Below are positions 1-64,000 of a stretch of DNA of 64,000 nucleotides, piece after piece. The stretch's first letter is position 1. Each line of letters opens with the position of its first letter. The notes below the pieces were generated by a model. That model saw only the letters and a list, made by a program, of their open reading frames with translations, was not told the DNA's origin and ran no database searches. The stretch is from positions 1,777,501 to 1,841,500 of the forward strand of contig CM051026.1 in NCBI GenBank assembly GCA_027627225.1, given 5' to 3'. Origin of the DNA: Congeria kusceri (lineage: Eukaryota; Mollusca; Bivalvia; Myida; Dreissenidae). The position numbers were made by a program, and so were the translations under genes.

Positions 1-848
1 TCTATTCTAAAGACATTCAGATTTTAATTGAAAAGTTGTGCATATAACAGTATTTCATAAATAAAGACAGGAAGTCAATAAAAATGAACTTAACACAAAG
101 TCTATATATAAACGATAATTTAGATCCGTACTTTCCTGCATCGCTTCAGGTTTTTCTGTTTGCTGTTATTTTCGTAATTTAATTGTATCAGTATTTGGCA
201 AAATAAATTCTCAATTGTTCGAATATGCCTTTAAATGGAAAATATTGGTTTAGTCAAGTATTATTTATTATTCAAATTGTCACCCTTAGAGGTTTATGAC
301 CCTACGTGCTATCGGTTTTACTGTGGAAACAGTGTTGATTTTATTGCCGAATACTGATAAAAAATGTCTGTGTAGCCTGTCAGATAAATAGAATTTCAGA
401 ATATGCTTTTACTTATTTAACACATTATGAAACTAATCTTGTCCGCCTAATGCAAAAAGCACTGTCACTGACATTTTACATATTTTACAAGAGAATAAAA
501 AAATATGTATAAAATTCAATGTAAAATTGAGTTGTTATTTAATGTATTCTTAATACATTAAAGCAATCCAATTAAAAGCAGTTGTTATTTATATACATTT
601 CAGTTGAAGTACACACACATTTGTTTGTAATTGTTCAGTTTTATGATTTGTTACTCTGAAATATTTTAAGTGCACAAACACGGTATGTTTCATTTTAATT
701 TTCAAAATTATTATAATTAACTAATTGCATCATTACACTAAACGTTACACTTTTTATAATATATTGAAATACATTTAACACTAGCATAGTTTCGCAGTGT
801 GTATATTTATGTACATTGCGCATATATTGACAGCCTGTAAACGACACG
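1..848. other. AT-rich non-coding stretch
   Basis: I see no convincing reading frame, RNA gene or repeat here. It is AT-rich intergenic or intronic sequence upstream of the first paralogue of the uncharacterised gene family. Confidence 0.5.
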
Positions 849-2516
849 ATGTCACTGAATGAACATCGCGGTGCAATTAGGAAACCTATCCAGCACTGGA
901 AAGTAGACCCGTCCATATCTCCAGAAGATGGTTAGTGAACTGTTGACAGTAAGATGCATTTTATTTCATTATTATATTTATAAAACTGCGAAACTGCATT
1001 TTGCTGGTGAATTTCTTACCTAGATAATGCTATAATATTTATGAACCATGCTTTTCTTGATAAAGATTTAAAAAAACATATTGACCTAAGATAACAGTTG
1101 TGTCTGTCAAAGAATGAATTAGATGTAAAATAGGTTCGGACACAACCATAACCATTAATAAGTATATTGTTATTAAAGTGGGCTTGGTTCAGGTACAAAC
1201 ACTCTGAACAGAAAACCGAAAATCTTTTGATGAGATTAGATTCTACCAAAGAGAGATTTCAGTTATTGAGATACTTTTGTGAGACAATTAGAGGAATACT
1301 CACAATTTTCGAGCAGGATTTTCCAAAAGCTTCTCCGTTGTTAGATGACAAATTAAACAGTTTCATTTCCACGAATTTCGAACATGTTTACACATCAGAG
1401 CAGTTTCGACGCCACTTTGAAGATCGATCAATTGAGTTAACCAAAGACAATTGCGCGTTTTTCGAGGTCCGAAAAGAGTGCGAATTTAAGACCACGCGTA
1501 CATTTTCTTTTTGCATGATTATTTGAAAATATATACATGTAAATTATCAATGCGCGATTTTAAGCCCAGGCAAATAAGCGGTTTTTTACGATTGCGTACA
1601 ATTTAGACACCGCGAAGCAAAAGTATTTTACAGTAAGAGACATCAAGGGCATCGACAGTAATTATGCTACACATATTTGATAACAAATCTTCGAGAAACT
1701 AACACAAACATATCGTCGTATTTGTTTCCAGAAAATGATGAGGCCAACCTTGAAGGCGTGTTCGACCTTAAAAAGTCAGCGTTCGACAGCAGTGACATCC
1801 CCACAGAGGAATGTCCAGTGAAAGACACTGCCAACCCCTTCGAATATCCTTTAAATCTTGAGAAGGTATTTATTTTCTCTAAACCAATTGACAGTATTGC
1901 TGCATTTACACATTGAAGCGTTAGCATACTGTTACTCGTAGATGGTACTTGTTATTATTTACAGTTATTCAGTTTAAGGTCGTTTATATCAGTATTATTG
2001 AAATTTTAAACGCCTTCTATAGCATGATCGTTAATATTTTTTTGACGTTATAGTCGTTTTTTATTTCTCTTTAAGGCCATATACACAATAATCGGCATAC
2101 CAGGTGTCATTATGTGCTTTAAAAGTCGCGAGAAGCTTCAAATTTATGTTGATTCATCAACAGCAAGTTCTGATGTTGAAGACATTCTTAAAAAGGAGTT
2201 AGGTATAAACGATGTCAACGAATATACAATTTCGTACGGAAGAGCGCAGCAATTGTCACAATGTTCGTCTGGTGATTCAGTTTGTCAATCTATTGGAACG
2301 CTAGGTGGGTTTGTTAAGAAAGTTAAAATGCCAAGTCTCTCAGTGAGATTTGAAACCAGTATTCCAATACAGGATGTTGCTTGTTCTTCAAGCACAAACG
2401 AACCCAGTACTGAAAGCATAAATGAACCTAGCACTGCAGCGCTCGTCTCCCGACACGTTATTCAACAAAACCACTATGCTGTGCTTATATATACATCGGG
2501 CAATGTTATTTTATAA
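849..2516 (+). pseudogene. Uncharacterised multi-exon gene, paralogue 1 (broken)
   Basis: Family and function are not recognised. Candidate exons: 849-930 (ATG, 27 codons, ends in phase 1 before GTTAGT); from 1193 after a TTCAG acceptor, carrying CETIRGILTIFEQDF and SPLLDD; 1732-1865, between CCAG and GTATTT, carrying KKSAFDSSDIP; and from 2076 after TTTAAG to a stop at 2514-2516, carrying SREKLQIYVDSS and CSSGDSVCQSIG. The exons match paralogue 2 (5360-7290) and paralogue 3 (28235-29500). The copy is damaged. The second exon is interrupted after about 1460, with a remnant (YFTVRDIKGIDS) at 1620-1660. The phase of exon 1 does not fit exon 2. The last exon stops before the GDSG region kept in paralogue 3. 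Splice sites are read by eye. Homology between copies is firm; the exact exon ends are less so. Confidence 0.6.
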
Positions 2517-2689
2517 TTTAAATGATTGCAATATCAAAAAGACCGTAACCCCGTACATAGTTTCAATATTGTCATATTTGTATTAAAGGTATGCCGTTAC
2601 CGGTACTATATTCATATTATTTGTTAATTTCAGGTTAATAATAGCTTTCATCTTTAGCAAATGCAGTTCGTATGGTTCTCCTCAGGATG

Positions 2690-2999
2690 TTGAAAAGGCT
2701 TGTCGTCGGAATCCCCGACATACTCCGCGAATAACATCGGTTAAAAACCCCCGAGATCGATCATATCCGCCACTAAGCCCTTGACCCGAACTCGGCCACA
2801 AAACGCTGGACTGCCAGTCCCTGAAATCCTTCACATCAATCGACCCCCACCTACCCCGCTATCGATTATATGACTAGTCCCCCTCCAATCTGTCGCATGG
2901 CTCGACTCTTCCTCCAATCGCTCCATCGATCAACACGCGCTTGTTCGCCTTATCGCCAGCATCGTCAACGAACAACTTTCAAAAGCTAAAAACAAGCTA
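2690..2999 (+). other. GC-richer stretch with a possible coding remnant
   Basis: This stretch is clearly richer in C and G than its surroundings. One frame at about 2880-2999 reads like protein (SIDQHALVRLIASIVNEQ) and stops at TAG. Upstream the same frame is broken by a stop near 2870. I cannot name a family. It may be a decayed transposon ORF that ends where the degenerate repeat array begins. Confidence 0.3.
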
Positions 3000-3029
3000 C
3001 CATAGCTTGGTGTGCCATTGTTATAGCCT

Positions 3030-4440
3030 GTTTTCTGTCATCCGTCGTCCGTCGTGCGTCGTCAACATTTGCATCGTTCACATTCTAGAGGCCACCTTTA
3101 TTGGTCAATCTTCATGAAACTTGGTCAGAACATGTTTCCTAATTATATCCCGGCCTAGTTCGGATCTGGGTCATATGGGGTCAAAATCAAGGTCACTAGG
3201 TCAAAATGAAGAAATAGTTTGTTAACACTCTAGAAGTCACATTTTTGCCCAATCTTAATGAAACTTGGTCAGAGAACATTTGTGCAAATGGTATCTCAGC
3301 CGAGTTCGAAAATGGTTGCATTCTGTTGAAAATCATGGCCGCCAGTGGGCGGGGCAGTTTTCCTTAAATGGCTGTATTAAAAACTTTATTAAGCTTGTTA
3401 AAACTCTGGAAGTCAAACTTTTTGCCGAATCTTCTTGAAACTTGGTCCGAGTATTTGCTCAATAGATATATCGGCCCACGTTGAATTTGGGTTATTTCGG
3501 GTCTAAAACTAGAAATAGCATTTTTTGCCCGTTTTTATGAAACTTAGTCAGAACATTTATTTTAATGACATCTCGGCCGAATTAGAATTTGGGTCAGGTG
3601 GGGGTCAAAAACTAGATCACTAGGTCAAATGGAAGAAAAAGCTTGTGGACAATATAGAAGTCACATTTTTGCCCAAACTTCATGAAACTTGGTCAGAACA
3701 TTTGTTTTAATGATATCTCGGCCGAGTTGGATTCTGGGTCATGTGGGTTCAAAACAACTAGGTCACTCGGTCAAATTGAAGAACAAGCTTGTTGGGGTGA
3801 AAAACTAGGTGAATAAGTCGAATTGACAAGAATTTTTTTTAACACTCTAGAAGTAACATATTTTGCCAAATCTCCCTGAAACTTGCTCAGAACCTTTGTC
3901 CATATGATATCTTGGCCGAGTTCAAAACTGTGTATTTCGGGGTTCAAAAACTAGGTCACTGGATCAAATTGAAAAAGAAAACATTCGTGAACACTCTAGA
4001 AGTCACATGTTTTGCCCAATCTTTATGAAACTTGGTCAGAACATTTGTTCTTATGGCATCACGGCCAAGTCCGAAAATGGTTCCGCTCTGTTGAAAATAT
4101 GTTTGCCAGGGGGCATGTCAGTTTTCCTCATGTGTCTATAGAAGCAGCTTGTTTACACTTTAGAAATCACTTTTTTTGCCCAACCAACATGCAACTGTCT
4201 CAGAACCGTTGTTCTTAAGATATCTCGGCTGCGTTTGAAAATGGTTCCGCTACCTTGAAAAACATGGCCGCAAGGGGCGGGGCTTTTTCGTTATATGGCT
4301 ATTGAAATAGCTTGTTAACATTCTAGTGGTCACATTTTTTGCCAAGTCAACATGGAACTTGCTCAGCGCTGCTGTTCTTATGATATCTTGGCTGAGTTTG
4401 ATAATGGTTCCGCTCTGTTATGTAATTTTATACGGTGTTG
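3030..4440. repeat. Degenerate tandem array, ~150-165 bp units
   Basis: The phrase TGAAACTTGGTCAGAAC, or a close variant, recurs near 3113, 3260, 3436, 3537, 3681, 3878, 4026, 4189 and 4351. It is accompanied by CACTCTAGAAGTCACAT before it and ATCTCGGCCGAGTT after it. The array opens with CCGTCGTCCGTCGTGCGTCG, a phrase that also opens the repeat at 31375. I associate this repeat type with bivalve genomes. Short open frames inside it (for example 4012-4218) are by-products of the repeat. Confidence 0.8.
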
Positions 4441-4455
4441 CCGAGATTGAGATTC

Positions 4456-4870
4456 AAAGATGCAGAGAATACAAAATATGTGCGCTAAACTTGTTTTAGA
4501 ACGTGGAAAATATGAAAGCTCAAAACAGGCTCTATACGATTTACACTGGTTGCCGATAAAAGCTAGAATATCATTCAAATTACTTACATTCATGTACAAG
4601 TGCTCTGCAAATGAGGCCCCCGACTACCTGTTGGAACTGCTTACCAAACAAACTCCTTGCAGGCGCGGTCTTCGATCGTCGAATACTGCAGAGAACTCAT
4701 ACGTTGTGCCATTCAATAAGAGTAGAACATCTAGTGATAGAAGTTTTAGCACCGCTGGTCCAAGACTATGGAACGATTTGCCGCCAGAACTACGACAGTC
4801 AAATTCCTTACAAAAGTTAAAAAAGATTTGAAAACATACTTATGCCGAAATTTTTATTCACTATTTGCGT
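4456..4870 (+). mobile_element. LINE (CR1/L2-like) ORF2 C-terminal fragment
   Basis: The reading frame from 4460 to the stop at 4829-4831 carries hallmarks of the region after the reverse transcriptase in CR1/L2/Jockey-type non-LTR elements: LYDLHWLPIKARISFKLL, then APDYLLELL, RRGLRSS, and GPRLWNDLPPELRQSNSLQK. The same frame continues past the stop for some residues (KHTYAEIFIHYLRN), so the stop may be the natural end or an early one. The polymerase core is absent, so this is a dead 5'-truncated copy. It differs in family from the LINEs at 13.4 and 52-58 kb. It abuts the degenerate array on its left. Confidence 0.8.
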
Positions 4871-5359
4871 AACTGAAACATACTCTTAAAGGCAAATGTG
4901 TTTTATGTTTTATACGTGTTTTATGTTTTTATGTCCTCAATCTTAAGTTTTTACTTGCGTTGAATGTCTTATATTGTTTTTTGTAGCTAATGTTTTGTTT
5001 TATAATAATTACGAACTATTATGATATATTTTATTTACCTATAGCTTTGTTTTTGTAAAACGGAATTGAATATGTTTATTTCATAGTAATAGGCGTTTAA
5101 TCAAATAAACCAGTTTCAGTTTAAGTTTTCAGTTTTTATCGTGAATTCCATAAAATCTAGTTCAATATAAGTCCTATTATATTTATACTCACTGAATATC
5201 AGTAGTGTTCTATATTTCATATTAGTTTTTATTATATGTTTTATAACATGTGATACAGCGTTCATAAAAAGGAAGATGCCAATCTACGTGCATATCTAAT
5301 ATACATATGCAGAACCTAAGTTTTATTTGTTTACTGATGCACATTAATATGTTCTTCAG
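4871..5359. other. Non-coding stretch
   Basis: This is AT-rich sequence between the LINE fragment and paralogue 2. It begins with T-rich sequence that may be the 3' part of the LINE fragment. There is no other recognisable feature. Confidence 0.4.
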
Positions 5360-7290
5360 AAACCTGAAAAAGAAAGGCCTACACGATATAAAGCAAATCG
5401 GGAAACGGATGTGGAGAGAACACACATAGAAAATATCACCATTCCAGCACTTCCTGGTAGAATATTTTTATACATTTAATATTACAGACGTTGAGCAGGG
5501 TGTATAACGTGTGGTTGTCTTAATCATAAACCAATAATGTTACAGTTGAGGAATGTTCTCGTATTGCAAGTCGGTATCCATTGGGTAAACGTGTACATCA
5601 TTACATACAATGTAGATTTCTTAAATGTCTCTATGACGCAAATTAGAACAAAGCTGTTGCAAATTCCACTTCGTCTTTAATTCTGCATGTTAGCAGCATA
5701 ATATTCAATCTGATGTCGTATAAGCAATTGCTTGTAAATAGTGACCGCATAGAATTTCTTTTCACATTATGTTACGATCACACTGAAATAAGCGCGATAT
5801 TGCCCTTGCATTAAATTATGGTATTTCAGTTTCGTTAGGTTACAATGTTTAAAAATGTAAACTTATCAAAAGCAAAATGTACTCTTTTGTCCATCAACTC
5901 AACTAAGATCATACAATTAATCCCTTATACTTGTGGAATTAAAAATCGTAAATAAATTTTGAACTAGCATGTCTTCTTATTATATTTATCTCGTCTACAA
6001 TAAGGTTTTATACACTTGCAGACTTCAAGACGACAACAGCTGAACCCGTATTTACCAGATTAGAACTTGGAATAGACAAATTGCCAATCCTTAAATACAG
6101 TTGTGAAACGTTGAAAGGAATACTCACCATTTGCGAGCAGGATCTTGCAAACGATTGTCCGTTGCTCGATGCTACAATTAAAGATTATGTTTCAGCGAAT
6201 TCCGTACAGATTTTTACAGCAGAGCCGTTTCTGCATCGCTTTGGGGATGATTCAAATGAGAAAACTGCATACATGTCAGCCCGTGATGTACTGGAAACAA
6301 TAAACCAGACAAACGTACTATCGTTGATTGTCATAAATAGTGTACATATAGAATCAGTTGTTGAAGCTTTGAAAACATCAGACATTCGCAACGCAGGAGT
6401 CCTAATAGTCGGCGATATCGAGGAATTGCAAGTTGTTCCCAACGTTTTCTTCAGCAACACCCAGTCAAAAGAGATCAAAAAGGATGCTGATTGTTTATTA
6501 GAACGTTGCGCATTTGGCATACTGAAACAATTGTATTTGAATTTACAGACAATCGAAACGAACAAAACTATTTCTGGTATGCATGTGAATCTTAGCAATT
6601 CTGCTTTGTTAATACTATTTTACTTAAATGCAGAGTGTAATAAATGAAGATACAATTAGTATTATAAAGTCTGTTCAATGAACAAATAGTAAGCCAAATA
6701 GTAATGACTTTGTTTATGTAATTTTGTCCATGTAGCTTATTTAATTAAAGTAGAATTTAATATTTTATTACAGAACGAGAGTGAAACAACCTGCAAGATG
6801 TTTTTGTAATGACTAATCTATCTTTCAAAAGGAGCGCCATCCCGAAGGCCGAATGGCCATACGTTCCAACAGACGACTTTAAATATCCAGCAAATATCGA
6901 CACGGTATGTAAAAATGCTGCCGGTTATAATGATTATGTCAAATTTCTATTTTTTAATATAGATAACCATAATACGTTTAGCTTCTCTATAATTCATCTG
7001 ATGCGTTGTGTTATTGTAATGCTGATGCATAATATAAAATAGACCTACATAAATCATATATAAAAGGAAGTGAGCATCATCACATCGCATCGGATTAACA
7101 TTGTCGTTAATAATAATTTGAATAATTAATAAGCTTAACTGAATATGGTAATTACGAATTTTGGAAGAACATTTTATTGACATCTCAGTACATCATCTTT
7201 TAAAATTGTGTTTTGCGGGAAGTTTTAATTGAGTTTTTGAAAGTTACGGACACAAAATCTTTCGTTCAAAGGCCTAGTTTAATCTTTCTT
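5360..7290 (+). pseudogene. Uncharacterised multi-exon gene, paralogue 2 (broken)
   Basis: The function is unknown. Exons by eye: 5360-5456 after GTTCTTCAG, ending phase 1 (VERTHIENITIPALP); 6022-6576 after CACTTGCAG, the best-preserved exon, open for about 185 codons, with CETLKGILTICEQDL, CPLLDATIKDYVSANS and NAGVLIVGDIEELQVV, ending before GTATGC; 6774-6904, with SFKRSAIPKAEW and DDFKYPANIDT, ending before GTATGT; and a short piece near 7214-7290 (EVLIEFLK) that has a partner at 28235. Exon phases agree across 5360-6904, which supports the model. A TGA four codons into the 6774 exon breaks it. Its later exons may be missing, or may be those at 28.6-29.4 kb if a ~21-kb intron filled with transposons separates them. 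Confidence 0.6.
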
Positions 7291-8041
7291 TATTTAACCC
7301 ATACCTCAAAAGTCTGGGGTTTGTACCCCTGTTTTTTGGCATTTGGCACCCTTCCGTGGTCACAGTGTGGCGACTCTTATCAGCTGCTATCAATATACTG
7401 CTGCAGAAGAATTGGTGTGTAAATTTCATAATATCACATGCGTGTAACCTTGTAGTTTTTAAATGGTTATTTTGGAAGTTAATTTCTTCTTTATTTTAAT
7501 GTTTTAAGAGTGTGATTTTTGAGTTGCGTATGCCGTGATGAAATATTTTGTAATGACTACCAATAATTTACCTCAAAATGATGTTATGACTTTTCTCATA
7601 AGCGTTAATAGATTGAGGATGTTGTTAAAATTGCATTCATTTTGTGTTTCTTTAATGATACATGATACATTTGAACACATTTTTGTTTGTTTGTGAGAGT
7701 TTTACTTTTAAACTTGATTTTATGCACTTTTCCAGTATCGTACATTCTTTGTACACAATTACTCAACACAATTATGTACATCATGTTTAAATGTGTTTGG
7801 AGACGTATCAGTGCCTAGAAACATTTTACAGATCAGGGCCCGTATTCACAAAGTTCCTTAGAGAAAACCTGAGTAAATTTCTTAAATTCAGAAAATTCCT
7901 TAAATCTCTGGCTGTTTTATGAACAGGTCTATTTACATTGAAATGATTTTAACAAGTTAAAATAGCTTAGATGTTTGGTATTATCCCATTTTGTCATTTT
8001 AAATCATTGGATTTCACGTAGAACATTTGATATAAAGTGTT
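7291..8041. other. Non-coding stretch related to 29.7-30.1 kb
   Basis: There is no gene. Parts resemble the sequence after paralogue 3, for example CATGTGTAACCTTG-like and GATGAAATATT phrases near 7440-7550 and 29820-29905. This fits a shared duplication history. Confidence 0.4.
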
Positions 8042-8089
8042 CATGTCAGGGCATGAACTTGGTCACATAAAGTGGAGAAGTTGTGTGGC

Positions 8090-8162
8090 GGCCCGGTTAG
8101 CTCAGTCGGAAGAGCACTCGCCCTGATAGCGAGGGGTCCCGGGTTCGAGTCCCGGACTGGCC
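8090..8162 (+). tRNA. tRNA-Ile-like gene or tRNA-derived repeat, copy 1
   Basis: The A box (TAGCTCAGTCGG) and B box (GGTTCGAGTCC) match the RNA polymerase III consensus. The D arm (GCTC/GAGC), anticodon stem (CTCGC/GCGAG) and T stem (CCGGG/CCCGG) all form. The acceptor GGCC(C)GGT pairs with ACTGGCC apart from an inserted C. The 7-nt loop is CCTGATA. A normal Ile loop would be CTGATAA with anticodon GAT, so a one-base shift leaves TGA in the anticodon position. Together with the extra acceptor C and an extra C before the T stem, this suggests a tRNA-Ile-derived repeat rather than a working gene. Confidence 0.65.
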
Positions 8163-8188
8163 GCACAATGTTCTCACCCTGTGAAATT

Positions 8189-8207
8189 TGGCGCCCAACG
8201 TGGGACC
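8189..8207 (+). other. Sequence like a tRNA-Lys primer-binding site
   Basis: TGGCGCCCAACGTGGG (8189-8204) is, from memory, the exact complement of the 3' end of animal tRNA-Lys(CUU), the site used as primer-binding site by some retroelements. It lies between the two tRNA-like copies. I see no long terminal repeat, gag or pol next to it, so it could also be an inverted tRNA-Lys 3' fragment. Confidence 0.4.
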
Positions 8208-8352
8208 GTGACGTTACCCGGGTTAACTCTCCGAGGGCCCGTGGTAATTATATAACACCATGAATCCCTGAATTCGAGGACGAATTCATATTTGAGCGAA
8301 GGTGTATGTCACGGCATGAACTTGGTCACTTAAAGGGGAGAAGTTGTGTGGC

Positions 8353-8424
8353 GGCCCGGTTAGCTCAGTCGGAAGAGCACTCGCCCTGATAGCGAGGGGT
8401 CCGGGTTCGAGTCCCGGACAGGCC
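8353..8424 (+). tRNA. tRNA-Ile-like gene or tRNA-derived repeat, copy 2
   Basis: This is nearly identical to copy 1, with the same A box, B box and shifted CCTGATA loop. It lacks the extra C before the T stem. The acceptor 3' strand is ACAGGCC, so one more pair is lost. It is the second member of the 263-bp duplication, and probably a pseudo-tRNA or SINE-like unit. Confidence 0.6.
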
Positions 8425-8450
8425 GCACAATTTTCTCACCCTGTGACATT

Positions 8451-9590
8451 CACTTAAGTACAACTTAATTTAAGATTTCCCTTAGGAGCGTTATGAATAC
8501 CAGCCGAGTGATGTTTTTAAAATGAATTAAAATGCTTATTTTGACTCACAAACTTGTTTTGTTGGTTTAATAGTGCGCGTGATCTTAGAGTTATGGTTAG
8601 GCCATAGTCATACTATGGTATGAGACGTAAGATATTTTAAGAATCAATATGTGTTAATTAAATGTTTTTTATCGTTATTTTACAAGTAACACAAATAATG
8701 TGTGTAATATACATGATTTTGTCGTCAGTTAACATTTGTGAATTGTTTTATTCGATTGGTAGAATACCACAATTTCGTGATTTCTTTTATTATTGATACA
8801 ATTGCTGATCCCCAACTTTGGTAAACGTTGACTATTCCAATATTGTCTTTAAATACGAGTTACATTTTATGTCGTCTTCACTTTTGTCTTGTTTTATATT
8901 CGATTTGCTATCTAAATTCATGTTAACGTAAAAATTGTGAATTATGACATAGTATTCAAAGCACAAAACCGATGTCTTTACACATAAAACGTTTTACTAT
9001 GAAGTCGTTGAGCAATAAGGTTTTTTTTCAATTTAATTTATGAAACCTTGTTTGCAAATTTACAGCCGCAGTTTATTAACTGGGTGTGTGAGTGTAGGAA
9101 TTTGTAAATTGCGTTATAATTCATGTGTAAAGTGCACATCATTGCATACCAATAGCCTTATAATATTAACCGGTTGATATTTGGAAAGTTAATTTAGTGT
9201 CTGCTGTAGTTTAACATGTTCGTTTATATTTTCTGAGCTTTGTTTGTCATGCTGATATATATTGTGTGTACACCAATAATGTGTCTCATTTTAGTTTAAT
9301 GACGTTTGTGACAAACGGTAATCTATTAATGATTTTGCTCATGTTTTATTTTTGTTACGTGTATGATAAATGCTACCTGAACATATTAAGTGTGCACAGT
9401 TGTTACATTCATGTTTATGATACTTGTGTTTTACTTTTATATTTGTATTTATCTAGTTTCACTTGTATTTTGTAATTATCATCATACCTGAAAATAATAA
9501 TTTGAATCAAACACACAACAACAATCGATTACATTATTTCTTTAATGAGCTGTCGTGATGGAAAATCAATCATTTCCCGTTTAAAAACAT
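8451..9590. other. AT-rich non-coding stretch
   Basis: I see no gene. The segment near 9420-9540 resembles 31030-31130 (TTATCATC..ACTTGAA-type phrases followed by ACATTATTTCT), part of the wider similarity between the 6-16 kb and 28-38 kb blocks. Confidence 0.4.
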
Positions 9591-10795
9591 TTTTGTCTGT
9601 AACCACTGGCTTAATTTCGCAATAATTTCATATAAATGGTCATTGAATGACCATCTTTCAAATCGTTTCGATTCTTGAAAAAACCGCAAGGGGGGGCGGG
9701 CAGTTTGTCTTATATGGCTACATAAAAAACTTTGAAAATCTTCTTGATCAAAACCACTTTCTAGATTTCAAATTTACTTAAAAGATTTGGTCCTTAGATG
9801 ACAACTTTACGAAATTCCTTCGATTCATTTTGATTTGTTAAACCAACATTTCGGCTGCGTCGTGCGTCGAACGTCGTTTTGTGCTTTATGTCAACTTTTA
9901 AAAAAGCTTGTGAACACTCTAGAGGCCACATGTTTTGCCCAGTCAACATGACATTTGGTCAAAACATTAGTCCTTATGATATCTCGGTTGATTTCCAAAA
10001 TCGTTCAAAAATGGTTCTTCTCTGTTGAAAGTCAGGGCCACCCGGGGGACGAGCAGCTTCCGTTATATGGCTACATTGAAAACTTTAAAATTCTTATTGT
10101 CTGTAAGTATTTCTGGATTTTGATATAAATGCATAGAGATGTTTCTTGGCGGACATTCTGCCTTATTCCCTCCAATCGTTTAGATTCGATAACAAACATG
10201 ACCGCCAGGTGGCGGAGCAGTTTCTCTTAAACCGCTTGCTGGATTTTAAATGAATTTCTCAGAAATAGTCCTAGTCTGACATTCTACCTAATTCCTTCAA
10301 ATCTTTTTGTTTCGTTATAAACATGGCTCCGCAACAATTTTTACTTTTTATGGCAATATGGAGTATAATGAAACTCTAGAGACATCATCAGGAGAAAAAC
10401 TGATCCTTTATTTGAGGCAAGTGACCATTTGCCTTCCTTTGGTCAGAATCCACACGCTTGATCTCAAACTTATTTCGCAGAAATGGTCCTTGTATGACAT
10501 TCTACTAAACCCATCTTTTGTCCATCTTGCGTCGTCCTTCGTCAACATTTACATTGTCAGCACTCTATAAACCACAATTATTGCCAAATCATTATGAAAT
10601 TTGCCCAGAACATTTACTCCGATGATATATCGGAGAAGTTCGAAACTGTGCCATGTGGTGTCAATAACTAGATCACTAGGGCAAATGAAGAAAAAGGTTG
10701 TGTACACATTTTTTGCACAGCCAACATTAAACTTACTTAGCCCCTCAGGTGAGCGAGCAAGGGCCTTACGGTCTTCTTGTTGTTTTTTTTTTGGC
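9591..10795. repeat. Bivalve-type degenerate repeat
   Basis: Degenerate units with CACTCTAGAGGCCACATG, TATATGGCTACAT, GATATCTCGG and CGTCGTGCGTCG phrases match the array at 3030-4440. The end carries CTCAGGTGAGCGAGCAAGGGCC (10743-10764), related to the terminal phrase at 34209-34240. Small open frames inside are not genes. Confidence 0.7.
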
Positions 10796-12063
10796 TTGCA
10801 TGTTTTACACGTCTTTACTATAGTAAAAGCTTTTCTTTAACTAATAATGCAGTTGCCTTTTGTTTTTATTAATTTCGGTAATAGTTTTGTTTAGTGAATG
10901 CATACTGTTATGATTGGTTGAAACATCCTAGGGTGAGCCTCTACAACAGTTTCATTTTTGTATATGTTTAAACGATAGCCAACATATATATTGAACTATC
11001 AAAATCTATGAAACAATTTGCTTGTTTTTCGCCTTCTACTTTAGGAATATTAACACATTTGTAATTATATGTAGAATTACAATTATAATTTATACTACAT
11101 ATTAATACTCAATATTTATCAATTAATTGAATCAAAATCAAGATGGTGAATGTATAAGTTTAAATGTTCCTATACGTGTGTGAAAATATGTAGCAATGTA
11201 CATTTATTGATTAGACCATACACATTTGATTATATGTTTAGAATCCCCATGATTTTTCAAAACCTATCAGCCAGGCAGGAAAAGATAACCAATGAGTCGA
11301 TAAAAAAAACATTCGTTATTCACAGCTTATTTATGGCAGTGATACAAGCTAAAGCAAATGTTAACTTGAAAACTGATACATCTAACGTAGGAACATACTT
11401 TAACAGAGTATTTTAACGGTGTATATTGACTACTTGCACACCTTCTTTTACAAATATTGGTAAAGCAGATACAAGTCTTTTTTCGAAGTTAAGTCTGAAT
11501 TCATATTATATAATATAGGTATCGAAAAATCCTGACATTTACAAAGAATACATGTATAATAACATCGTCATGATCTCATAATTGTTTTCACATATTTTAA
11601 ATCGAATATATATAAATTAAAAATAATATCCTAAAATGGGCAATACAAAATAGTAATAAGACAAAGCATACAATTTTAAGGTGTTTCGATCTATAAAACT
11701 GTGGGGAAGTTATTCAAAAATGCAAGATTCCAAGTCAGAACTTTGTATTATCATCAACTTATTTTAAGTGATACACATTCGCAAAATGCAAGATGTCCAA
11801 CAAAAATATATATTCAAAACTTAAAAATAACATTAACTGAGATTCATGACTTGTATAATTTACAATATCATTCATCGACTGAGATAATAATATAACGAAA
11901 TAACACAAAGTGTATCATTATATGCATTATTTATACGCTTTATATGCTTACAACTTTCTCAATATTTCACATTGTCAAACATGTTTGTGTTTTTTTGTTC
12001 AGGCATCTGAAAACCTACCAGCCCGAGGACTCTAAACATAAAATCAAATTAGTTTGGCCTTAC
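10796..12063. other. AT-rich non-coding stretch
   Basis: Very AT-rich, with no supported gene or repeat. The 88-codon frame at 11150-11416 has no recognisable motif and looks like chance. Confidence 0.4.
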
Positions 12064-12177
12064 TGTGATCTTGTTGCTAGGTAATCGGATACGAATATGA
12101 GTGTGATCTTGTTGCTAGGTAATCGGATACGAATATGAGTGTGATCTTGTTGTTATGTAAACGGCTACGAATATGAT
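12064..12177. repeat. Three-copy 38-bp minisatellite
   Basis: TGTGATCTTGTTGCTAGGTA begins units at 12064, 12102 and 12140. The first two are identical and the third has diverged (GTTATGTAAACGGC). Confidence 0.9.
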
Positions 12178-12399
12178 TTTTTACTTACATCGATATGCAC
12201 AGACAAGTAAGATCCTATTGATAATTGGATTCAGAGTGTTGGCTATTTGCCATGTATTTACTTTTATGTTAATTATTGTTCTGCCAGCATGTTGATTTAA
12301 GGTAGGATTAACCATCGTCTCATACGGTATTTGAGCGTCGCATAGCAAACTAAGTAAAATAATATATTGGTAAACAATTTATTTTGAGGTACGGAAATG

Positions 12400-13280
12400 T
12401 ACATTGATGTTAAGACCTGAATACGAGCTGCAGATTCATTTCGCTTGTCGAACAATTAATTGTGATATATATTTTAACATCAATTATTTTACGTGTATTA
12501 CTGCTAAATATAGAATTGTATTATCATTTAGGTACAAGTTTATTTTGAAAGCCTACAGTTACACCAAATCTGTTTTAAAATTCTAGACATGTTGGACTAA
12601 GCATTTAAATTTCATTTTTCTTTAACAAGTAACACAGTCACTGCTTGTGAAGTTATTCCCATACTGGTTACGTTACCCTCCTTCCATCTGTTAGTACGTA
12701 CGACCTTTCTTCTGTTCAAGAATTATGGATCCTGTGATAACTCAACAAAAATAAATTCGATTACTATAGAGGACTATGAGTATACATGTCGCGGTATTGT
12801 TGTCGTAGTACAAATTGTGGTTTCTTTGGCAACAGTCTTCGATCATATTGATTTCTGGTCTGATTAGGATGGAGTATGAAGAAGTTAGACATTGTAGAAA
12901 CAACAGAAGTTATAATTGACCTTCATCCGTCTGCCCGAGAACATTTGGATCCCGTGCCTAAATCAACAAGTTCAGAAGCAAATTGTGTACGTATAAATGT
13001 CTAATGAAGATGATGCACATTGTTTTTATTTATGTAACCGGATGTTATTATATTATTGTAGAATTATTAACATGTGTGTGTAATACAATTATTTGTTTCT
13101 TTTTTTGTGTTTTTAACTTTAGTTTATTGACCCGTGTTGAGAAGTAAAAACTAGTTGTTACTTAAAAAACATAAATACAATCGTAAACTGTAAACGTAAA
13201 CATGTAAGACATGTAAAAGCATTTATTTAATAGTTACATCAAGGACATATCAGTCTCTTTCTTATAAAAAAATAGTTTTC
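12400..13280. repeat. Segmental duplication, copy A left part
   Basis: The sequence aligns with 36150-36783. Shared phrases include AGGTACAAGTTTATTTTGAA (12530 and 36272), TTTCATTTTTCTTTAACAAG, CCTCCTTCCATCTGT.AGTACGTACGACC, and GTAAACTGTAAACGTAAACATGTAA. The match stops at GTTTTCAA near 13280 and resumes near 15681, so a ~2.4-kb insertion separates the halves. Copy B lacks about 250 bp present here at 12715-12975. Confidence 0.75.
12874..12989 (+). CDS. Possible small exon of unknown gene
   Basis: After a CTGATTAG acceptor-like site, the frame starting ATGAAGAAG reads MKKLDIVETTEVIIDLHPS and continues REHLDPVPKSTSSEANC up to a GTACGT donor-like site. The composition looks coding. Part of it (GGATCC.GTG....TCAACAA) repeats a segment near 12727-12750, so it may be only a local duplication. 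I know no homologue. Confidence 0.25.
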
Positions 13281-13282
13281 AA

Positions 13283-13400
13283 TTTATCGTTGTTTATCGG
13301 CCAATAAACAACGATTTGGAATTCTGATGCGTATTACTTAAACCACGAGGGCTTCAGAACGACAATGAGTTGTTTATTGGCCGATAAAGAACGATAATGC
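13283..13400. repeat. Pair of palindromes forming a small foldback
   Basis: ATCGTTGTTTAT (13286-13297) pairs perfectly with ATAAACAACGAT (13304-13315). GTTGTTTAT (13369-13377) pairs with ATAAAGAAC (13384-13392) with one mismatch. The two palindromes are also inverted copies of each other, making terminal inverted repeats of about 30 bp. The unit sits at the point where the segmental duplication is interrupted. Confidence 0.75.
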
Positions 13401-13444
13401 AAACATTATTTGGATTATAGCAAATATGTTCGCAATTGAAATGA

Positions 13445-14958
13445 GAACTATGTTGTTTTCTTTGTTTGTTGAGGACTTGGAACTTTACCTTCAAGATAGC
13501 ATTAACTCTGGTTTAAATCTTGATGAAATTGTGTTGATTTTACTATTATTTGCCGATGACATGGCTATTTTAGGCAAAACACCGGAAGAAATTAAATCGC
13601 ATTTAGATAAATTATATTTATATTGTAATTCTTGGGGTCTAAATGTTAACACCACAAATCAAAAATAATGGTTTTTAGAAAGAGAGGGGGGTTAAAACGA
13701 GGTGAGAAATGGACATTCAATGGCAACGAAATTGAAGTAGTTGATAGTTTTAACTATCTAGGTACAGTAATAAGCTATACTAGGAGTTTTAAACTGAACC
13801 AGGAACATTTAGTTGGTAAAGCCCTTAAGGCAATGAATACTTTATTGTATAAATGCAAGGAATTTGACATAAAACCAAAAATATTTTGCCAGTTATTTGA
13901 CTCTTTCGTAGGTTCTATATTGAATTATACATCTGAAATATGGGGTTTCATAAAATCAAACGATATAGAACGTATTCATTTGAAATTTTGTAAAAGATTG
14001 CTACATGTTAGGATAAACACATGCAATGTTGCTGTATATGGAGAATTAGGTAGATATCCTTTGTATATAAACAGGTTTGTGAAAATTATTAAGTATTGGT
14101 TTAAAATTCTTGGCAGTAAAAATATCATCATCCAGGTTATTTATAAACAAGCTCTGAGTGATTGTCATAAAGGTTATACAAACTGGGTATCGAATGTTAG
14201 AAAGTTGTTAAATGATTATGGTTTTAGTTTTGTATTTGATAATCCCAATTCTGTACAAAGTAGCAGTTTTATTAATGAATTCAAATGTAGACTGGTTGAC
14301 AATTTTAAACAAGACTGGTACGGTAAAATTAGCAACAGCTCTGTGTTATATATGTATAAACACGTTAAAACTACTTTAGAGTATGAAGCATACTTAGATT
14401 TACTTCCAAGACGTTTGCGCTTATTTTTAAGGGTTTCAGTACATCCTTTAAGAATACAAACTAGCAGATACTCTAGAAATAACATAACAAGGAATCAACG
14501 TTATTGTTTGTGTTGTAATGATATGGACATAGAAGATGAATATCATTTTATTTGCGTATGCAGTTGTTACACCGTACTAAGGAAGAAATACATTAACCGT
14601 ATTTTCTATGTTAATCCATCTGTATATAAATTCCATCAGTTATTAGCTTCATGTGACAAATCCATCTTATTTAAATGTATGTAAATACATCAAAGAAGCA
14701 TTAGTTATTAGAAATTCGATCATAAATGAAACTGTGTAGTTAATTGTCCTTACCACCTTTGCTTTCTTTGTTTGTTGTTTATTTTGTTGTTTTGTGTTGC
14801 TTGTTTTTTGTTGTAATATTGCATTACTTGACCGATTGTGTGTGTCTGACCTTGTTTGGTTATATACATTTTTGCTCGTTCTACCTAATAACGTGACAGA
14901 AAATAATGTTTGTATTAATGTATGAAGACGATGTACTATTGTATAAATCTGAATAAAC

Positions 14959-14992
<34 letters not shown>
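13445..14992 (+). mobile_element. 5'-truncated LINE (same family as 52610-55490)
   Basis: The frame at 13445-13664 carries the reverse-transcriptase active-site motif LLFADDMAILGKTPEE and SWGLNVNT. A one-base deletion near 13655 moves the frame, which continues at 13668-14684 through MVFRKRGGLKRGEKW, LGTVISYTRSFKLNQEHLVG, LYKCKEFDIKPKIFCQLFDS and the C-terminal Cys/His motif RYCLCCNDMDIEDEYHFIC. The protein is clearly related to residues from about 470 to the end of the minus-strand LINE at 52895-55477. Everything upstream of the FADD region is missing, so the copy is dead. The 3' end is AATAAA followed by (CTGT)n at 14959-14992 instead of poly(A), as in the second copy. Confidence 0.92.
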
Positions 14993-14993
<1 letters not shown>

Positions 14994-15680
14994 ATTTTAC
15001 TATGCCTCGCTCAGAATCGGGAATCCTTCTTGCGTTGTTTATTGGGTAGTTTAACAACGATAAGTGTGTTCTATGTCAATAGAAAAATTAGCAAGTATCA
15101 TGTTAGAATCAAGATATTCCGCTTTTGAAAATAATTGTTTCTATTAAGATTTTATTCCAAACAATGGTTCTTCTTTTATGTATTACTTTTCAGTGATAAA
15201 AAACCGTTTAAAAAAAGCTACATAATAATGCCACATAATAATGATGCTAAAAAATAAGCAGTTATAAAAAAGACACATGATAATATATTCACATTTCTTC
15301 GGCTTGTTTTCCAGGTGTTAGTCGTTTGTCAAATAAATTGTAGAATTGTTATTTTGCGAACTGTGGGATAGTAAACATTCGGCAAAACACACCATTTACA
15401 TAGAAACATCAGTATTAACGCAAAAACCGAATGTTGTTGTAGTTTCAAGTTGTATTTTTATTATAAAAGGAAGCAACATTGATCTTAAAGTAACTAATCT
15501 TTGCTTGCACATCGTTCGATGCTGCACAATTCTATATTGTATTATTCTATTGCAATTCATACGTGTATGCTCAACCCAGTTTGACCTGCTCGCAGATTAA
15601 CTAGTCATAACGCTTTTCGAAGCAAACATCAGAAAAATGATCATTCTTAAATGTCCGTTGAAATTCCGTGTGTAGTGTGA
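14993..15680. other. Non-coding stretch, part of the insertion in duplication copy A
   Basis: No gene is recognised. It follows the LINE tail and ends where similarity to 36783 onward resumes. Confidence 0.4.
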
Positions 15681-16520
15681 GAGAAAATATAATAAAGTTA
15701 TAGTTTAATTATTACACGTTTTATTTGAAAAAAAAATGTTACAAAGTTTACTTTTTAAGTTGATTTTTGCGCAAGAATAAGATAGTGTCGTGCGTTTAGT
15801 TGAGAATTGTTTTAACATAAGAACACCACGTTATGATTTTCAATTCAAACGCCGAAACACCAATTCAATGTCGCGAATAGTTAATATAAAACAAACTGCA
15901 ATACGCAATTAAGTTACGCAGTACAAATAATATATATAACTAGTCATGATTGGATTTAGCCGCTTTATATTGACTACCGATTCTATAAATAACGGTCACG
16001 TCACATACACTGTGAAGATCACGTAACCGGTCATTCTATAAATAGTGATTACAGCTAAATACCACTTTATTAGCACGGTTAAGTAGCAAACATTTTCGAC
16101 GGAATTGAGTAAAATATAGTTCCCAGATAGATAAAAAATAAAAGATTAAAGGTTATCATTCAAGCTAACGTAACATGGTTTAACGGTAGTAAAGGAACAT
16201 GCAAACCAATAATGAAACCTCCACTGGGTATCGAACTCGAGACTTTGTAGCGATAAAAATAAGAAAATAAAATTATGTTGATGGAAAAGACCACCGTTAA
16301 AACGGCGTTATAAAACTCTCGACAGTAATCGTTCATTAGACACGCGATCATTCTATAAATAGAGGTCGAGTAACAGAGCATATCATGGGAGATCACCGTT
16401 AAAATATGCGTTATACAAATTGCCGATAGTAGTCGTTCTTCAGACTCGTGATCTTTCTATAAATATCAATCGAGTTATAGACAATATCAGGAGAGATCAC
16501 TGTTAATAATGTCTGATTGT
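15681..16520. repeat. Segmental duplication copy A right part, with TATAAATA repeats
   Basis: GAAAATATAATAAAG.TATAGTTT near 15683 matches 36783 onward. From about 15950 a degenerate unit of roughly 104 bp recurs: CGATCATTCTATAAATAG, GAGTAACAGA, ATATCAGGAGAGATCACTGTTA, then GTTATAAATTGCCGATAGTAGTCGTTCTT. Related copies lie at 21040-21210, 36985-37870 and 45690-46040. Confidence 0.75.
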
Positions 16521-16529
16521 CTTATTCTG

Positions 16530-16732
16530 GGCTTAGTGTGAGGTTTGGCGCCAATGAAACCGGTTTAAACCCCGAATGCTTTGCATTGACCCGTTCAAGG
16601 CGGTGACCCCAGCTTTATTCATGTGTGTTTTGTGTTTGTTATGTGTTTTTGTGATTTGCTGATTGGTTTTTGGCAATCGATTACTTGCCATATATAAAGG
16701 ACATCGGAGTTATGTCCTGCTGTCGCAGCTGG
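16530..16732 (+). repeat. Dispersed repeat (family A), left part, split by the LTR-flanked element
   Basis: TTAGTGTGAGGTTTGGCGCC, AACCCCGAATGCTTTGCATTGACC, GGTGACCCCAG and GGCAATCGATTACTTGCC match copies near 22185-22390, 23225-23490 and 63690-64000. It is cut at GCAGCTGG (16732) and resumes as GGAGTTTCA at 21000, matching the CTCTGGAGTTTCATT of the copy near 22372. This shows where the element inserted. Confidence 0.8.
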
Positions 16733-17205
16733 AGGTTACAGTATACTAAATATTTCAGGTGTGCAATGCTATACTCTCTAAATAAATCAACACCATTTAT
16801 TTGAAGACACAATTTTCTGTATAGTCACTTGCCATGACTTTATTTTTGAATATTTCTTTGTACGTGTGGTAGGAAAAACATTGTTGTGTACTAAAAATTC
16901 ACTGTTTCGCTTGAAGGTTGGAGACTACATGACGAGACTTTGACAGTTGGCAGTATACCTTCAACTGGAGAGTATCCGGTAAAAAGATGGCCGTAAAACA
17001 GTGAACTTTGATTCGCGTCGAGTTCTTTCTTACATATCACATGACCTATCTTTTTTATTGTCTAAATCAATTCGGCTCGGAATGCTCTTTAAGAAAAGGT
17101 ATGGTTATGAGGGTCTCTACGCGCAAAATGTTGAGTTTATTTTTTGTTGAATTTATTGCTTTTACATTGAATTTGTTAAGGAAATCTTTTAGTATATTGT
17201 GACCT
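16733..17205. repeat. Left direct terminal repeat of the element
   Basis: It reads the same as 20527-20999 over all 473 bp by line-by-line comparison. It contains AATAAA near 16780, a 10-bp inverted repeat (TTCACTGTTT at 16898-16907, AAACAGTGAA at 16996-17005) and a nested 8-bp pair (TTGAAGGT at 16911-16918, ACCTTCAA at 16957-16964). It ends 46 bp before the HNH start codon, so it or the adjoining bases should hold that gene's promoter. Confidence 0.95.
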
Positions 17206-17251
17206 AAACTGACTTTGGGTTAAAATAAAATATCGTCTGCAAGTGCAAAAT

Positions 17252-17793
17252 ATGGATGAGAAAGCAGATTTTTGGTCATTTCTGAGCAAAAGAGTAGAAA
17301 ATATGTGCATTAAATGCATCAATTCAGATTGTTTGATCTGGAATGGTTGTATTTCAAATAGTTCCTTACCCTATTATGGCCGAATGAGGGCTAAATTGCC
17401 TTCGGACATAAAATCAGAGACATACTTGGTTCACCGTGTAGCGTTAATGTGCTACATGAAGTCAGAATTGAACGCCAGGGACTCTGTGAGCCACTTATGC
17501 AACAATAGCTTGTGTGTTAAGCCTGAACATGTAAACATAGAGCCCCATTCCACCAACATGGAACGGCGGACATGTTTACAGTTCGGACAGTGCAGCGGGC
17601 ATGGAACTGAGCCAGCCTGCATATTTGGTAAAAACATGAATACAACAAGCTTTATCACTTCCTTTTATTCATAGAAATACACTTAAAATACATAAATGCA
17701 TGTTTTTTTTCATTTTATATCTATTTCTATTGGGTATTTTTGCCTTTTTCAGGTAGAGGAACGCCTGATGCTGACGCGAGGGCCACTTGTTAG
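17252..17793 (+). CDS. HNH-type nuclease (zinc-binding His-Me endonuclease fold), one intron
   Basis: Predicted metal-dependent DNA nuclease of the His-Me (HNH) type, resembling proteins with the zinc-binding loop of homing endonucleases. Exon 1 is 17252-17627, the intron 17628-17752 (G|GTAAAA to a pyrimidine-rich TTTTTCAG), and exon 2 17753-17793, giving 138 residues. Visible motifs: C18/C21/C27 with WNGC near the start, YYGRMR, LVHR (H61), VSHLCNNSLCV (H81, C83, N84, C88), KPEHVNIE (H93), then C108, C114, H117, C123. These fit Zn ligands plus the beta-beta-alpha catalytic core. The ATG at 17252 is the first in frame after the repeat. Without splicing the frame would run to 17674 with a poor tail. 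The convergent neighbour ends 57 bp away. The assignment as an HNH-type protein is fairly firm. Its role in moving the element is inferred. Confidence 0.85.
17628..17752 (+). other. Predicted intron in the HNH gene
   Basis: The donor GTAAAA follows ATATTTG. The acceptor is preceded by a long pyrimidine tract and reads TTTTTCAG|GT. Splicing restores a glycine codon and adds RGTPDADARATC before TAG at 17791-17793. Confidence 0.65.
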
Positions 17794-17827
17794 AGGTCTC
17801 TTATGCCAAAACAGGTAATAATAACAA

Positions 17828-17833
17828 TTTATT
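17828..17833 (-). terminator. Poly(A) signal for the Mutator-like gene
   Basis: AATAAA on the minus strand lies about 20 bp beyond the stop codon of the 652-codon gene. This is a compact arrangement in the short gap between the convergent genes. Confidence 0.55.
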
Positions 17834-17850
17834 ATCAGGTACACAATCAA

Positions 17851-19809
17851 CTAAGCATATTTATGATGCTTAAGGTGTGGAAGACTGTCATAATCAGGTT
17901 TGGGGTCACTCATGCCCTTGCCGTAGTGTAATTCCTCATGCAGTTTGTATCGATAATTCCGCGTCCTGGCACGTAAAGCTCGTGCTTTGTTGGTAGCGGA
18001 TGTTTGCTTTCGGTTAAGGTCGTTGCGGTCCTCATATGCTATCTGCTTAATAATCTTTGACCCCTGGGTAAGGTTAGCATTTAGTTCAGTGGTTTTTGCA
18101 ATTACAGAGTCAGCATAGCCATTGTTTAATTTGTGAACCTGCCCGTGAATTCGACCTACACAGTTGCGTGAGAAAGTCACAGTTTTAGGATTGACAGCTT
18201 GGTACGACCTGTTTACTGCTTCACTTTTTTGGGTTGTGGTTAAAAGTTTGGTAGCGTCAAGAGCAGCTGGACCTAAAACCATTTCAATGCATTTTTTAAG
18301 GACTTGTTGGTCACTGTCAACCATTTTAACCTTGACATTGTCTGGCATGAAATTCTTAGCTTGCCTATTTGTACCAGCACAGACATAACTGTACTTTGCA
18401 CAATGAGTACCGCAGTAACCACTGAAGCATAGAACAATGGTTGCGATTACATCAACCATGACCTTCTTTAGAACCTTGATGTCACCCTGGTGTTTATTGT
18501 GGGCAGCTTTAAGCTCAGCCATACACCTAGCTTTGACCGAGAGAGCGAACCGACTCCTGATATTAGACTTGGAATGACCCTTGAGCATGCCCTTTGAGAA
18601 AGGCGCTTTGTTGAGCTCGCGCTTCAGCGAGTTGCCTAGGTGCCTCAGATCCTTAAGATGACCCACATTGTGACCGTGAGAGTTACGAACACCTTGGAAT
18701 GCCCTACTGTCCCCATCACAAGTGAAATTTGCTATTTTGATGTCCTTAGAGATCTGGTCACCTAACAACCTATTCCATTTGCCTTCATCACCTATTGGTT
18801 CCCTCTCTGAAACATTTGCAGAACAATGCCCCCTATGATTGGGGCACTGAACAGGTTTACCCTTATTCCTAAGCATTGATGCAGTCCTGCATAGTTTATT
18901 TGCTACTTGTACCACTACAATTTGCTTGTTTCTGGTATTGTTTTCACACATAGTGCTTATGGCAATAGTTCCGGCTTGAAAGGGTGTCGCGTCAGAGTTA
19001 AAAATTGGATTGTTGTAGCAAGTGTCCCCTTCAACATTTACCTTAGAGGGATCTTTTTGACCAATTTTGGCATTTTCAGCAACTAAGTTTTCTCTAATCT
19101 GGTACATGCTTCTCTCATTTAGGGATTTAAGGGCAGTATTGACCTTATTTGCTTGTTTTTGCATAGCAAGTGGAGAGGGAGCAATGATATTGGTTGTGTT
19201 GAGAATTCTGCGGGAACCTGTGTTCCCAATAGAAGTACTTGCAACACCTATTTGGAAGCCTACATTGATCTGAGCTGCCTTTCTGGCCCTGGTACTTGAT
19301 GGAACCTCATTGTAAAGCTTATAATGCTTGCCTACATATCTGCATCTTGTACATTTTAACCTTTCCTCCCAGCCTAAGCCCCACTTTATGGAAGCACTGC
19401 CGTCAATTACCAAGTCGCCCCTACATTTATCACTTCTTAACCTATGCTTTCTATTTTCAGAGGACATCATAGACTGGAGTAGGGCGGGGACATAGACCTT
19501 GTTCGTAAGTAAGTCGGGATGGACTTTTGATGGAGCAGGAACCCGTAACAGGTCTACATAGCGAATCTTGTTCGCTCTCGGACGCAAGGGCTTAGCTGGG
19601 GTTTGAGAGCCGTCTACATCCCGAAAAGTAAGAACCTTGTCATTGTAAGCTACCCGTGCTTCAAAGGATGACCTTTCTAACCTTACATAGGTTGTGTTGG
19701 AATTTGACCTTCTTTCATAATTATGTTTTTTCCCCTTCACCGGACTAGTCCCACCTCGTTTAAAACCAACATTGAGCAACTTTTTCTTTTGCTTGGTTAT
19801 GAACCCCAT
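17851..19809 (-). CDS. Mutator-like (MULE-type) transposase-like protein, 652 aa, intact
   Basis: Probable DDE-type, RNase H-fold transposase related to the Mutator-like domain proteins I recall from mollusc and cnidarian genomes. The frame is uninterrupted from ATG at 19809. The basic N-terminus (KKKLLNVGFKRGG) could bind DNA. A zinc-ribbon-like LKCTRCRYVGKHY lies at 151-163. Next is RKAAQINVGFQIGV (176-189). The first candidate catalytic Asp is D262 in NVEGDTCYNN. CPNHRGHC (322-329) is a Cys/His motif. The second candidate Asp is D365 or D367 in FTCDGDSRAF. CFSGYCGTHCAKYSYVC (461-477) is Cys-rich. The candidate Glu is E529 in TQKSEAVNRSY, followed by NPKTVTFSRNCVGR. The C-terminus is basic. 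It converges on the HNH gene and lies 717 bp from the right repeat, so its promoter is in that gap or the repeat. Base composition is less AT-rich than the surroundings. The transposase activity is inferred from motifs. Confidence 0.8.
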   Translation of the reverse strand: MGFITKQKKKLLNVGFKRGGTSPVKGKKHNYERRSNSNTTYVRLERSSFEARVAYNDKVLTFRDVDGSQTPAKPLRPRANKIRYVDLLRVPAPSKVHPDLLTNKVYVPALLQSMMSSENRKHRLRSDKCRGDLVIDGSASIKWGLGWEERLKCTRCRYVGKHYKLYNEVPSSTRARKAAQINVGFQIGVASTSIGNTGSRRILNTTNIIAPSPLAMQKQANKVNTALKSLNERSMYQIRENLVAENAKIGQKDPSKVNVEGDTCYNNPIFNSDATPFQAGTIAISTMCENNTRNKQIVVVQVANKLCRTASMLRNKGKPVQCPNHRGHCSANVSEREPIGDEGKWNRLLGDQISKDIKIANFTCDGDSRAFQGVRNSHGHNVGHLKDLRHLGNSLKRELNKAPFSKGMLKGHSKSNIRSRFALSVKARCMAELKAAHNKHQGDIKVLKKVMVDVIATIVLCFSGYCGTHCAKYSYVCAGTNRQAKNFMPDNVKVKMVDSDQQVLKKCIEMVLGPAALDATKLLTTTQKSEAVNRSYQAVNPKTVTFSRNCVGRIHGQVHKLNNGYADSVIAKTTELNANLTQGSKIIKQIAYEDRNDLNRKQTSATNKARALRARTRNYRYKLHEELHYGKGMSDPKPDYDSLPHLKHHKYA

Positions 19810-20526
19810 TTTGACCAGATTGCCACCTTAAAAAAAGTCAAAGTACTTATTTTGTGCCCAAAATATGCAATTTTGTATTCCCTTAAACCTCTAAATGTGA
19901 GCAGGCAATGCAAATTGACCACCTGCTGCAGTTTAAAGGCACTCATGACATTATATACTAGAATATATAATTGGTGGCCTGTAATTAAAGAGGCTGCGAC
20001 AAACAAGGTGCTTTAAAGATTTTACACTTTATTGGTTTGAAACAAGCAATTACTGGAAGCTGATTGATTTCTACACTTCAAAGTATCTTTGATCTCCCAT
20101 TTTGACTAATTTGTTAATTGTCTTGGATGAAATTGGAATTTTTTTTCTATAAAATTTACATTTTTGGGGTGATTTTTTTTAAAAAATACACAAAAAATAC
20201 ATTATCAAAATGGCTTAGAGTAAACATATCTAACAAAGTCATTCTCTCCTCACCCCACATAAGCCCCCCATACATGTTTGTTTGGTTTGTTTGGGTATTT
20301 TGTCACAAATATTGCAAATATCAGCTTTAATTGTTAGAGGGACATTTAAGCTTCAAGACGCTTGAAATCACCGGCTTCCGACCAAAATCACCTGTGTTTG
20401 AAAATATGAAATAAAATGGCCAAATGGACAGATATACAAGCCAAACTTAATATATTGGTGCAATATGCATGGGAAGATAATTATATGCAAGAAAAACTAA
20501 TTTTAATGAGAACAAATTTCTCTTAT
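19810..20526. other. Internal non-coding part of the element
   Basis: This lies between the start of the Mutator-like gene and the right repeat and probably holds that gene's 5' untranslated region and promoter. It includes a TTCAAG-ACG-CTTGAA palindrome near 20352-20366 and long T runs at 20140-20180. I see no convincing exon. Confidence 0.5.
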
Positions 20527-20999
20527 AGGTTACAGTATACTAAATATTTCAGGTGTGCAATGCTATACTCTCTAAATAAATCAACACCATTTATTTGAAG
20601 ACACAATTTTCTGTATAGTCACTTGCCATGACTTTATTTTTGAATATTTCTTTGTACGTGTGGTAGGAAAAACATTGTTGTGTACTAAAAATTCACTGTT
20701 TCGCTTGAAGGTTGGAGACTACATGACGAGACTTTGACAGTTGGCAGTATACCTTCAACTGGAGAGTATCCGGTAAAAAGATGGCCGTAAAACAGTGAAC
20801 TTTGATTCGCGTCGAGTTCTTTCTTACATATCACATGACCTATCTTTTTTATTGTCTAAATCAATTCGGCTCGGAATGCTCTTTAAGAAAAGGTATGGTT
20901 ATGAGGGTCTCTACGCGCAAAATGTTGAGTTTATTTTTTGTTGAATTTATTGCTTTTACATTGAATTTGTTAAGGAAATCTTTTAGTATATTGTGACCT
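20527..20999. repeat. Right direct terminal repeat of the element
   Basis: It reads the same as the left repeat. It is followed directly by GGAGTTTCA of the interrupted family-A repeat. The base before it is T and the base after it is G. In the left copy these are G and A, which fixes the 473-bp limits. Confidence 0.95.
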
Positions 21000-21039
21000 G
21001 GAGTTTCACTTTGTTTATATTTATAGAAATTGTCGATAT

Positions 21040-21210
21040 TTGTCGTTCCTAAGCCAGCGGTAATGCTACAAACAGCGCTCAAATCACATACAATGTCAAG
21101 AGAGATCACCATAACAACTGCGTTATAAATTTTTTAAATAGTTGTCGTTCTTGAGACATATGGTTATTCTATAGATATCAATCGCGCCACAGACAAAATG
21201 CTCAATATTT
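21040..21210. repeat. Degenerate copies of the ~104-bp TATAAATA repeat
   Basis: ATGTCAAGAGAGATCACCATAACAACTGCGTTATAAAT-like and TTCTATAGATATCAATCGCG phrases match the units at 15950-16520 and 36985-37870. This lies just past the element, so the element sits between stretches of the same repeat context. Confidence 0.6.
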
Positions 21211-21885
21211 GCACAGATTACTAACAAATTGCGTCATTTGTCTACATGCGTCACCGTAATTGAGTGTAAATATAGTTCCGTATAGAGTAAATGAACATGG
21301 TTTTACTATACCACTGACAGGGAACCGATTTGAAAGTTTTACGTTTTTACTAACCTTAACCCTAACCCTTTAAAAGTTAAAACCTATCCACAAGCGCGTC
21401 ATAATACTAGTAGTTGAACTGTTTACGTTACGTGAGCATACATCATTAAATGTAGTATTTATTAATATTAGATTTCATTCGCGTTTTGTAGAATTAAATA
21501 TTTTTTTTTTTTTTGCATTTTATGTCTGCATGAATATTAATGGCTATTTTTCATTGTTTATTAAACTATCGATTTCAATAAAAATAATTACACAAGTTTA
21601 GCATATACAACCAAGCTATGTAATCAGGCCTTTTACACAGCTGTTACTATTACGGCTTCTTCCTGGAACGCACGACGATGATCTGTAACATGTAGTTTAT
21701 GATGCTAGGTCTTGAACAAGCAGAGATTTAGCTGATACTTGTATTTACTTCATTTCACTGTGCCTCAGAAAGTTGCAGTTTTGTTGCTCTAATAAACATT
21801 AAATAATTGAGTAATTAAATTGTAATTCAATTGTATTAATATTCTCTTTTATCGCTTCCTTTCAATCGCCATGCTTCGAGTTAAT
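21211..21885. other. Non-coding stretch with a short telomere-like motif
   Basis: AACCTTAACCCTAACCC (about 21353-21369) resembles interstitial CCCTAA repeats but has only about two and a half units. Nothing else is recognised. Confidence 0.4.
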
Positions 21886-22150
21886 ATGAGGCGCGTCGTG
21901 GGAAAACCGGACTTAATGCATGTGCGTAAAGTGTCGTCCCGGATAAGCCTGTGTAATCCGCACAGGCTAATCCGGAACGGCACTTTCCGCCTACTGTGTA
22001 TTTATGCTTAGAAGAGACTTCCTTGAAACAGAAAATACCATAAAAGCGGAAAGTGCCGTCCTGGATTAGCCTGCCCGGACTGCACAGGCTAATCCGGGAC
22101 GACACTTTACGCACATGCATTAAGACCGGTTTACACACGACGCGCCACAT
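21886..22150. mobile_element. Foldback MITE, 265 bp
   Basis: Outer arms ATGAGGCGCGTCGTGGG and (reversed) ATGTGGCGCGTCGTGTG are followed on both sides by AAACCGG.CTTAATGCATG, TGCGTAAAGTGTCGTCCCGG and AGCCTGTG. The arms themselves contain an inner inverted pair (CACAGGCTAATCCGG, GCGGAAAGTGCCGTCC). The unit is GC-rich against AT-rich flanks and has no coding capacity. I recall this sequence type as frequent in bivalves. Confidence 0.85.
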
Positions 22151-22184
22151 ATGTATTTATAAGTGTGTGTCTTTTGATTAATTC

Positions 22185-22390
22185 TGGGCTAAGTGTGAGG
22201 TTCAGCCAGCTTTTAAACAGGTTTAAACTACAAATGCTTAGCATTGACCTTTCCAACGTGACCCCATGTTTTGTATACCATTGTGTTGTGCGTATTGTCC
22301 GGTACGGTATAGGCAATTAGTCATTGGATGATAATAAGGGTTTCTCTCCTTGTGATGTCTCTGGAGTTTCATTATTCTTATATTTATTTC
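22185..22390 (+). repeat. Dispersed repeat family A copy
   Basis: TTCTGGGCTAAGTGTGAGGTT, GGTTTAAACTACAAATGCTTAG, CATTGACC, GTGACCCCATG, GGCAATTAGTCATTGG and CTCTGGAGTTTCATT parallel the split copy at 16530-16732 and 21000-21015. It supplies an uninterrupted version of the insertion site used by the LTR-flanked element. Confidence 0.7.
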
Positions 22391-23224
22391 GTTCTACTGT
22401 CTTTGAAATTTAAATCTTTTGAGAAGTATATGGATATGGCTCGATACACCAACTAAAATTAAGAAAACGAAAATCATGGCAGTTTCATTTATGAATATTA
22501 AGCGATACACTGAATTCGTTATTACTGCTGTATAACATTCTATACCTATAGATTGACAAATATAAACATTTGTAACGTGTATAGGTAATTGAGTGAGCTG
22601 TTTTCATATATGACTTTTACGGACTGATTGTTATCAAAAGGCGCTTTGTCCAATATATCGATTATCGGTTAGATTAAATGTCAACATTTGTTTTCAACCA
22701 ATGCATTTGTAATCGCTTACAACTCGGGTAGGTGTCTTTTATTAATATTAACATAACTCAATCGTAAACAAATGATTCCACCCCTTTATAACATTTCGTT
22801 TCATGTCTAATGACGAACAATATAATATAAAAATATAAAATAAACGAAACGTACACAAGAATAAACCTTTATATATTTTTAAAATTGTTTAGGTGAACTA
22901 ATTAATTTAAGTTGTTCAATTCTAAACGACAAATCATAAAATATATTGTAATTCCATGTGATAGAATATATATTATTGCGTGTGTGTAAGCTTTGCACTT
23001 CATATACATGTACAATATACCATTAATTTGGTTATTAATGCACTGTTAATTCTTCTTAGACATTTACAATTCTGTTGCTCTTGTAAACGTTAATCCATTA
23101 CGTAATCAAATTGTAATTCGAAATAAAACGTCAACTATGTAATTTATTTACAATTCTATTTTATAACTATTTAATTTCAAATGAAATGCTATGAGGTTAA
23201 AATGTGTTTATGTTTATGCATAGT
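22391..23224. other. AT-rich non-coding stretch
   Basis: No gene or repeat is recognised. Confidence 0.4.
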
Positions 23225-23490
23225 GTGAATAATTCCATGCCATGTGTGAGGTTCGGCAAGCCTTTAAACCAATATGAAATTCAGTACCATGTGCGAGGTT
23301 CGGCAACCTTTAAACCAATAAGAAATCCGATGCTTCGGTGACGCAAGTTTTAATCATGTTATGGTATGTCTTGTGTAGTGCGTAGTGTCATGTGTTGTAT
23401 TGGCAATATGTACATTTCCTAAAATAAAGGGCCATATGATCTTAATAAGGGTTTCGCTACTGCTGGTGTTGCTGGCGTTGTATTTATGTT
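23225..23490 (+). repeat. Dispersed repeat family A copy with internal duplication
   Basis: CCATGTGTGAGGTTCGGCAA.CCTTTAAACCAAT occurs twice in succession (about 23239 and 23287). TTGGCAATATGTAC, AAATAAAGGGCC and GGGTTTCGCTACTGCTGG follow, matching the order seen in the other copies. Confidence 0.65.
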
Positions 23491-24050
23491 ATATATTCAC
23501 AAATGCATCATTTTTATAGTTTTTATGTCTGTACCCAGAACCACGAATACCATATATGGATCAAGATATAGTTTGTTGTGGAACCAGTAAATGATTTGGC
23601 ATATTTTATAGTACCGGAGTAAGAATGCATTGAAATAGCAATATTAATTATGGACAGTTAAATTGGATCGACACGCAAACATATCAATACCGTTACACAA
23701 TTAATTAATGAGTAATCAGACTATTGTGTGAAATCAATTGTTGTTATTAATACTTTTTTGGACAGTGAATAACAAATCCATATAAAGTGCCAACTAAAGC
23801 AAAGAGTATGTTCTTTTTAACACATCACCTGTAGTTGCGATAGATAACGATTATTAAACAGATTTTTCATTTGTGCCCTTTAATCAAATAACCTAATCAA
23901 TATTGTCAATTGTTAGCATAATTCAACAATTGCAATATTAAACATAAAAAAACGAATGAATGAATGATTTATGAAATACATCAATAACGTATCATGCATA
24001 TAGTTACTACACTTTGACCAGCCTTATTTGTGTTCGTACTCTTGAAAGTT
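23491..24050. other. AT-rich non-coding stretch
   Basis: No gene or repeat is recognised. Confidence 0.4.
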
Positions 24051-24059
24051 CTCAACAAG

Positions 24060-24872
24060 TGCATAGCTACACACATGACGCTGATAGTTACATACACCAG
24101 TGTTCACAATTACAATGTAGCTACACACATGACGCTGATAGTTAAACACACCAGTGTTCACAATTACAATGTAGCTACACACATGACGCTGATAGTTACA
24201 TACTGTACACCAGTGTTCAGAATTACAATGTAGCTACACACATGACGCTGATAGTTACATACACCAGTGTTCACAATTACAATGTAGCTACACACATGAC
24301 GCTGATAGTTACATACTGTACACCAGTGTTCACAATTACAATGTAGCTACACACATGACGCTGATTGTTACATACACCAGTGCTCACAATTACAGTGCAG
24401 CTACACACATGACGCTGATTGTTACATACACCAGTGCTCACAATTACAATGTAGCTACACACATGACGCTGATTGTTACATACACCAGTGCTCACAATTA
24501 CAATGCAGCTACACACATGACGCTGATAGTTACACACACCAGTGTTCACAATTACAATGTAGCTACACACATGACGCTGATAGTTACATACACCAGTGTT
24601 CACAATTACAATGTAGCTACACTACATGACGCTGATAGTTACATACACCAGTGTTCACAATTACAATGTAGCTACACACATGACGCTGATAGTTACATAC
24701 ACCCTTGTTCACAATTACAATGTCGATTAGATAGCATAGCTACACTACATGACACTGATGGTTACATACACCAGTGTTCACAATTACAATGTCGATTAGA
24801 TAGCATAGCTACACTACATGACACTGATAGTTACATACACCAGTGTTCACAATTACAATGTCGATTAGATAT
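24060..24872. repeat. 54-bp minisatellite, about 14 copies
   Basis: AGCTACACACATGACGCTGA followed by TAGTTACATACACCAGTG and TTCACAATTACAATGT repeats every 54 bp, with 58-bp variants carrying CTGTAC. The last units lengthen to about 68 bp by adding CGATTAGATAGCAT. Open frames on both strands are a result of the period being divisible by three. Confidence 0.95.
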
Positions 24873-25743
24873 GTATTCTTCAGCTAAGGGCTAACGGCTT
24901 TGATTGCAACATCTGTGCTTATGTTTGTTGCCAAACCGAAGTCATATTGTTTGTTCTTCTCTTAAAGACCCGAGGTCTATACTTGGCAAGTACAGCTGCA
25001 CACTTGTATACACACGGGCGCGTTCTTCTGTAAAGAAACAGTGATCCCTATAAAAAATAATAGTATAACATCTCATCATACGACCTCTGGTCATTTGTAC
25101 GTTATGATATATCGCTTACAAGAAGCTTTAAGAAACTGTACAGTGTGATTATAATGATTTAATAGTAACTGATTATATTAGAAGTAGTTAAATGCATAAT
25201 CTATATATGTACGTGTATACTGTACTTTACCAGATCATATGTCGTCCTTAAATATTGTTACTTGTTAAAGACACACTGAATAAGTACCGTTCTGCATCAA
25301 CAATCCTGATTCACAGTGGCCTATTCCTTTGGGTCGCTGGCTACGTATGGAGCACCAGGAGCTGGGTAGGCGTTCTTAGTCTGTATGTGTCTATTGCTGT
25401 TTAATATTTAAACAGAAATAGATGTATATATGCAAAATAAATTGTGCACGAATATCCAATGGTTTCTAAGCCATTATATGGACAAACATTTACAATAATT
25501 GAGGCTATTTCAAATCCCTTTGTCGCTTTGACCAACGGACCCCAAAATCTTATCTACCTAGTTTGAATAATATATGCTTAACAATTCTGTCGTTATTTCC
25601 CAGCCAAAGTTTGGTCTGCCGACATTCCGACGGACATAAATACCGACGAACCGCCATTTACAAAACAATATGCCCCCTGCATACTTGTAATAAGTAACTA
25701 AAGGTGCCGACACACCGACGGACATAAATACCGAAGAAATAAG
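24873..25743. other. Non-coding stretch
   Basis: No gene is recognised. GCCGACA..CCGACGGACATAAATACCGA occurs twice near 25618 and 25706. Confidence 0.4.
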
Positions 25744-25764
25744 TAACGAAAGGTTGCCATTCAA

Positions 25765-26075
25765 CACGGATTTAAAGACAAATGTCAAAAAACACTGCGT
25801 TGATCTTCTCCTGTTAAAGACAAATGTCACTCTATTGTTAAAAACACTGCGTTGATCTTCTCCTGTTAAAGACAAATGTCATTCTATTGTTAAAAACACT
25901 GCGTTGATCTTCTCCTGTTAAAGAAAAATGTCACTCTATTGTTAAAAACACTGCGGTGATCTTCTCCTGTTAAAGACAAATGTCATTCTATTGTTAAAAA
26001 CACTGCGTTGATCTTCTCCTGTTAAAGACAAATGTCATTCTATTGTTAAAAACACTGCGGTTATTTTCTCCTGTT
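25765..26075. repeat. 52-bp minisatellite, six copies
   Basis: CACTGCGTTGATCTTCTCCT starts units at 25793, 25845, 25897, 25949, 26001 and 26053, an exact 52-bp period. Units also contain GTTAAAGACAAATGTCA and CTATTGTTAAAAA. The units are contiguous with no variable spacers, so this is not a CRISPR array. Confidence 0.95.
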
Positions 26076-28234
26076 TCAAGCTTTCCATGAATAACTGTAC
26101 TTCTAACGGTAATATTAACTGTCATCAAATAGACAAGTCATTTTAAGGGCCGTCTATCACAAATGTTGAACATTATTAAAAGTTTACAATATATAGTAAA
26201 TTCAACAATTAAACTCAAAATCACTTGGTAAGTTTTTGTCCAACAATAATTAAATTTGCACGGAAAAGCTTATGTGTTTATAATTTAACTATTTTTTCTC
26301 TATTTGCTCTACCAATCTTTTTGTTAAATTTTCAATAATAGTATAGATTTATGAGCCGACCCTCAAACTTGAAACACCTCACTGACCACAATAACGGGAT
26401 TTCTCCATGCAAAAATCATGCATGCGATTAACTATATTTTGACGAGAATCGAGGACACCCAATGTCTTCAATGAAAATATCGTCGATCAACTAGGACAAA
26501 TCAAATGCATGTTTGTACTTTAAACAAATTGTTATTATCAAAAACAGCAACGACATATTTCTATGTATGTTATTTCAAAAACATAATAACATAATGAGGC
26601 ACAAGAATATATAATTAACTGGTTGTGGTTAAACTTTGGCCGTATTAAGAGTTTATTTAGCTTTTAACTTGACATCAGCACCACAACTATGCATTGGCAC
26701 TACAACATATGCCCGCGACCATAACCTTTTCAAAAATGAACAATTAACCTCATTTTCAACCGAAGCTACCAGTTTTCAAGTAACAGACCACGGCAATTTT
26801 AACAGCATTGATGTTTATTTGTCAATAACTTGTTAAAATGTACCAAAGTCTTAGAAATTTGTCAACATGTCCGAGTTTTCCATGTCGATATTGAAGAAGT
26901 CAACGTTTTGAAAGTTCTACAGCATGAGATTTCGTAATGCTCCCTAGGTATTTGTAACTAGAGTAAAGCATATACATATTTGTGTAGAATAGCATTCTCC
27001 GATGTTTCTATTTTCGCTAACAAGTGTCCAGTAAGATAAAATACAGAGTCGTACTCACCACTTACATCTATTTCTATGTATTGACACCACAACGGAAGCT
27101 GCATTGCGACATTTTCTACACATAACGCGAGCGTTATGGTCGCAATGATTCCCCGGCGTGCATTTATAGCTCTGATTTAGCACGTTCGCACATAACGGTT
27201 TGTAAACATTACATCATCAAATTCTTATACGAAAGCTTGTTCAATTTATAGCACTATGTGCTATCTGCTTTAATACATACTTAAGTTGACATAGTGTTTT
27301 CTGACGTTCGCTCTCATTCCTAAAAATAGAAATACTTTGTCCACATGTTAATTATTTGCCTGACCTACCAATCCAGCTTTAAAGTGCACGTGTTATAGGC
27401 TTCCTGTTTCAATGTAAGTATGAAATAGAGTAAAAATTTTTCAGAATTTATGAATTTATTATATTTTTTGAATGCATTTAACAATACAAATGAAAGTTTA
27501 AGTAAGTGTTAATATGTCGGTATGTTCAGGATATGATCTTCATCACATTGGGGTATACACCAGTTGTTACTACACAAAGACAATAAAGCAGACTACATGG
27601 GAGATTGTCAAAAAACTCAGATTATTAAGAAATATAGTTTGATTGCGGGAATCCAAGAATCTTTAACAACAAAATACAGCAGTTTCATTGAGGTGAAATC
27701 GATATACAACAACAACAATGCTTTATCGTGATGCGTGCGAGGGCCTAAGAGATGAATAAAATAACAAATGACTATCATTTTGTCAATAAGCAAGTGAAGG
27801 TTCAATAGTATGGCAAACCTTTAATATGAAAGCTTATTTCATTTAATAGCAATTTGTTCGCTTATTATTGTACTTATCCTTGTCAACATTTCGGACAAAA
27901 TGTATTCGGATAAGTTGAATTACAGACATCGTCTTCCATATTTCACACGTTTATAAATAAATATATCTATGGGATTTTGAACATCGAAATCAGGGTGATC
28001 AAGAATTTATCACAATTTTCAACAGTTATTTTCATAACGTAAATGCAATAAATTTGTTGACAACATAAACTTTGCACATACAATTTTAACACTTAATTTC
28101 ACATTGCAATTACAACTATTGAAATTGTATTGTATTGGCATAACTCTAATGTTACCTTTTACGGACATGTTGATTTAGTTGTCATATGTGTGCATGTCTT
28201 AATGCTTAGTTTATTTTTTTTTTTTTTTTTAGGG
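26076..28234. other. AT-rich non-coding stretch
   Basis: About 2.1 kb with no recognised gene. It ends with a T-run (28211-28229) that looks like a polypyrimidine tract before an AG at 28230-28231, just upstream of a short piece shared with paralogue 2. Confidence 0.4.
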
Positions 28235-29500
28235 CAGTTTTCATTGAGTTTTTGAAAGAAAATTGATACAATAGCCTTCATTGAACAAAAGCCTAAGATA
28301 AATGTTATATTTGGCATAAAAGGTTTAACATGTGGTTATTTCCTTTTAATATAAACTTCTGTTACAGTATTTTTACGGTTACGAATAAAGTGTATTATTT
28401 AGAGACCGCTCGAAAGGATATTTAGAATATAAGCAAACTATTTTTGTTTGCTTATCAAATTCTTGTGGACATGTCTATAAATGGATGTGAATATTAAAAG
28501 TCACGTGCGTAGTGGCGATATTTGAACATTGATTTCATTGCAAAGTGATACAACGTTTTAGTAAACTGTTTAAACTGTTTGACAATTGGTTTACTTGCTT
28601 GTGTAGGCAGTAGAGGCTATACTCAACAAACCTGCCATCATTGAATGTGTAAAGACACGCGGATTACTTCAGATTTTATTCAAGCATCTGCTGATTCTAA
28701 CATTGAAGAAAATATCCGAAGCGAGCTAAAGAAACATGGCGTCACTGTGTGTCATTTTCTGCGTAGAATAACACAACCGTTGTGTTCCTCGGGTGATTCG
28801 ACATTTGATGTTCGTGGGACTATTCGGGCTTTCGTAAAGAACGAAAACTTACCTACCGTCTCAGTTAGAGATACTACTCTCGTATAAACGGCACATGCTG
28901 CTACATGCTCTTCAATGCATGATGACATGTTAGTTGCTCTTGTTTTGCGTCACGTGGCACAAGGACAGCAATTGCTTACTGTGGATAACATCCAGCAACC
29001 AATTGGCCGTATTTCTCCCATTAGTTCTGGTGGAACAATATACATTTTGCCAGTAGATGTGTATGATAATTGTAGACAACTCTGTGACACAAAGCTCAGG
29101 ACAAAACATAGTGTTAGAATGATGGTTACCAAATTACGAACAAGAGAAGAAATGCAGGCGTTAAGGGGAGCACCTTTGCACATCTGGGATGCAAGATCTA
29201 CCCCTGGCCTATGTCTATGGGTCAGGGATGACTTGATAAATCTTAATGGCCTGAGAATCATTGTTCGTGAACGCGAACATGGATCCCCTTTCGCATTAGT
29301 TGGAGATAGTGGGGCAATGGTTTGCTACTACAATCCTCACTACGGTGGGATGTTATACGCGGTTGCAATGGTTGTGGAAACGATGCAGGGAAGCGACAAG
29401 TCTGGTAGAGTACATTGTTGAAATACTCGACGATGCGCGTCAGAAACTCTCCAGAATGAGTGCGAGTATGTGTTTATTGAAGACGACGATGTACTTTGTA
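28235..29500 (+). pseudogene. Uncharacterised gene, paralogue 3 with a GDSG protease-like C-terminus (broken)
   Basis: The piece at 28235-28262 (AVFIEFLK) matches 7214 in paralogue 2. The exon from 28607, after GTGTAG, reads VEAILNKPAIIECVKTRGLL. A frameshift near 28665 leads into SDFIQASADSNIEENIRSE and PLCSSGDSTFDVRGTIRAFV, parallel to 2076-2400 in paralogue 1. A TAA at 28885-28887 interrupts. The same frame then resumes with ALVLRHVAQGQQLLTV, SSGGTIYILPVDVYDNC, PLHIWDARSTPGLCLW and FALVGDSGAMVCYYNPHYGG. A second frameshift near 29390 precedes SLVEYIVEILDDARQKLS. GDSG followed by small residues and a later hydrophobic strand resembles the active-site serine of chymotrypsin-like (PA clan) proteases. 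No His or Asp of a triad can be assigned with confidence, so protease function is speculative. Confidence 0.6.
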
Positions 29501-31374
29501 CATGAAAAAGTAAAAATTCAAATGTGTTGTCAATATTTTTTTGAAGACTGTGTTATATGTTTCATGTATGTTTTATATAATGTATGCAATTTGAGATAAA
29601 TTTATTAAAACATTTTATACTCCCCAAAACAGCATTCATAATACAGAGCAAACATACGAGGCTGATTAAACCAATTGTAGTATAGAAAATACATGGTATG
29701 AGATGTATAGTAAAGACTTTATACACATACATATCAAATATGAATGAACTGTGTGTGCATGTTCGCGTATGAATTTGTGGTTTGTGTTATAATTCATAAA
29801 AAATCGCACACTGCTGCATTCATGTAACCTTGCAGTATTTAGCTGTTTATTATTATTTGAATTAAGTGTATGCTTTCCGAGTTTCTTTGCAGCGATGAAA
29901 TATTACAAAAGTTTGGCTATGATAAGCGTTAACAGATTAATAATGTTGTTAAACTTGTATTAGTTATTGTTACGTTTATTATAAATGACATTGAAAACTA
30001 TTTGACAACGCATTTGTTAAATGTTTGTTTTGACATTGTTTTACTGGTTTATTTGTATCTTTGTTATCTTGTATTGTACATTTATCATCTATTCAAATCA
30101 AACACTCAATACTATACAATGAATTACATTATTTGTGAACATAGTTTAAGTGGCTGAAAATTAATCGTTGTCTGCTTATTATATTGTGCAGGTTAATGGT
30201 GTTTTAACATCAGTGTTTTCACTTACAAATTATTTGTGCATGAATAATAGTCCATGCGAAGCCACAACATGGATAGGCCGTGAGAAATTTTATGAATACA
30301 TATGTTTTGTAATCAAGTGCGTCTATCTTTTTTTAAAATTAAAATGTGTAATTCATAATTATTGTGTCATTAAACAATTGTTAAAATTTTAATTTGTATG
30401 TAAACATAATTTCGTGATTTCTTTTAATAATAAACTGTATGCAAGATGCAAATGTTTATGTCCACCATTGGAAAGGTTTGATTATTCAAATACTGTCTTT
30501 ATGAATAACATTTTATTCCTCCCTACAATTATCCTGCAGTCAGTTGAATGCATTCGAAGTAAATGTAGTTCAAGACTGCTGAAATTATTACACAATATAT
30601 AACAGTTCAACGACCGCGATCTATCCAGATTTGATAGCGTGTTTTTGTACAATGTAAAGTAATTAAACGGTGTTGCTTTTTTTTTAAGCCAACGTTTATG
30701 AACTGTGTGTTTGCAAGTATGTGAATTTAAGAATTGTGCTACAATTCCTGCGTCAATTGCATAATGGCATGTCTTTATTTGTCATTCTTCTTAATTCTTT
30801 AACTAGTTATTAATTTGAACTTTATTTGATCTTTTTAGTTAATCTTTTTGTGAAATCAGTTTGCGGAGCAGATATAACTCGTGTAGATAATGTGCCTCAT
30901 ATACAGGTCTATACTTTTGTGGTAATGGTTAATATAGTGTGTGTTTTGGGTCATTTTGTGATAAATGGCATTTGTACATATTTCGTGAAAGCATGTATGA
31001 CTGGTATTTTACGTCATATTTGTTTTACTTTTATTTGTGTACTCATCTTAATTGTATTATTCATTTATCATCGTACTTGAAGACGAGTCATTCGAATCAA
31101 CTCAAGAAAATAAATGACATTATTTCTCTATGTAGTTTTTTTTTCCGAAACAAGTATATGCCCGTTTAAAAAAGATTCGTGATAAAACGTCAGTGCCAAT
31201 AACCCCTATTGTTTTTGGTGTATGTAAACCAGTAGTCCAAGCACTGTGAATACTTTTAATTCACTTTTATGTGTAACTTGCTGTTACAAAATAATTTGGC
31301 GTGTGTAGTGCTATGTGAAGATGCTGTTTTTTATTTATATCTTTTTGCCTTTGCTTTTTTAACTCATCTTTCGT
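29501..31374. other. Non-coding stretch related to 7.4-9.5 kb
   Basis: No gene is recognised. Scattered similarity in the same order to the sequence after paralogue 2 is consistent with an old block duplication. Confidence 0.4.
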
Positions 31375-34245
31375 CCGTCGTGCGTCGTGCGTCAACATTT
31401 TCATTCAAACAACATGTCCTCCTAAATCGCTGGGCATATTTTAACCAAACTTCACAGAAATAATCCTTGGGTGACCATCTTTCAAAATTGTTTAACTCGT
31501 TTCGGTCCGCTGCGTATGTAGGTCACCAGAGCTAAAACTAAATTTAAAAAGTGAAAAATAAAAAAATCATCTCTGAAACTGCATGGCTGAGAGCTTTCAT
31601 ATTTCGGTATGTGGCATCTTCTAGTGGTCCTCTACAAATATTGTTCAAATGATGTCCCTGGAGTCAAAACTGACTTTAAACATCCTCTTTTCTGAAACCG
31701 CAAGACCCAGAGGTTTCATGTATGGTATGTAACATTACATAATGGTCCTCTACAAAGATTGTTCAAATGATTCCCGTGGGGTCAACACTGGCCGCGCCTT
31801 GGGGGTCACATGGTTTATATAGACTTAAATCGCAATTTTGTTTTCAAAAACTTCTCCTCTGAAACCGCAAGGCCCGGTGGTTTCATATTTATAATGTGGC
31901 ATCCTCTATGGGTCCTCTGCAAAGACTGTTTAAATGACCCCTCTGGGGTCAAAACTGGCAACGCCCCGGTGGTCACATTGTTTATATAGACTTAAATAGC
32001 AAACTGATTTTAAAAATCTTCTCCTCTGAAACCACAAGGCCCAGAGATGTCATATTTGGTATGTAAACTTGCATAGTAGTCCTATATAAAGATATTTCAA
32101 ATGATGACCCTGGGGTCAAATTTACCCCACGCCCCTGTGGTCATATTTTTTATAAAGACTCAAGTAGCAAAACTATTTCAAAAATCTTCTCCTCTCAAAC
32201 CGAAAGGCCTAGTGGTTTCATACTTGGTATGAAATATTATATTGTGGACTTCTACAAATATTGTTCAAATGATGACCCTGGGGTGAAAACTGCCCACGCC
32301 CAGGGGGTCGCATGGATTGTATAGACTTGAATAGCAAAATGCCTTTAAAAATCGTCTCCTCTGAAACCGCAAGGCCCGGAGGTTTTATATTTAGTATGAA
32401 ACATTGTAGAGTGGTCTTCAACACATATGGTTCAAATGAAGCCCCTGGGGTCAAAATTGGCCATGCCCCGGGTGTCACATTTTTTTATAATTTATATACT
32501 TAAATAGCAACATTACTTCAAAATTATTCTTTTCTGAAACCGCATGGCCCAGTGGTTTTATATTTGGTAAGTGGCATTCTCTAGTGGCCTTCTACAACGA
32601 TTGTTCAAATAATGACCCTGGGGCCACGCCCCGGGGGTCACATTGTTTATAAAGACTTAAATAGCGAAATGACTTTAAAAATGTTCTCCTATGAAACATT
32701 GAGGGCCAGCAGTTTTATATTTTGCATGTGGCACTCTCTAGTGGTCCTCTACAAAGATTGTTCAAATGATTCCCCTGGGGCCAAAACTTGCCAAACTTGC
32801 CTCGCCCCGGGGGTCACATAGTGTATATAGACTTTAATAGCAAAATTAATTTAAACATCTTCTCCTATGAAACAGTGAGGCCCAGCGGTTTTATATTTGG
32901 TATGAAATCTTGTATAGTGGACCTCTACAAAGATTGTTAAAGTTATGCCCCGGGAGTCAAATCTGGCCACGCCCTGATGGTCACATGGTTTATATAGAAT
33001 TAAATAACAAAATGACTAAAAATCTCCTCAGAAACCGCAAGGCCCCAATGTTTAATATATTGTATGTACCAATGTAAAGTGATTATCTACAATGATTACA
33101 CATGGTGTGTTTAGACTTATAAGACAACTGTACTTTTTAAATCGTATCCTCTGAAACTGCAAGGCCAAGGGGTAGCATATTTCGTGTGTAACATTGTATA
33201 ATGGTCCTCTACAAAGATTGTTCAAATAATGCCCTTTGGGTAAAAAGTGGCTAAGCCCCAGTGGTCACATGATTAATATAGACTTGAATAGCAAAATGAC
33301 TAAACAATCTCTGAAACTGCAATGCCAAGAGGTTTTGTATTTGGTATATAACATTGTGTAGTGATCTACAAGAATGTTTAAATTATGCCCCTGGGGTCAA
33401 AACTGGCTACGTCCTGTGGGTCACATGGTTTCTATATAGAATTGCATATGGCAAGTGGACTAAAAAAATCTTCTCCTCTGAAACTGCAAGGTCCAAAGGT
33501 TTTGTATTTTGTATGTAACATTGTATTGTGGTCCTCTACAAAGAATGTTCAAATTTAGCTCTGTGGGTACAAAGAGGCCACACCTCGGGGGTCACATGGT
33601 TTATATAGACTTAAATGACTAAATGACTTTAAAACGCTTCTTCTATGAAACCGTAAGGTCCAGAGGTTTTGTAATTATGTCCAACATCTTATAATGGTCC
33701 TCTACAAAGATTAATCAAGTTATGCCACTGGTGTCAATCCTAGTCACGCTCAGGGGTCACATGGCTTGTACAGACTTATATGGACAGTGGATTGTACAAA
33801 TCTTCTCTTCAACTGCAATGCCCAGAGATTTCAGATTTTGTATGTAACATTGTATAGTGGTCCTCTACATATATTGTTCAAATCATGCCCCTGGAGCAAA
33901 AAGAAGCTCCACAGTGGAGTCACATGGTTTCTATGGACTTATATGGAAAGTGGGTTGTGATAATCTCCTCCTCTGAAACCGAAAGGCCCAGAGGTTTCAT
34001 ATTTGGCATACAATTTGTATAGTGGTCCTCTACAAATACTGATCAAATTATGCCCCTGGAGTAGAAAGTGGCCACTCCCTTTGAGTCACGTTTTATGTAG
34101 ACTATAAAAACCTTCTCCTGAAGCTGCAAGACCCAGATTTTTATTCTCAGGTACGTGGTTTAGTGCCATTTGGCACTCTTGTTACAAGACATTATGATGC
34201 CTTAAACTCAGGTGAGCGACCTAGGGCCATCGGCCCTCTTGTTAT
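31375..34245. repeat. Degenerate tandem array, ~168-bp units, with terminal hairpin
   Basis: It opens with CGTCCGTCGTGCGTCGTGCG. It then carries about 16 units built on CTCCTCTGAAACCGCAAGGC, GGTTTCATATTTGGTATG, GTGGTCCTCTACAAAGATTG, TTCAAATGATGCCCCTGGGG and GGTCACATGGTTTATATAG. Landmarks near 31870, 32034, 32202, 32370 and 32542 give a period of about 168 bp. It ends with CTCAGGTGAGCGACCTAGGG and GGCCATCGGCCCTCTTGTTA, where AGGGCC pairs with GGCCCT. The overall design matches 9591-10795. Open frames inside are not genes. Confidence 0.85.
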
Positions 34246-35600
34246 AAATTCTATGATATAATGCGTGATGCGCCTTGAAACTTTTTAAAATAAACTATAA
34301 TGAGTTACATTAAAACGCACATTCTTGGGCGGTGATGCTTTGATTGTTGAAATCTGAGTTATGTCTAGTAAATGGATTTCTTTAAAAAAAGTTTGTTCTG
34401 ACAGAACGGCATTATTTCTGATACAAGAGTGTAGATCAGCCGTTTTCTTTAGTCACCTGTTTACTTGCATTATTTATTTGTCTTTAACTGTAGTAAAAAA
34501 AAATATCTTCTATTATAATGCATTTGATGTTTGTATTAATGTTTGTAATAGTTTTGTTTAGTGAATGAATGTTGTAAATATGCTTGTTTTATAGGTGATT
34601 TATAGTCTGTGTTAGTTGCCAAAGATAGTATTAATGTGTACGTTTGCATTAATCGTTACATAACATAACATTAAATTGAACACCACCGGCATTTTTCGTT
34701 GCATGATTTTTATTGAAAACGTTTGGTAAGATGCTTATCAGAAACTACAGGTTTAATTTCGAAAGAGTGTTCACAAAAATGTTCATTATGTGACCGTCTA
34801 CAAAAAAAATGCATTTTTATTATATATAATGATAGCCACAATATTGGTTACATTGAACAATGACAATCTTCCCTGAATCAACTGGCTTGATATCGATACA
34901 ATTTCATATAAATGTAATTTGAGTAATGGTCTACTTATTTCTTGCAATTAAATTTACATTTCAAAATGTGAGCGTCTTGATTTGTTGTGTTGTTTCCAAA
35001 TATGGGTTTTATTGCATTTCTTCTTCTCTGAAACTAATGGATCAAGTATAAACGTTTACATAAATGTTCTCCTTAACCCGGAAACAAATCCCTTTTGTAA
35101 AAACCCATGGTCAACAGGGTGCTTGGCTACTTTCCTTTACATTGGTTGTGTAACTGAGACACAGCTGACAAACAGTTTAGCGATTCAGAACCACGTGGAC
35201 CCTCTTGTGTTATAAACCCTAAGCAATTTGCATTAAAAACGTATGACGTTTACATTTATAATAATATTCAAGATTCAATAGTCAACATATTTCTTTTGTT
35301 ACTTAAACATACATATTTCTCGTAATATGTTTCTCGAAACATGTTTCTCGTAACATGATCCAATGAAATGATATAACTATAGTCACATGACAACTTATAA
35401 CATATGTAAATATCTACACAATTTATAATACTATTGTATATAGAAAACCAAATAACATGTATTATTCCTAGTTCGCGTAGAAATAAAATCCAGAGAAAAT
35501 TACAACAAATGTGTTTTACTTAAGTACATGCCCAGAGGAGGGACTTACGAGACAGATTTATCACAATATGTACACTATGTACACTAATATATGCACTGTA
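34246..35600. other. AT-rich non-coding stretch
   Basis: No gene is recognised. A 14-bp motif (TATGTTTCTCG..ACATG) is tandemly repeated three times near 35312-35357. Confidence 0.4.
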
Positions 35601-35621
35601 GAGAACAACAAATTATTGCTC

Positions 35622-35880
35622 TTATTGTACAGTATTTGTCATACATTTTCGTCTGTTAAAAGCATGGTATGTATATTTACACAGATTCAGTGCTGTTGTA
35701 TAACTGTTAAATAGGCTAATACATTTGACCACACTAGGTTTAGTATAGTGATATTTACTGATATATATCTTCCGAATGTCAATATACCGAGGGCAAATGC
35801 ATATAAAATGATATTCGTCTTCCAAATCAATGTCTATTGCGAAAAGTGCAAAGTCTGTTACAGTGTTCGATTCTGTTATT
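35622..35880 (-). mobile_element. LINE 3' fragment
   Basis: On the minus strand, LEDEYHFICICPRYIDIRKI matches the C-terminal Cys/His region of the LINE family at 13.4 and 52.9 kb (LEDEYHFICICRCYTDLKKK). Only this tail is recognisable. Confidence 0.75.
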
Positions 35881-36059
35881 GCCGTGACAGCCTGTTTCTA
35901 TTATTAATTTTAATTTAATATTGTTATTTTCTCACATTGAAGAGAATTATGACCCTATGAATAATTTTGATTCAGCATGTAAGTTACTTGTTATTTAATT
36001 GTTTCTGTTGTAATAACTGCACTTCCACTGTGATGAGTTGCTGCAGGATCAAGATCAAA

Positions 36060-36984
36060 ACTAGCCCATATTTGCGCTCAGCAGAACACGCTCAGTAAAA
36101 CAATACTTTGACATTCAATTCATCTTGATAAGCAATACATGTCATGAAATTATGTTATGATTTGAATAAGAGCTGCAGTTTAATTTCATGTGCTTAAGAA
36201 TCAGTTGTTAACTGTATTTTATCATCAATTATATTTTGTGTAGGTTACTTGCTAAACATTGTATTAAAATTTAGGTACAAGTTTATTTTGAAATCCTACA
36301 GTTATACCAAACCTGTCTTGCAATTCAAGACCTGTTGGACTATGCATTAAAATTTCATTTTTCTTTAACAAGTAAAACAGTCTCTCCTTGTGAAGTTAGT
36401 CCCATATTAATTACGTTCACCCTCCTTCCATCTGTAAGTACGTACGACCTATCTTCTGTTCAAGAAAATAAGCAAATTGTGTGCGTATAAATGTCAAATG
36501 AAGATCATGCACATTGTTTGTGTTTATGTAACCGGATATTATTATATTATTGGATAATTATTTACATGTGTGTGTAAAAAAAAAGTATTTGTTTCATGTT
36601 TTGTTACTAACGTTAGTTTATTGACCCGTGTAGAGAAGTAAAAACTAGGTGTTACTTAAAAAAAAACATAAATACAATCGTAAACTGTAAACGTAAACAT
36701 GTAACAAAAGTAAAAGCATTTATTAAATAGCCACTTTTCAAGGACATATCAATCTCTTTCTTATATAAGAAATAGTTTTCAAGAAAATATAATAAAGGTA
36801 TAGTTTTGTTATTACGCATTTTATTTCAAAAATGTTACAAAGTTTACTAAGTCGAACAAGAATAAAACATATCGTGTATTGAATTTAACATGTTTTATGA
36901 TGAGAACACCACACCGACTCAGTGTAACAAATCTTTAATAATAAACAAACTGCAATACGCAATAACTGATAGTAGATACAGATT
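36060..36984. repeat. Segmental duplication, copy B
   Basis: It matches 12400-13280 and continues directly at 36783 (TTCAAGAAAATATAATAAAG) into the equivalent of 15681 onward. It therefore shows the arrangement without the palindrome/LINE insertion found in copy A. Confidence 0.75.
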
Positions 36985-37870
36985 ATCATGATTGGATTAA
37001 GCCGATTTCTATTGGCTACCGATGTTATAAATAGCGGTCACGTCACATACACTGTTGTGAATACTTAACAGTACATTCTACAAATAGCAAATTACGTCAC
37101 AAACAAAAATGTTTATACTTAATTCGTTCACCAGCTAACGTTTGCGACGACAAAGGAGAAAAATATAGCTTCGATAAAAGAACAGGTAATAAGTAATTTT
37201 CCGGTCAAAATTGTTCAGGATTCAAGCGATCGTAGTTAGTGTAAAATGTACTGTCGCAATGCACTATTTTAATTTTTGTTACAGGCGGTTTTTGTCCTGG
37301 TAGTATTATTTTCATTTTTTATGCACGTGATCAATAAATCAAATTGAGTCTATCTTTCGTAGCGACAGTCGACCACTGTTCAAAGTTAATCATAGTTTTG
37401 CATGAGTGATAATAATCCCACATATTTTTCCTTTGACATTGTAATTTATATTAAAATAAAAAATAAAAGTAAATAATATTCATGTGAATACTACATTATG
37501 AGATGATCGACAAAAACAAATGACTAAGCCACAGACAATACCTCGGGAATCCTCTGTACAAACTGCGTTATTAAATCGCAGATAGTAAACGTTCTTTAGA
37601 CTCGCGGTCATTCTATAAGTAGCGGATGAGTAACAGACAATATCAGGAGAGATCACTGTAAAATCTTTGTATAAATTCTTTATATAAATTGCCGATAGTG
37701 GTAGTTCTACAGACACGCGATCATTTCATAAATAGAGGTCGAGAGACAGATAAAATCAATGGCAATCAATGTAAAAACAACATTTTAAAAATTGTCCGTT
37801 ATAATCGTAAATTTAGACTCGCGATTATTCTATAAATAGCGATCGACTAACATACGATATCAATTCTAAG
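36985..37870. repeat. TATAAATA-type degenerate repeats, copy B
   Basis: GATTGGATTAAGCCGATTTC, CACGTCACATACACTGT, TTAGACTCGCGGTCATTCTAT and ATATCAGGAGAGATCACTGT match 15950-16520 in content and order. The units are diverged and irregular. Confidence 0.7.
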
Positions 37871-37959
37871 GCGCCTTTTTGCCATGTAAACAAACGTATT
37901 TGGATGTAAATAAATATTCCAAAAACAAAAAGTGAACACAATTTTTCTATACCTTTTGT

Positions 37960-38420
37960 TGACAAGGAATTGATTTGAAAGTCTTAAGTTTGATAGGCGC
38001 ACCGCTTTAAAAATATTACGTTTGGTGGGGAACCTATTTGAATGACTTACGTTTTGTAGGAAACCTTTTTGAAAGTCTTACGTTTCATAAGGAGCCGATT
38101 TGAAAGTCTAACATTTGGCAGGGAACCTATTAGAATGCCCTATGTTTGGTGGGGAACCTATTTGAAGGTCTTCCGTTTGGTAGAGAACCTATTTGAACGT
38201 CTTACGTTTGGTAGAGAACTAATTTAAAAGCATTACGTTTGGTTGGGAGCCAATTTGAAAGTCTTACTTATGGGAACTAATTTGTTAAAGTCGTAGATTT
38301 AGTAGGGAACAGATATGAAAGTATTACGTTTGGTAAGGAACTGGTTTAAAAGTCTAACGTTTAGGGAGCAAATATGAAAGTATTACGTTTGTTACGGAAC
38401 CGATTTGAAAGACTTATGAA
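37960..38420. repeat. 31-bp minisatellite, degenerate
   Basis: ACGTTTGGTAGGGAACC.ATTTGAAAGTCTT-type units recur about every 31 bp, with many substitutions and small indels, for roughly fourteen copies. Confidence 0.85.
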
Positions 38421-39323
38421 ATTACTCGCAAATGTAATACCCATGCACTAGAGGTAATACTAACAGATATAAGAAAGAATTGAACTGCACTAGAGTAATT
38501 ATGGATGATGTAACAGCCCATTGAAGGAAGAGAATGCGCTGACTAATGAGTTAGAGAAGAAGGGATGGAGTAACGAATACGGCAAATGCAACGACGAGAA
38601 GTAAGTGAGGTGTGGTAGAGAAGTAAGGGAGACAGGGACGTGATGAAGGGACTAAGGAACGAAGTAGTATTGAAACACTGCTTATTACATTTAAGTTTAT
38701 TGTATTACCTCTTATTCAGGACGGTTGATTAAATGCAAACAATTAATAATGAGAGAGGTGCCACCGGACAGCAAATCCCCTATGTTGTATTATATTAAAT
38801 TGGTATTTATTTGTTACAACGTCCCGAAAGAGAAACGAATCGCATTCAATTCAGCAATACTAACTATACACACACTGGTAGGAAGGACCGTACAACAAAG
38901 TGTTTATTTTACAGTTCTTTAACGATTTACGATCAACGTATTAAGTCATACAGGGTCAACAATGCATGAAAATAATATTTGGCTTGCCTCTGCACTATGT
39001 TTTTACATACAATGATAGCATTTAATATTCGGACATAGCGGTAATTAACCAAATGAAATTTTAGGCTTTGTGTATAAATGGAAACAATACAAGTGGTAAA
39101 TTGGTTTAAAGGTATTAGAGCTCACAATTCATCAGTACGACTCAATCACAGTTCCTACTATACAACACTTTGTATGTTCTACTACTAACCTTATGATACC
39201 ACACACATTGTAATATCTATCGTCCGACATATTTACAATCTTGAATGAAGAATTGAAATTTATGTGAATAAAATAATTGCACTCATGTTCGTACAGAACT
39301 TAAATAGATAGCTAATTAGCAAT
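38421..39323. other. Non-coding stretch
   Basis: No gene is recognised. 38520-38660 is unusually rich in purines (GAAGGAAGAGAATGCG, GAAGTAAGTGAGG and similar). Confidence 0.4.
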
Positions 39324-39482
39324 TTAAGCTGGTATTCCATAGACGCGTCAGCGCTTTACGTCTGTGTGGTGCGCTTTCCGTCTGTGATTCCGTTGACGTT
39401 GCTACTATTCCATTGATGCGTTTATCATTCGTCAACAATTGTGTTTTTCTGTACCATTTTTTTCCGGACTATCATTGTGAAA

Positions 39483-42163
39483 ATGACTTCTTTAGACGAA
39501 TTGTCGCAACTTTTGTTGATGGGCGGAGTTTTGTACTTCAAGAAAAGTAAGCGTAAGCGAAAGCATAGACACTGGGTGCGGTCAATCGTAAGGAATCGAA
39601 GTGTATTTGGTACATTTCACCATTTAGTGAAATAATTAGAACTCAGTGAAGAGGAGTTTATTCGCTATTTTCGTTTAAACAAAGAACAGTTTGGACGAGT
39701 GCTATCTTTCGTTGAAGAGCCGCTCACGAGACGATCAGTCTCTCGGGAACCTATCAACGCCAGTCAAAGACTAGACCAGCCATATGCTTCAGGTAAATAA
39801 GAATGACATCAATTACGAAATAAACGATTTATTAACAATCAGCCGTAACACATAATTACCTGTTGAAATCAAATAAAGCAAACCCTTATTAACATAAACA
39901 AAATATTCTTTAATAGCTCGAATATCTTTCAAAACAAACATTACCAGACCTAGTATTATTTATACAATGAATGTTTTTCTTTGTACACAATTTTAACAAC
40001 AAATACAGCACGGATAGTGACGAGAGGTCCTTATCACGACAACTTATAAACCCTTCAAACATTAAACAATGTTATATTTTCAAACACGTTGTTTCATTAT
40101 TCGTGCAATGAAGACATTGCAGCGCTCCATATGTCCAAGCCAGACTGTTGGTATGCCTCATGGTTGCTCGTGGTAACGCATGTATCCCATCCAACCACGG
40201 AGCTGAAGAGAATTGTCGAGATACGGCTGGGGGATGACATATCTCTTGAGAAAACGCTCCCACTTCAAGTTGCCCTAACCCACAACTCTCAGATGTTGCA
40301 GGAGTGCTGGATACTTGCGTGGCTGTCTGTCTATCTTTCATCTCAGCGTGGAACATAATTGTTGAAATTTGCATTTGGAGCCATCCTTGTGTTTCTTTAA
40401 ACAGCTGTTTGGCCCTCATTGTACACCTTTCGAAATACTCATCGATTTGGTGCTTCTTGTCTTCATTTTTAGATTGATTTTCGGGCCTTTTAGACTGAGC
40501 CTTTGCTAGTTCCAGAAAACCCGACTCTAACTCAGACATTGTTTCAACTTTCTTGCGCTTAGTATATTTTTGCTTCCCCTTACCAGATTTTTGCTTCCCC
40601 TTACTTTTGATTGGATTACATCTGGACGATGATTGCTCAACAGACATGTTCGATTGCTCCAATGGGCTAGCTGGCGGGGTGGAACTTACTGACACTGACG
40701 CCTCCTGATCGTATTGGCTGATGTTTGTGTTGTCTTGATCGTCGTTGAGACCCCTGAAATTAGCAATCGTAAATCAATAGCGAATTTACGACAGAATTTC
40801 ATCAGAATATGACTCGCATGCAATACTTTTGTGTGGCTTTTTGTCTGACACTCTGGAACAAAATTACTTGCACCAAACAATACACGCATTCATGTTTGTG
40901 TATAACATGTTCATTCAATGCATGCACAACTATTTTCTACGTGTCGCAATATTTTACCCATCTAGTGGTTGTGCTATATTATATTGTCATATTTTGTCAT
41001 TAAATACGTTAAATTGCGACTAATGACAGTAATTTTATCACATATCACAATTATAACGAAATAACGATGTCTAAATGAATAAACTCATGTTAGTATTCAC
41101 GTGATAGACATTCTAGTTTCTCACATGAGCCTATACCTATTTTTGAACGTTAATTTTATTAATTTAATACAAAGCTAACAGCTTTATTTGTTAGCCTTCA
41201 TCGGTAAAGAAAATAAAATTGAAATTAATAAGTGTGCATGTTCATTTTTACAGGTTTCTTGGAACTGGGGAGTCATTCGTGTCACTCAGTTATTCATACC
41301 GATTTGGACAGCCAACAGTCACCGGTCTTATTCCGGAGTTGTGTAAAGTACTATGGGAACAACTTTCATCACTGTACATGAAGATGCCATCAACACAAGA
41401 TGATTGGTTGCAGATTGTCGAAGGGTTTTACTCAAATGTCGGGGCTTTAGATGGTAAGCATTTTATAATGAGGGCACCATATAATTCAAGCTCTCTATAT
41501 TTTAACTATAAAGGAACATTCTCCATCGTGCTAATGGAATTGGTTGATGCACACTTGCAGTTTAGGATGATTGACATTGGAGCGTATGGCGGGAGTAGCG
41601 ATGATGGTATTTTTGCCAACTCGAACTCTGAAAAGCTCTGGCCACCGACGAACTATCACTTCCAAAGGCAACACCTTTACCAGGGGAAGAGCATCTTGAA
41701 GAAATCCCTTATGTAATACTAGCAGACGAAGCATTTCCCTTAAAGAACATATTATGCGTCCATACCCTAGGCGGGGATGCACAAAAGATCAAAAGATATA
41801 TAACTATAGACTCTCGTGGGCTAGAAGATGCGTATAAAGCGCGTTTGGAGTGTTAGCTGTGAGATGGAGAAATTTTACACGAAAATTGCCTGTAAACCAC
41901 AAACAGTAAAAGAAATAGTCAAAACCACAGTCGTCGTACACAATTTGCTTCAGAGGGAGACATCAACCTCTATATCGGCTAGCATTCTTAATGAATGCAA
42001 TGAGCAGCAAGCGAAAGGAATGTGCCCTCTGTCTAGAACCTGACGTCGAGCGACAAAAGAAGCCAATGACATTCGAGAAGCGTTCAAAAATTATTTCATC
42101 CAGAACTACGCTCTACCTTGGCAAGAGAATGGTATCCGATGTGGTCATTATGGAGATACATAA
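39483..42163 (+). pseudogene. Harbinger transposase (DDE nuclease), broken
   Basis: Exon 1 (39483-39792) encodes KRKHRHWVRSIVRNRSVFGT, then EEEFIRYFRLNKEQFGRVLS, and ends before GTAAATAAG. Exon 2 starts at 41254 after TTTTTACAG with FLGTGESFVSLSYSYRFGQ, then VGALDGKHF (first catalytic Asp), YFNYKGTFSIVLMELVDA, IDIGAYGGSSDDGIF (second Asp), VILADEAFPLK and SAFGVLAVRWRNF, ending REAFKNYFIQNYALPW near the stop at 42161-42163. Damage includes a TAA at 39633-39635, a frameshift at the end of exon 1, and frameshifts between about 41700 and 41830 and again near 42030. At 41835-41837 a TAA stands where the family has the catalytic Glu before xxFG. It cannot make an active enzyme. Confidence 0.9.
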
Positions 42164-43090
42164 TTTAATAATTTAGAGGTGTAGGTCCTATTTGTTTGCA
42201 CATACCTTTGACTGTCAGTAATCGCCATTGATTTTGTGTCATCGATATTCGATTCATCGTCAACTGCAGGCATGTTACTGTCTGTGCTAAATTAATTAAA
42301 AAATCATAAAATTTGTTATATCATGTGTCTTTGTATAACAAGTTAAATAAAACGTTATGTTATCTACATTGTGTTTGTTCCCCAAATACACAGTGAGTAA
42401 CCATATATATAATAACATGGCGATATTTCCAACACCCACAATACATCGACATGTCTATATCTCGTTAAATTTATAAGGACTTGAAACGTCCCTCTTACCT
42501 TGCCTCTTGCACATACGGATCTAAGAACCCTAGAATGTTCATGAAACCCCATTGGTTTTTAAACGACGCTGCGCTTCCTGACTTTTTGCTGGCAGCAGCG
42601 GCCTTCTGCTTTTTAACGAACATGTCGCGATAACTTCTCCATCTGATCTTCACATCATCATCTATAATAACCCTATACATTTTAACAGCAGCCTTTAAAA
42701 AAAACAAAACAAAAAAAAAACACTGTGATAGAAGTATCAAAAACTATTACAAGAAATGTTAATTATTGAATGGGGATTTCTCTTCAGAACTTTTTATCAA
42801 TAATGAATTGCTACCGCTTTAAAAAAAAAAGTTAAACATTTGTTTTTGAATTTTAAATTATATAACAGAAATGAATCAAACATATTTTATCTTCATTATG
42901 GCTTAATATAATTGAAATTATACCTGTTGTTCCCGGCACGTTGTGTGATTTGGCAATCTGCTTTCAGATCTTTGACTTTATGGTGTTTTCCCTATATTCT
43001 TTAAATTTCATATCGTACAAAATGGGGTATTTACGAACTAATTCAATTAATTTTTTGAATAATATCAGTATTACTTAGCTGCCCCTTCAT
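40072..43090 (-). pseudogene. Harbinger partner protein with MADF (Myb/SANT-like) domain, broken
   Basis: DNA-binding accessory protein of Harbinger elements, which in this superfamily helps the transposase enter the nucleus and bind the ends. Exons read on the minus strand: to 42924 (LIELVRKYPILYDMKFKEYR), 42692-42499 (DDDVKIRWRSYRDMFVKKQK, then NQWGFMNILGFLDPYVQEA), 42286-42206 (acidic, DSNMPAVDDESNIDDTKS) and 40753-40072 (Ser/Lys-rich, then ELESGFLELAKAQSKRPENQ and a C-terminal helix). Splice phases agree from exon 2 to exon 4. In exon 1 a TGA replaces the Trp expected in the MADF core, and the ATG at 43090 is out of frame. Its last exon lies inside the transposase intron on the other strand. 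Confidence 0.82.
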
Positions 43091-43152
43091 TGTTAACGCG
43101 CTCCGATGACTTACGAATGCGTTTTAAAAAATCGCGCACTGCTCGTTTTCGA

Positions 43153-43177
43153 GCGCATGCGATTTTATCGCATGCGC
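43153..43177. repeat. Palindrome near the right Harbinger end
   Basis: GCGCATGCGAT and ATCGCATGCGC are perfect 11-bp arms around TTT. It lies about 90 bp inside the right end, upstream of the MADF gene, so it could be a subterminal protein-binding site. Confidence 0.7.
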
Positions 43178-43271
43178 GCAGATGCGTGTATGGAAAAGCG
43201 CACTATTCATATGGTTTAATATGTTTAATTGAGACGTAACAAGTTGACACGTCTATGGAATACCAGCTTTA

Positions 43272-44922
43272 GATTTCAACAATAACATGGTCATACGCTG
43301 TTTGTTCGCTAACAAATTCACTGCTCAAAAGTGTTATTTCTTTTGAAACATGATATAACGTTGACATTGACATCAAACGGAATTTAGTTAAATAAAACCT
43401 ATGTTTTAGTTTCAATACCTTTGTTCACAAATCAACGCTTGATTGACCGTAACAGTGATCGGTTCGCAAACGCCAACCTTTGGAAGGATTTTATAGATTT
43501 GTATTATTGGTGCCATCAGATCGCAACATGTAGCGTGGTCTATTCGGAATTAAAAACAAAACATATAGCTGATAATTTAGGTACGTGAAATAATAATTTT
43601 GATGTACAATAGTTGTGACAATAATAATATGGACTATAGAAATATTAGTTAAAAGATGTTTTCTAGTTTGCTCAATACTCATAGTCAACTATTTATAATG
43701 CTTGTATGTTAAATTATATCAGGTAGAATATCAACATCAATGAAAATGACTGTGGGTGAGTTTGTGTTGTTTTCTTCTCGTCGTTATTTTCCTTTCTTTA
43801 TGTAATTATAACACGACATTTCTCTTTCATAAAATAGAACTCTGTTTGAAATATTCAACATATTTTGGGCATTGATGAAATCTACTTATACGTTCTCATC
43901 TACTTACATTAATTATGACTTGAAATTATTTTATTTAAAATGATATCATGCTTGTTTATCGAGCTTTGCATTTTCTATAGTCTTTGAGAAACCGTGTATA
44001 CCGAAACTATGAGTTACTAACCAAGAGAAATGTAAATAGAATGCTGATCATTGTTAATCATAGTTGATCGTTGTTGTTCAAAGTTGACCATAGTTGACAA
44101 TAGTTGATCGTAGTCTATCATATATCATAAATTATCAAAATTCGCCATATCTGATCACAGTTGAGCATGTTTCTTATGTAGCAGAGTAAAGGATATTGCG
44201 ATACAGTATTGTCTAAATAATATTTACTATATTTTGAGATTTTGAAACCAAACATGAAATCGCCATGTTATCAAAATCGCGACTTCGAAGCCATGGCAAC
44301 AAAATGGTTAGAACACTGGCAGTTGTCTTTGTGTTTGTAAAATTGCTGTTCGTCGTGTAGGTCTTTCCATTCTGTTAGCCAGCGTTTAATAACATGGGAT
44401 AATACATTAACGGACATTAACGGACTCGTGTCATCATACTGCAATATTACGTACGTAATTTTATTGCGTAACACACCGACGGATAAACGATGCAGTATTT
44501 GAGCAAGGAAATGTTCGACACTTCAAAACCGGATTTGCGCTCTTCCCTTTTGATGGCGTCTCTCAGACCGACGTACTGTCAGTGTTGTATGAGCATTCGC
44601 TAGTAAATGAATTGCCTCACATCCTAAATTAACAGCCAAACTGACCTTTATTAATATCAATTTCCTAAAACACGAACAAGTAAGCGTATCTTTGTGAAAA
44701 ATTACAAACAATATGGCGACGGGCTGTATTGTGTACACATCGGAACTTATGTACTTTTGATCACACAACACTGGGATAAACATTATAGGTGAAGATAACT
44801 TCTTCGTTAATTTCTTCAACTCCATTGAAATAAATACAGAATATTGTATTGTATTTATGTTGTGTCAATATAACTTGTTGCCTTTATAAATACACTTGTC
44901 TTTGATTTTTTTGGAACACCTT
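43272..44922. other. Non-coding stretch sharing a block with 49.2 kb
   Basis: No gene is recognised. 43446-43560 resembles 49190-49310 (ACCGTAACA.TG.TCG.TTC, CCAACCTT..GGAGGATTTTAT, ATCGCAAC.TGTAG). At 44040-44110 a short motif (ATAGTTGATC) repeats degenerately. Confidence 0.45.
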
Positions 44923-44924
44923 TA

Positions 44925-45640
44925 CTTTAGCGGTCCCCGGAAATACTATATATATTCTACTTAAATAAGGACTAGGTGCGCGTAAATATAGTGAGCCTCG
45001 CGCTAGCGTGGCGATTTTTTAAAATCGTCAGTAATTCGGAAAAATAACCCCAAAATCGTGATTTTTATACAAAGTTTTATTAATAATTTGTAAAATATTT
45101 CAAAAAATATTAATTCGAAATCGCATATCTTTGCGATTAACCCTCCTTCTACAAAAAGGCCGGCCATTTTGAAAATGGATATCGACGCAGTTATGTGTAA
45201 TGATTTCACATGTTAAGCATATTTGCAAATGGAATAAGGCTATTTATACTCTTAAAACCACAAATAACAAAAAAAATTGACACAGAACATGATATAATAT
45301 AAATAAATGTTCAAAACGGCCTTCTGTGCATCCATTAGTTGCAAGTTTACATGTCTCAACTAAAATCAATAGTCAGGTCGCAGTAAACCACGAAGAAATT
45401 TGAACAGTTAATTAGCGAAGTGACAGATTTTGGGGGCTGCCGCCCACTTATTAACACTCAAACGGCGTGTGGCTCATATTTTAATCCTGTTTTGATTCAA
45501 AACAATGATATTTTTCCAAGAAAAACATCACGAATCGAGAAAAAAATGGCGGCCGACTGGAACAAGACAAGTCGTGCATAGCAACGTCAACGCATACGCA
45601 AAACGTTGTTTACATTTAGAATTTCCGAGGACCGCTAAAG
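44925..45640. mobile_element. TA-flanked MITE, 716 bp
   Basis: The left end CTTTAGCGGTCCCCGGAAAT and the inverted right end CTTTAGCGGTCCTCGGAAAT differ by one base. TA precedes the left end and follows the right one, as in Tc1/mariner-type elements. There is no transposase inside. The interior has GGCCGGCCATTTTGAAAATG and AAAAATGGCGGCCGAC phrases. Confidence 0.82.
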
Positions 45641-45689
45641 TACAAACTAATCGATTTCATGACTATTTTGCAGGTGTAATGTAATTTGA

Positions 45690-46040
45690 ACTAGATGTTT
45701 GCATACAGTAAAACTATCAATATAGGCCACTATAAAAACTGCATTATAAACATGTCGACAGTATGCGTTCTTTAGACTCGCAGTTATTCTATAAATAGCG
45801 GTTGGGTACAAGACCATAAGAGGAGAGATCACTGTAAAAGTTGTGTAATCGTTCTTTATACTTGAGATCATTTTTAAATAGCGATCGAGTAACAGACAAT
45901 ATTATGGAGGCCACTGTACAAAACTTTCTTATAGATATCGTCGAAAGTAGTCGTTCCTTAGCCGCGCGGTATGCTGAAAATTATGTGGAATCACAGACGA
46001 TATCAGGAAAGGTCATTAAAAAACTGCAGCATAAAAAATG
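45690..46040. repeat. TATAAATA-type degenerate repeats, third cluster
   Basis: GACTCGCAGTTATTCTATAAATAG and AGAGGAGAGATCACTGTAAA, then GCGATCGAGTAACAGACAAT, follow the same order as at 15950-16520 and 36985-37870. Confidence 0.65.
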
Positions 46041-46258
46041 TTTTATCCCATCATTACACCTGCGTTGGCGAAATAACACCCCGTGGGATAAACTTAGCAG
46101 TATTTCACCTTTTTGAATACAGCAAACACGCCGTATAATGACGTCATTTTATTTATTTTCAAGAAGTCATTTAATATTTTTCGTATTATTCTGTGATTTT
46201 CTTTCCTTAATTTGCAACATGTATACATAAAATGATGGGATAAATAGATTACCAAGTA

Positions 46259-46370
46259 AGTGTTGAATGAAGATAAGTTCATTTCCTCGGCACGAAAACC
46301 ACGACTACTGGCCCGGGCTCGTGGTTTAGGTTCTCTAAGCCTCGCTAAATAAACTTATCTGTATTTAACA
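46259..46370. repeat. Imperfect palindrome, ~110 bp
   Basis: GTGTTGAATGAAGATAAGTT at the left pairs with AACTTATCTGTATTTAACAC at the right with a few mismatches. CGAAAACCACGA and TCGTGGTTTAGG pair inside. Part of the right arm recurs near 49530 (CTCGCTAAATAAACATAGC). Confidence 0.6.
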
Positions 46371-46765
46371 CAAACCTAGTATTCTCTATATAGCAGTCGT
46401 TCTTTATATAATCGACAGTTGTTTAACAATAAATGACAGTTTAAGTAAATATTTGTTTGCATTATGTTTTGTCATAAATAATTTTATTTTATATTCGGAT
46501 TTTGGTGATTTCATTTTAAACATAGGTTGAATAATCAAGGCACACACAAAGTTCTGCAAGTTGTGAAAACCATTAAGATTTTTATTAATATTTTACAAAC
46601 ACATTAAATAAAACCTTATGAACAAAAAGCTGTTTTACATTTTCTTAAAATTAATGATTTTTTATAAATTTTAATTCCACAGTATTGTTGACATTTTAAA
46701 CAGACGAAACAAACCAAAATTCGTCGTTTTTAAGGTAACGGTGAATATTCGGATTAACGACGATT
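46371..46765. other. AT-rich non-coding stretch
   Basis: No gene or repeat is recognised. Confidence 0.4.
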
Positions 46766-46769
46766 TCGG

Positions 46770-46818
46770 TACGTATGTATGTATGAATGTACGTATGTAC
46801 GTATGTATGTGTGTACGT
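46770..46818. repeat. GTAY microsatellite
   Basis: Interspersed GTAT, GTAC and GTGT tetranucleotides (ACGTATGTATGTATGAATGT and so on). Confidence 0.8.
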
Positions 46819-46829
46819 AAGTTCCCCTT

Positions 46830-47400
46830 ATTGTCCGGACAATAAATTTGTCCTGCATTAGAGGATTTTAGATAAATTGGCATTAGGTCCAAGGTCACAA
46901 GATCAAAGGTCAAATATAAGAATTTAAGCCATAGTCCCTGTTCGGTGCATTGTTTTGTCCAGCATGGAAGGAATTTCAAATAACCTTGCACAAGTGTTAA
47001 TCTTGTCATGCGCAAGAACCAGGTCCCTAGGTCCAATGTCAAGGTAACACTGACAGATCAAAAGTCAAATATAAGAATTTAAACCGTATACCCTTTTTCG
47101 GAGCATAACTTTTTTCCAGAGGGGGAGGATTTTTAAATAACTTGGCAGAAGTGCTAAGTATGTCAATACGGTGTGTCGCCTGCAAGAACCATGTCCCTAG
47201 GTCCAAAGGCAAGGTCACACTTAAAGATCAAAGGTCAAATATAAGAATTTATGCCATAGACCATGTCCAAAGCATTTTTTTTTTCCAGCATGGGAGGAAT
47301 TTCAAATAAGCATTATCAGGCGTTGTGTCGCGTGCAAGAATCAGGTGCCAAAGTCCAAGGTCAAAGTCACAATAATAGCTCAATGATAAAGTATATGTTT
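46830..47400. repeat. Degenerate tandem repeat, ~150-170 bp units
   Basis: GATCAAAGGTCAAATATAAG and AATTTAAGCCATAG followed by TCCAGCATGG.AGGAATTTCAAATAA, then CAAGAACCAGGTCCCTAGGT, occur about four times with divergence. The 123-codon minus-strand frame over 46671-47042 is produced by this repeat and by the microsatellite. Confidence 0.75.
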
Positions 47401-50400
47401 CAATGTCAGGACTAAGACTATTGGTTGGAAATTTGCTGAAATGTCAACTGGCTTTACAGAATACAGAGAATATATTAGTAGAAAGTACAATATAGAATGA
47501 CAATTCCTCTTTTGCAAAATATAGTGTATATATTGACAAAGCTTGGCCATTTTAAACAGGCTGCATAGGCTGGGGCATTCGTGTCTGTGGACACATTTCT
47601 AGTACTGCTCATACCTTCGCGCATCAGTGGAGATGATTTAACTCTTCAAAAAGAAGGAAGTGTTTTGACAGATAATATCTTATAAATATTATAATAATTA
47701 TATTAGGTTCTTTAACAGCGTTCTTTACAATACGGTAATATATTTGAATGATTACACAGCTGATATACCATATTGGACGAGCCGATATTTAAAGCGCCTT
47801 TACCTTATACTAATCGTAAACATTTCAAAAGTGCAGACGCTATATTAAGACGTGTCAAATTAAAAAGATGGCGTGATCGATAGGAACTTTCTGCTGCGCG
47901 CTATTTAAAACGGTAATTCAACATTGTGAGACACGGATGTTCGTTATCGAATCATAGCGAAATGCGAATACTTATATTTTACAGATGATTGATATCGATA
48001 TTATTCGCAATGTGTAAAAAACTGACAGTGAAAAGTGGCGACAGACCCCAGTTTTTGCTAGATTCACTAGCCTGTTGTGTGTCGTGTTGTTTCTTTTACG
48101 TTCCCGTTAAAAACCATGCATTGGTCAATTTTAAACTTATTTTGGAAGGTGATATCATATTCATAATCAGATACTGGAATAGGGACAAGTTACTTTAATA
48201 TTTACACAACTCGCACTTTCTGACCAGTTATGGAGATTGCGAAAATTAAAAAAAAATCGCGATTCCGGTTACCAGGGTAGACATAAAATAAAATACATTT
48301 ATACAGCTTTGTGGATAATAGAAATGGAATTAAAAAAATCGAGTTGCTGGATTTTATTGTTCGCATCAGAGGATAGAAGTTAACTCATTGAGATAAAATT
48401 TGCAAATCCGTCAATTTTGTTGTACGATATTTTTGTGAAGATGTAATTTAGAAATATTTACAGTATTGGTGCATTTTCTTAACAAACGCGTAAGTAGTTT
48501 AATTATACTCATTAATTAATATTGCCATTGAAATAGCAGTTTCTTACATTATTTGATAATTATATACTGTAAATATATACTTTTGAAGTACTCGGACATT
48601 GCCATATGTTTATCCTCGGATCATCAAATATTGTAGGCACGCGCATTCAATACGGTGAAATATTGGACGGTCTAGAAGTACAATTTGCGACAGCTGATTG
48701 GATTATATATAATTAGGCATATAATAATAAAGATTATTATAAACCTAGATATTCTGGCTCAATACTGGTACATGTATATTTAATCTATAAAATACAACCG
48801 GTCTGACATAATTTCCGTATTTCACATTGTGAAATAAATTTCCGTATTAAACGGCTGAAAAAACCGGACTATTTTACGCTGAGTTTCGTATATTTCCGTG
48901 ACGTTCCGAGTCTCTATTTACAGACACGACGACGCGTAACAGCATGCTGATTTGAAGTATATCATGTCATTTATCTACATGACATGTATTCATGCGCGTT
49001 CTGTTTTGATAAATAATTACATGTAACAGTGAGATCTTAACAATGGTCACTGCGCAATAGTGTACTATTTCATGCAAAAACACAACACTATAAGGTTTTA
49101 ATTTACACGATATTTTACTTTTTTAAGAAAGCCTGTTGAGTTTAAAACCCTATTAACGATAACAAAGGCATTGTGGAATGCTTTATTCACCGTAACAATG
49201 GTCGATTCACAAATGCCAACCTTGCGGAGGATTTTATATTTTGTTTGGTGTTAAATCGCAACTTGTAGGTGGGACCAGTCGAGATTATGCAAATTAATGG
49301 CAAGTGTGTTTAAAAGTTTCAGATTGTGGGCAGGTTATGATTATCTGATTCTTGTTCCTATTGTAATCCGTGTTTTTCTCCGTCTTATTTTAAATACGTT
49401 TTTTTCGTGTTTTTAGTATGTTTTCTTTCCTTTATTACAAAATTATGGGATAATTTAAATAATCGGTACAAGCTAAATAAAGGTATGATTATTAGCTCGC
49501 CAATGTACATGGACAAGATTTTATTTAAGTCTCGCTAAATAAACATAGCTTTATTCAACACAAACCTTATACTATGCACTTCAGCATCCCTTAAGGTGCT
49601 TATTATCCTAATACTTATGATACTTCAGTCGTGGACCAAATTATTACAAATATGGTTGTAAGCATTATCATAAACATAACTCGCTATTGTTTCCGCATTT
49701 TAACTTTCAAAATATGTCTTAAGAAATTAAGTTGTTTTGTATCATGTGTGCTAATTGTCCTAAAATTAAGAATACAAAACCGAAACAATACCTCGATATA
49801 GCCGATTTAATCCAAACAAAAGTTTAACAATAAACACATACTAAATTACATGGATTTGTGTATGCCTGGTTGCGCTCATTATTACTGCCATTAACAACTG
49901 AAAGCTTGAAACTCCCTTGCAGTCATTTTTCTAATCGTTGGTGCGGTCTTTGATTGAGTAACACTCAATATTTATTTAGAATTTATTATTTATTATATGT
50001 TAGAATACTGTTTGATTTCTTTACATTGAACTTCAATATAGTATTTATCATACGTGTCGGACGTGTTTAACACAAAAAGGTAAGATTAAGTTATTTTCGG
50101 TATCGATTTTATCTAGATCACAGGAGATGATAAAACTAGTTGTTAAGTTTCAAACAATTTTAAAAAACAGTCTACGGAGATGAACGCGTCGCAATAATTT
50201 AAATATTTGTTTTCTGTGCATTAATTGTTACATTGTCATTTGGTTTGCGTACTATTTTGTTACAACGACACCGTGCATGGCAAGTTACATCGAATCAGAC
50301 ATGAACAAATGTACAAATGGATTGGTCGTATTTGAGTACTATTATTATGTCTTTAAAAGCCTTTATAGGTGCATTATAAGCATTATAAACGTTTATTTCA

Positions 50401-51950
50401 CTTTCACAGCGAAATCGGTTGGATAACAGCCCGTGATGTAAACCTAAGTTTTATTTAACATGTACGGTTTAGACAACGCCTAATTTTAGAAACAGATCGG
50501 ATTTCCTTTTTACGCACTTTTGCACTCATGGTCAGTTGTGTTTACTTAATAATTGATTAGTGTTTTTCTGCCGACGGCGTTTATGCATAAATTAGGCGAA
50601 ATTTTCCCGACAGTACATACAACGATGAAATGAAGAAAAATACTATTCACTTATTATAATTACAACCAAAAGTGGATATAAACTTTACTAAACTGTTTAA
50701 GGACCGCAACTGGCGTGCAGTCTCCGGCGTAGGAATCCCCGTTTTAGTTTAGGTTTCAGTTTCGTCGAACGGCATTCCTTATATCTCGTCAGACATTTCA
50801 AATTGCTGTGGATCATTTTGGAGGTGACTTTCTAGTAACAAGTTACCAAGAAATATTCAAACTTCTCAATATGCGTTAACAATTCCATCGTCTGCAACCC
50901 CGGTAAACGATAAATCAATCATTTTGTTTACGAACGATTGTGTATATCGTAAACATTCGGGCAATACAATGACGTCGTTTCGCAAATAGCAAATGAAAGT
51001 CAACATCGTAAAGGTTCGAGCTAAACAATGACGTCATTTCAAATAATGCAGAATGAAAAAGTAGTACAGTCAGGAATAATACAGAGGTAATTTGCATACG
51101 CAGCCGGTTCATCAGGCTATGAATGACAGGTCACGTGGGCGAATTATCCAATCAGAATGCAGCGTTTATGCTAAAATTTGAAATTATATTGTGTGTGAAA
51201 TAAGATCAATGTGCACTTTCCGCCAATTTTAATAAATACATCTAATGAAAAAAACTTGGTATATATTAGTTGTTGCTCAAATTACATGCATTGTTAACGT
51301 CATACATTTAATGAAACGCACATTATTTTATACTTCAAAAACATTCTTTCGTTGCCTATAACTGCACGGACACCGATTGTCAGACTGTCTTAATATCCAA
51401 ACCACAAGATGACAATTAGTTATAGCACAGTATCAACTGACCCCGTTCCAGCTTAATCCTTGATTTGGCAGCCTCTGAATTTGCCTCAAAATGTTTACTT
51501 CATTGTAACAGCAAATGCTCAATCTACCAAATCACTTCAGCACTAGCTCGCAGCGACATTCTTTTTTCAGGGTCTAACAATTTTGCCTCTTAAATTTTGG
51601 TGCTGCATTCAATATTTAGATCTTCAATATAATATAATTAGTCTGTGATGTCCGGAGTTTCTCATTCGGTCCACCAAAATGCAGAAAAATACAATGATGA
51701 TACAGTGGGGTCCGCGATTGTGTTCCGCAAATAAACGATTTATTGCGATTGAGTTTTAACCGCTTTAATCCGTTCAAATCCGATTGTTAGCGATTGTTAG
51801 CGTTTGTAAGCGGTGCTACAGTAGTGCGCATGCGTAGCGGTGAAAAGCGCTGAAAAGGCGTATGGCTTGGTTATGGGCACGAGCTTTTAGCCAATCAAAA
51901 TGCCAATAGTGAGAATATATCACGCCCACTGGTCACGTGGTCCTAACTGA
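47401..51950. other. Long stretch without a recognised gene
   Basis: About 4.5 kb of AT-rich sequence. 49190-49310 resembles 43446-43560. 51720-51850 has short local repeats (GATTGTTAGC twice near 51782, TTCCGCAAATAAACG) and is richer in CG dinucleotides. No exon, RNA gene or transposon end is convincing. Confidence 0.45.
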
Positions 51951-52440
51951 ATAATAGACCCTTTTCACATTCCCGTTATCGAGTACTGTAGGATTTGTCC
52001 CCTTGATAAAGCGAATCGAGAACGAGACTGACGATGTATTGGCTGTAATTGTCCATATAGGAAAATAATGTTCAGTGGAGAAATGTTGAATAAAATTATA
52101 CCTTTTTTATAAAATTAAACTTGTCTCTGTTTTATTCACTAAATTATGTCTACGTGCATATATTTCAAATACTTAAATTTATAATGCAAATAAGGTAACA
52201 ATCACAACATAGCCAAATCTGCTAACGAAACTAAGTTTGACATCATGATTATGTTACTTCATATATATTAGATCTGAATTTTAATGACTGAAATAAGTAT
52301 ATAATTGCTGAAATTATTGCAATTTACATATTTAAAATTCTGAATTAATTAATTAATATTTAAGTAACAGAAGCAGTTCGTTTATTCCGGATTCATTGTC
52401 AGCTGAGGTAATTATATTAAAGCTTGACAGTTACAAGTAA

Positions 52441-52492
<52 letters not shown>

Positions 52493-52524
52493 TACCATTG
52501 TTGTTATTATTCTTATCATTATTA

Positions 52525-52588
<64 letters not shown>

Positions 52589-52590
52589 GC
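52441..52590. repeat. (ATT)n microsatellite
   Basis: Two runs of ATT/TTA triplets separated by TACCATTGTTGTTATTCTTA-like sequence. It lies just past the 3' tail of the minus-strand LINE. Confidence 0.95.
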
Positions 52591-52607
52591 AGTATGAGCA
52601 AGAAAGT

Positions 52608-55490
52608 TATATAGACAGACAGACAGACAGACAATTTATTCAGACTTATACAACAGTACATCGTCTTCATACATAAATATAAACATTATTTCTGTCACGT
52701 AAATAGGTATACAAAATAACATTATATACATAAAATATTTATTTCAGAATACAAATAAACACAATCGATGGCAACAACACTTAAGTTCTATCGAGGCGGT
52801 AATGAAATTTATCTAAACAGTATTATTTAGGATCGCACTTCTTATAACAAAAGCTTCTTTGATATATTTACATATATTAGAAATTACTGATTTGTCACAT
52901 GAAAATTAATAACTTGTGGTAATTATATACGGATGGGTTAATATAAAATATACGGTTAATATATTTTTTTTTTAAGTCAGTGTAACAGCGGCATATACAT
53001 ATAAAATGGTATTCATCTTCTAAATCAAAGTCATTACAACATAAACAATAACGTTCATTTCGTGAGATGTTATTCTGAGCATATCTGCCGGTTTGGATTC
53101 TCAACGGGTGTGCCGAGACTCTTAATCTTACAAAAAATAAGCGCAGACGTCTAGGGAGTAAGTCTAAATATGCTTCATATTCCAAAGTGGCTTTAAAAAC
53201 TCTATACATATCTAATACAGAACTGTTATTCATTTTACCATACCACTCTTGTTTAAAATTGTCAACAAGTCTACATTTGAACTCATTAATAAAACTATTT
53301 ACTTGCACAACGCTTGGATTTTCAAATACATAACCAAATCCATACTTATTTAACATTTTTTTGACATTCGAGACCCAATTTGTATAACATTTATTACAAT
53401 CATTTAAAGCTTGTTTATAAACAATTTGCATTATGATATTTTTATTATTTATAATTTTAAACCAATATTTTAGAATTTTAACAAACCTGTTTACATACAA
53501 AGGATATCTACCTAATTCTCCATAAACAGCAACATTACATGTATTTATTTTAACCTGTAGCAATCGTTTGCAAAATTTCAAATGTATGCGTTCAATATCA
53601 TCTGACTTTTCGAAACCCCATACTTCTGAAGCATAATTTAATATAGAACCCACGAAAGAGTCAAACAACTGACAGAATATTTTTGGTTTTATGTCAAATT
53701 CATTGCATTTAAACAATAATATATTCATGGCCTTAAGGGCTTTACCAACCAAATGTTCCTGGTTTAGTTTAAAACTTCCAGTATAATTCAACACTGTGCC
53801 TAAATAGTTAAAGTTATCAACCACTTCAATTTCATTGCCATTGTATGCCCATTTTTCATTTTCTTTTAATCCACCCCTTTTCCGAAATACCATTATTTTC
53901 GTTTTTACCGTGTTAACATTTAGCCTCCAAGAATTGCAATATAAATATAAGTTATCTAAATGTGATTGTACTTCAGCAGGAGACTTGCCTAAAATAGCCA
54001 TGTCATCGGCAAATAATAGTACAATCAACACAATATCATCTATATTCAAACCAGAGTTAATGTTATCTTGTAGGTAAAGTTCTAGATCTTCAACAAATAA
54101 AGAAAACAAAATCGGCGACATAACCTCCCCTTGCCTCAGTCCAACCGCATAACTAAAATAATCTGAATAAGATGTACATGATTTAACACGTGACTTAACA
54201 TTCGCATACATATCCTTCACTAATCTAAGCAATTTGCCTTGTATACCAGACTTAAACATTTTTAACCATAATGCATTGCGGTATATACTATCAAAACATT
54301 TTAACATATCGACGAATATAACATACAAACGTTTATTTTCATTTAAATAATTTTGTACAATCGACATCAATATATAAGTAGCATCAACAGTTGAATAACC
54401 TTTCCTAAATCCGAACTGCGCGTCCGAAATAATATTGTTTTCATTGTAGAAAGTTTCAATGCGCTTATTTAAAATCGTGGTAAATAATTTTGAAAAGCAA
54501 CTTACTAAAGTAATCCCTCTATAGTTATTTACATCATTAACATCACCTTTTTTATGCAAAGGGATTATAACCCCTTCTGTCCATTTATCGGGAAAGAAGC
54601 CCGATACAAAAATACCGTTAAACATATCGCACAAATGGTTAGATAAAATATCACTGCATTCAAGGAAATATTCGTTCAATATACAATCACTACCCGATGA
54701 TTTATTTCGTTTTAAATGTTTTATTGCATAATTAACTTCTTCGACAGATATTGGTTTGTCAAGTTCAGGAAATACAGAATTTTCTAAGTTAAAATCATTA
54801 TTTAAACAGAAATCTTCTGCTTCAGTATTACAAAAATCTGACATATTGCTACTAAGGTTTTCAAAAAACTTTGTAAATTCTTCTAGAGATATTTTATTTT
54901 TAATGACGCTATTTTTTGATTTGAAAAACCGCCAAAAGTCCCTTGGTTTGTGTTTTCTTAGATTTTCAATCTCCAACATTTTTTGCCTATAACAACAGGC
55001 TTTCTTCTTGCGTATTAAGTCCTTATAATACCTCTTACTTGTACATAAATGTTCTCTGTTTATATCTGTTTTACTCGAGTTAAAAATACGCAAAGCGTCA
55101 TGGTACAAATTTCGTGCAGTATCGCACTCGTTATCAAACCATTCTGCCTTCTTTATACAGCTATTTAAATTGAAAATAGGGTTTGTTTTTTTAACACATG
55201 TTTTAGAAAATAACGGGTCTGCAACACTGCGAATGGTTTCAGTAAATCTATTCAACACGTCATTAATTGACGTTCTACTTGAATAATCTATATGTTGTAC
55301 AATAGTATTAAATACAGGTAACATAGAGATAATTCCTGAACGAAAATGCCCACATAACGCATCGTCCCATTTGTACTTAACGTCTGTGTAAGACTGATAC
55401 TCAGACGAGACATTATTACATAATTCAAGTTTTTTTATTGGAACATCGGCAAAACGCCTTTGACCATTAACATACAAGTAAACAACATAT
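52608..55490 (-). mobile_element. LINE, 5'-truncated, same family as 13445-14992
   Basis: This spans the ORF below and a 3' region ending in (GTCT)n, seen on the plus strand as AGACAGACAGACAGAC at 52615-52633. No endonuclease domain precedes the ORF in this copy, so it was truncated on insertion. It lies directly downstream of a second LINE in the same orientation. Confidence 0.85.
52895..55477 (-). CDS. LINE ORF2 fragment: linker, reverse transcriptase, Cys/His tail (860 codons)
   Basis: Non-LTR reverse transcriptase, open throughout. In order: a linker between endonuclease and polymerase (KKAEWFDNECDTARNLYHDA, RDFWRFFKSKN), then RT motifs SSGSDCILNEYF, IPLHKKGDVNDVNNYRGITL, AQFGFRKGYSTVDATYIL, YVIFVDMLKCFDSIYR, VGLRQGEVMSPILFSLFVED, the catalytic LLFADDMAILG near residue 488, and FNYLGTVLNYTGSF. 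The C-terminus has RYCLCCNDFDLEDEYHFICIC, a Cys/His motif typical of such elements. The first codon used by the open frame is TTG, so this is not a true start. The full protein would begin with an endonuclease domain, absent here. The clade is not resolved by eye. Confidence 0.9.
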   Translation of the reverse strand: MYVNGQRRFADVPIKKLELCNNVSSEYQSYTDVKYKWDDALCGHFRSGIISMLPVFNTIVQHIDYSSRTSINDVLNRFTETIRSVADPLFSKTCVKKTNPIFNLNSCIKKAEWFDNECDTARNLYHDALRIFNSSKTDINREHLCTSKRYYKDLIRKKKACCYRQKMLEIENLRKHKPRDFWRFFKSKNSVIKNKISLEEFTKFFENLSSNMSDFCNTEAEDFCLNNDFNLENSVFPELDKPISVEEVNYAIKHLKRNKSSGSDCILNEYFLECSDILSNHLCDMFNGIFVSGFFPDKWTEGVIIPLHKKGDVNDVNNYRGITLVSCFSKLFTTILNKRIETFYNENNIISDAQFGFRKGYSTVDATYILMSIVQNYLNENKRLYVIFVDMLKCFDSIYRNALWLKMFKSGIQGKLLRLVKDMYANVKSRVKSCTSYSDYFSYAVGLRQGEVMSPILFSLFVEDLELYLQDNINSGLNIDDIVLIVLLFADDMAILGKSPAEVQSHLDNLYLYCNSWRLNVNTVKTKIMVFRKRGGLKENEKWAYNGNEIEVVDNFNYLGTVLNYTGSFKLNQEHLVGKALKAMNILLFKCNEFDIKPKIFCQLFDSFVGSILNYASEVWGFEKSDDIERIHLKFCKRLLQVKINTCNVAVYGELGRYPLYVNRFVKILKYWFKIINNKNIIMQIVYKQALNDCNKCYTNWVSNVKKMLNKYGFGYVFENPSVVQVNSFINEFKCRLVDNFKQEWYGKMNNSSVLDMYRVFKATLEYEAYLDLLPRRLRLFFVRLRVSAHPLRIQTGRYAQNNISRNERYCLCCNDFDLEDEYHFICICRCYTDLKKKYINRIFYINPSVYNYHKLLIFM

Positions 55491-55660
55491 AGTCAAAGTG
55501 CATCAGTACAATACAAATACAATCATGTTAGTAGACATAGACATAAACTACAGTGAAGAGTGTTCAAACATCGTGTACAAAAGTGTATGTATTAAAACAA
55601 CGCAGTGAGAACAAACAAGTAATAAATAGACAATATATTTAGTGTTTCATACAATATTTA

Positions 55661-56795
55661 TTAAGAAGCAGCAAATAGTTGTAATTTTTCCTCACGGAGT
55701 TTCATAGCATCGGTAATGAATCTGGCAACATTGTTAATGACTGTAGTATTTTGACAAGAGAGAATGTTTTTAAATTTTACTAAATTTGGCCAGTTGGATC
55801 GAATACAATATTTTGTTCGAAGATCTTTGTAGATTGAACAAGTTAGAAAGAAATGATATTCGGATTCAACAGTGTTTGCATTACATAGTTTACATTTGCG
55901 TTCATCTCTAGGTATGTTATTATATCTACCAGTCTCAATTTCCAATGTATGGGCGCTAAGTCTAAATCTTGATAGCTGATGTTTTTGATTTTTATTATTA
56001 ATGCAATCTAGATATTTTTCATACACGAATTCCGTCTTAAACATTCTATAGTACTCTAGTTTCGGTTGGTTATTAATTGTAACGTGCCAATTTTGGATAA
56101 ACTGATCTTTTATTCTCTGGTTAATTTCATTAGAATAATTAAAATTGTCGTTTAAGTTATTGAAATACATTCCGTATCCTAGTTTTTCTAATGCTTGTTT
56201 AACAAATACACACCACAGAGTATTGTTATTGTTATTATCCCTAATAGAATCATTGTAGAGATTACATTGTTCGTTGTAAACAATGTGCATCAAAGTTTCG
56301 GGGTTTTGCTTAATTTTAACCCAATACCTAAGGGCACGTTGCTTGCATATAATAGAGAGAGGAAATCTGCCCAATTCACCTAAAACAGCGGCATTAGAAG
56401 TCTGTGAGCGTACACCTAGAATAGATTTACAAAATTTAAAATGAAGTTTATCTACTTCTTTAATGTTGTAAATTCCCCATATTTCAGATGCATATAGAAT
56501 AATTGGAACAACTAGGGAGTCAAAAAGAGAAAGTTTTGTTTTAGTACTTAGCTGCACTTTACTAAAAATAGACAATAAATGATTATAAGCTTTTAAGGCT
56601 TGTTCATTAAGTGCCTTTATTGCTCTTGATATATTACCAGTAAAGTGTAGTTTTAGGCCAAGGTAACAAAATTCATCAACAATTTCAATAGCCTGTTGGT
56701 TAATACTCCACCTAGACGAACAATTACTTTTCCTTTTTTCAAATATGCACATTTTAGTTTTGTTTACATTTATTTTTAATCCCCATAAGGAAATA
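55661..56795 (-). pseudogene. LINE ORF2 C-terminal part, polymerase core deleted
   Basis: The frame begins just after the junction with SLWGLKINVNKTKMCIFEK, the conserved stretch that follows the FADD box. It continues through IEIVDEFCYLGLKLHFTGNI, VPIILYASEIWGIYN, FCKSILGVRSQTSNAAVLGE and a C-terminal Cys/His motif (RKCKLCNANTVESEYHFFLT) to a stop at 55661. It is alignable with residues from about 520 on of the neighbouring LINE but clearly diverged. Confidence 0.85.
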
Positions 56796-56799
56796 ATAA

Positions 56800-57610
56800 G
56801 GAAAAATGTAACGGGGCGTGATCACTCCATTCGTTAAAATCATGCACGGTAAAATCAGATATACTTGAAAAGCTGCATTCGTTTGCCAACAAATAATCAA
56901 TGGCAGACGTACCGTTATTAGAATAAAAAGTTTGCTTACCGCTATTGCCTACTCTACCATTAACAATACGTAAACATGTGGATTTACATAAATCTAGTAA
57001 TTTTACCCCATGGCTATTAAGTGTACTATCTACTGAGGCCCTAATAGAGGCGTTATCAGGGCATTAATCAGCGTCATCGTATACAGTATTAATTCTATCT
57101 TGTACAATATAATCGCATTTATTGCCAACTCTACTATTGAGATCGCCAGCTACAAAAATTTTACCAAATTCAGAAAAATTAGTAATATCATTTTCTAAGA
57201 TTTCGAACAAATCTACATTAAATGTGTTATAAACTGGAGACTCATGCCCCCATATATAAGTTGCACAGATATAAAAGTCATCTGAAATATTAAAAAATAT
57301 GTGATCAAGTTTTAACCAGATAATTGTATCATAATGGTTTTTTACAATTTCTATTCCATCAGCTAATTCTTCTTTAATATATATAACAATGCCACCACTA
57401 TTTCTATGAGCTTTTCTATGTTGAAATTTTCTGAAGAAGGTAAAAGACAAATATCCACTTAAATTGATATCACTAGAACTATTCGTCCAAGATTCATACA
57501 AAAAACATATATCATGGGAGCTCAAAATATATACAAAGTTAGAAGATGACTTCTTTCTATCAGTCAGTCCGTTAATGTTCCACGACAGGATCGATACTTC
57601 ACCACCGCCG
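56800..57610 (-). pseudogene. LINE endonuclease domain (APE-like), with stop
   Basis: Endonuclease/exonuclease/phosphatase-type nuclease that nicks target DNA in LINE integration. The frame runs from about 57605: ILSWNINGLTDRK (metal-binding Asn), CFLYESWTNSSS (Glu), SGGIVIYIKEEL, and KIFVAGDLNSRVGNK (Asp/Asn). A TAA follows DDAD at 57064-57066. The same frame then continues CPDNASIRASVDSTLNS and ends near EWSDHAPLHFSLLF, which includes the final Ser-Asp-His motif. All catalytic motifs are visible, but the in-frame stop and the fusion to the polymerase tail make it non-functional. Confidence 0.85.
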
Positions 57611-58627
57611 TGCTCCTACGCGCGCACCGGGGTTCCGTCAATGTAGAGCGTGTCGTAGGCCAGGTACGCCCGTTTACCCAGCCGCCTCGCCTCCTTCATT
57701 TTGGCCCCAATTGGCGCCTTTTCTGTATTACTTCCGGGGGAAATTGTTCAAAAACGCGGTACGCTTTGCCGTCAAGTTCCTTCCACCGTTTTCTTACCAT
57801 TTCCCTGTCTTTAAAGTAGGTGAACTTGGCAACAACGTTTCTTATTTTGCCATGCGTCGGCGACCCCGGAGACCGGTGTACACGTTCAAACTTAATATAA
57901 GTTGCTACTTCCTGTGAAATCTTGAACGCGCTCACCAAATGCTGGCGCAGCTTTGCTTTCGTCGTCTCCGGCGTCTCGTTCCCGTTTCCGGCGGCCTCCG
58001 GTACCGAAGTAAAAATTAAGTTATTTCGCATGGTTTGCGATTGTAGATAGCTGACGTCATCCCCCCGGGTTACACGCTCCTTCTCTAGCACCTGTACCCT
58101 CTCCGCTAGCTCCGCAGCATGTATATCTGCCCCTTCCATCTTATCCTCCAGGTACGATACCCGCTCATCCACCCTCTTAGCTCTCTCCTCATGCACCACC
58201 CACAGCCTTTTCATGTCCTTCTCAAAACTCTCCATGCGTTTCTCAATGGACTCTATGACATTCATTCTCGTTTCCAAACACTCTAAACGACCACTGACGG
58301 CCTTCAAAAAAATAGCACCATTACGTCACGAATTGTGGGTTCAACACTACTTTCCGCCATTTTGAAATGTTCTCCTCCACTACCGATCTCACTTTTAAGA
58401 TTTCCGCTAATATTTATACTACCACTGGGACTACTTACAAATACACTATTTTCTAAATTGTCTACGCTATACAACACTAAGTTCGCCTTATTTAGAATAT
58501 CACTTATTGAAACGTTACCGCTATCGGAGTCCGCAGACGGGCCTCTTTGTTTATGTACTTTGCTAACCTTAGGATCATTGTCACTACTGGTTCTTTCTTT
58601 TCTTTTCTCGTATCTCGCTTTCGGCAT
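57610..58627 (-). pseudogene. L1-like ORF1 (coiled coil plus RNA-binding domain), frameshifted
   Basis: RNA-binding chaperone-type ORF1 protein. The ATG at 58627 starts a basic/Ser-rich N-terminus (MPKARYEKRKERTSSDNDPK). The frame stops at 58304-58306 directly after a T7 run (58306-58312), and the next frame continues with LETRMNVIESIEKRMESFEK, a heptad-patterned coiled coil. Then come SQTMRNNLIFTSVPE, IKFERVHRSPGSP, RNVVAKFTYFKDREMVRKRW and RVFEQFPPEVIQKRR, typical of the L1 ORF1 RRM and C-terminal domains. A second shift near 57697 leads to MKEARRLGKRAYLAYDTLYI and a TAG near 57610. The endonuclease frame follows almost at once. Confidence 0.85.
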
Positions 58628-58640
58628 CGTAATTCATAAT

Positions 58641-59404
58641 GTTCCGATAGAGATCACTTTTGCACATACAATCCAGTTAGAATCCAAGCAAAATGTTAAT
58701 TTAAAACACAGTTATTTCGATAAAATTTGTGTTTTTTTTATCCCGCTAAAAACATGCGACCGATCGCACCTAGATCACGTGACCCCCCATATACCGTAGT
58801 ATGCGATTTTGTTCATTTGAGTGAAACAACTTAAGAATTCTACCGAGTTAACAAGAACTGATCAAAGACGTACTTTGTACTCTCAAATGATAGAGAGTAA
58901 AACAAACAACAAATATGACTGAGAAATAAAACATTATTATTTAATATAAAAACGTGAAAAAGCAGTATTAATTATCGCTGTAAGTCTTTAAGCGTTATGT
59001 ACAAACGCATGTACTTTCCATTTATAACTATCATGAGTTCAAGCAAATGATCACTATACTTGCCAATAAAATTATTATTTTGTCTTAAATAAAGTTTGTT
59101 TTTTTTAAATGATAGTTCTTTCGCTCGTTATCAAGTAGATTCATTAAGTAAGTGGCATAGCTGCCGAGACTATGACACGTGTATTACTTCACTAATTAGT
59201 ACGTACTTTGATAACGTAATTGTGCAAAATGTTATTTAAAAATTAGGATTTATATATACACATTTTGGTTACATAATAATGGTCATGCGTTTATACAAGA
59301 TTTTGATCTCATAATTGATAAGACCAGGTTTGAACAATACGAAGTCGGTCAGTCTCAGGGAAAGTACCTAAGTCTAAATTGCATTTTTTCCCCATTTTAG
59401 CGAC
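58641..59404. other. Non-coding stretch
   Basis: This contains what is probably the 5' untranslated part of the second LINE (to about 58800) and then AT-rich sequence with nothing recognised. Confidence 0.4.
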
Positions 59405-60215
59405 TGTATACTAATGAAACTGATACTCTCTAATCATATAATTATATTGTGAACCATGCCAATTCTGTTTATTGATAATCAACTAAGTGAGTATTGTATA
59501 CTAATGAAACTGATACTCTCTAATCATATAATTATATCGTGAACCATGCCAATTCTGTTTATTGATAATCAACTAAGTGAGTATTGTATACTAATGAAAC
59601 TGATACTCTCTAATCATATAATTATATCGTGAACCATGCCAATTCTGTTTATTGATAATCAACTAAGTGAGTATTGTATACTAATGAAACTGATACTCTC
59701 TAATCATATAATTATATCGTGAACCATGCCAATTCTGTTTATTGATAATCAACTAAGTGAGTATTGTATACTAATGAAACTGACACTCTCTAATCATATA
59801 ATTATATTGTGAACCATGCCAATTCTGTTTATTGATAATCAACTAAGTGAGTATTGTATACTAATGAAACTGATACTCTCTAATCATATAATTATATCGT
59901 GAACCATGCCAATTCTGTTTATTGATAATCAACTAAGTGAGTATTGTATACTAATGAAACTGACACTCTCTAATCATATAATTATATCGTGAACCATGCC
60001 AATTCTGTTTATTGATAATCAACTAAGTGAGTATTGTATACTAATGAAACTGACACTCTCTAATCATATAATTATATCGTGAACCATGCCAATTCTGTTT
60101 ATTGATAATCAACTAAGTGAGTATTGTATACTAATGAAACTGACACTCTCTAATCATATAATTATATCGTGAACCATGCCAATTCTGTTTATTGATAATC
60201 AACTAAGTGAGTATT
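59405..60215. repeat. 90-bp satellite, nine copies
   Basis: GTATACTAATGAAACTGA starts units at 59406, 59496, 59586, 59676, 59766, 59856, 59946, 60036 and 60126, an exact 90-bp period. Units are nearly identical, with two variable sites (GATACTC or GACACTC; ATATTGTG or ATATCGTG). The array lies just inside the right inverted repeat of the nest. Confidence 0.97.
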
Positions 60216-60624
60216 TATAACATTTTAAAAGTAATACGCTTTAAATTACCGCTATTTAACCAGTATTAACCACTATCGATACATCGCTGGCCTCGTTTTC
60301 GATTCGCAAATAAATTATTGTGTCGTGATAATCGCTAAAATTGGGAATGTGAAAGTCGTCTGTTATGAGGTGGATCGCAACTCCGCGCTCTGAGCGCTTT
60401 ATCTCAATATTAAATGTAGCTCAAAATAAAAATAAAAATTTTATTTAATAAAATTATTTCCATGTCACATATATTAAAAAGTCATATCGTTATGAAGAAA
60501 ACGCATTTTATTGCAGTCATTATTTAAAATTAAAACTGAGTATTCGCAAATGGATATTACAAATACAACCAATTAGAACAATAATGTCACAATAGACATA
60601 ATACTAACAACAGCAACAACACAC

Positions 60625-61075
<451 letters not shown>

Positions 61076-61109
61076 TTCTTATTATTCTTATTATTCTTAT
61101 TATTAAGCA

Positions 61110-62018
<909 letters not shown>

Positions 62019-63137
62019 CACAATGTCAGCAGAGATGATAGCTACAATGTGAGACATCCAAATATAGATGTACAATGCTGTGGTCATGGTTATTTATGAT
62101 AATAAACACAGGTTGTGAGCTATAATATTTATCCGAAGTGATACCTAAATTGTGTTGTGTTCTACTGTGTTACTATTAGCATTGCAATGCATATTCGGAA
62201 TGGTGAAAAGTCGGACATAGTACACGAGCATTAGAGCTCTAATAGTTATAATATGTGAACAAAATAATTAAAATAAATACAGATGTTCATTAACTATATA
62301 GTTATATTGTAATATTAGAAGTGGAATTTTGAAATATTTTATGGTCATTCTAGAATAACTTAAATGCAAATACTGAAAGATTTGCAATTACTTATAAGTC
62401 TGTTAATGAGAAAATTGGCGTATGTTTCTCGAATAAGTCATACTGAAGTGGACAATTAACACATACAAGTATAAATATAGTAATACACAACGTATTTAGT
62501 GACTGTTGTTAAAGAATCCCGACTTGATGTGGCCGAATGTGTGTACCAAATTATTAAAAACATGACACCTGTTAAGAATTATTTACTTGTCGTAATGACC
62601 AATCTTTAATTAATCAGTCACATCAGTATAAAAATTGCAATTGAGTAATACTCTATGTATGAGAAAAGACACAAATAATTACTTGAGCAGGTGAGAAACA
62701 GGAGATTAAAGGTACCTGATGAAGAAGTATTTAATTGTATTTAATGCAATATACTATACAATATATTCATTGCATTTAAACATTATACAATGCTTATTCC
62801 AAACATAACACATGTAAATGGAGAAAGTACATAAAACATTTTCTGGAGCAGCAATATTCACAAACAGATCATCCTTGGTTAAACAAATAAATAAATATAA
62901 TTATTAGTTAGATAACAAATTAAAACTACAAAGTAATCTTCTCATTTGACTCTGATCAATAATAGACACAAATAAACAAAATATTAATATTCATATAATG
63001 CATATATGTATATGCAAGTCAATCTCTAAGAATAAATATATTTTGCCAGATTGTATATTTATTTTTTGGATTGGGTGTATAGGTAATTGGTCACTTTCCT
63101 CAAGATTTTGGAACTTAAACATCGATGGCCAGTGACA
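62019..63137. other. AT-rich non-coding stretch
   Basis: No gene or repeat is recognised. Confidence 0.4.
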
Positions 63138-63401
63138 CTAGAATGGTTTTGGAAATGTTTTCCTCATTTCTCTATATTTACAACATAGTAATAACAAATG
63201 ATATTCCGATTTTACGATATTCATTGTACACGAGACATAGCATGAACGGAGTTTATTTCTGGGAAAACATGGACCCCACGCATGAACGATATTTTTCGGC
63301 TTAATGTAATGGTCTGTGCTATAAACTAAACCAATCAATAGACAAGAAACTTTATTCAAGTATCGTTGTCGACAAATTAGCAATATAAAACTCTTAAACA
63401 T
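63138..63401 (-). mobile_element. LINE 3' fragment
   Basis: The minus-strand frame ends CTMNIVKSEYHLLLLCCKYREM and RKTFPKPF. This is the Cys/His tail pattern (C..C, EYH, C, Y..LR) seen in the LINEs at 55.7 and 53.0 kb, here with a Cys/Ser mixture and no upstream domain. It is a decayed scrap. Confidence 0.6.
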
Positions 63402-63689
63402 TAAATAGCATGAGCATGCTTTGGAAAGAAATGCACTAGTACAGCTTGCCGTATATGAATAGATTACCTACTCGACGCATTATTTACCTTCTATGCATTA
63501 TTTTCTGTGCCGCTCTCTTTACACTTATTTTTTCTTGGATAATCCTTATTTAAAAATCCGGTAGTCATTGAAGAGCGAACATAGTTATTTTTAAGGTTTG
63601 AAAAGAAACATAAAGTTATATAAGGTAGCCAATAAGTTCTTAAATGGTATAGTATGATTTAGTATGAGTGTAATGTGTGCCGTACCGAT

Positions 63690-64000
63690 TTAGTATTAGT
63701 TTAAATCCCCAAAGCATTGCATTGACCGTTAAAGAGCGGTGACCCCAGTTGTATTATTTGTTGTGTGTCATGATTTTTTTGTATCGTGCCGTGTTGTTTT
63801 GGCAATTGGTCAGTTGCCGTAAATAAAGGACCTCGTGCCGTGTTGTTTTGGCAATTGGTCAGTTGCCGTAAATAAAGGACCTCGTGCCGTGTTGTTTTGG
63901 CAATTGGTCAGTTGCCGTAAATAAAGGACCTCGTGCCGTGTTGTTTTGGCAATTGGTCAGTTGCCGTAAATAAAGGACCTCGTGCCGTGTTGTTTTGGCA
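63690..64000 (+). repeat. Family A repeat with 49-bp tail amplification
   Basis: TTTAAATCCCCAAAGCATTGC, ATTGACCGTTAAAGAGCGGT and GACCCCAG match family A. The tail CGTGCCGTGTTGTTTTGGCA, followed by ATTGGTCAGTTGCCGTAAAT, then repeats at 63785, 63834, 63883, 63932 and 63981 with an exact 49-bp period and runs off the window end. Confidence 0.9.

Follow-up and report, generated by a model that had tools for sequence, protein, structure and literature searches.

KolobokP is a lineage of DNA transposons within the Kolobok superfamily (Kojima & Bao 2022, Mob DNA 13:24, PMC9587614). As described in the main text of that paper, its elements are especially abundant in bivalves, two Dreissena species being listed, and consist of an internal region (INT) between two long terminal direct repeats (LTDRs). 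The LTDRs are about 450 or 660 bp long, begin with 5'-RR, end with YY-3' and have inverted termini of their own that measure up to 18 bp. Autonomous oyster families span 4,022-4,748 bp. In its tables, single families reach at most 118 monomers, 290 solo LTDRs and 30 multimers.

The window analysed here, a stretch of 64,000 nucleotides from Congeria kusceri, contains an element of this layout. Our main reading, with a probability of roughly 0.85, is that the element is KolobokP, that its transposase probably cuts at the element ends, and that breaks made by a predicted nuclease would allow copies to multiply in place. The features are as follows.

16730..16733, no strand: left target-site duplication TGGA (same TNNA rule at other insertions)
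16733..16750, plus: outer terminal inverted repeat of the left LTDR; 16 of 18 positions pair with 17188-17205
16734..17204, plus: left LTDR, 471 bp, GG...CC (boundary from duplications elsewhere)
17188..17205, minus: inner terminal inverted repeat of the left LTDR
17205..20527, no strand: INT, starting with TAAA and finishing with TATA
17252..17627, plus: nuclease gene, exon 1, 125 aa, with His-Me finger residues S80, H81, H93, E97, N102
17628..17752, plus: predicted GT...AG intron of the nuclease gene (candidate splice sites enumerated from the sequence)
17753..17793, plus: predicted nuclease exon 2 and stop; predicted product 138 aa
17851..19809, minus: DDD/E transposase gene, 652 aa, intact (open reading frame, Pfam, homologue alignment, structure prediction)
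20527..20544, plus: inner terminal inverted repeat of the right LTDR
20528..20998, plus: right LTDR, identical to the left one (repeat comparison)
20982..20999, minus: outer terminal inverted repeat of the right LTDR
20999..21002, no strand: right target-site duplication TGGA

In the repeat comparison over the window, the maximal exact direct repeats 16733-17205 and 20527-20999 agree at 473 of 473 bases. They span an element of 4.27 kb in which the transposase and nuclease genes are convergent. The original prediction had reported these identical repeats, an intact 652-codon gene, a spliceable convergent nuclease gene and insertion into an older repeat, and all of them were recovered. The nuclease frame is open for 143 aa on the plus strand when unspliced (17243-17674). 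Older related repeats flank the element: 16308-16487 and 21021-21199 are 71% alike, and the left flank is 75% alike to 63699-63835. A Pfam scan of the two element proteins detected neither a reverse transcriptase nor a gag domain, in line with the absence noted earlier.

The two ends of each direct repeat form an imperfect terminal inverted repeat in which 16 of 18 positions pair, a level reached once in 100,000 draws of random 18-mer pairs taken from the repeat. Target duplications of 2, 4 or 6 bp are all compatible with the window alone; the 4-bp frame was chosen because other insertions settle the length. Twenty insertions in the genome were sampled, and all 15 that had both ends in view were flanked by a duplication, which was of 4 bp in 12 cases (11 of them TNNA), 3 bp in two and 6 bp in one. 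TTAA occurs among the duplications. The symmetric ends that fit the family are GG...CC, with 471-bp LTDRs and the 4-bp duplication TGGA. The A and T at the outside of the 473-bp repeats are part of the TNNA target and of the T.../...A ends of INT.

The 652-aa protein matches the Pfam family PF20700 'Mutator' (E 8e-41). It was aligned with 25 of 40 homologues, the other 15, mostly shorter, being left out. D262, C307/C322/H325/C329, D387/H390, C461/C470/C477 and E530 are invariant in the 26 aligned transposases. Thus, of the catalytic residues proposed from the window, D262 is upheld, and the third acid moves from E529 to E530. Also noted were D365/D367, the DxxH at D387-H390 and two zinc-finger motifs. 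The Kolobok-type C/DxxH motif, the CCHC finger that follows the first D, and the second finger between DxxH and E, are all present. Sequence search found no transposase matches in phage records, and no relatives were confirmed among viral contigs; a phage or viral source of the element was rejected on these grounds. The nearest structural match of the predicted transposase model is ISCth4 (PDB 6xgx, 6xg8; 11-12% identity), which we take to be a bacterial insertion sequence of the IS256 family. The predicted fold is similar, but a common fold is no proof of a common pathway.

His-Cys box nucleases have a beta-beta-alpha metal fold. The second protein, earlier labelled HNH, matches the Pfam family PF05551 'zf-His_Me_endon' (E 2.5e-10), and judging from its sequence its residues follow the pattern of the His-Cys box (I-PpoI) nucleases. 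The homologue search yielded two relatives; S80, H81, C83, C88, H93, E97, N102, C108 and C114 are present in all three aligned proteins, and H117 and C123 in two of the three. The catalytic residues of I-PpoI, numbered S97, H98, H110, E114 and N119 in PMC9587614, correspond to the S, H, H, E and N of this protein at a constant offset of 17. I-PpoI resides in a group I intron, whereas the nuclease considered here is encoded by a transposon. A sequence search of solved structures missed I-PpoI, its sole match being a DNA primase (E 0.23) that we judged to be due to chance. The structure model, built from three sequences, has a poor pLDDT of 34. Exon 1 is identical in 150 of 150 scored genome matches; this identity is partly a matter of selection, as the best 150 of 4,973 candidates were scored, and the same applies to a second genome search in which the best 40 of 394 were scored. 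At all five plus-strand places compared, the distance between the LTDR start and the nuclease gene is 519 bp.

A candidate target of this nuclease was sought using the I-PpoI recognition site (PMC6294500). The best match in the LTDR interior covers 10 of 15 bases as a raw count, and among palindromes with 6-bp arms in the LTDR interior the best forms 5 of 6 pairs. Abutted ends with a TTAA centre agree with a palindrome made from the right half-site of I-PpoI at 12 of 16 places, four of which are the TTAA centre introduced by design. A 4/6 match to the half-site arises in 2.2% of random LTDR 6-mers. The match was considered too weak, and an I-PpoI-like target at abutted ends was dropped.

All features that were tested with a clear result match KolobokP as presented in the main text and tables of PMC9587614. 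These are the LTDR-INT-LTDR layout with LTDRs of the class of about 450 bp (a 473-bp LTDR is also given there), RR...YY ends, inverted termini, an element length within the oyster range, a transposase with a convergent I-PpoI-like nuclease, duplications of 3-5 bp, solo LTDRs and multimers. Micro-deletions at INT-INT joints are likewise shared, of 3-4 bp in that paper and of 2, 4 or 5 bp in the ten joints that we read. The DDD/E transposase with C/DxxH and zinc fingers and the 4-bp duplication are shared with the Kolobok superfamily in general, for which that paper gives TTAA-specific duplications and inverted ends, whereas here TNNA and direct-repeat ends are observed. The original prediction stands as regards a recent insertion of a mobile element that has direct repeats, DDE-type and HNH-type proteins and no sign of a retroelement; however, its statement that the structure fits no known superfamily does not, KolobokP having been published in 2022.

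The difference from KolobokP as published lies in the numbers and in the arrays. An exact-pattern search, which overlooks diverged copies, found 2,383 LTDR starts and 1,883 LTDR-to-INT junctions in the genome, together with 179 INT-INT junctions of one type that have no repeat between the units. Solo LTDRs with duplications occur at C1:91334236 and C2:100045414. Two contigs that were read whole, C462 and C540 (79 and 105 kb), are array throughout, with practically every base belonging to LTDR or to the same INT carrying both genes; other content, such as gag/pol, was not seen on either, and the refuting outcomes named in the original prediction did not arise there. An array of such size is not described in the main text of PMC9587614.

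Head-to-tail multimers occur both with and without LTDRs between the units. Among the places listed (100 per pattern), runs have unit lengths private to each array; the shuffle test of unit spacings took in 2.8-3.9 kb. The units of a seven-unit array are near-identical to one another and distinct from the window copy; sequence comparison in two arrays showed their units to be closer to each other than to other copies. LTDR-free arrays with uniform units were found, for example, at C8:60427112-60447038 and C9:8076790-8086654. Several arrays are enclosed as a whole by outer termini that are intact and by a single matching duplication: four units on C6 (TACA), arrays on C11 (TACA) and C12 (TAAA), seven units on C2 (TAA) and two units on C4 (TTTA). 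The longest runs, C8:14112989-14200713 (88 kb) and C1:112858751-112912337 (54 kb), were deduced from the spacing of junctions rather than from reading the whole sequence.

These observations suggest the following scheme. KolobokP would insert between 4-bp copies of its target, with the DDD/E transposase likely cutting and joining at the inverted ends of the LTDRs; by analogy with what is published for KolobokP, it may act both on the whole element and on single LTDRs. We infer that arrays grew on site from one founder, either through unequal sister exchange or through break-induced repair, for which the predicted I-PpoI-like nuclease would supply the break. Unit lengths private to each array and the uniformity of the seven-unit array speak for growth from a single founder rather than for circles being captured again and again from a pool shared by the whole genome. 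Weighing against the nuclease step are the poor structure model, the search of solved structures that missed I-PpoI and the 10-of-15 match in the LTDR. Uniform LTDR-free arrays imply that growth can do without an LTDR separating the units, and so weaken the published view of LTDR cutting as the driver. Variants on C462 form a mosaic scattered over non-adjacent units, and thus some arrays are not clean single-founder expansions, unless the assembly has mixed reads. A ready-made concatemer inserted once would likewise give private units inside one duplication.

A more tentative proposal, which we hold to be possible but on balance doubtful, is that KolobokP turns its own insertions into satellite-scale arrays. 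Nuclease-provoked repair against the sister copy would multiply the founder, at first via LTDRs and later via bare INT units after excision of the LTDRs, and the outcome would be arrays that span 50-100 kb or more and whose unit lengths are private.

One possibility, rather unlikely in our opinion, is that extrachromosomal LTDR-INT circles from a genome-wide pool integrate into the LTDRs of existing copies. A circle model was put forward in the KolobokP paper (PMC9587614), which also ties one group to circle formation; ISCth4, the nearest fold, belongs to that group, and the mosaic on C462 is consistent with the circle model. Three LTDR-TAAA-LTDR joints resemble abutted ends with a 4-bp spacer. 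However, the 4-bp spacer is not exclusive: the ten LTDR-LTDR joints with spacers within 0-12 bp comprise these three, one of 5 bp, three of 9 bp (TAAATTATA), two of 11 bp and one of 12 bp. Since several lengths occur, loss of INT explains the joints equally well, and we do not claim LTDR-TAAA-LTDR as a circle junction. Circles from a common pool also fit poorly with array-private unit lengths and with the near-identity of units in the two compared arrays, unlike the window copy.

It is less probable still that the long arrays are assembly artefacts, created by collapsing or mis-joining reads from thousands of near-identical copies. Both C462 and C540 are array end to end, with both ends falling inside the element, and small indels are numerous in the first 24 kb of C540, as expected of a poor consensus. 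On the other hand, the multimers on the large contigs (C6, C11, C12, C2, C4) have intact termini and one matching duplication.

Mutator-like elements (MULEs) are bounded by inverted repeats and usually have target duplications of 8-9 bp. A MULE, or a MULE and an HNH gene brought together by chance inside direct repeats, is suggested by the name of PF20700, 'Mutator-like transposase', and is nevertheless very improbable: duplications are of 3-4 bp in 14 of 15 cases and mostly TNNA, direct repeats with 18-bp inverted termini bound the element, the transposase has the Kolobok zinc-finger pattern, and the constant position of the nuclease at five places and the recurrence of whole INT units argue against chance joining. 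The idea of an LTR retroelement derivative with captured transposase and nuclease, its 473-bp repeats being reverse-transcribed LTRs, would account for long identical terminal direct repeats, solo repeats and multimers, but can practically be dismissed, as the repeats end in GG...CC with an 18-bp inverted terminus and not in TG...CA, only transposase and nuclease domains are seen by Pfam in the two proteins, recombination of retroelements does not predict frequent repeat-free INT-INT junctions, both contigs read whole contain LTDR and INT alone, and the published family with identical parts is a DNA transposon (PMC9587614).

The kind of element is known, and what stands out against the main text of PMC9587614 is its scale in this genome and the array-private units. 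The authors of the KolobokP paper left the origin of multimers open between LTDR exchange, circle capture and nuclease-induced exchange, and note that their model awaits experimental validation (PMC9587614). With thousands of nearly identical copies in one genome, actual arrays are available on which to compare these models, and the likeness of the predicted transposase to ISCth4 is a lead for biochemistry. If the proposed growth is real, a transposon with a homing endonuclease that builds its own arrays would have a second, non-transpositional route of multiplication.

The element in the window spans 4,267 bp and is bounded by long terminal direct repeats (LTDRs) of 473 bp. As first noted, no base differs between the two repeats, and an intact transposase gene converges with a spliceable nuclease gene. 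The internal region (INT) and the other features of the window are arranged as follows.

8091-8163 and 8354-8425, plus strand: two tRNA matches, 190 bp apart
16733-20999: the element, LTDR-INT-LTDR
Plus strand, convergent with the transposase gene: nuclease gene, open frame
17628-17752: predicted nuclease intron, GT...AG, its removal giving a 138-residue product
17851-19809, minus strand: transposase gene, intact, 652 codons
21884-22152: two 120-bp arms, 86% complementary, 29 bp between
24064-24871: tandem repeat, 54/69-bp units at 93-95%
59405-60219: tandem repeat, 90-bp unit at 99%
63784-64000: tandem repeat, 49-bp unit, 100% matches

The paired arms, next to the insertion, suggest a MITE-like element, small and made of inverted repeats. 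The left flank of the 4,267-bp element resembles both the 49-bp array and the stretch that precedes it.

The 652-codon protein matches Pfam PF20700 'Mutator-like transposase' (E 8e-41), and the nuclease matches PF05551 'zinc-binding loop region of homing endonuclease' (E 2.5e-10). Each direct repeat has its own inverted terminus, with 16 of 18 positions paired. Kojima & Bao 2022 (PMC9587614) came up in a full-text literature search on these features taken together. The element belongs to the kind published there, KolobokP, and thus the suggestion that it matches no known superfamily falls. The hosts given in that paper include Dreissena rostriformis and D. polymorpha; the nearest full-length relatives of the transposase are D. 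polymorpha proteins (85-87%). Within the library searched, the name KolobokP turned up in no further paper.

Ten further loci read at both ends in the GG...CC frame, two solo LTDRs and one two-unit array among them, have duplications TTAA, TTAA, TTCA, TAA, TGTA, TTTA, TATA, TAA, TTTA and TACA. A second sample of 20 loci was drawn from the LTDR-INT junctions listed. In 15 both termini were visible, and every one of these has a duplication, of 4 bp at 12 (11 of them TNNA), of 3 bp at two and of 6 bp at one; at the other five, no right terminus was present in the stretch retrieved. The window copy is flanked by TGGA. Taken together, these duplications make the target TNNA and not strictly TTAA.

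Exact patterns were searched in the entire genome (1.55 Gb). The 24-mer LTDR start occurs 2,383 times, the LTDR-INT junction 1,883 times, and one INT-INT joint type 179 times; the reversed control patterns gave no matches. On contig C1 (116 Mb), places listed and linked within 20 kb form 36 loci, 20 with the plain-monomer pattern (two LTDR starts, one junction) and three with one LTDR and no junction; the longest run is 54 kb. The element fills contigs C462 (105,110 bp) and C540 (79,278 bp) from one end to the other. Ten INT-INT joints there are 2, 4 or 5 bp short of the summed INT ends, close to the KolobokP micro-deletions that PMC9587614 reads as LTDR excision.

The same 9-bp spacer, TAAATTATA, lies in the LTDR-LTDR joints at C10:7369708, C332:125096 and C859:18121, and it reads as the opening bases of INT followed by its closing ones. 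At all three places INT seems to have been lost, leaving the same short remnant. An inverted joint, a head-to-head LTDR pair with one member lacking its outer 9 bases (C5:83506700-83508000, L057), is part of a larger KolobokP cluster. In that cluster, C5:83461879-83519189, the INT starts at the three places read differ by about 1% from the window copy.

For multimers, the paper offers LTDR-LTDR exchange, circle capture or nuclease-induced exchange. Units drawn from a shared pool should vary in length inside an array as they do between arrays. This is not so in the runs listed: LTDR-bearing arrays have private unit lengths (e.g. 3776 six times, 3752 three times, 3779 twice), LTDR-free arrays likewise repeat theirs (3288, 3279-3280 and 2922-2924, three times each), and in both sets the deviation within runs is smaller than in any of 5,000 shuffles. 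The LTDR-free arrays are as uniform as the LTDR-bearing ones, which counts against the LTDR alone having the role.

In the seven-unit array C2:54844780-54871684, six INTs are identical and the seventh has one difference, while all seven carry 13-14 substitutions and an 18-bp gap relative to the INT of the window copy; a single 3-bp duplication, TAA, encloses the entire array. Over the part compared of a second array on C2, a single substitution separates the first unit from the last, and 15 separate them from the window copy. Four more multimers have one duplication around each. Together these results support amplification from one founder, either in place or as a pre-insertion concatemer. The mosaic of variants on C462 counts against a simple history for all arrays; such unplaced contigs could hold mixed reads. 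The final LTDR of one private-length array stops at LTDR position 278 (C2:107145383-107145660; L072, 3784-4061), possibly a break or insertion point.

Given the anatomy and the target duplications, the transposase would insert the element, and single LTDRs too, at TNNA. The uniformity of arrays suggests that local amplification by unequal sister exchange would follow. The breaks would likely come from the nuclease, judging by the published proposal and the family of that protein.

What makes this genome notable is how extreme and very recent its KolobokP amplification is, with arrays on which ideas about the origin of KolobokP multimers can be tested.
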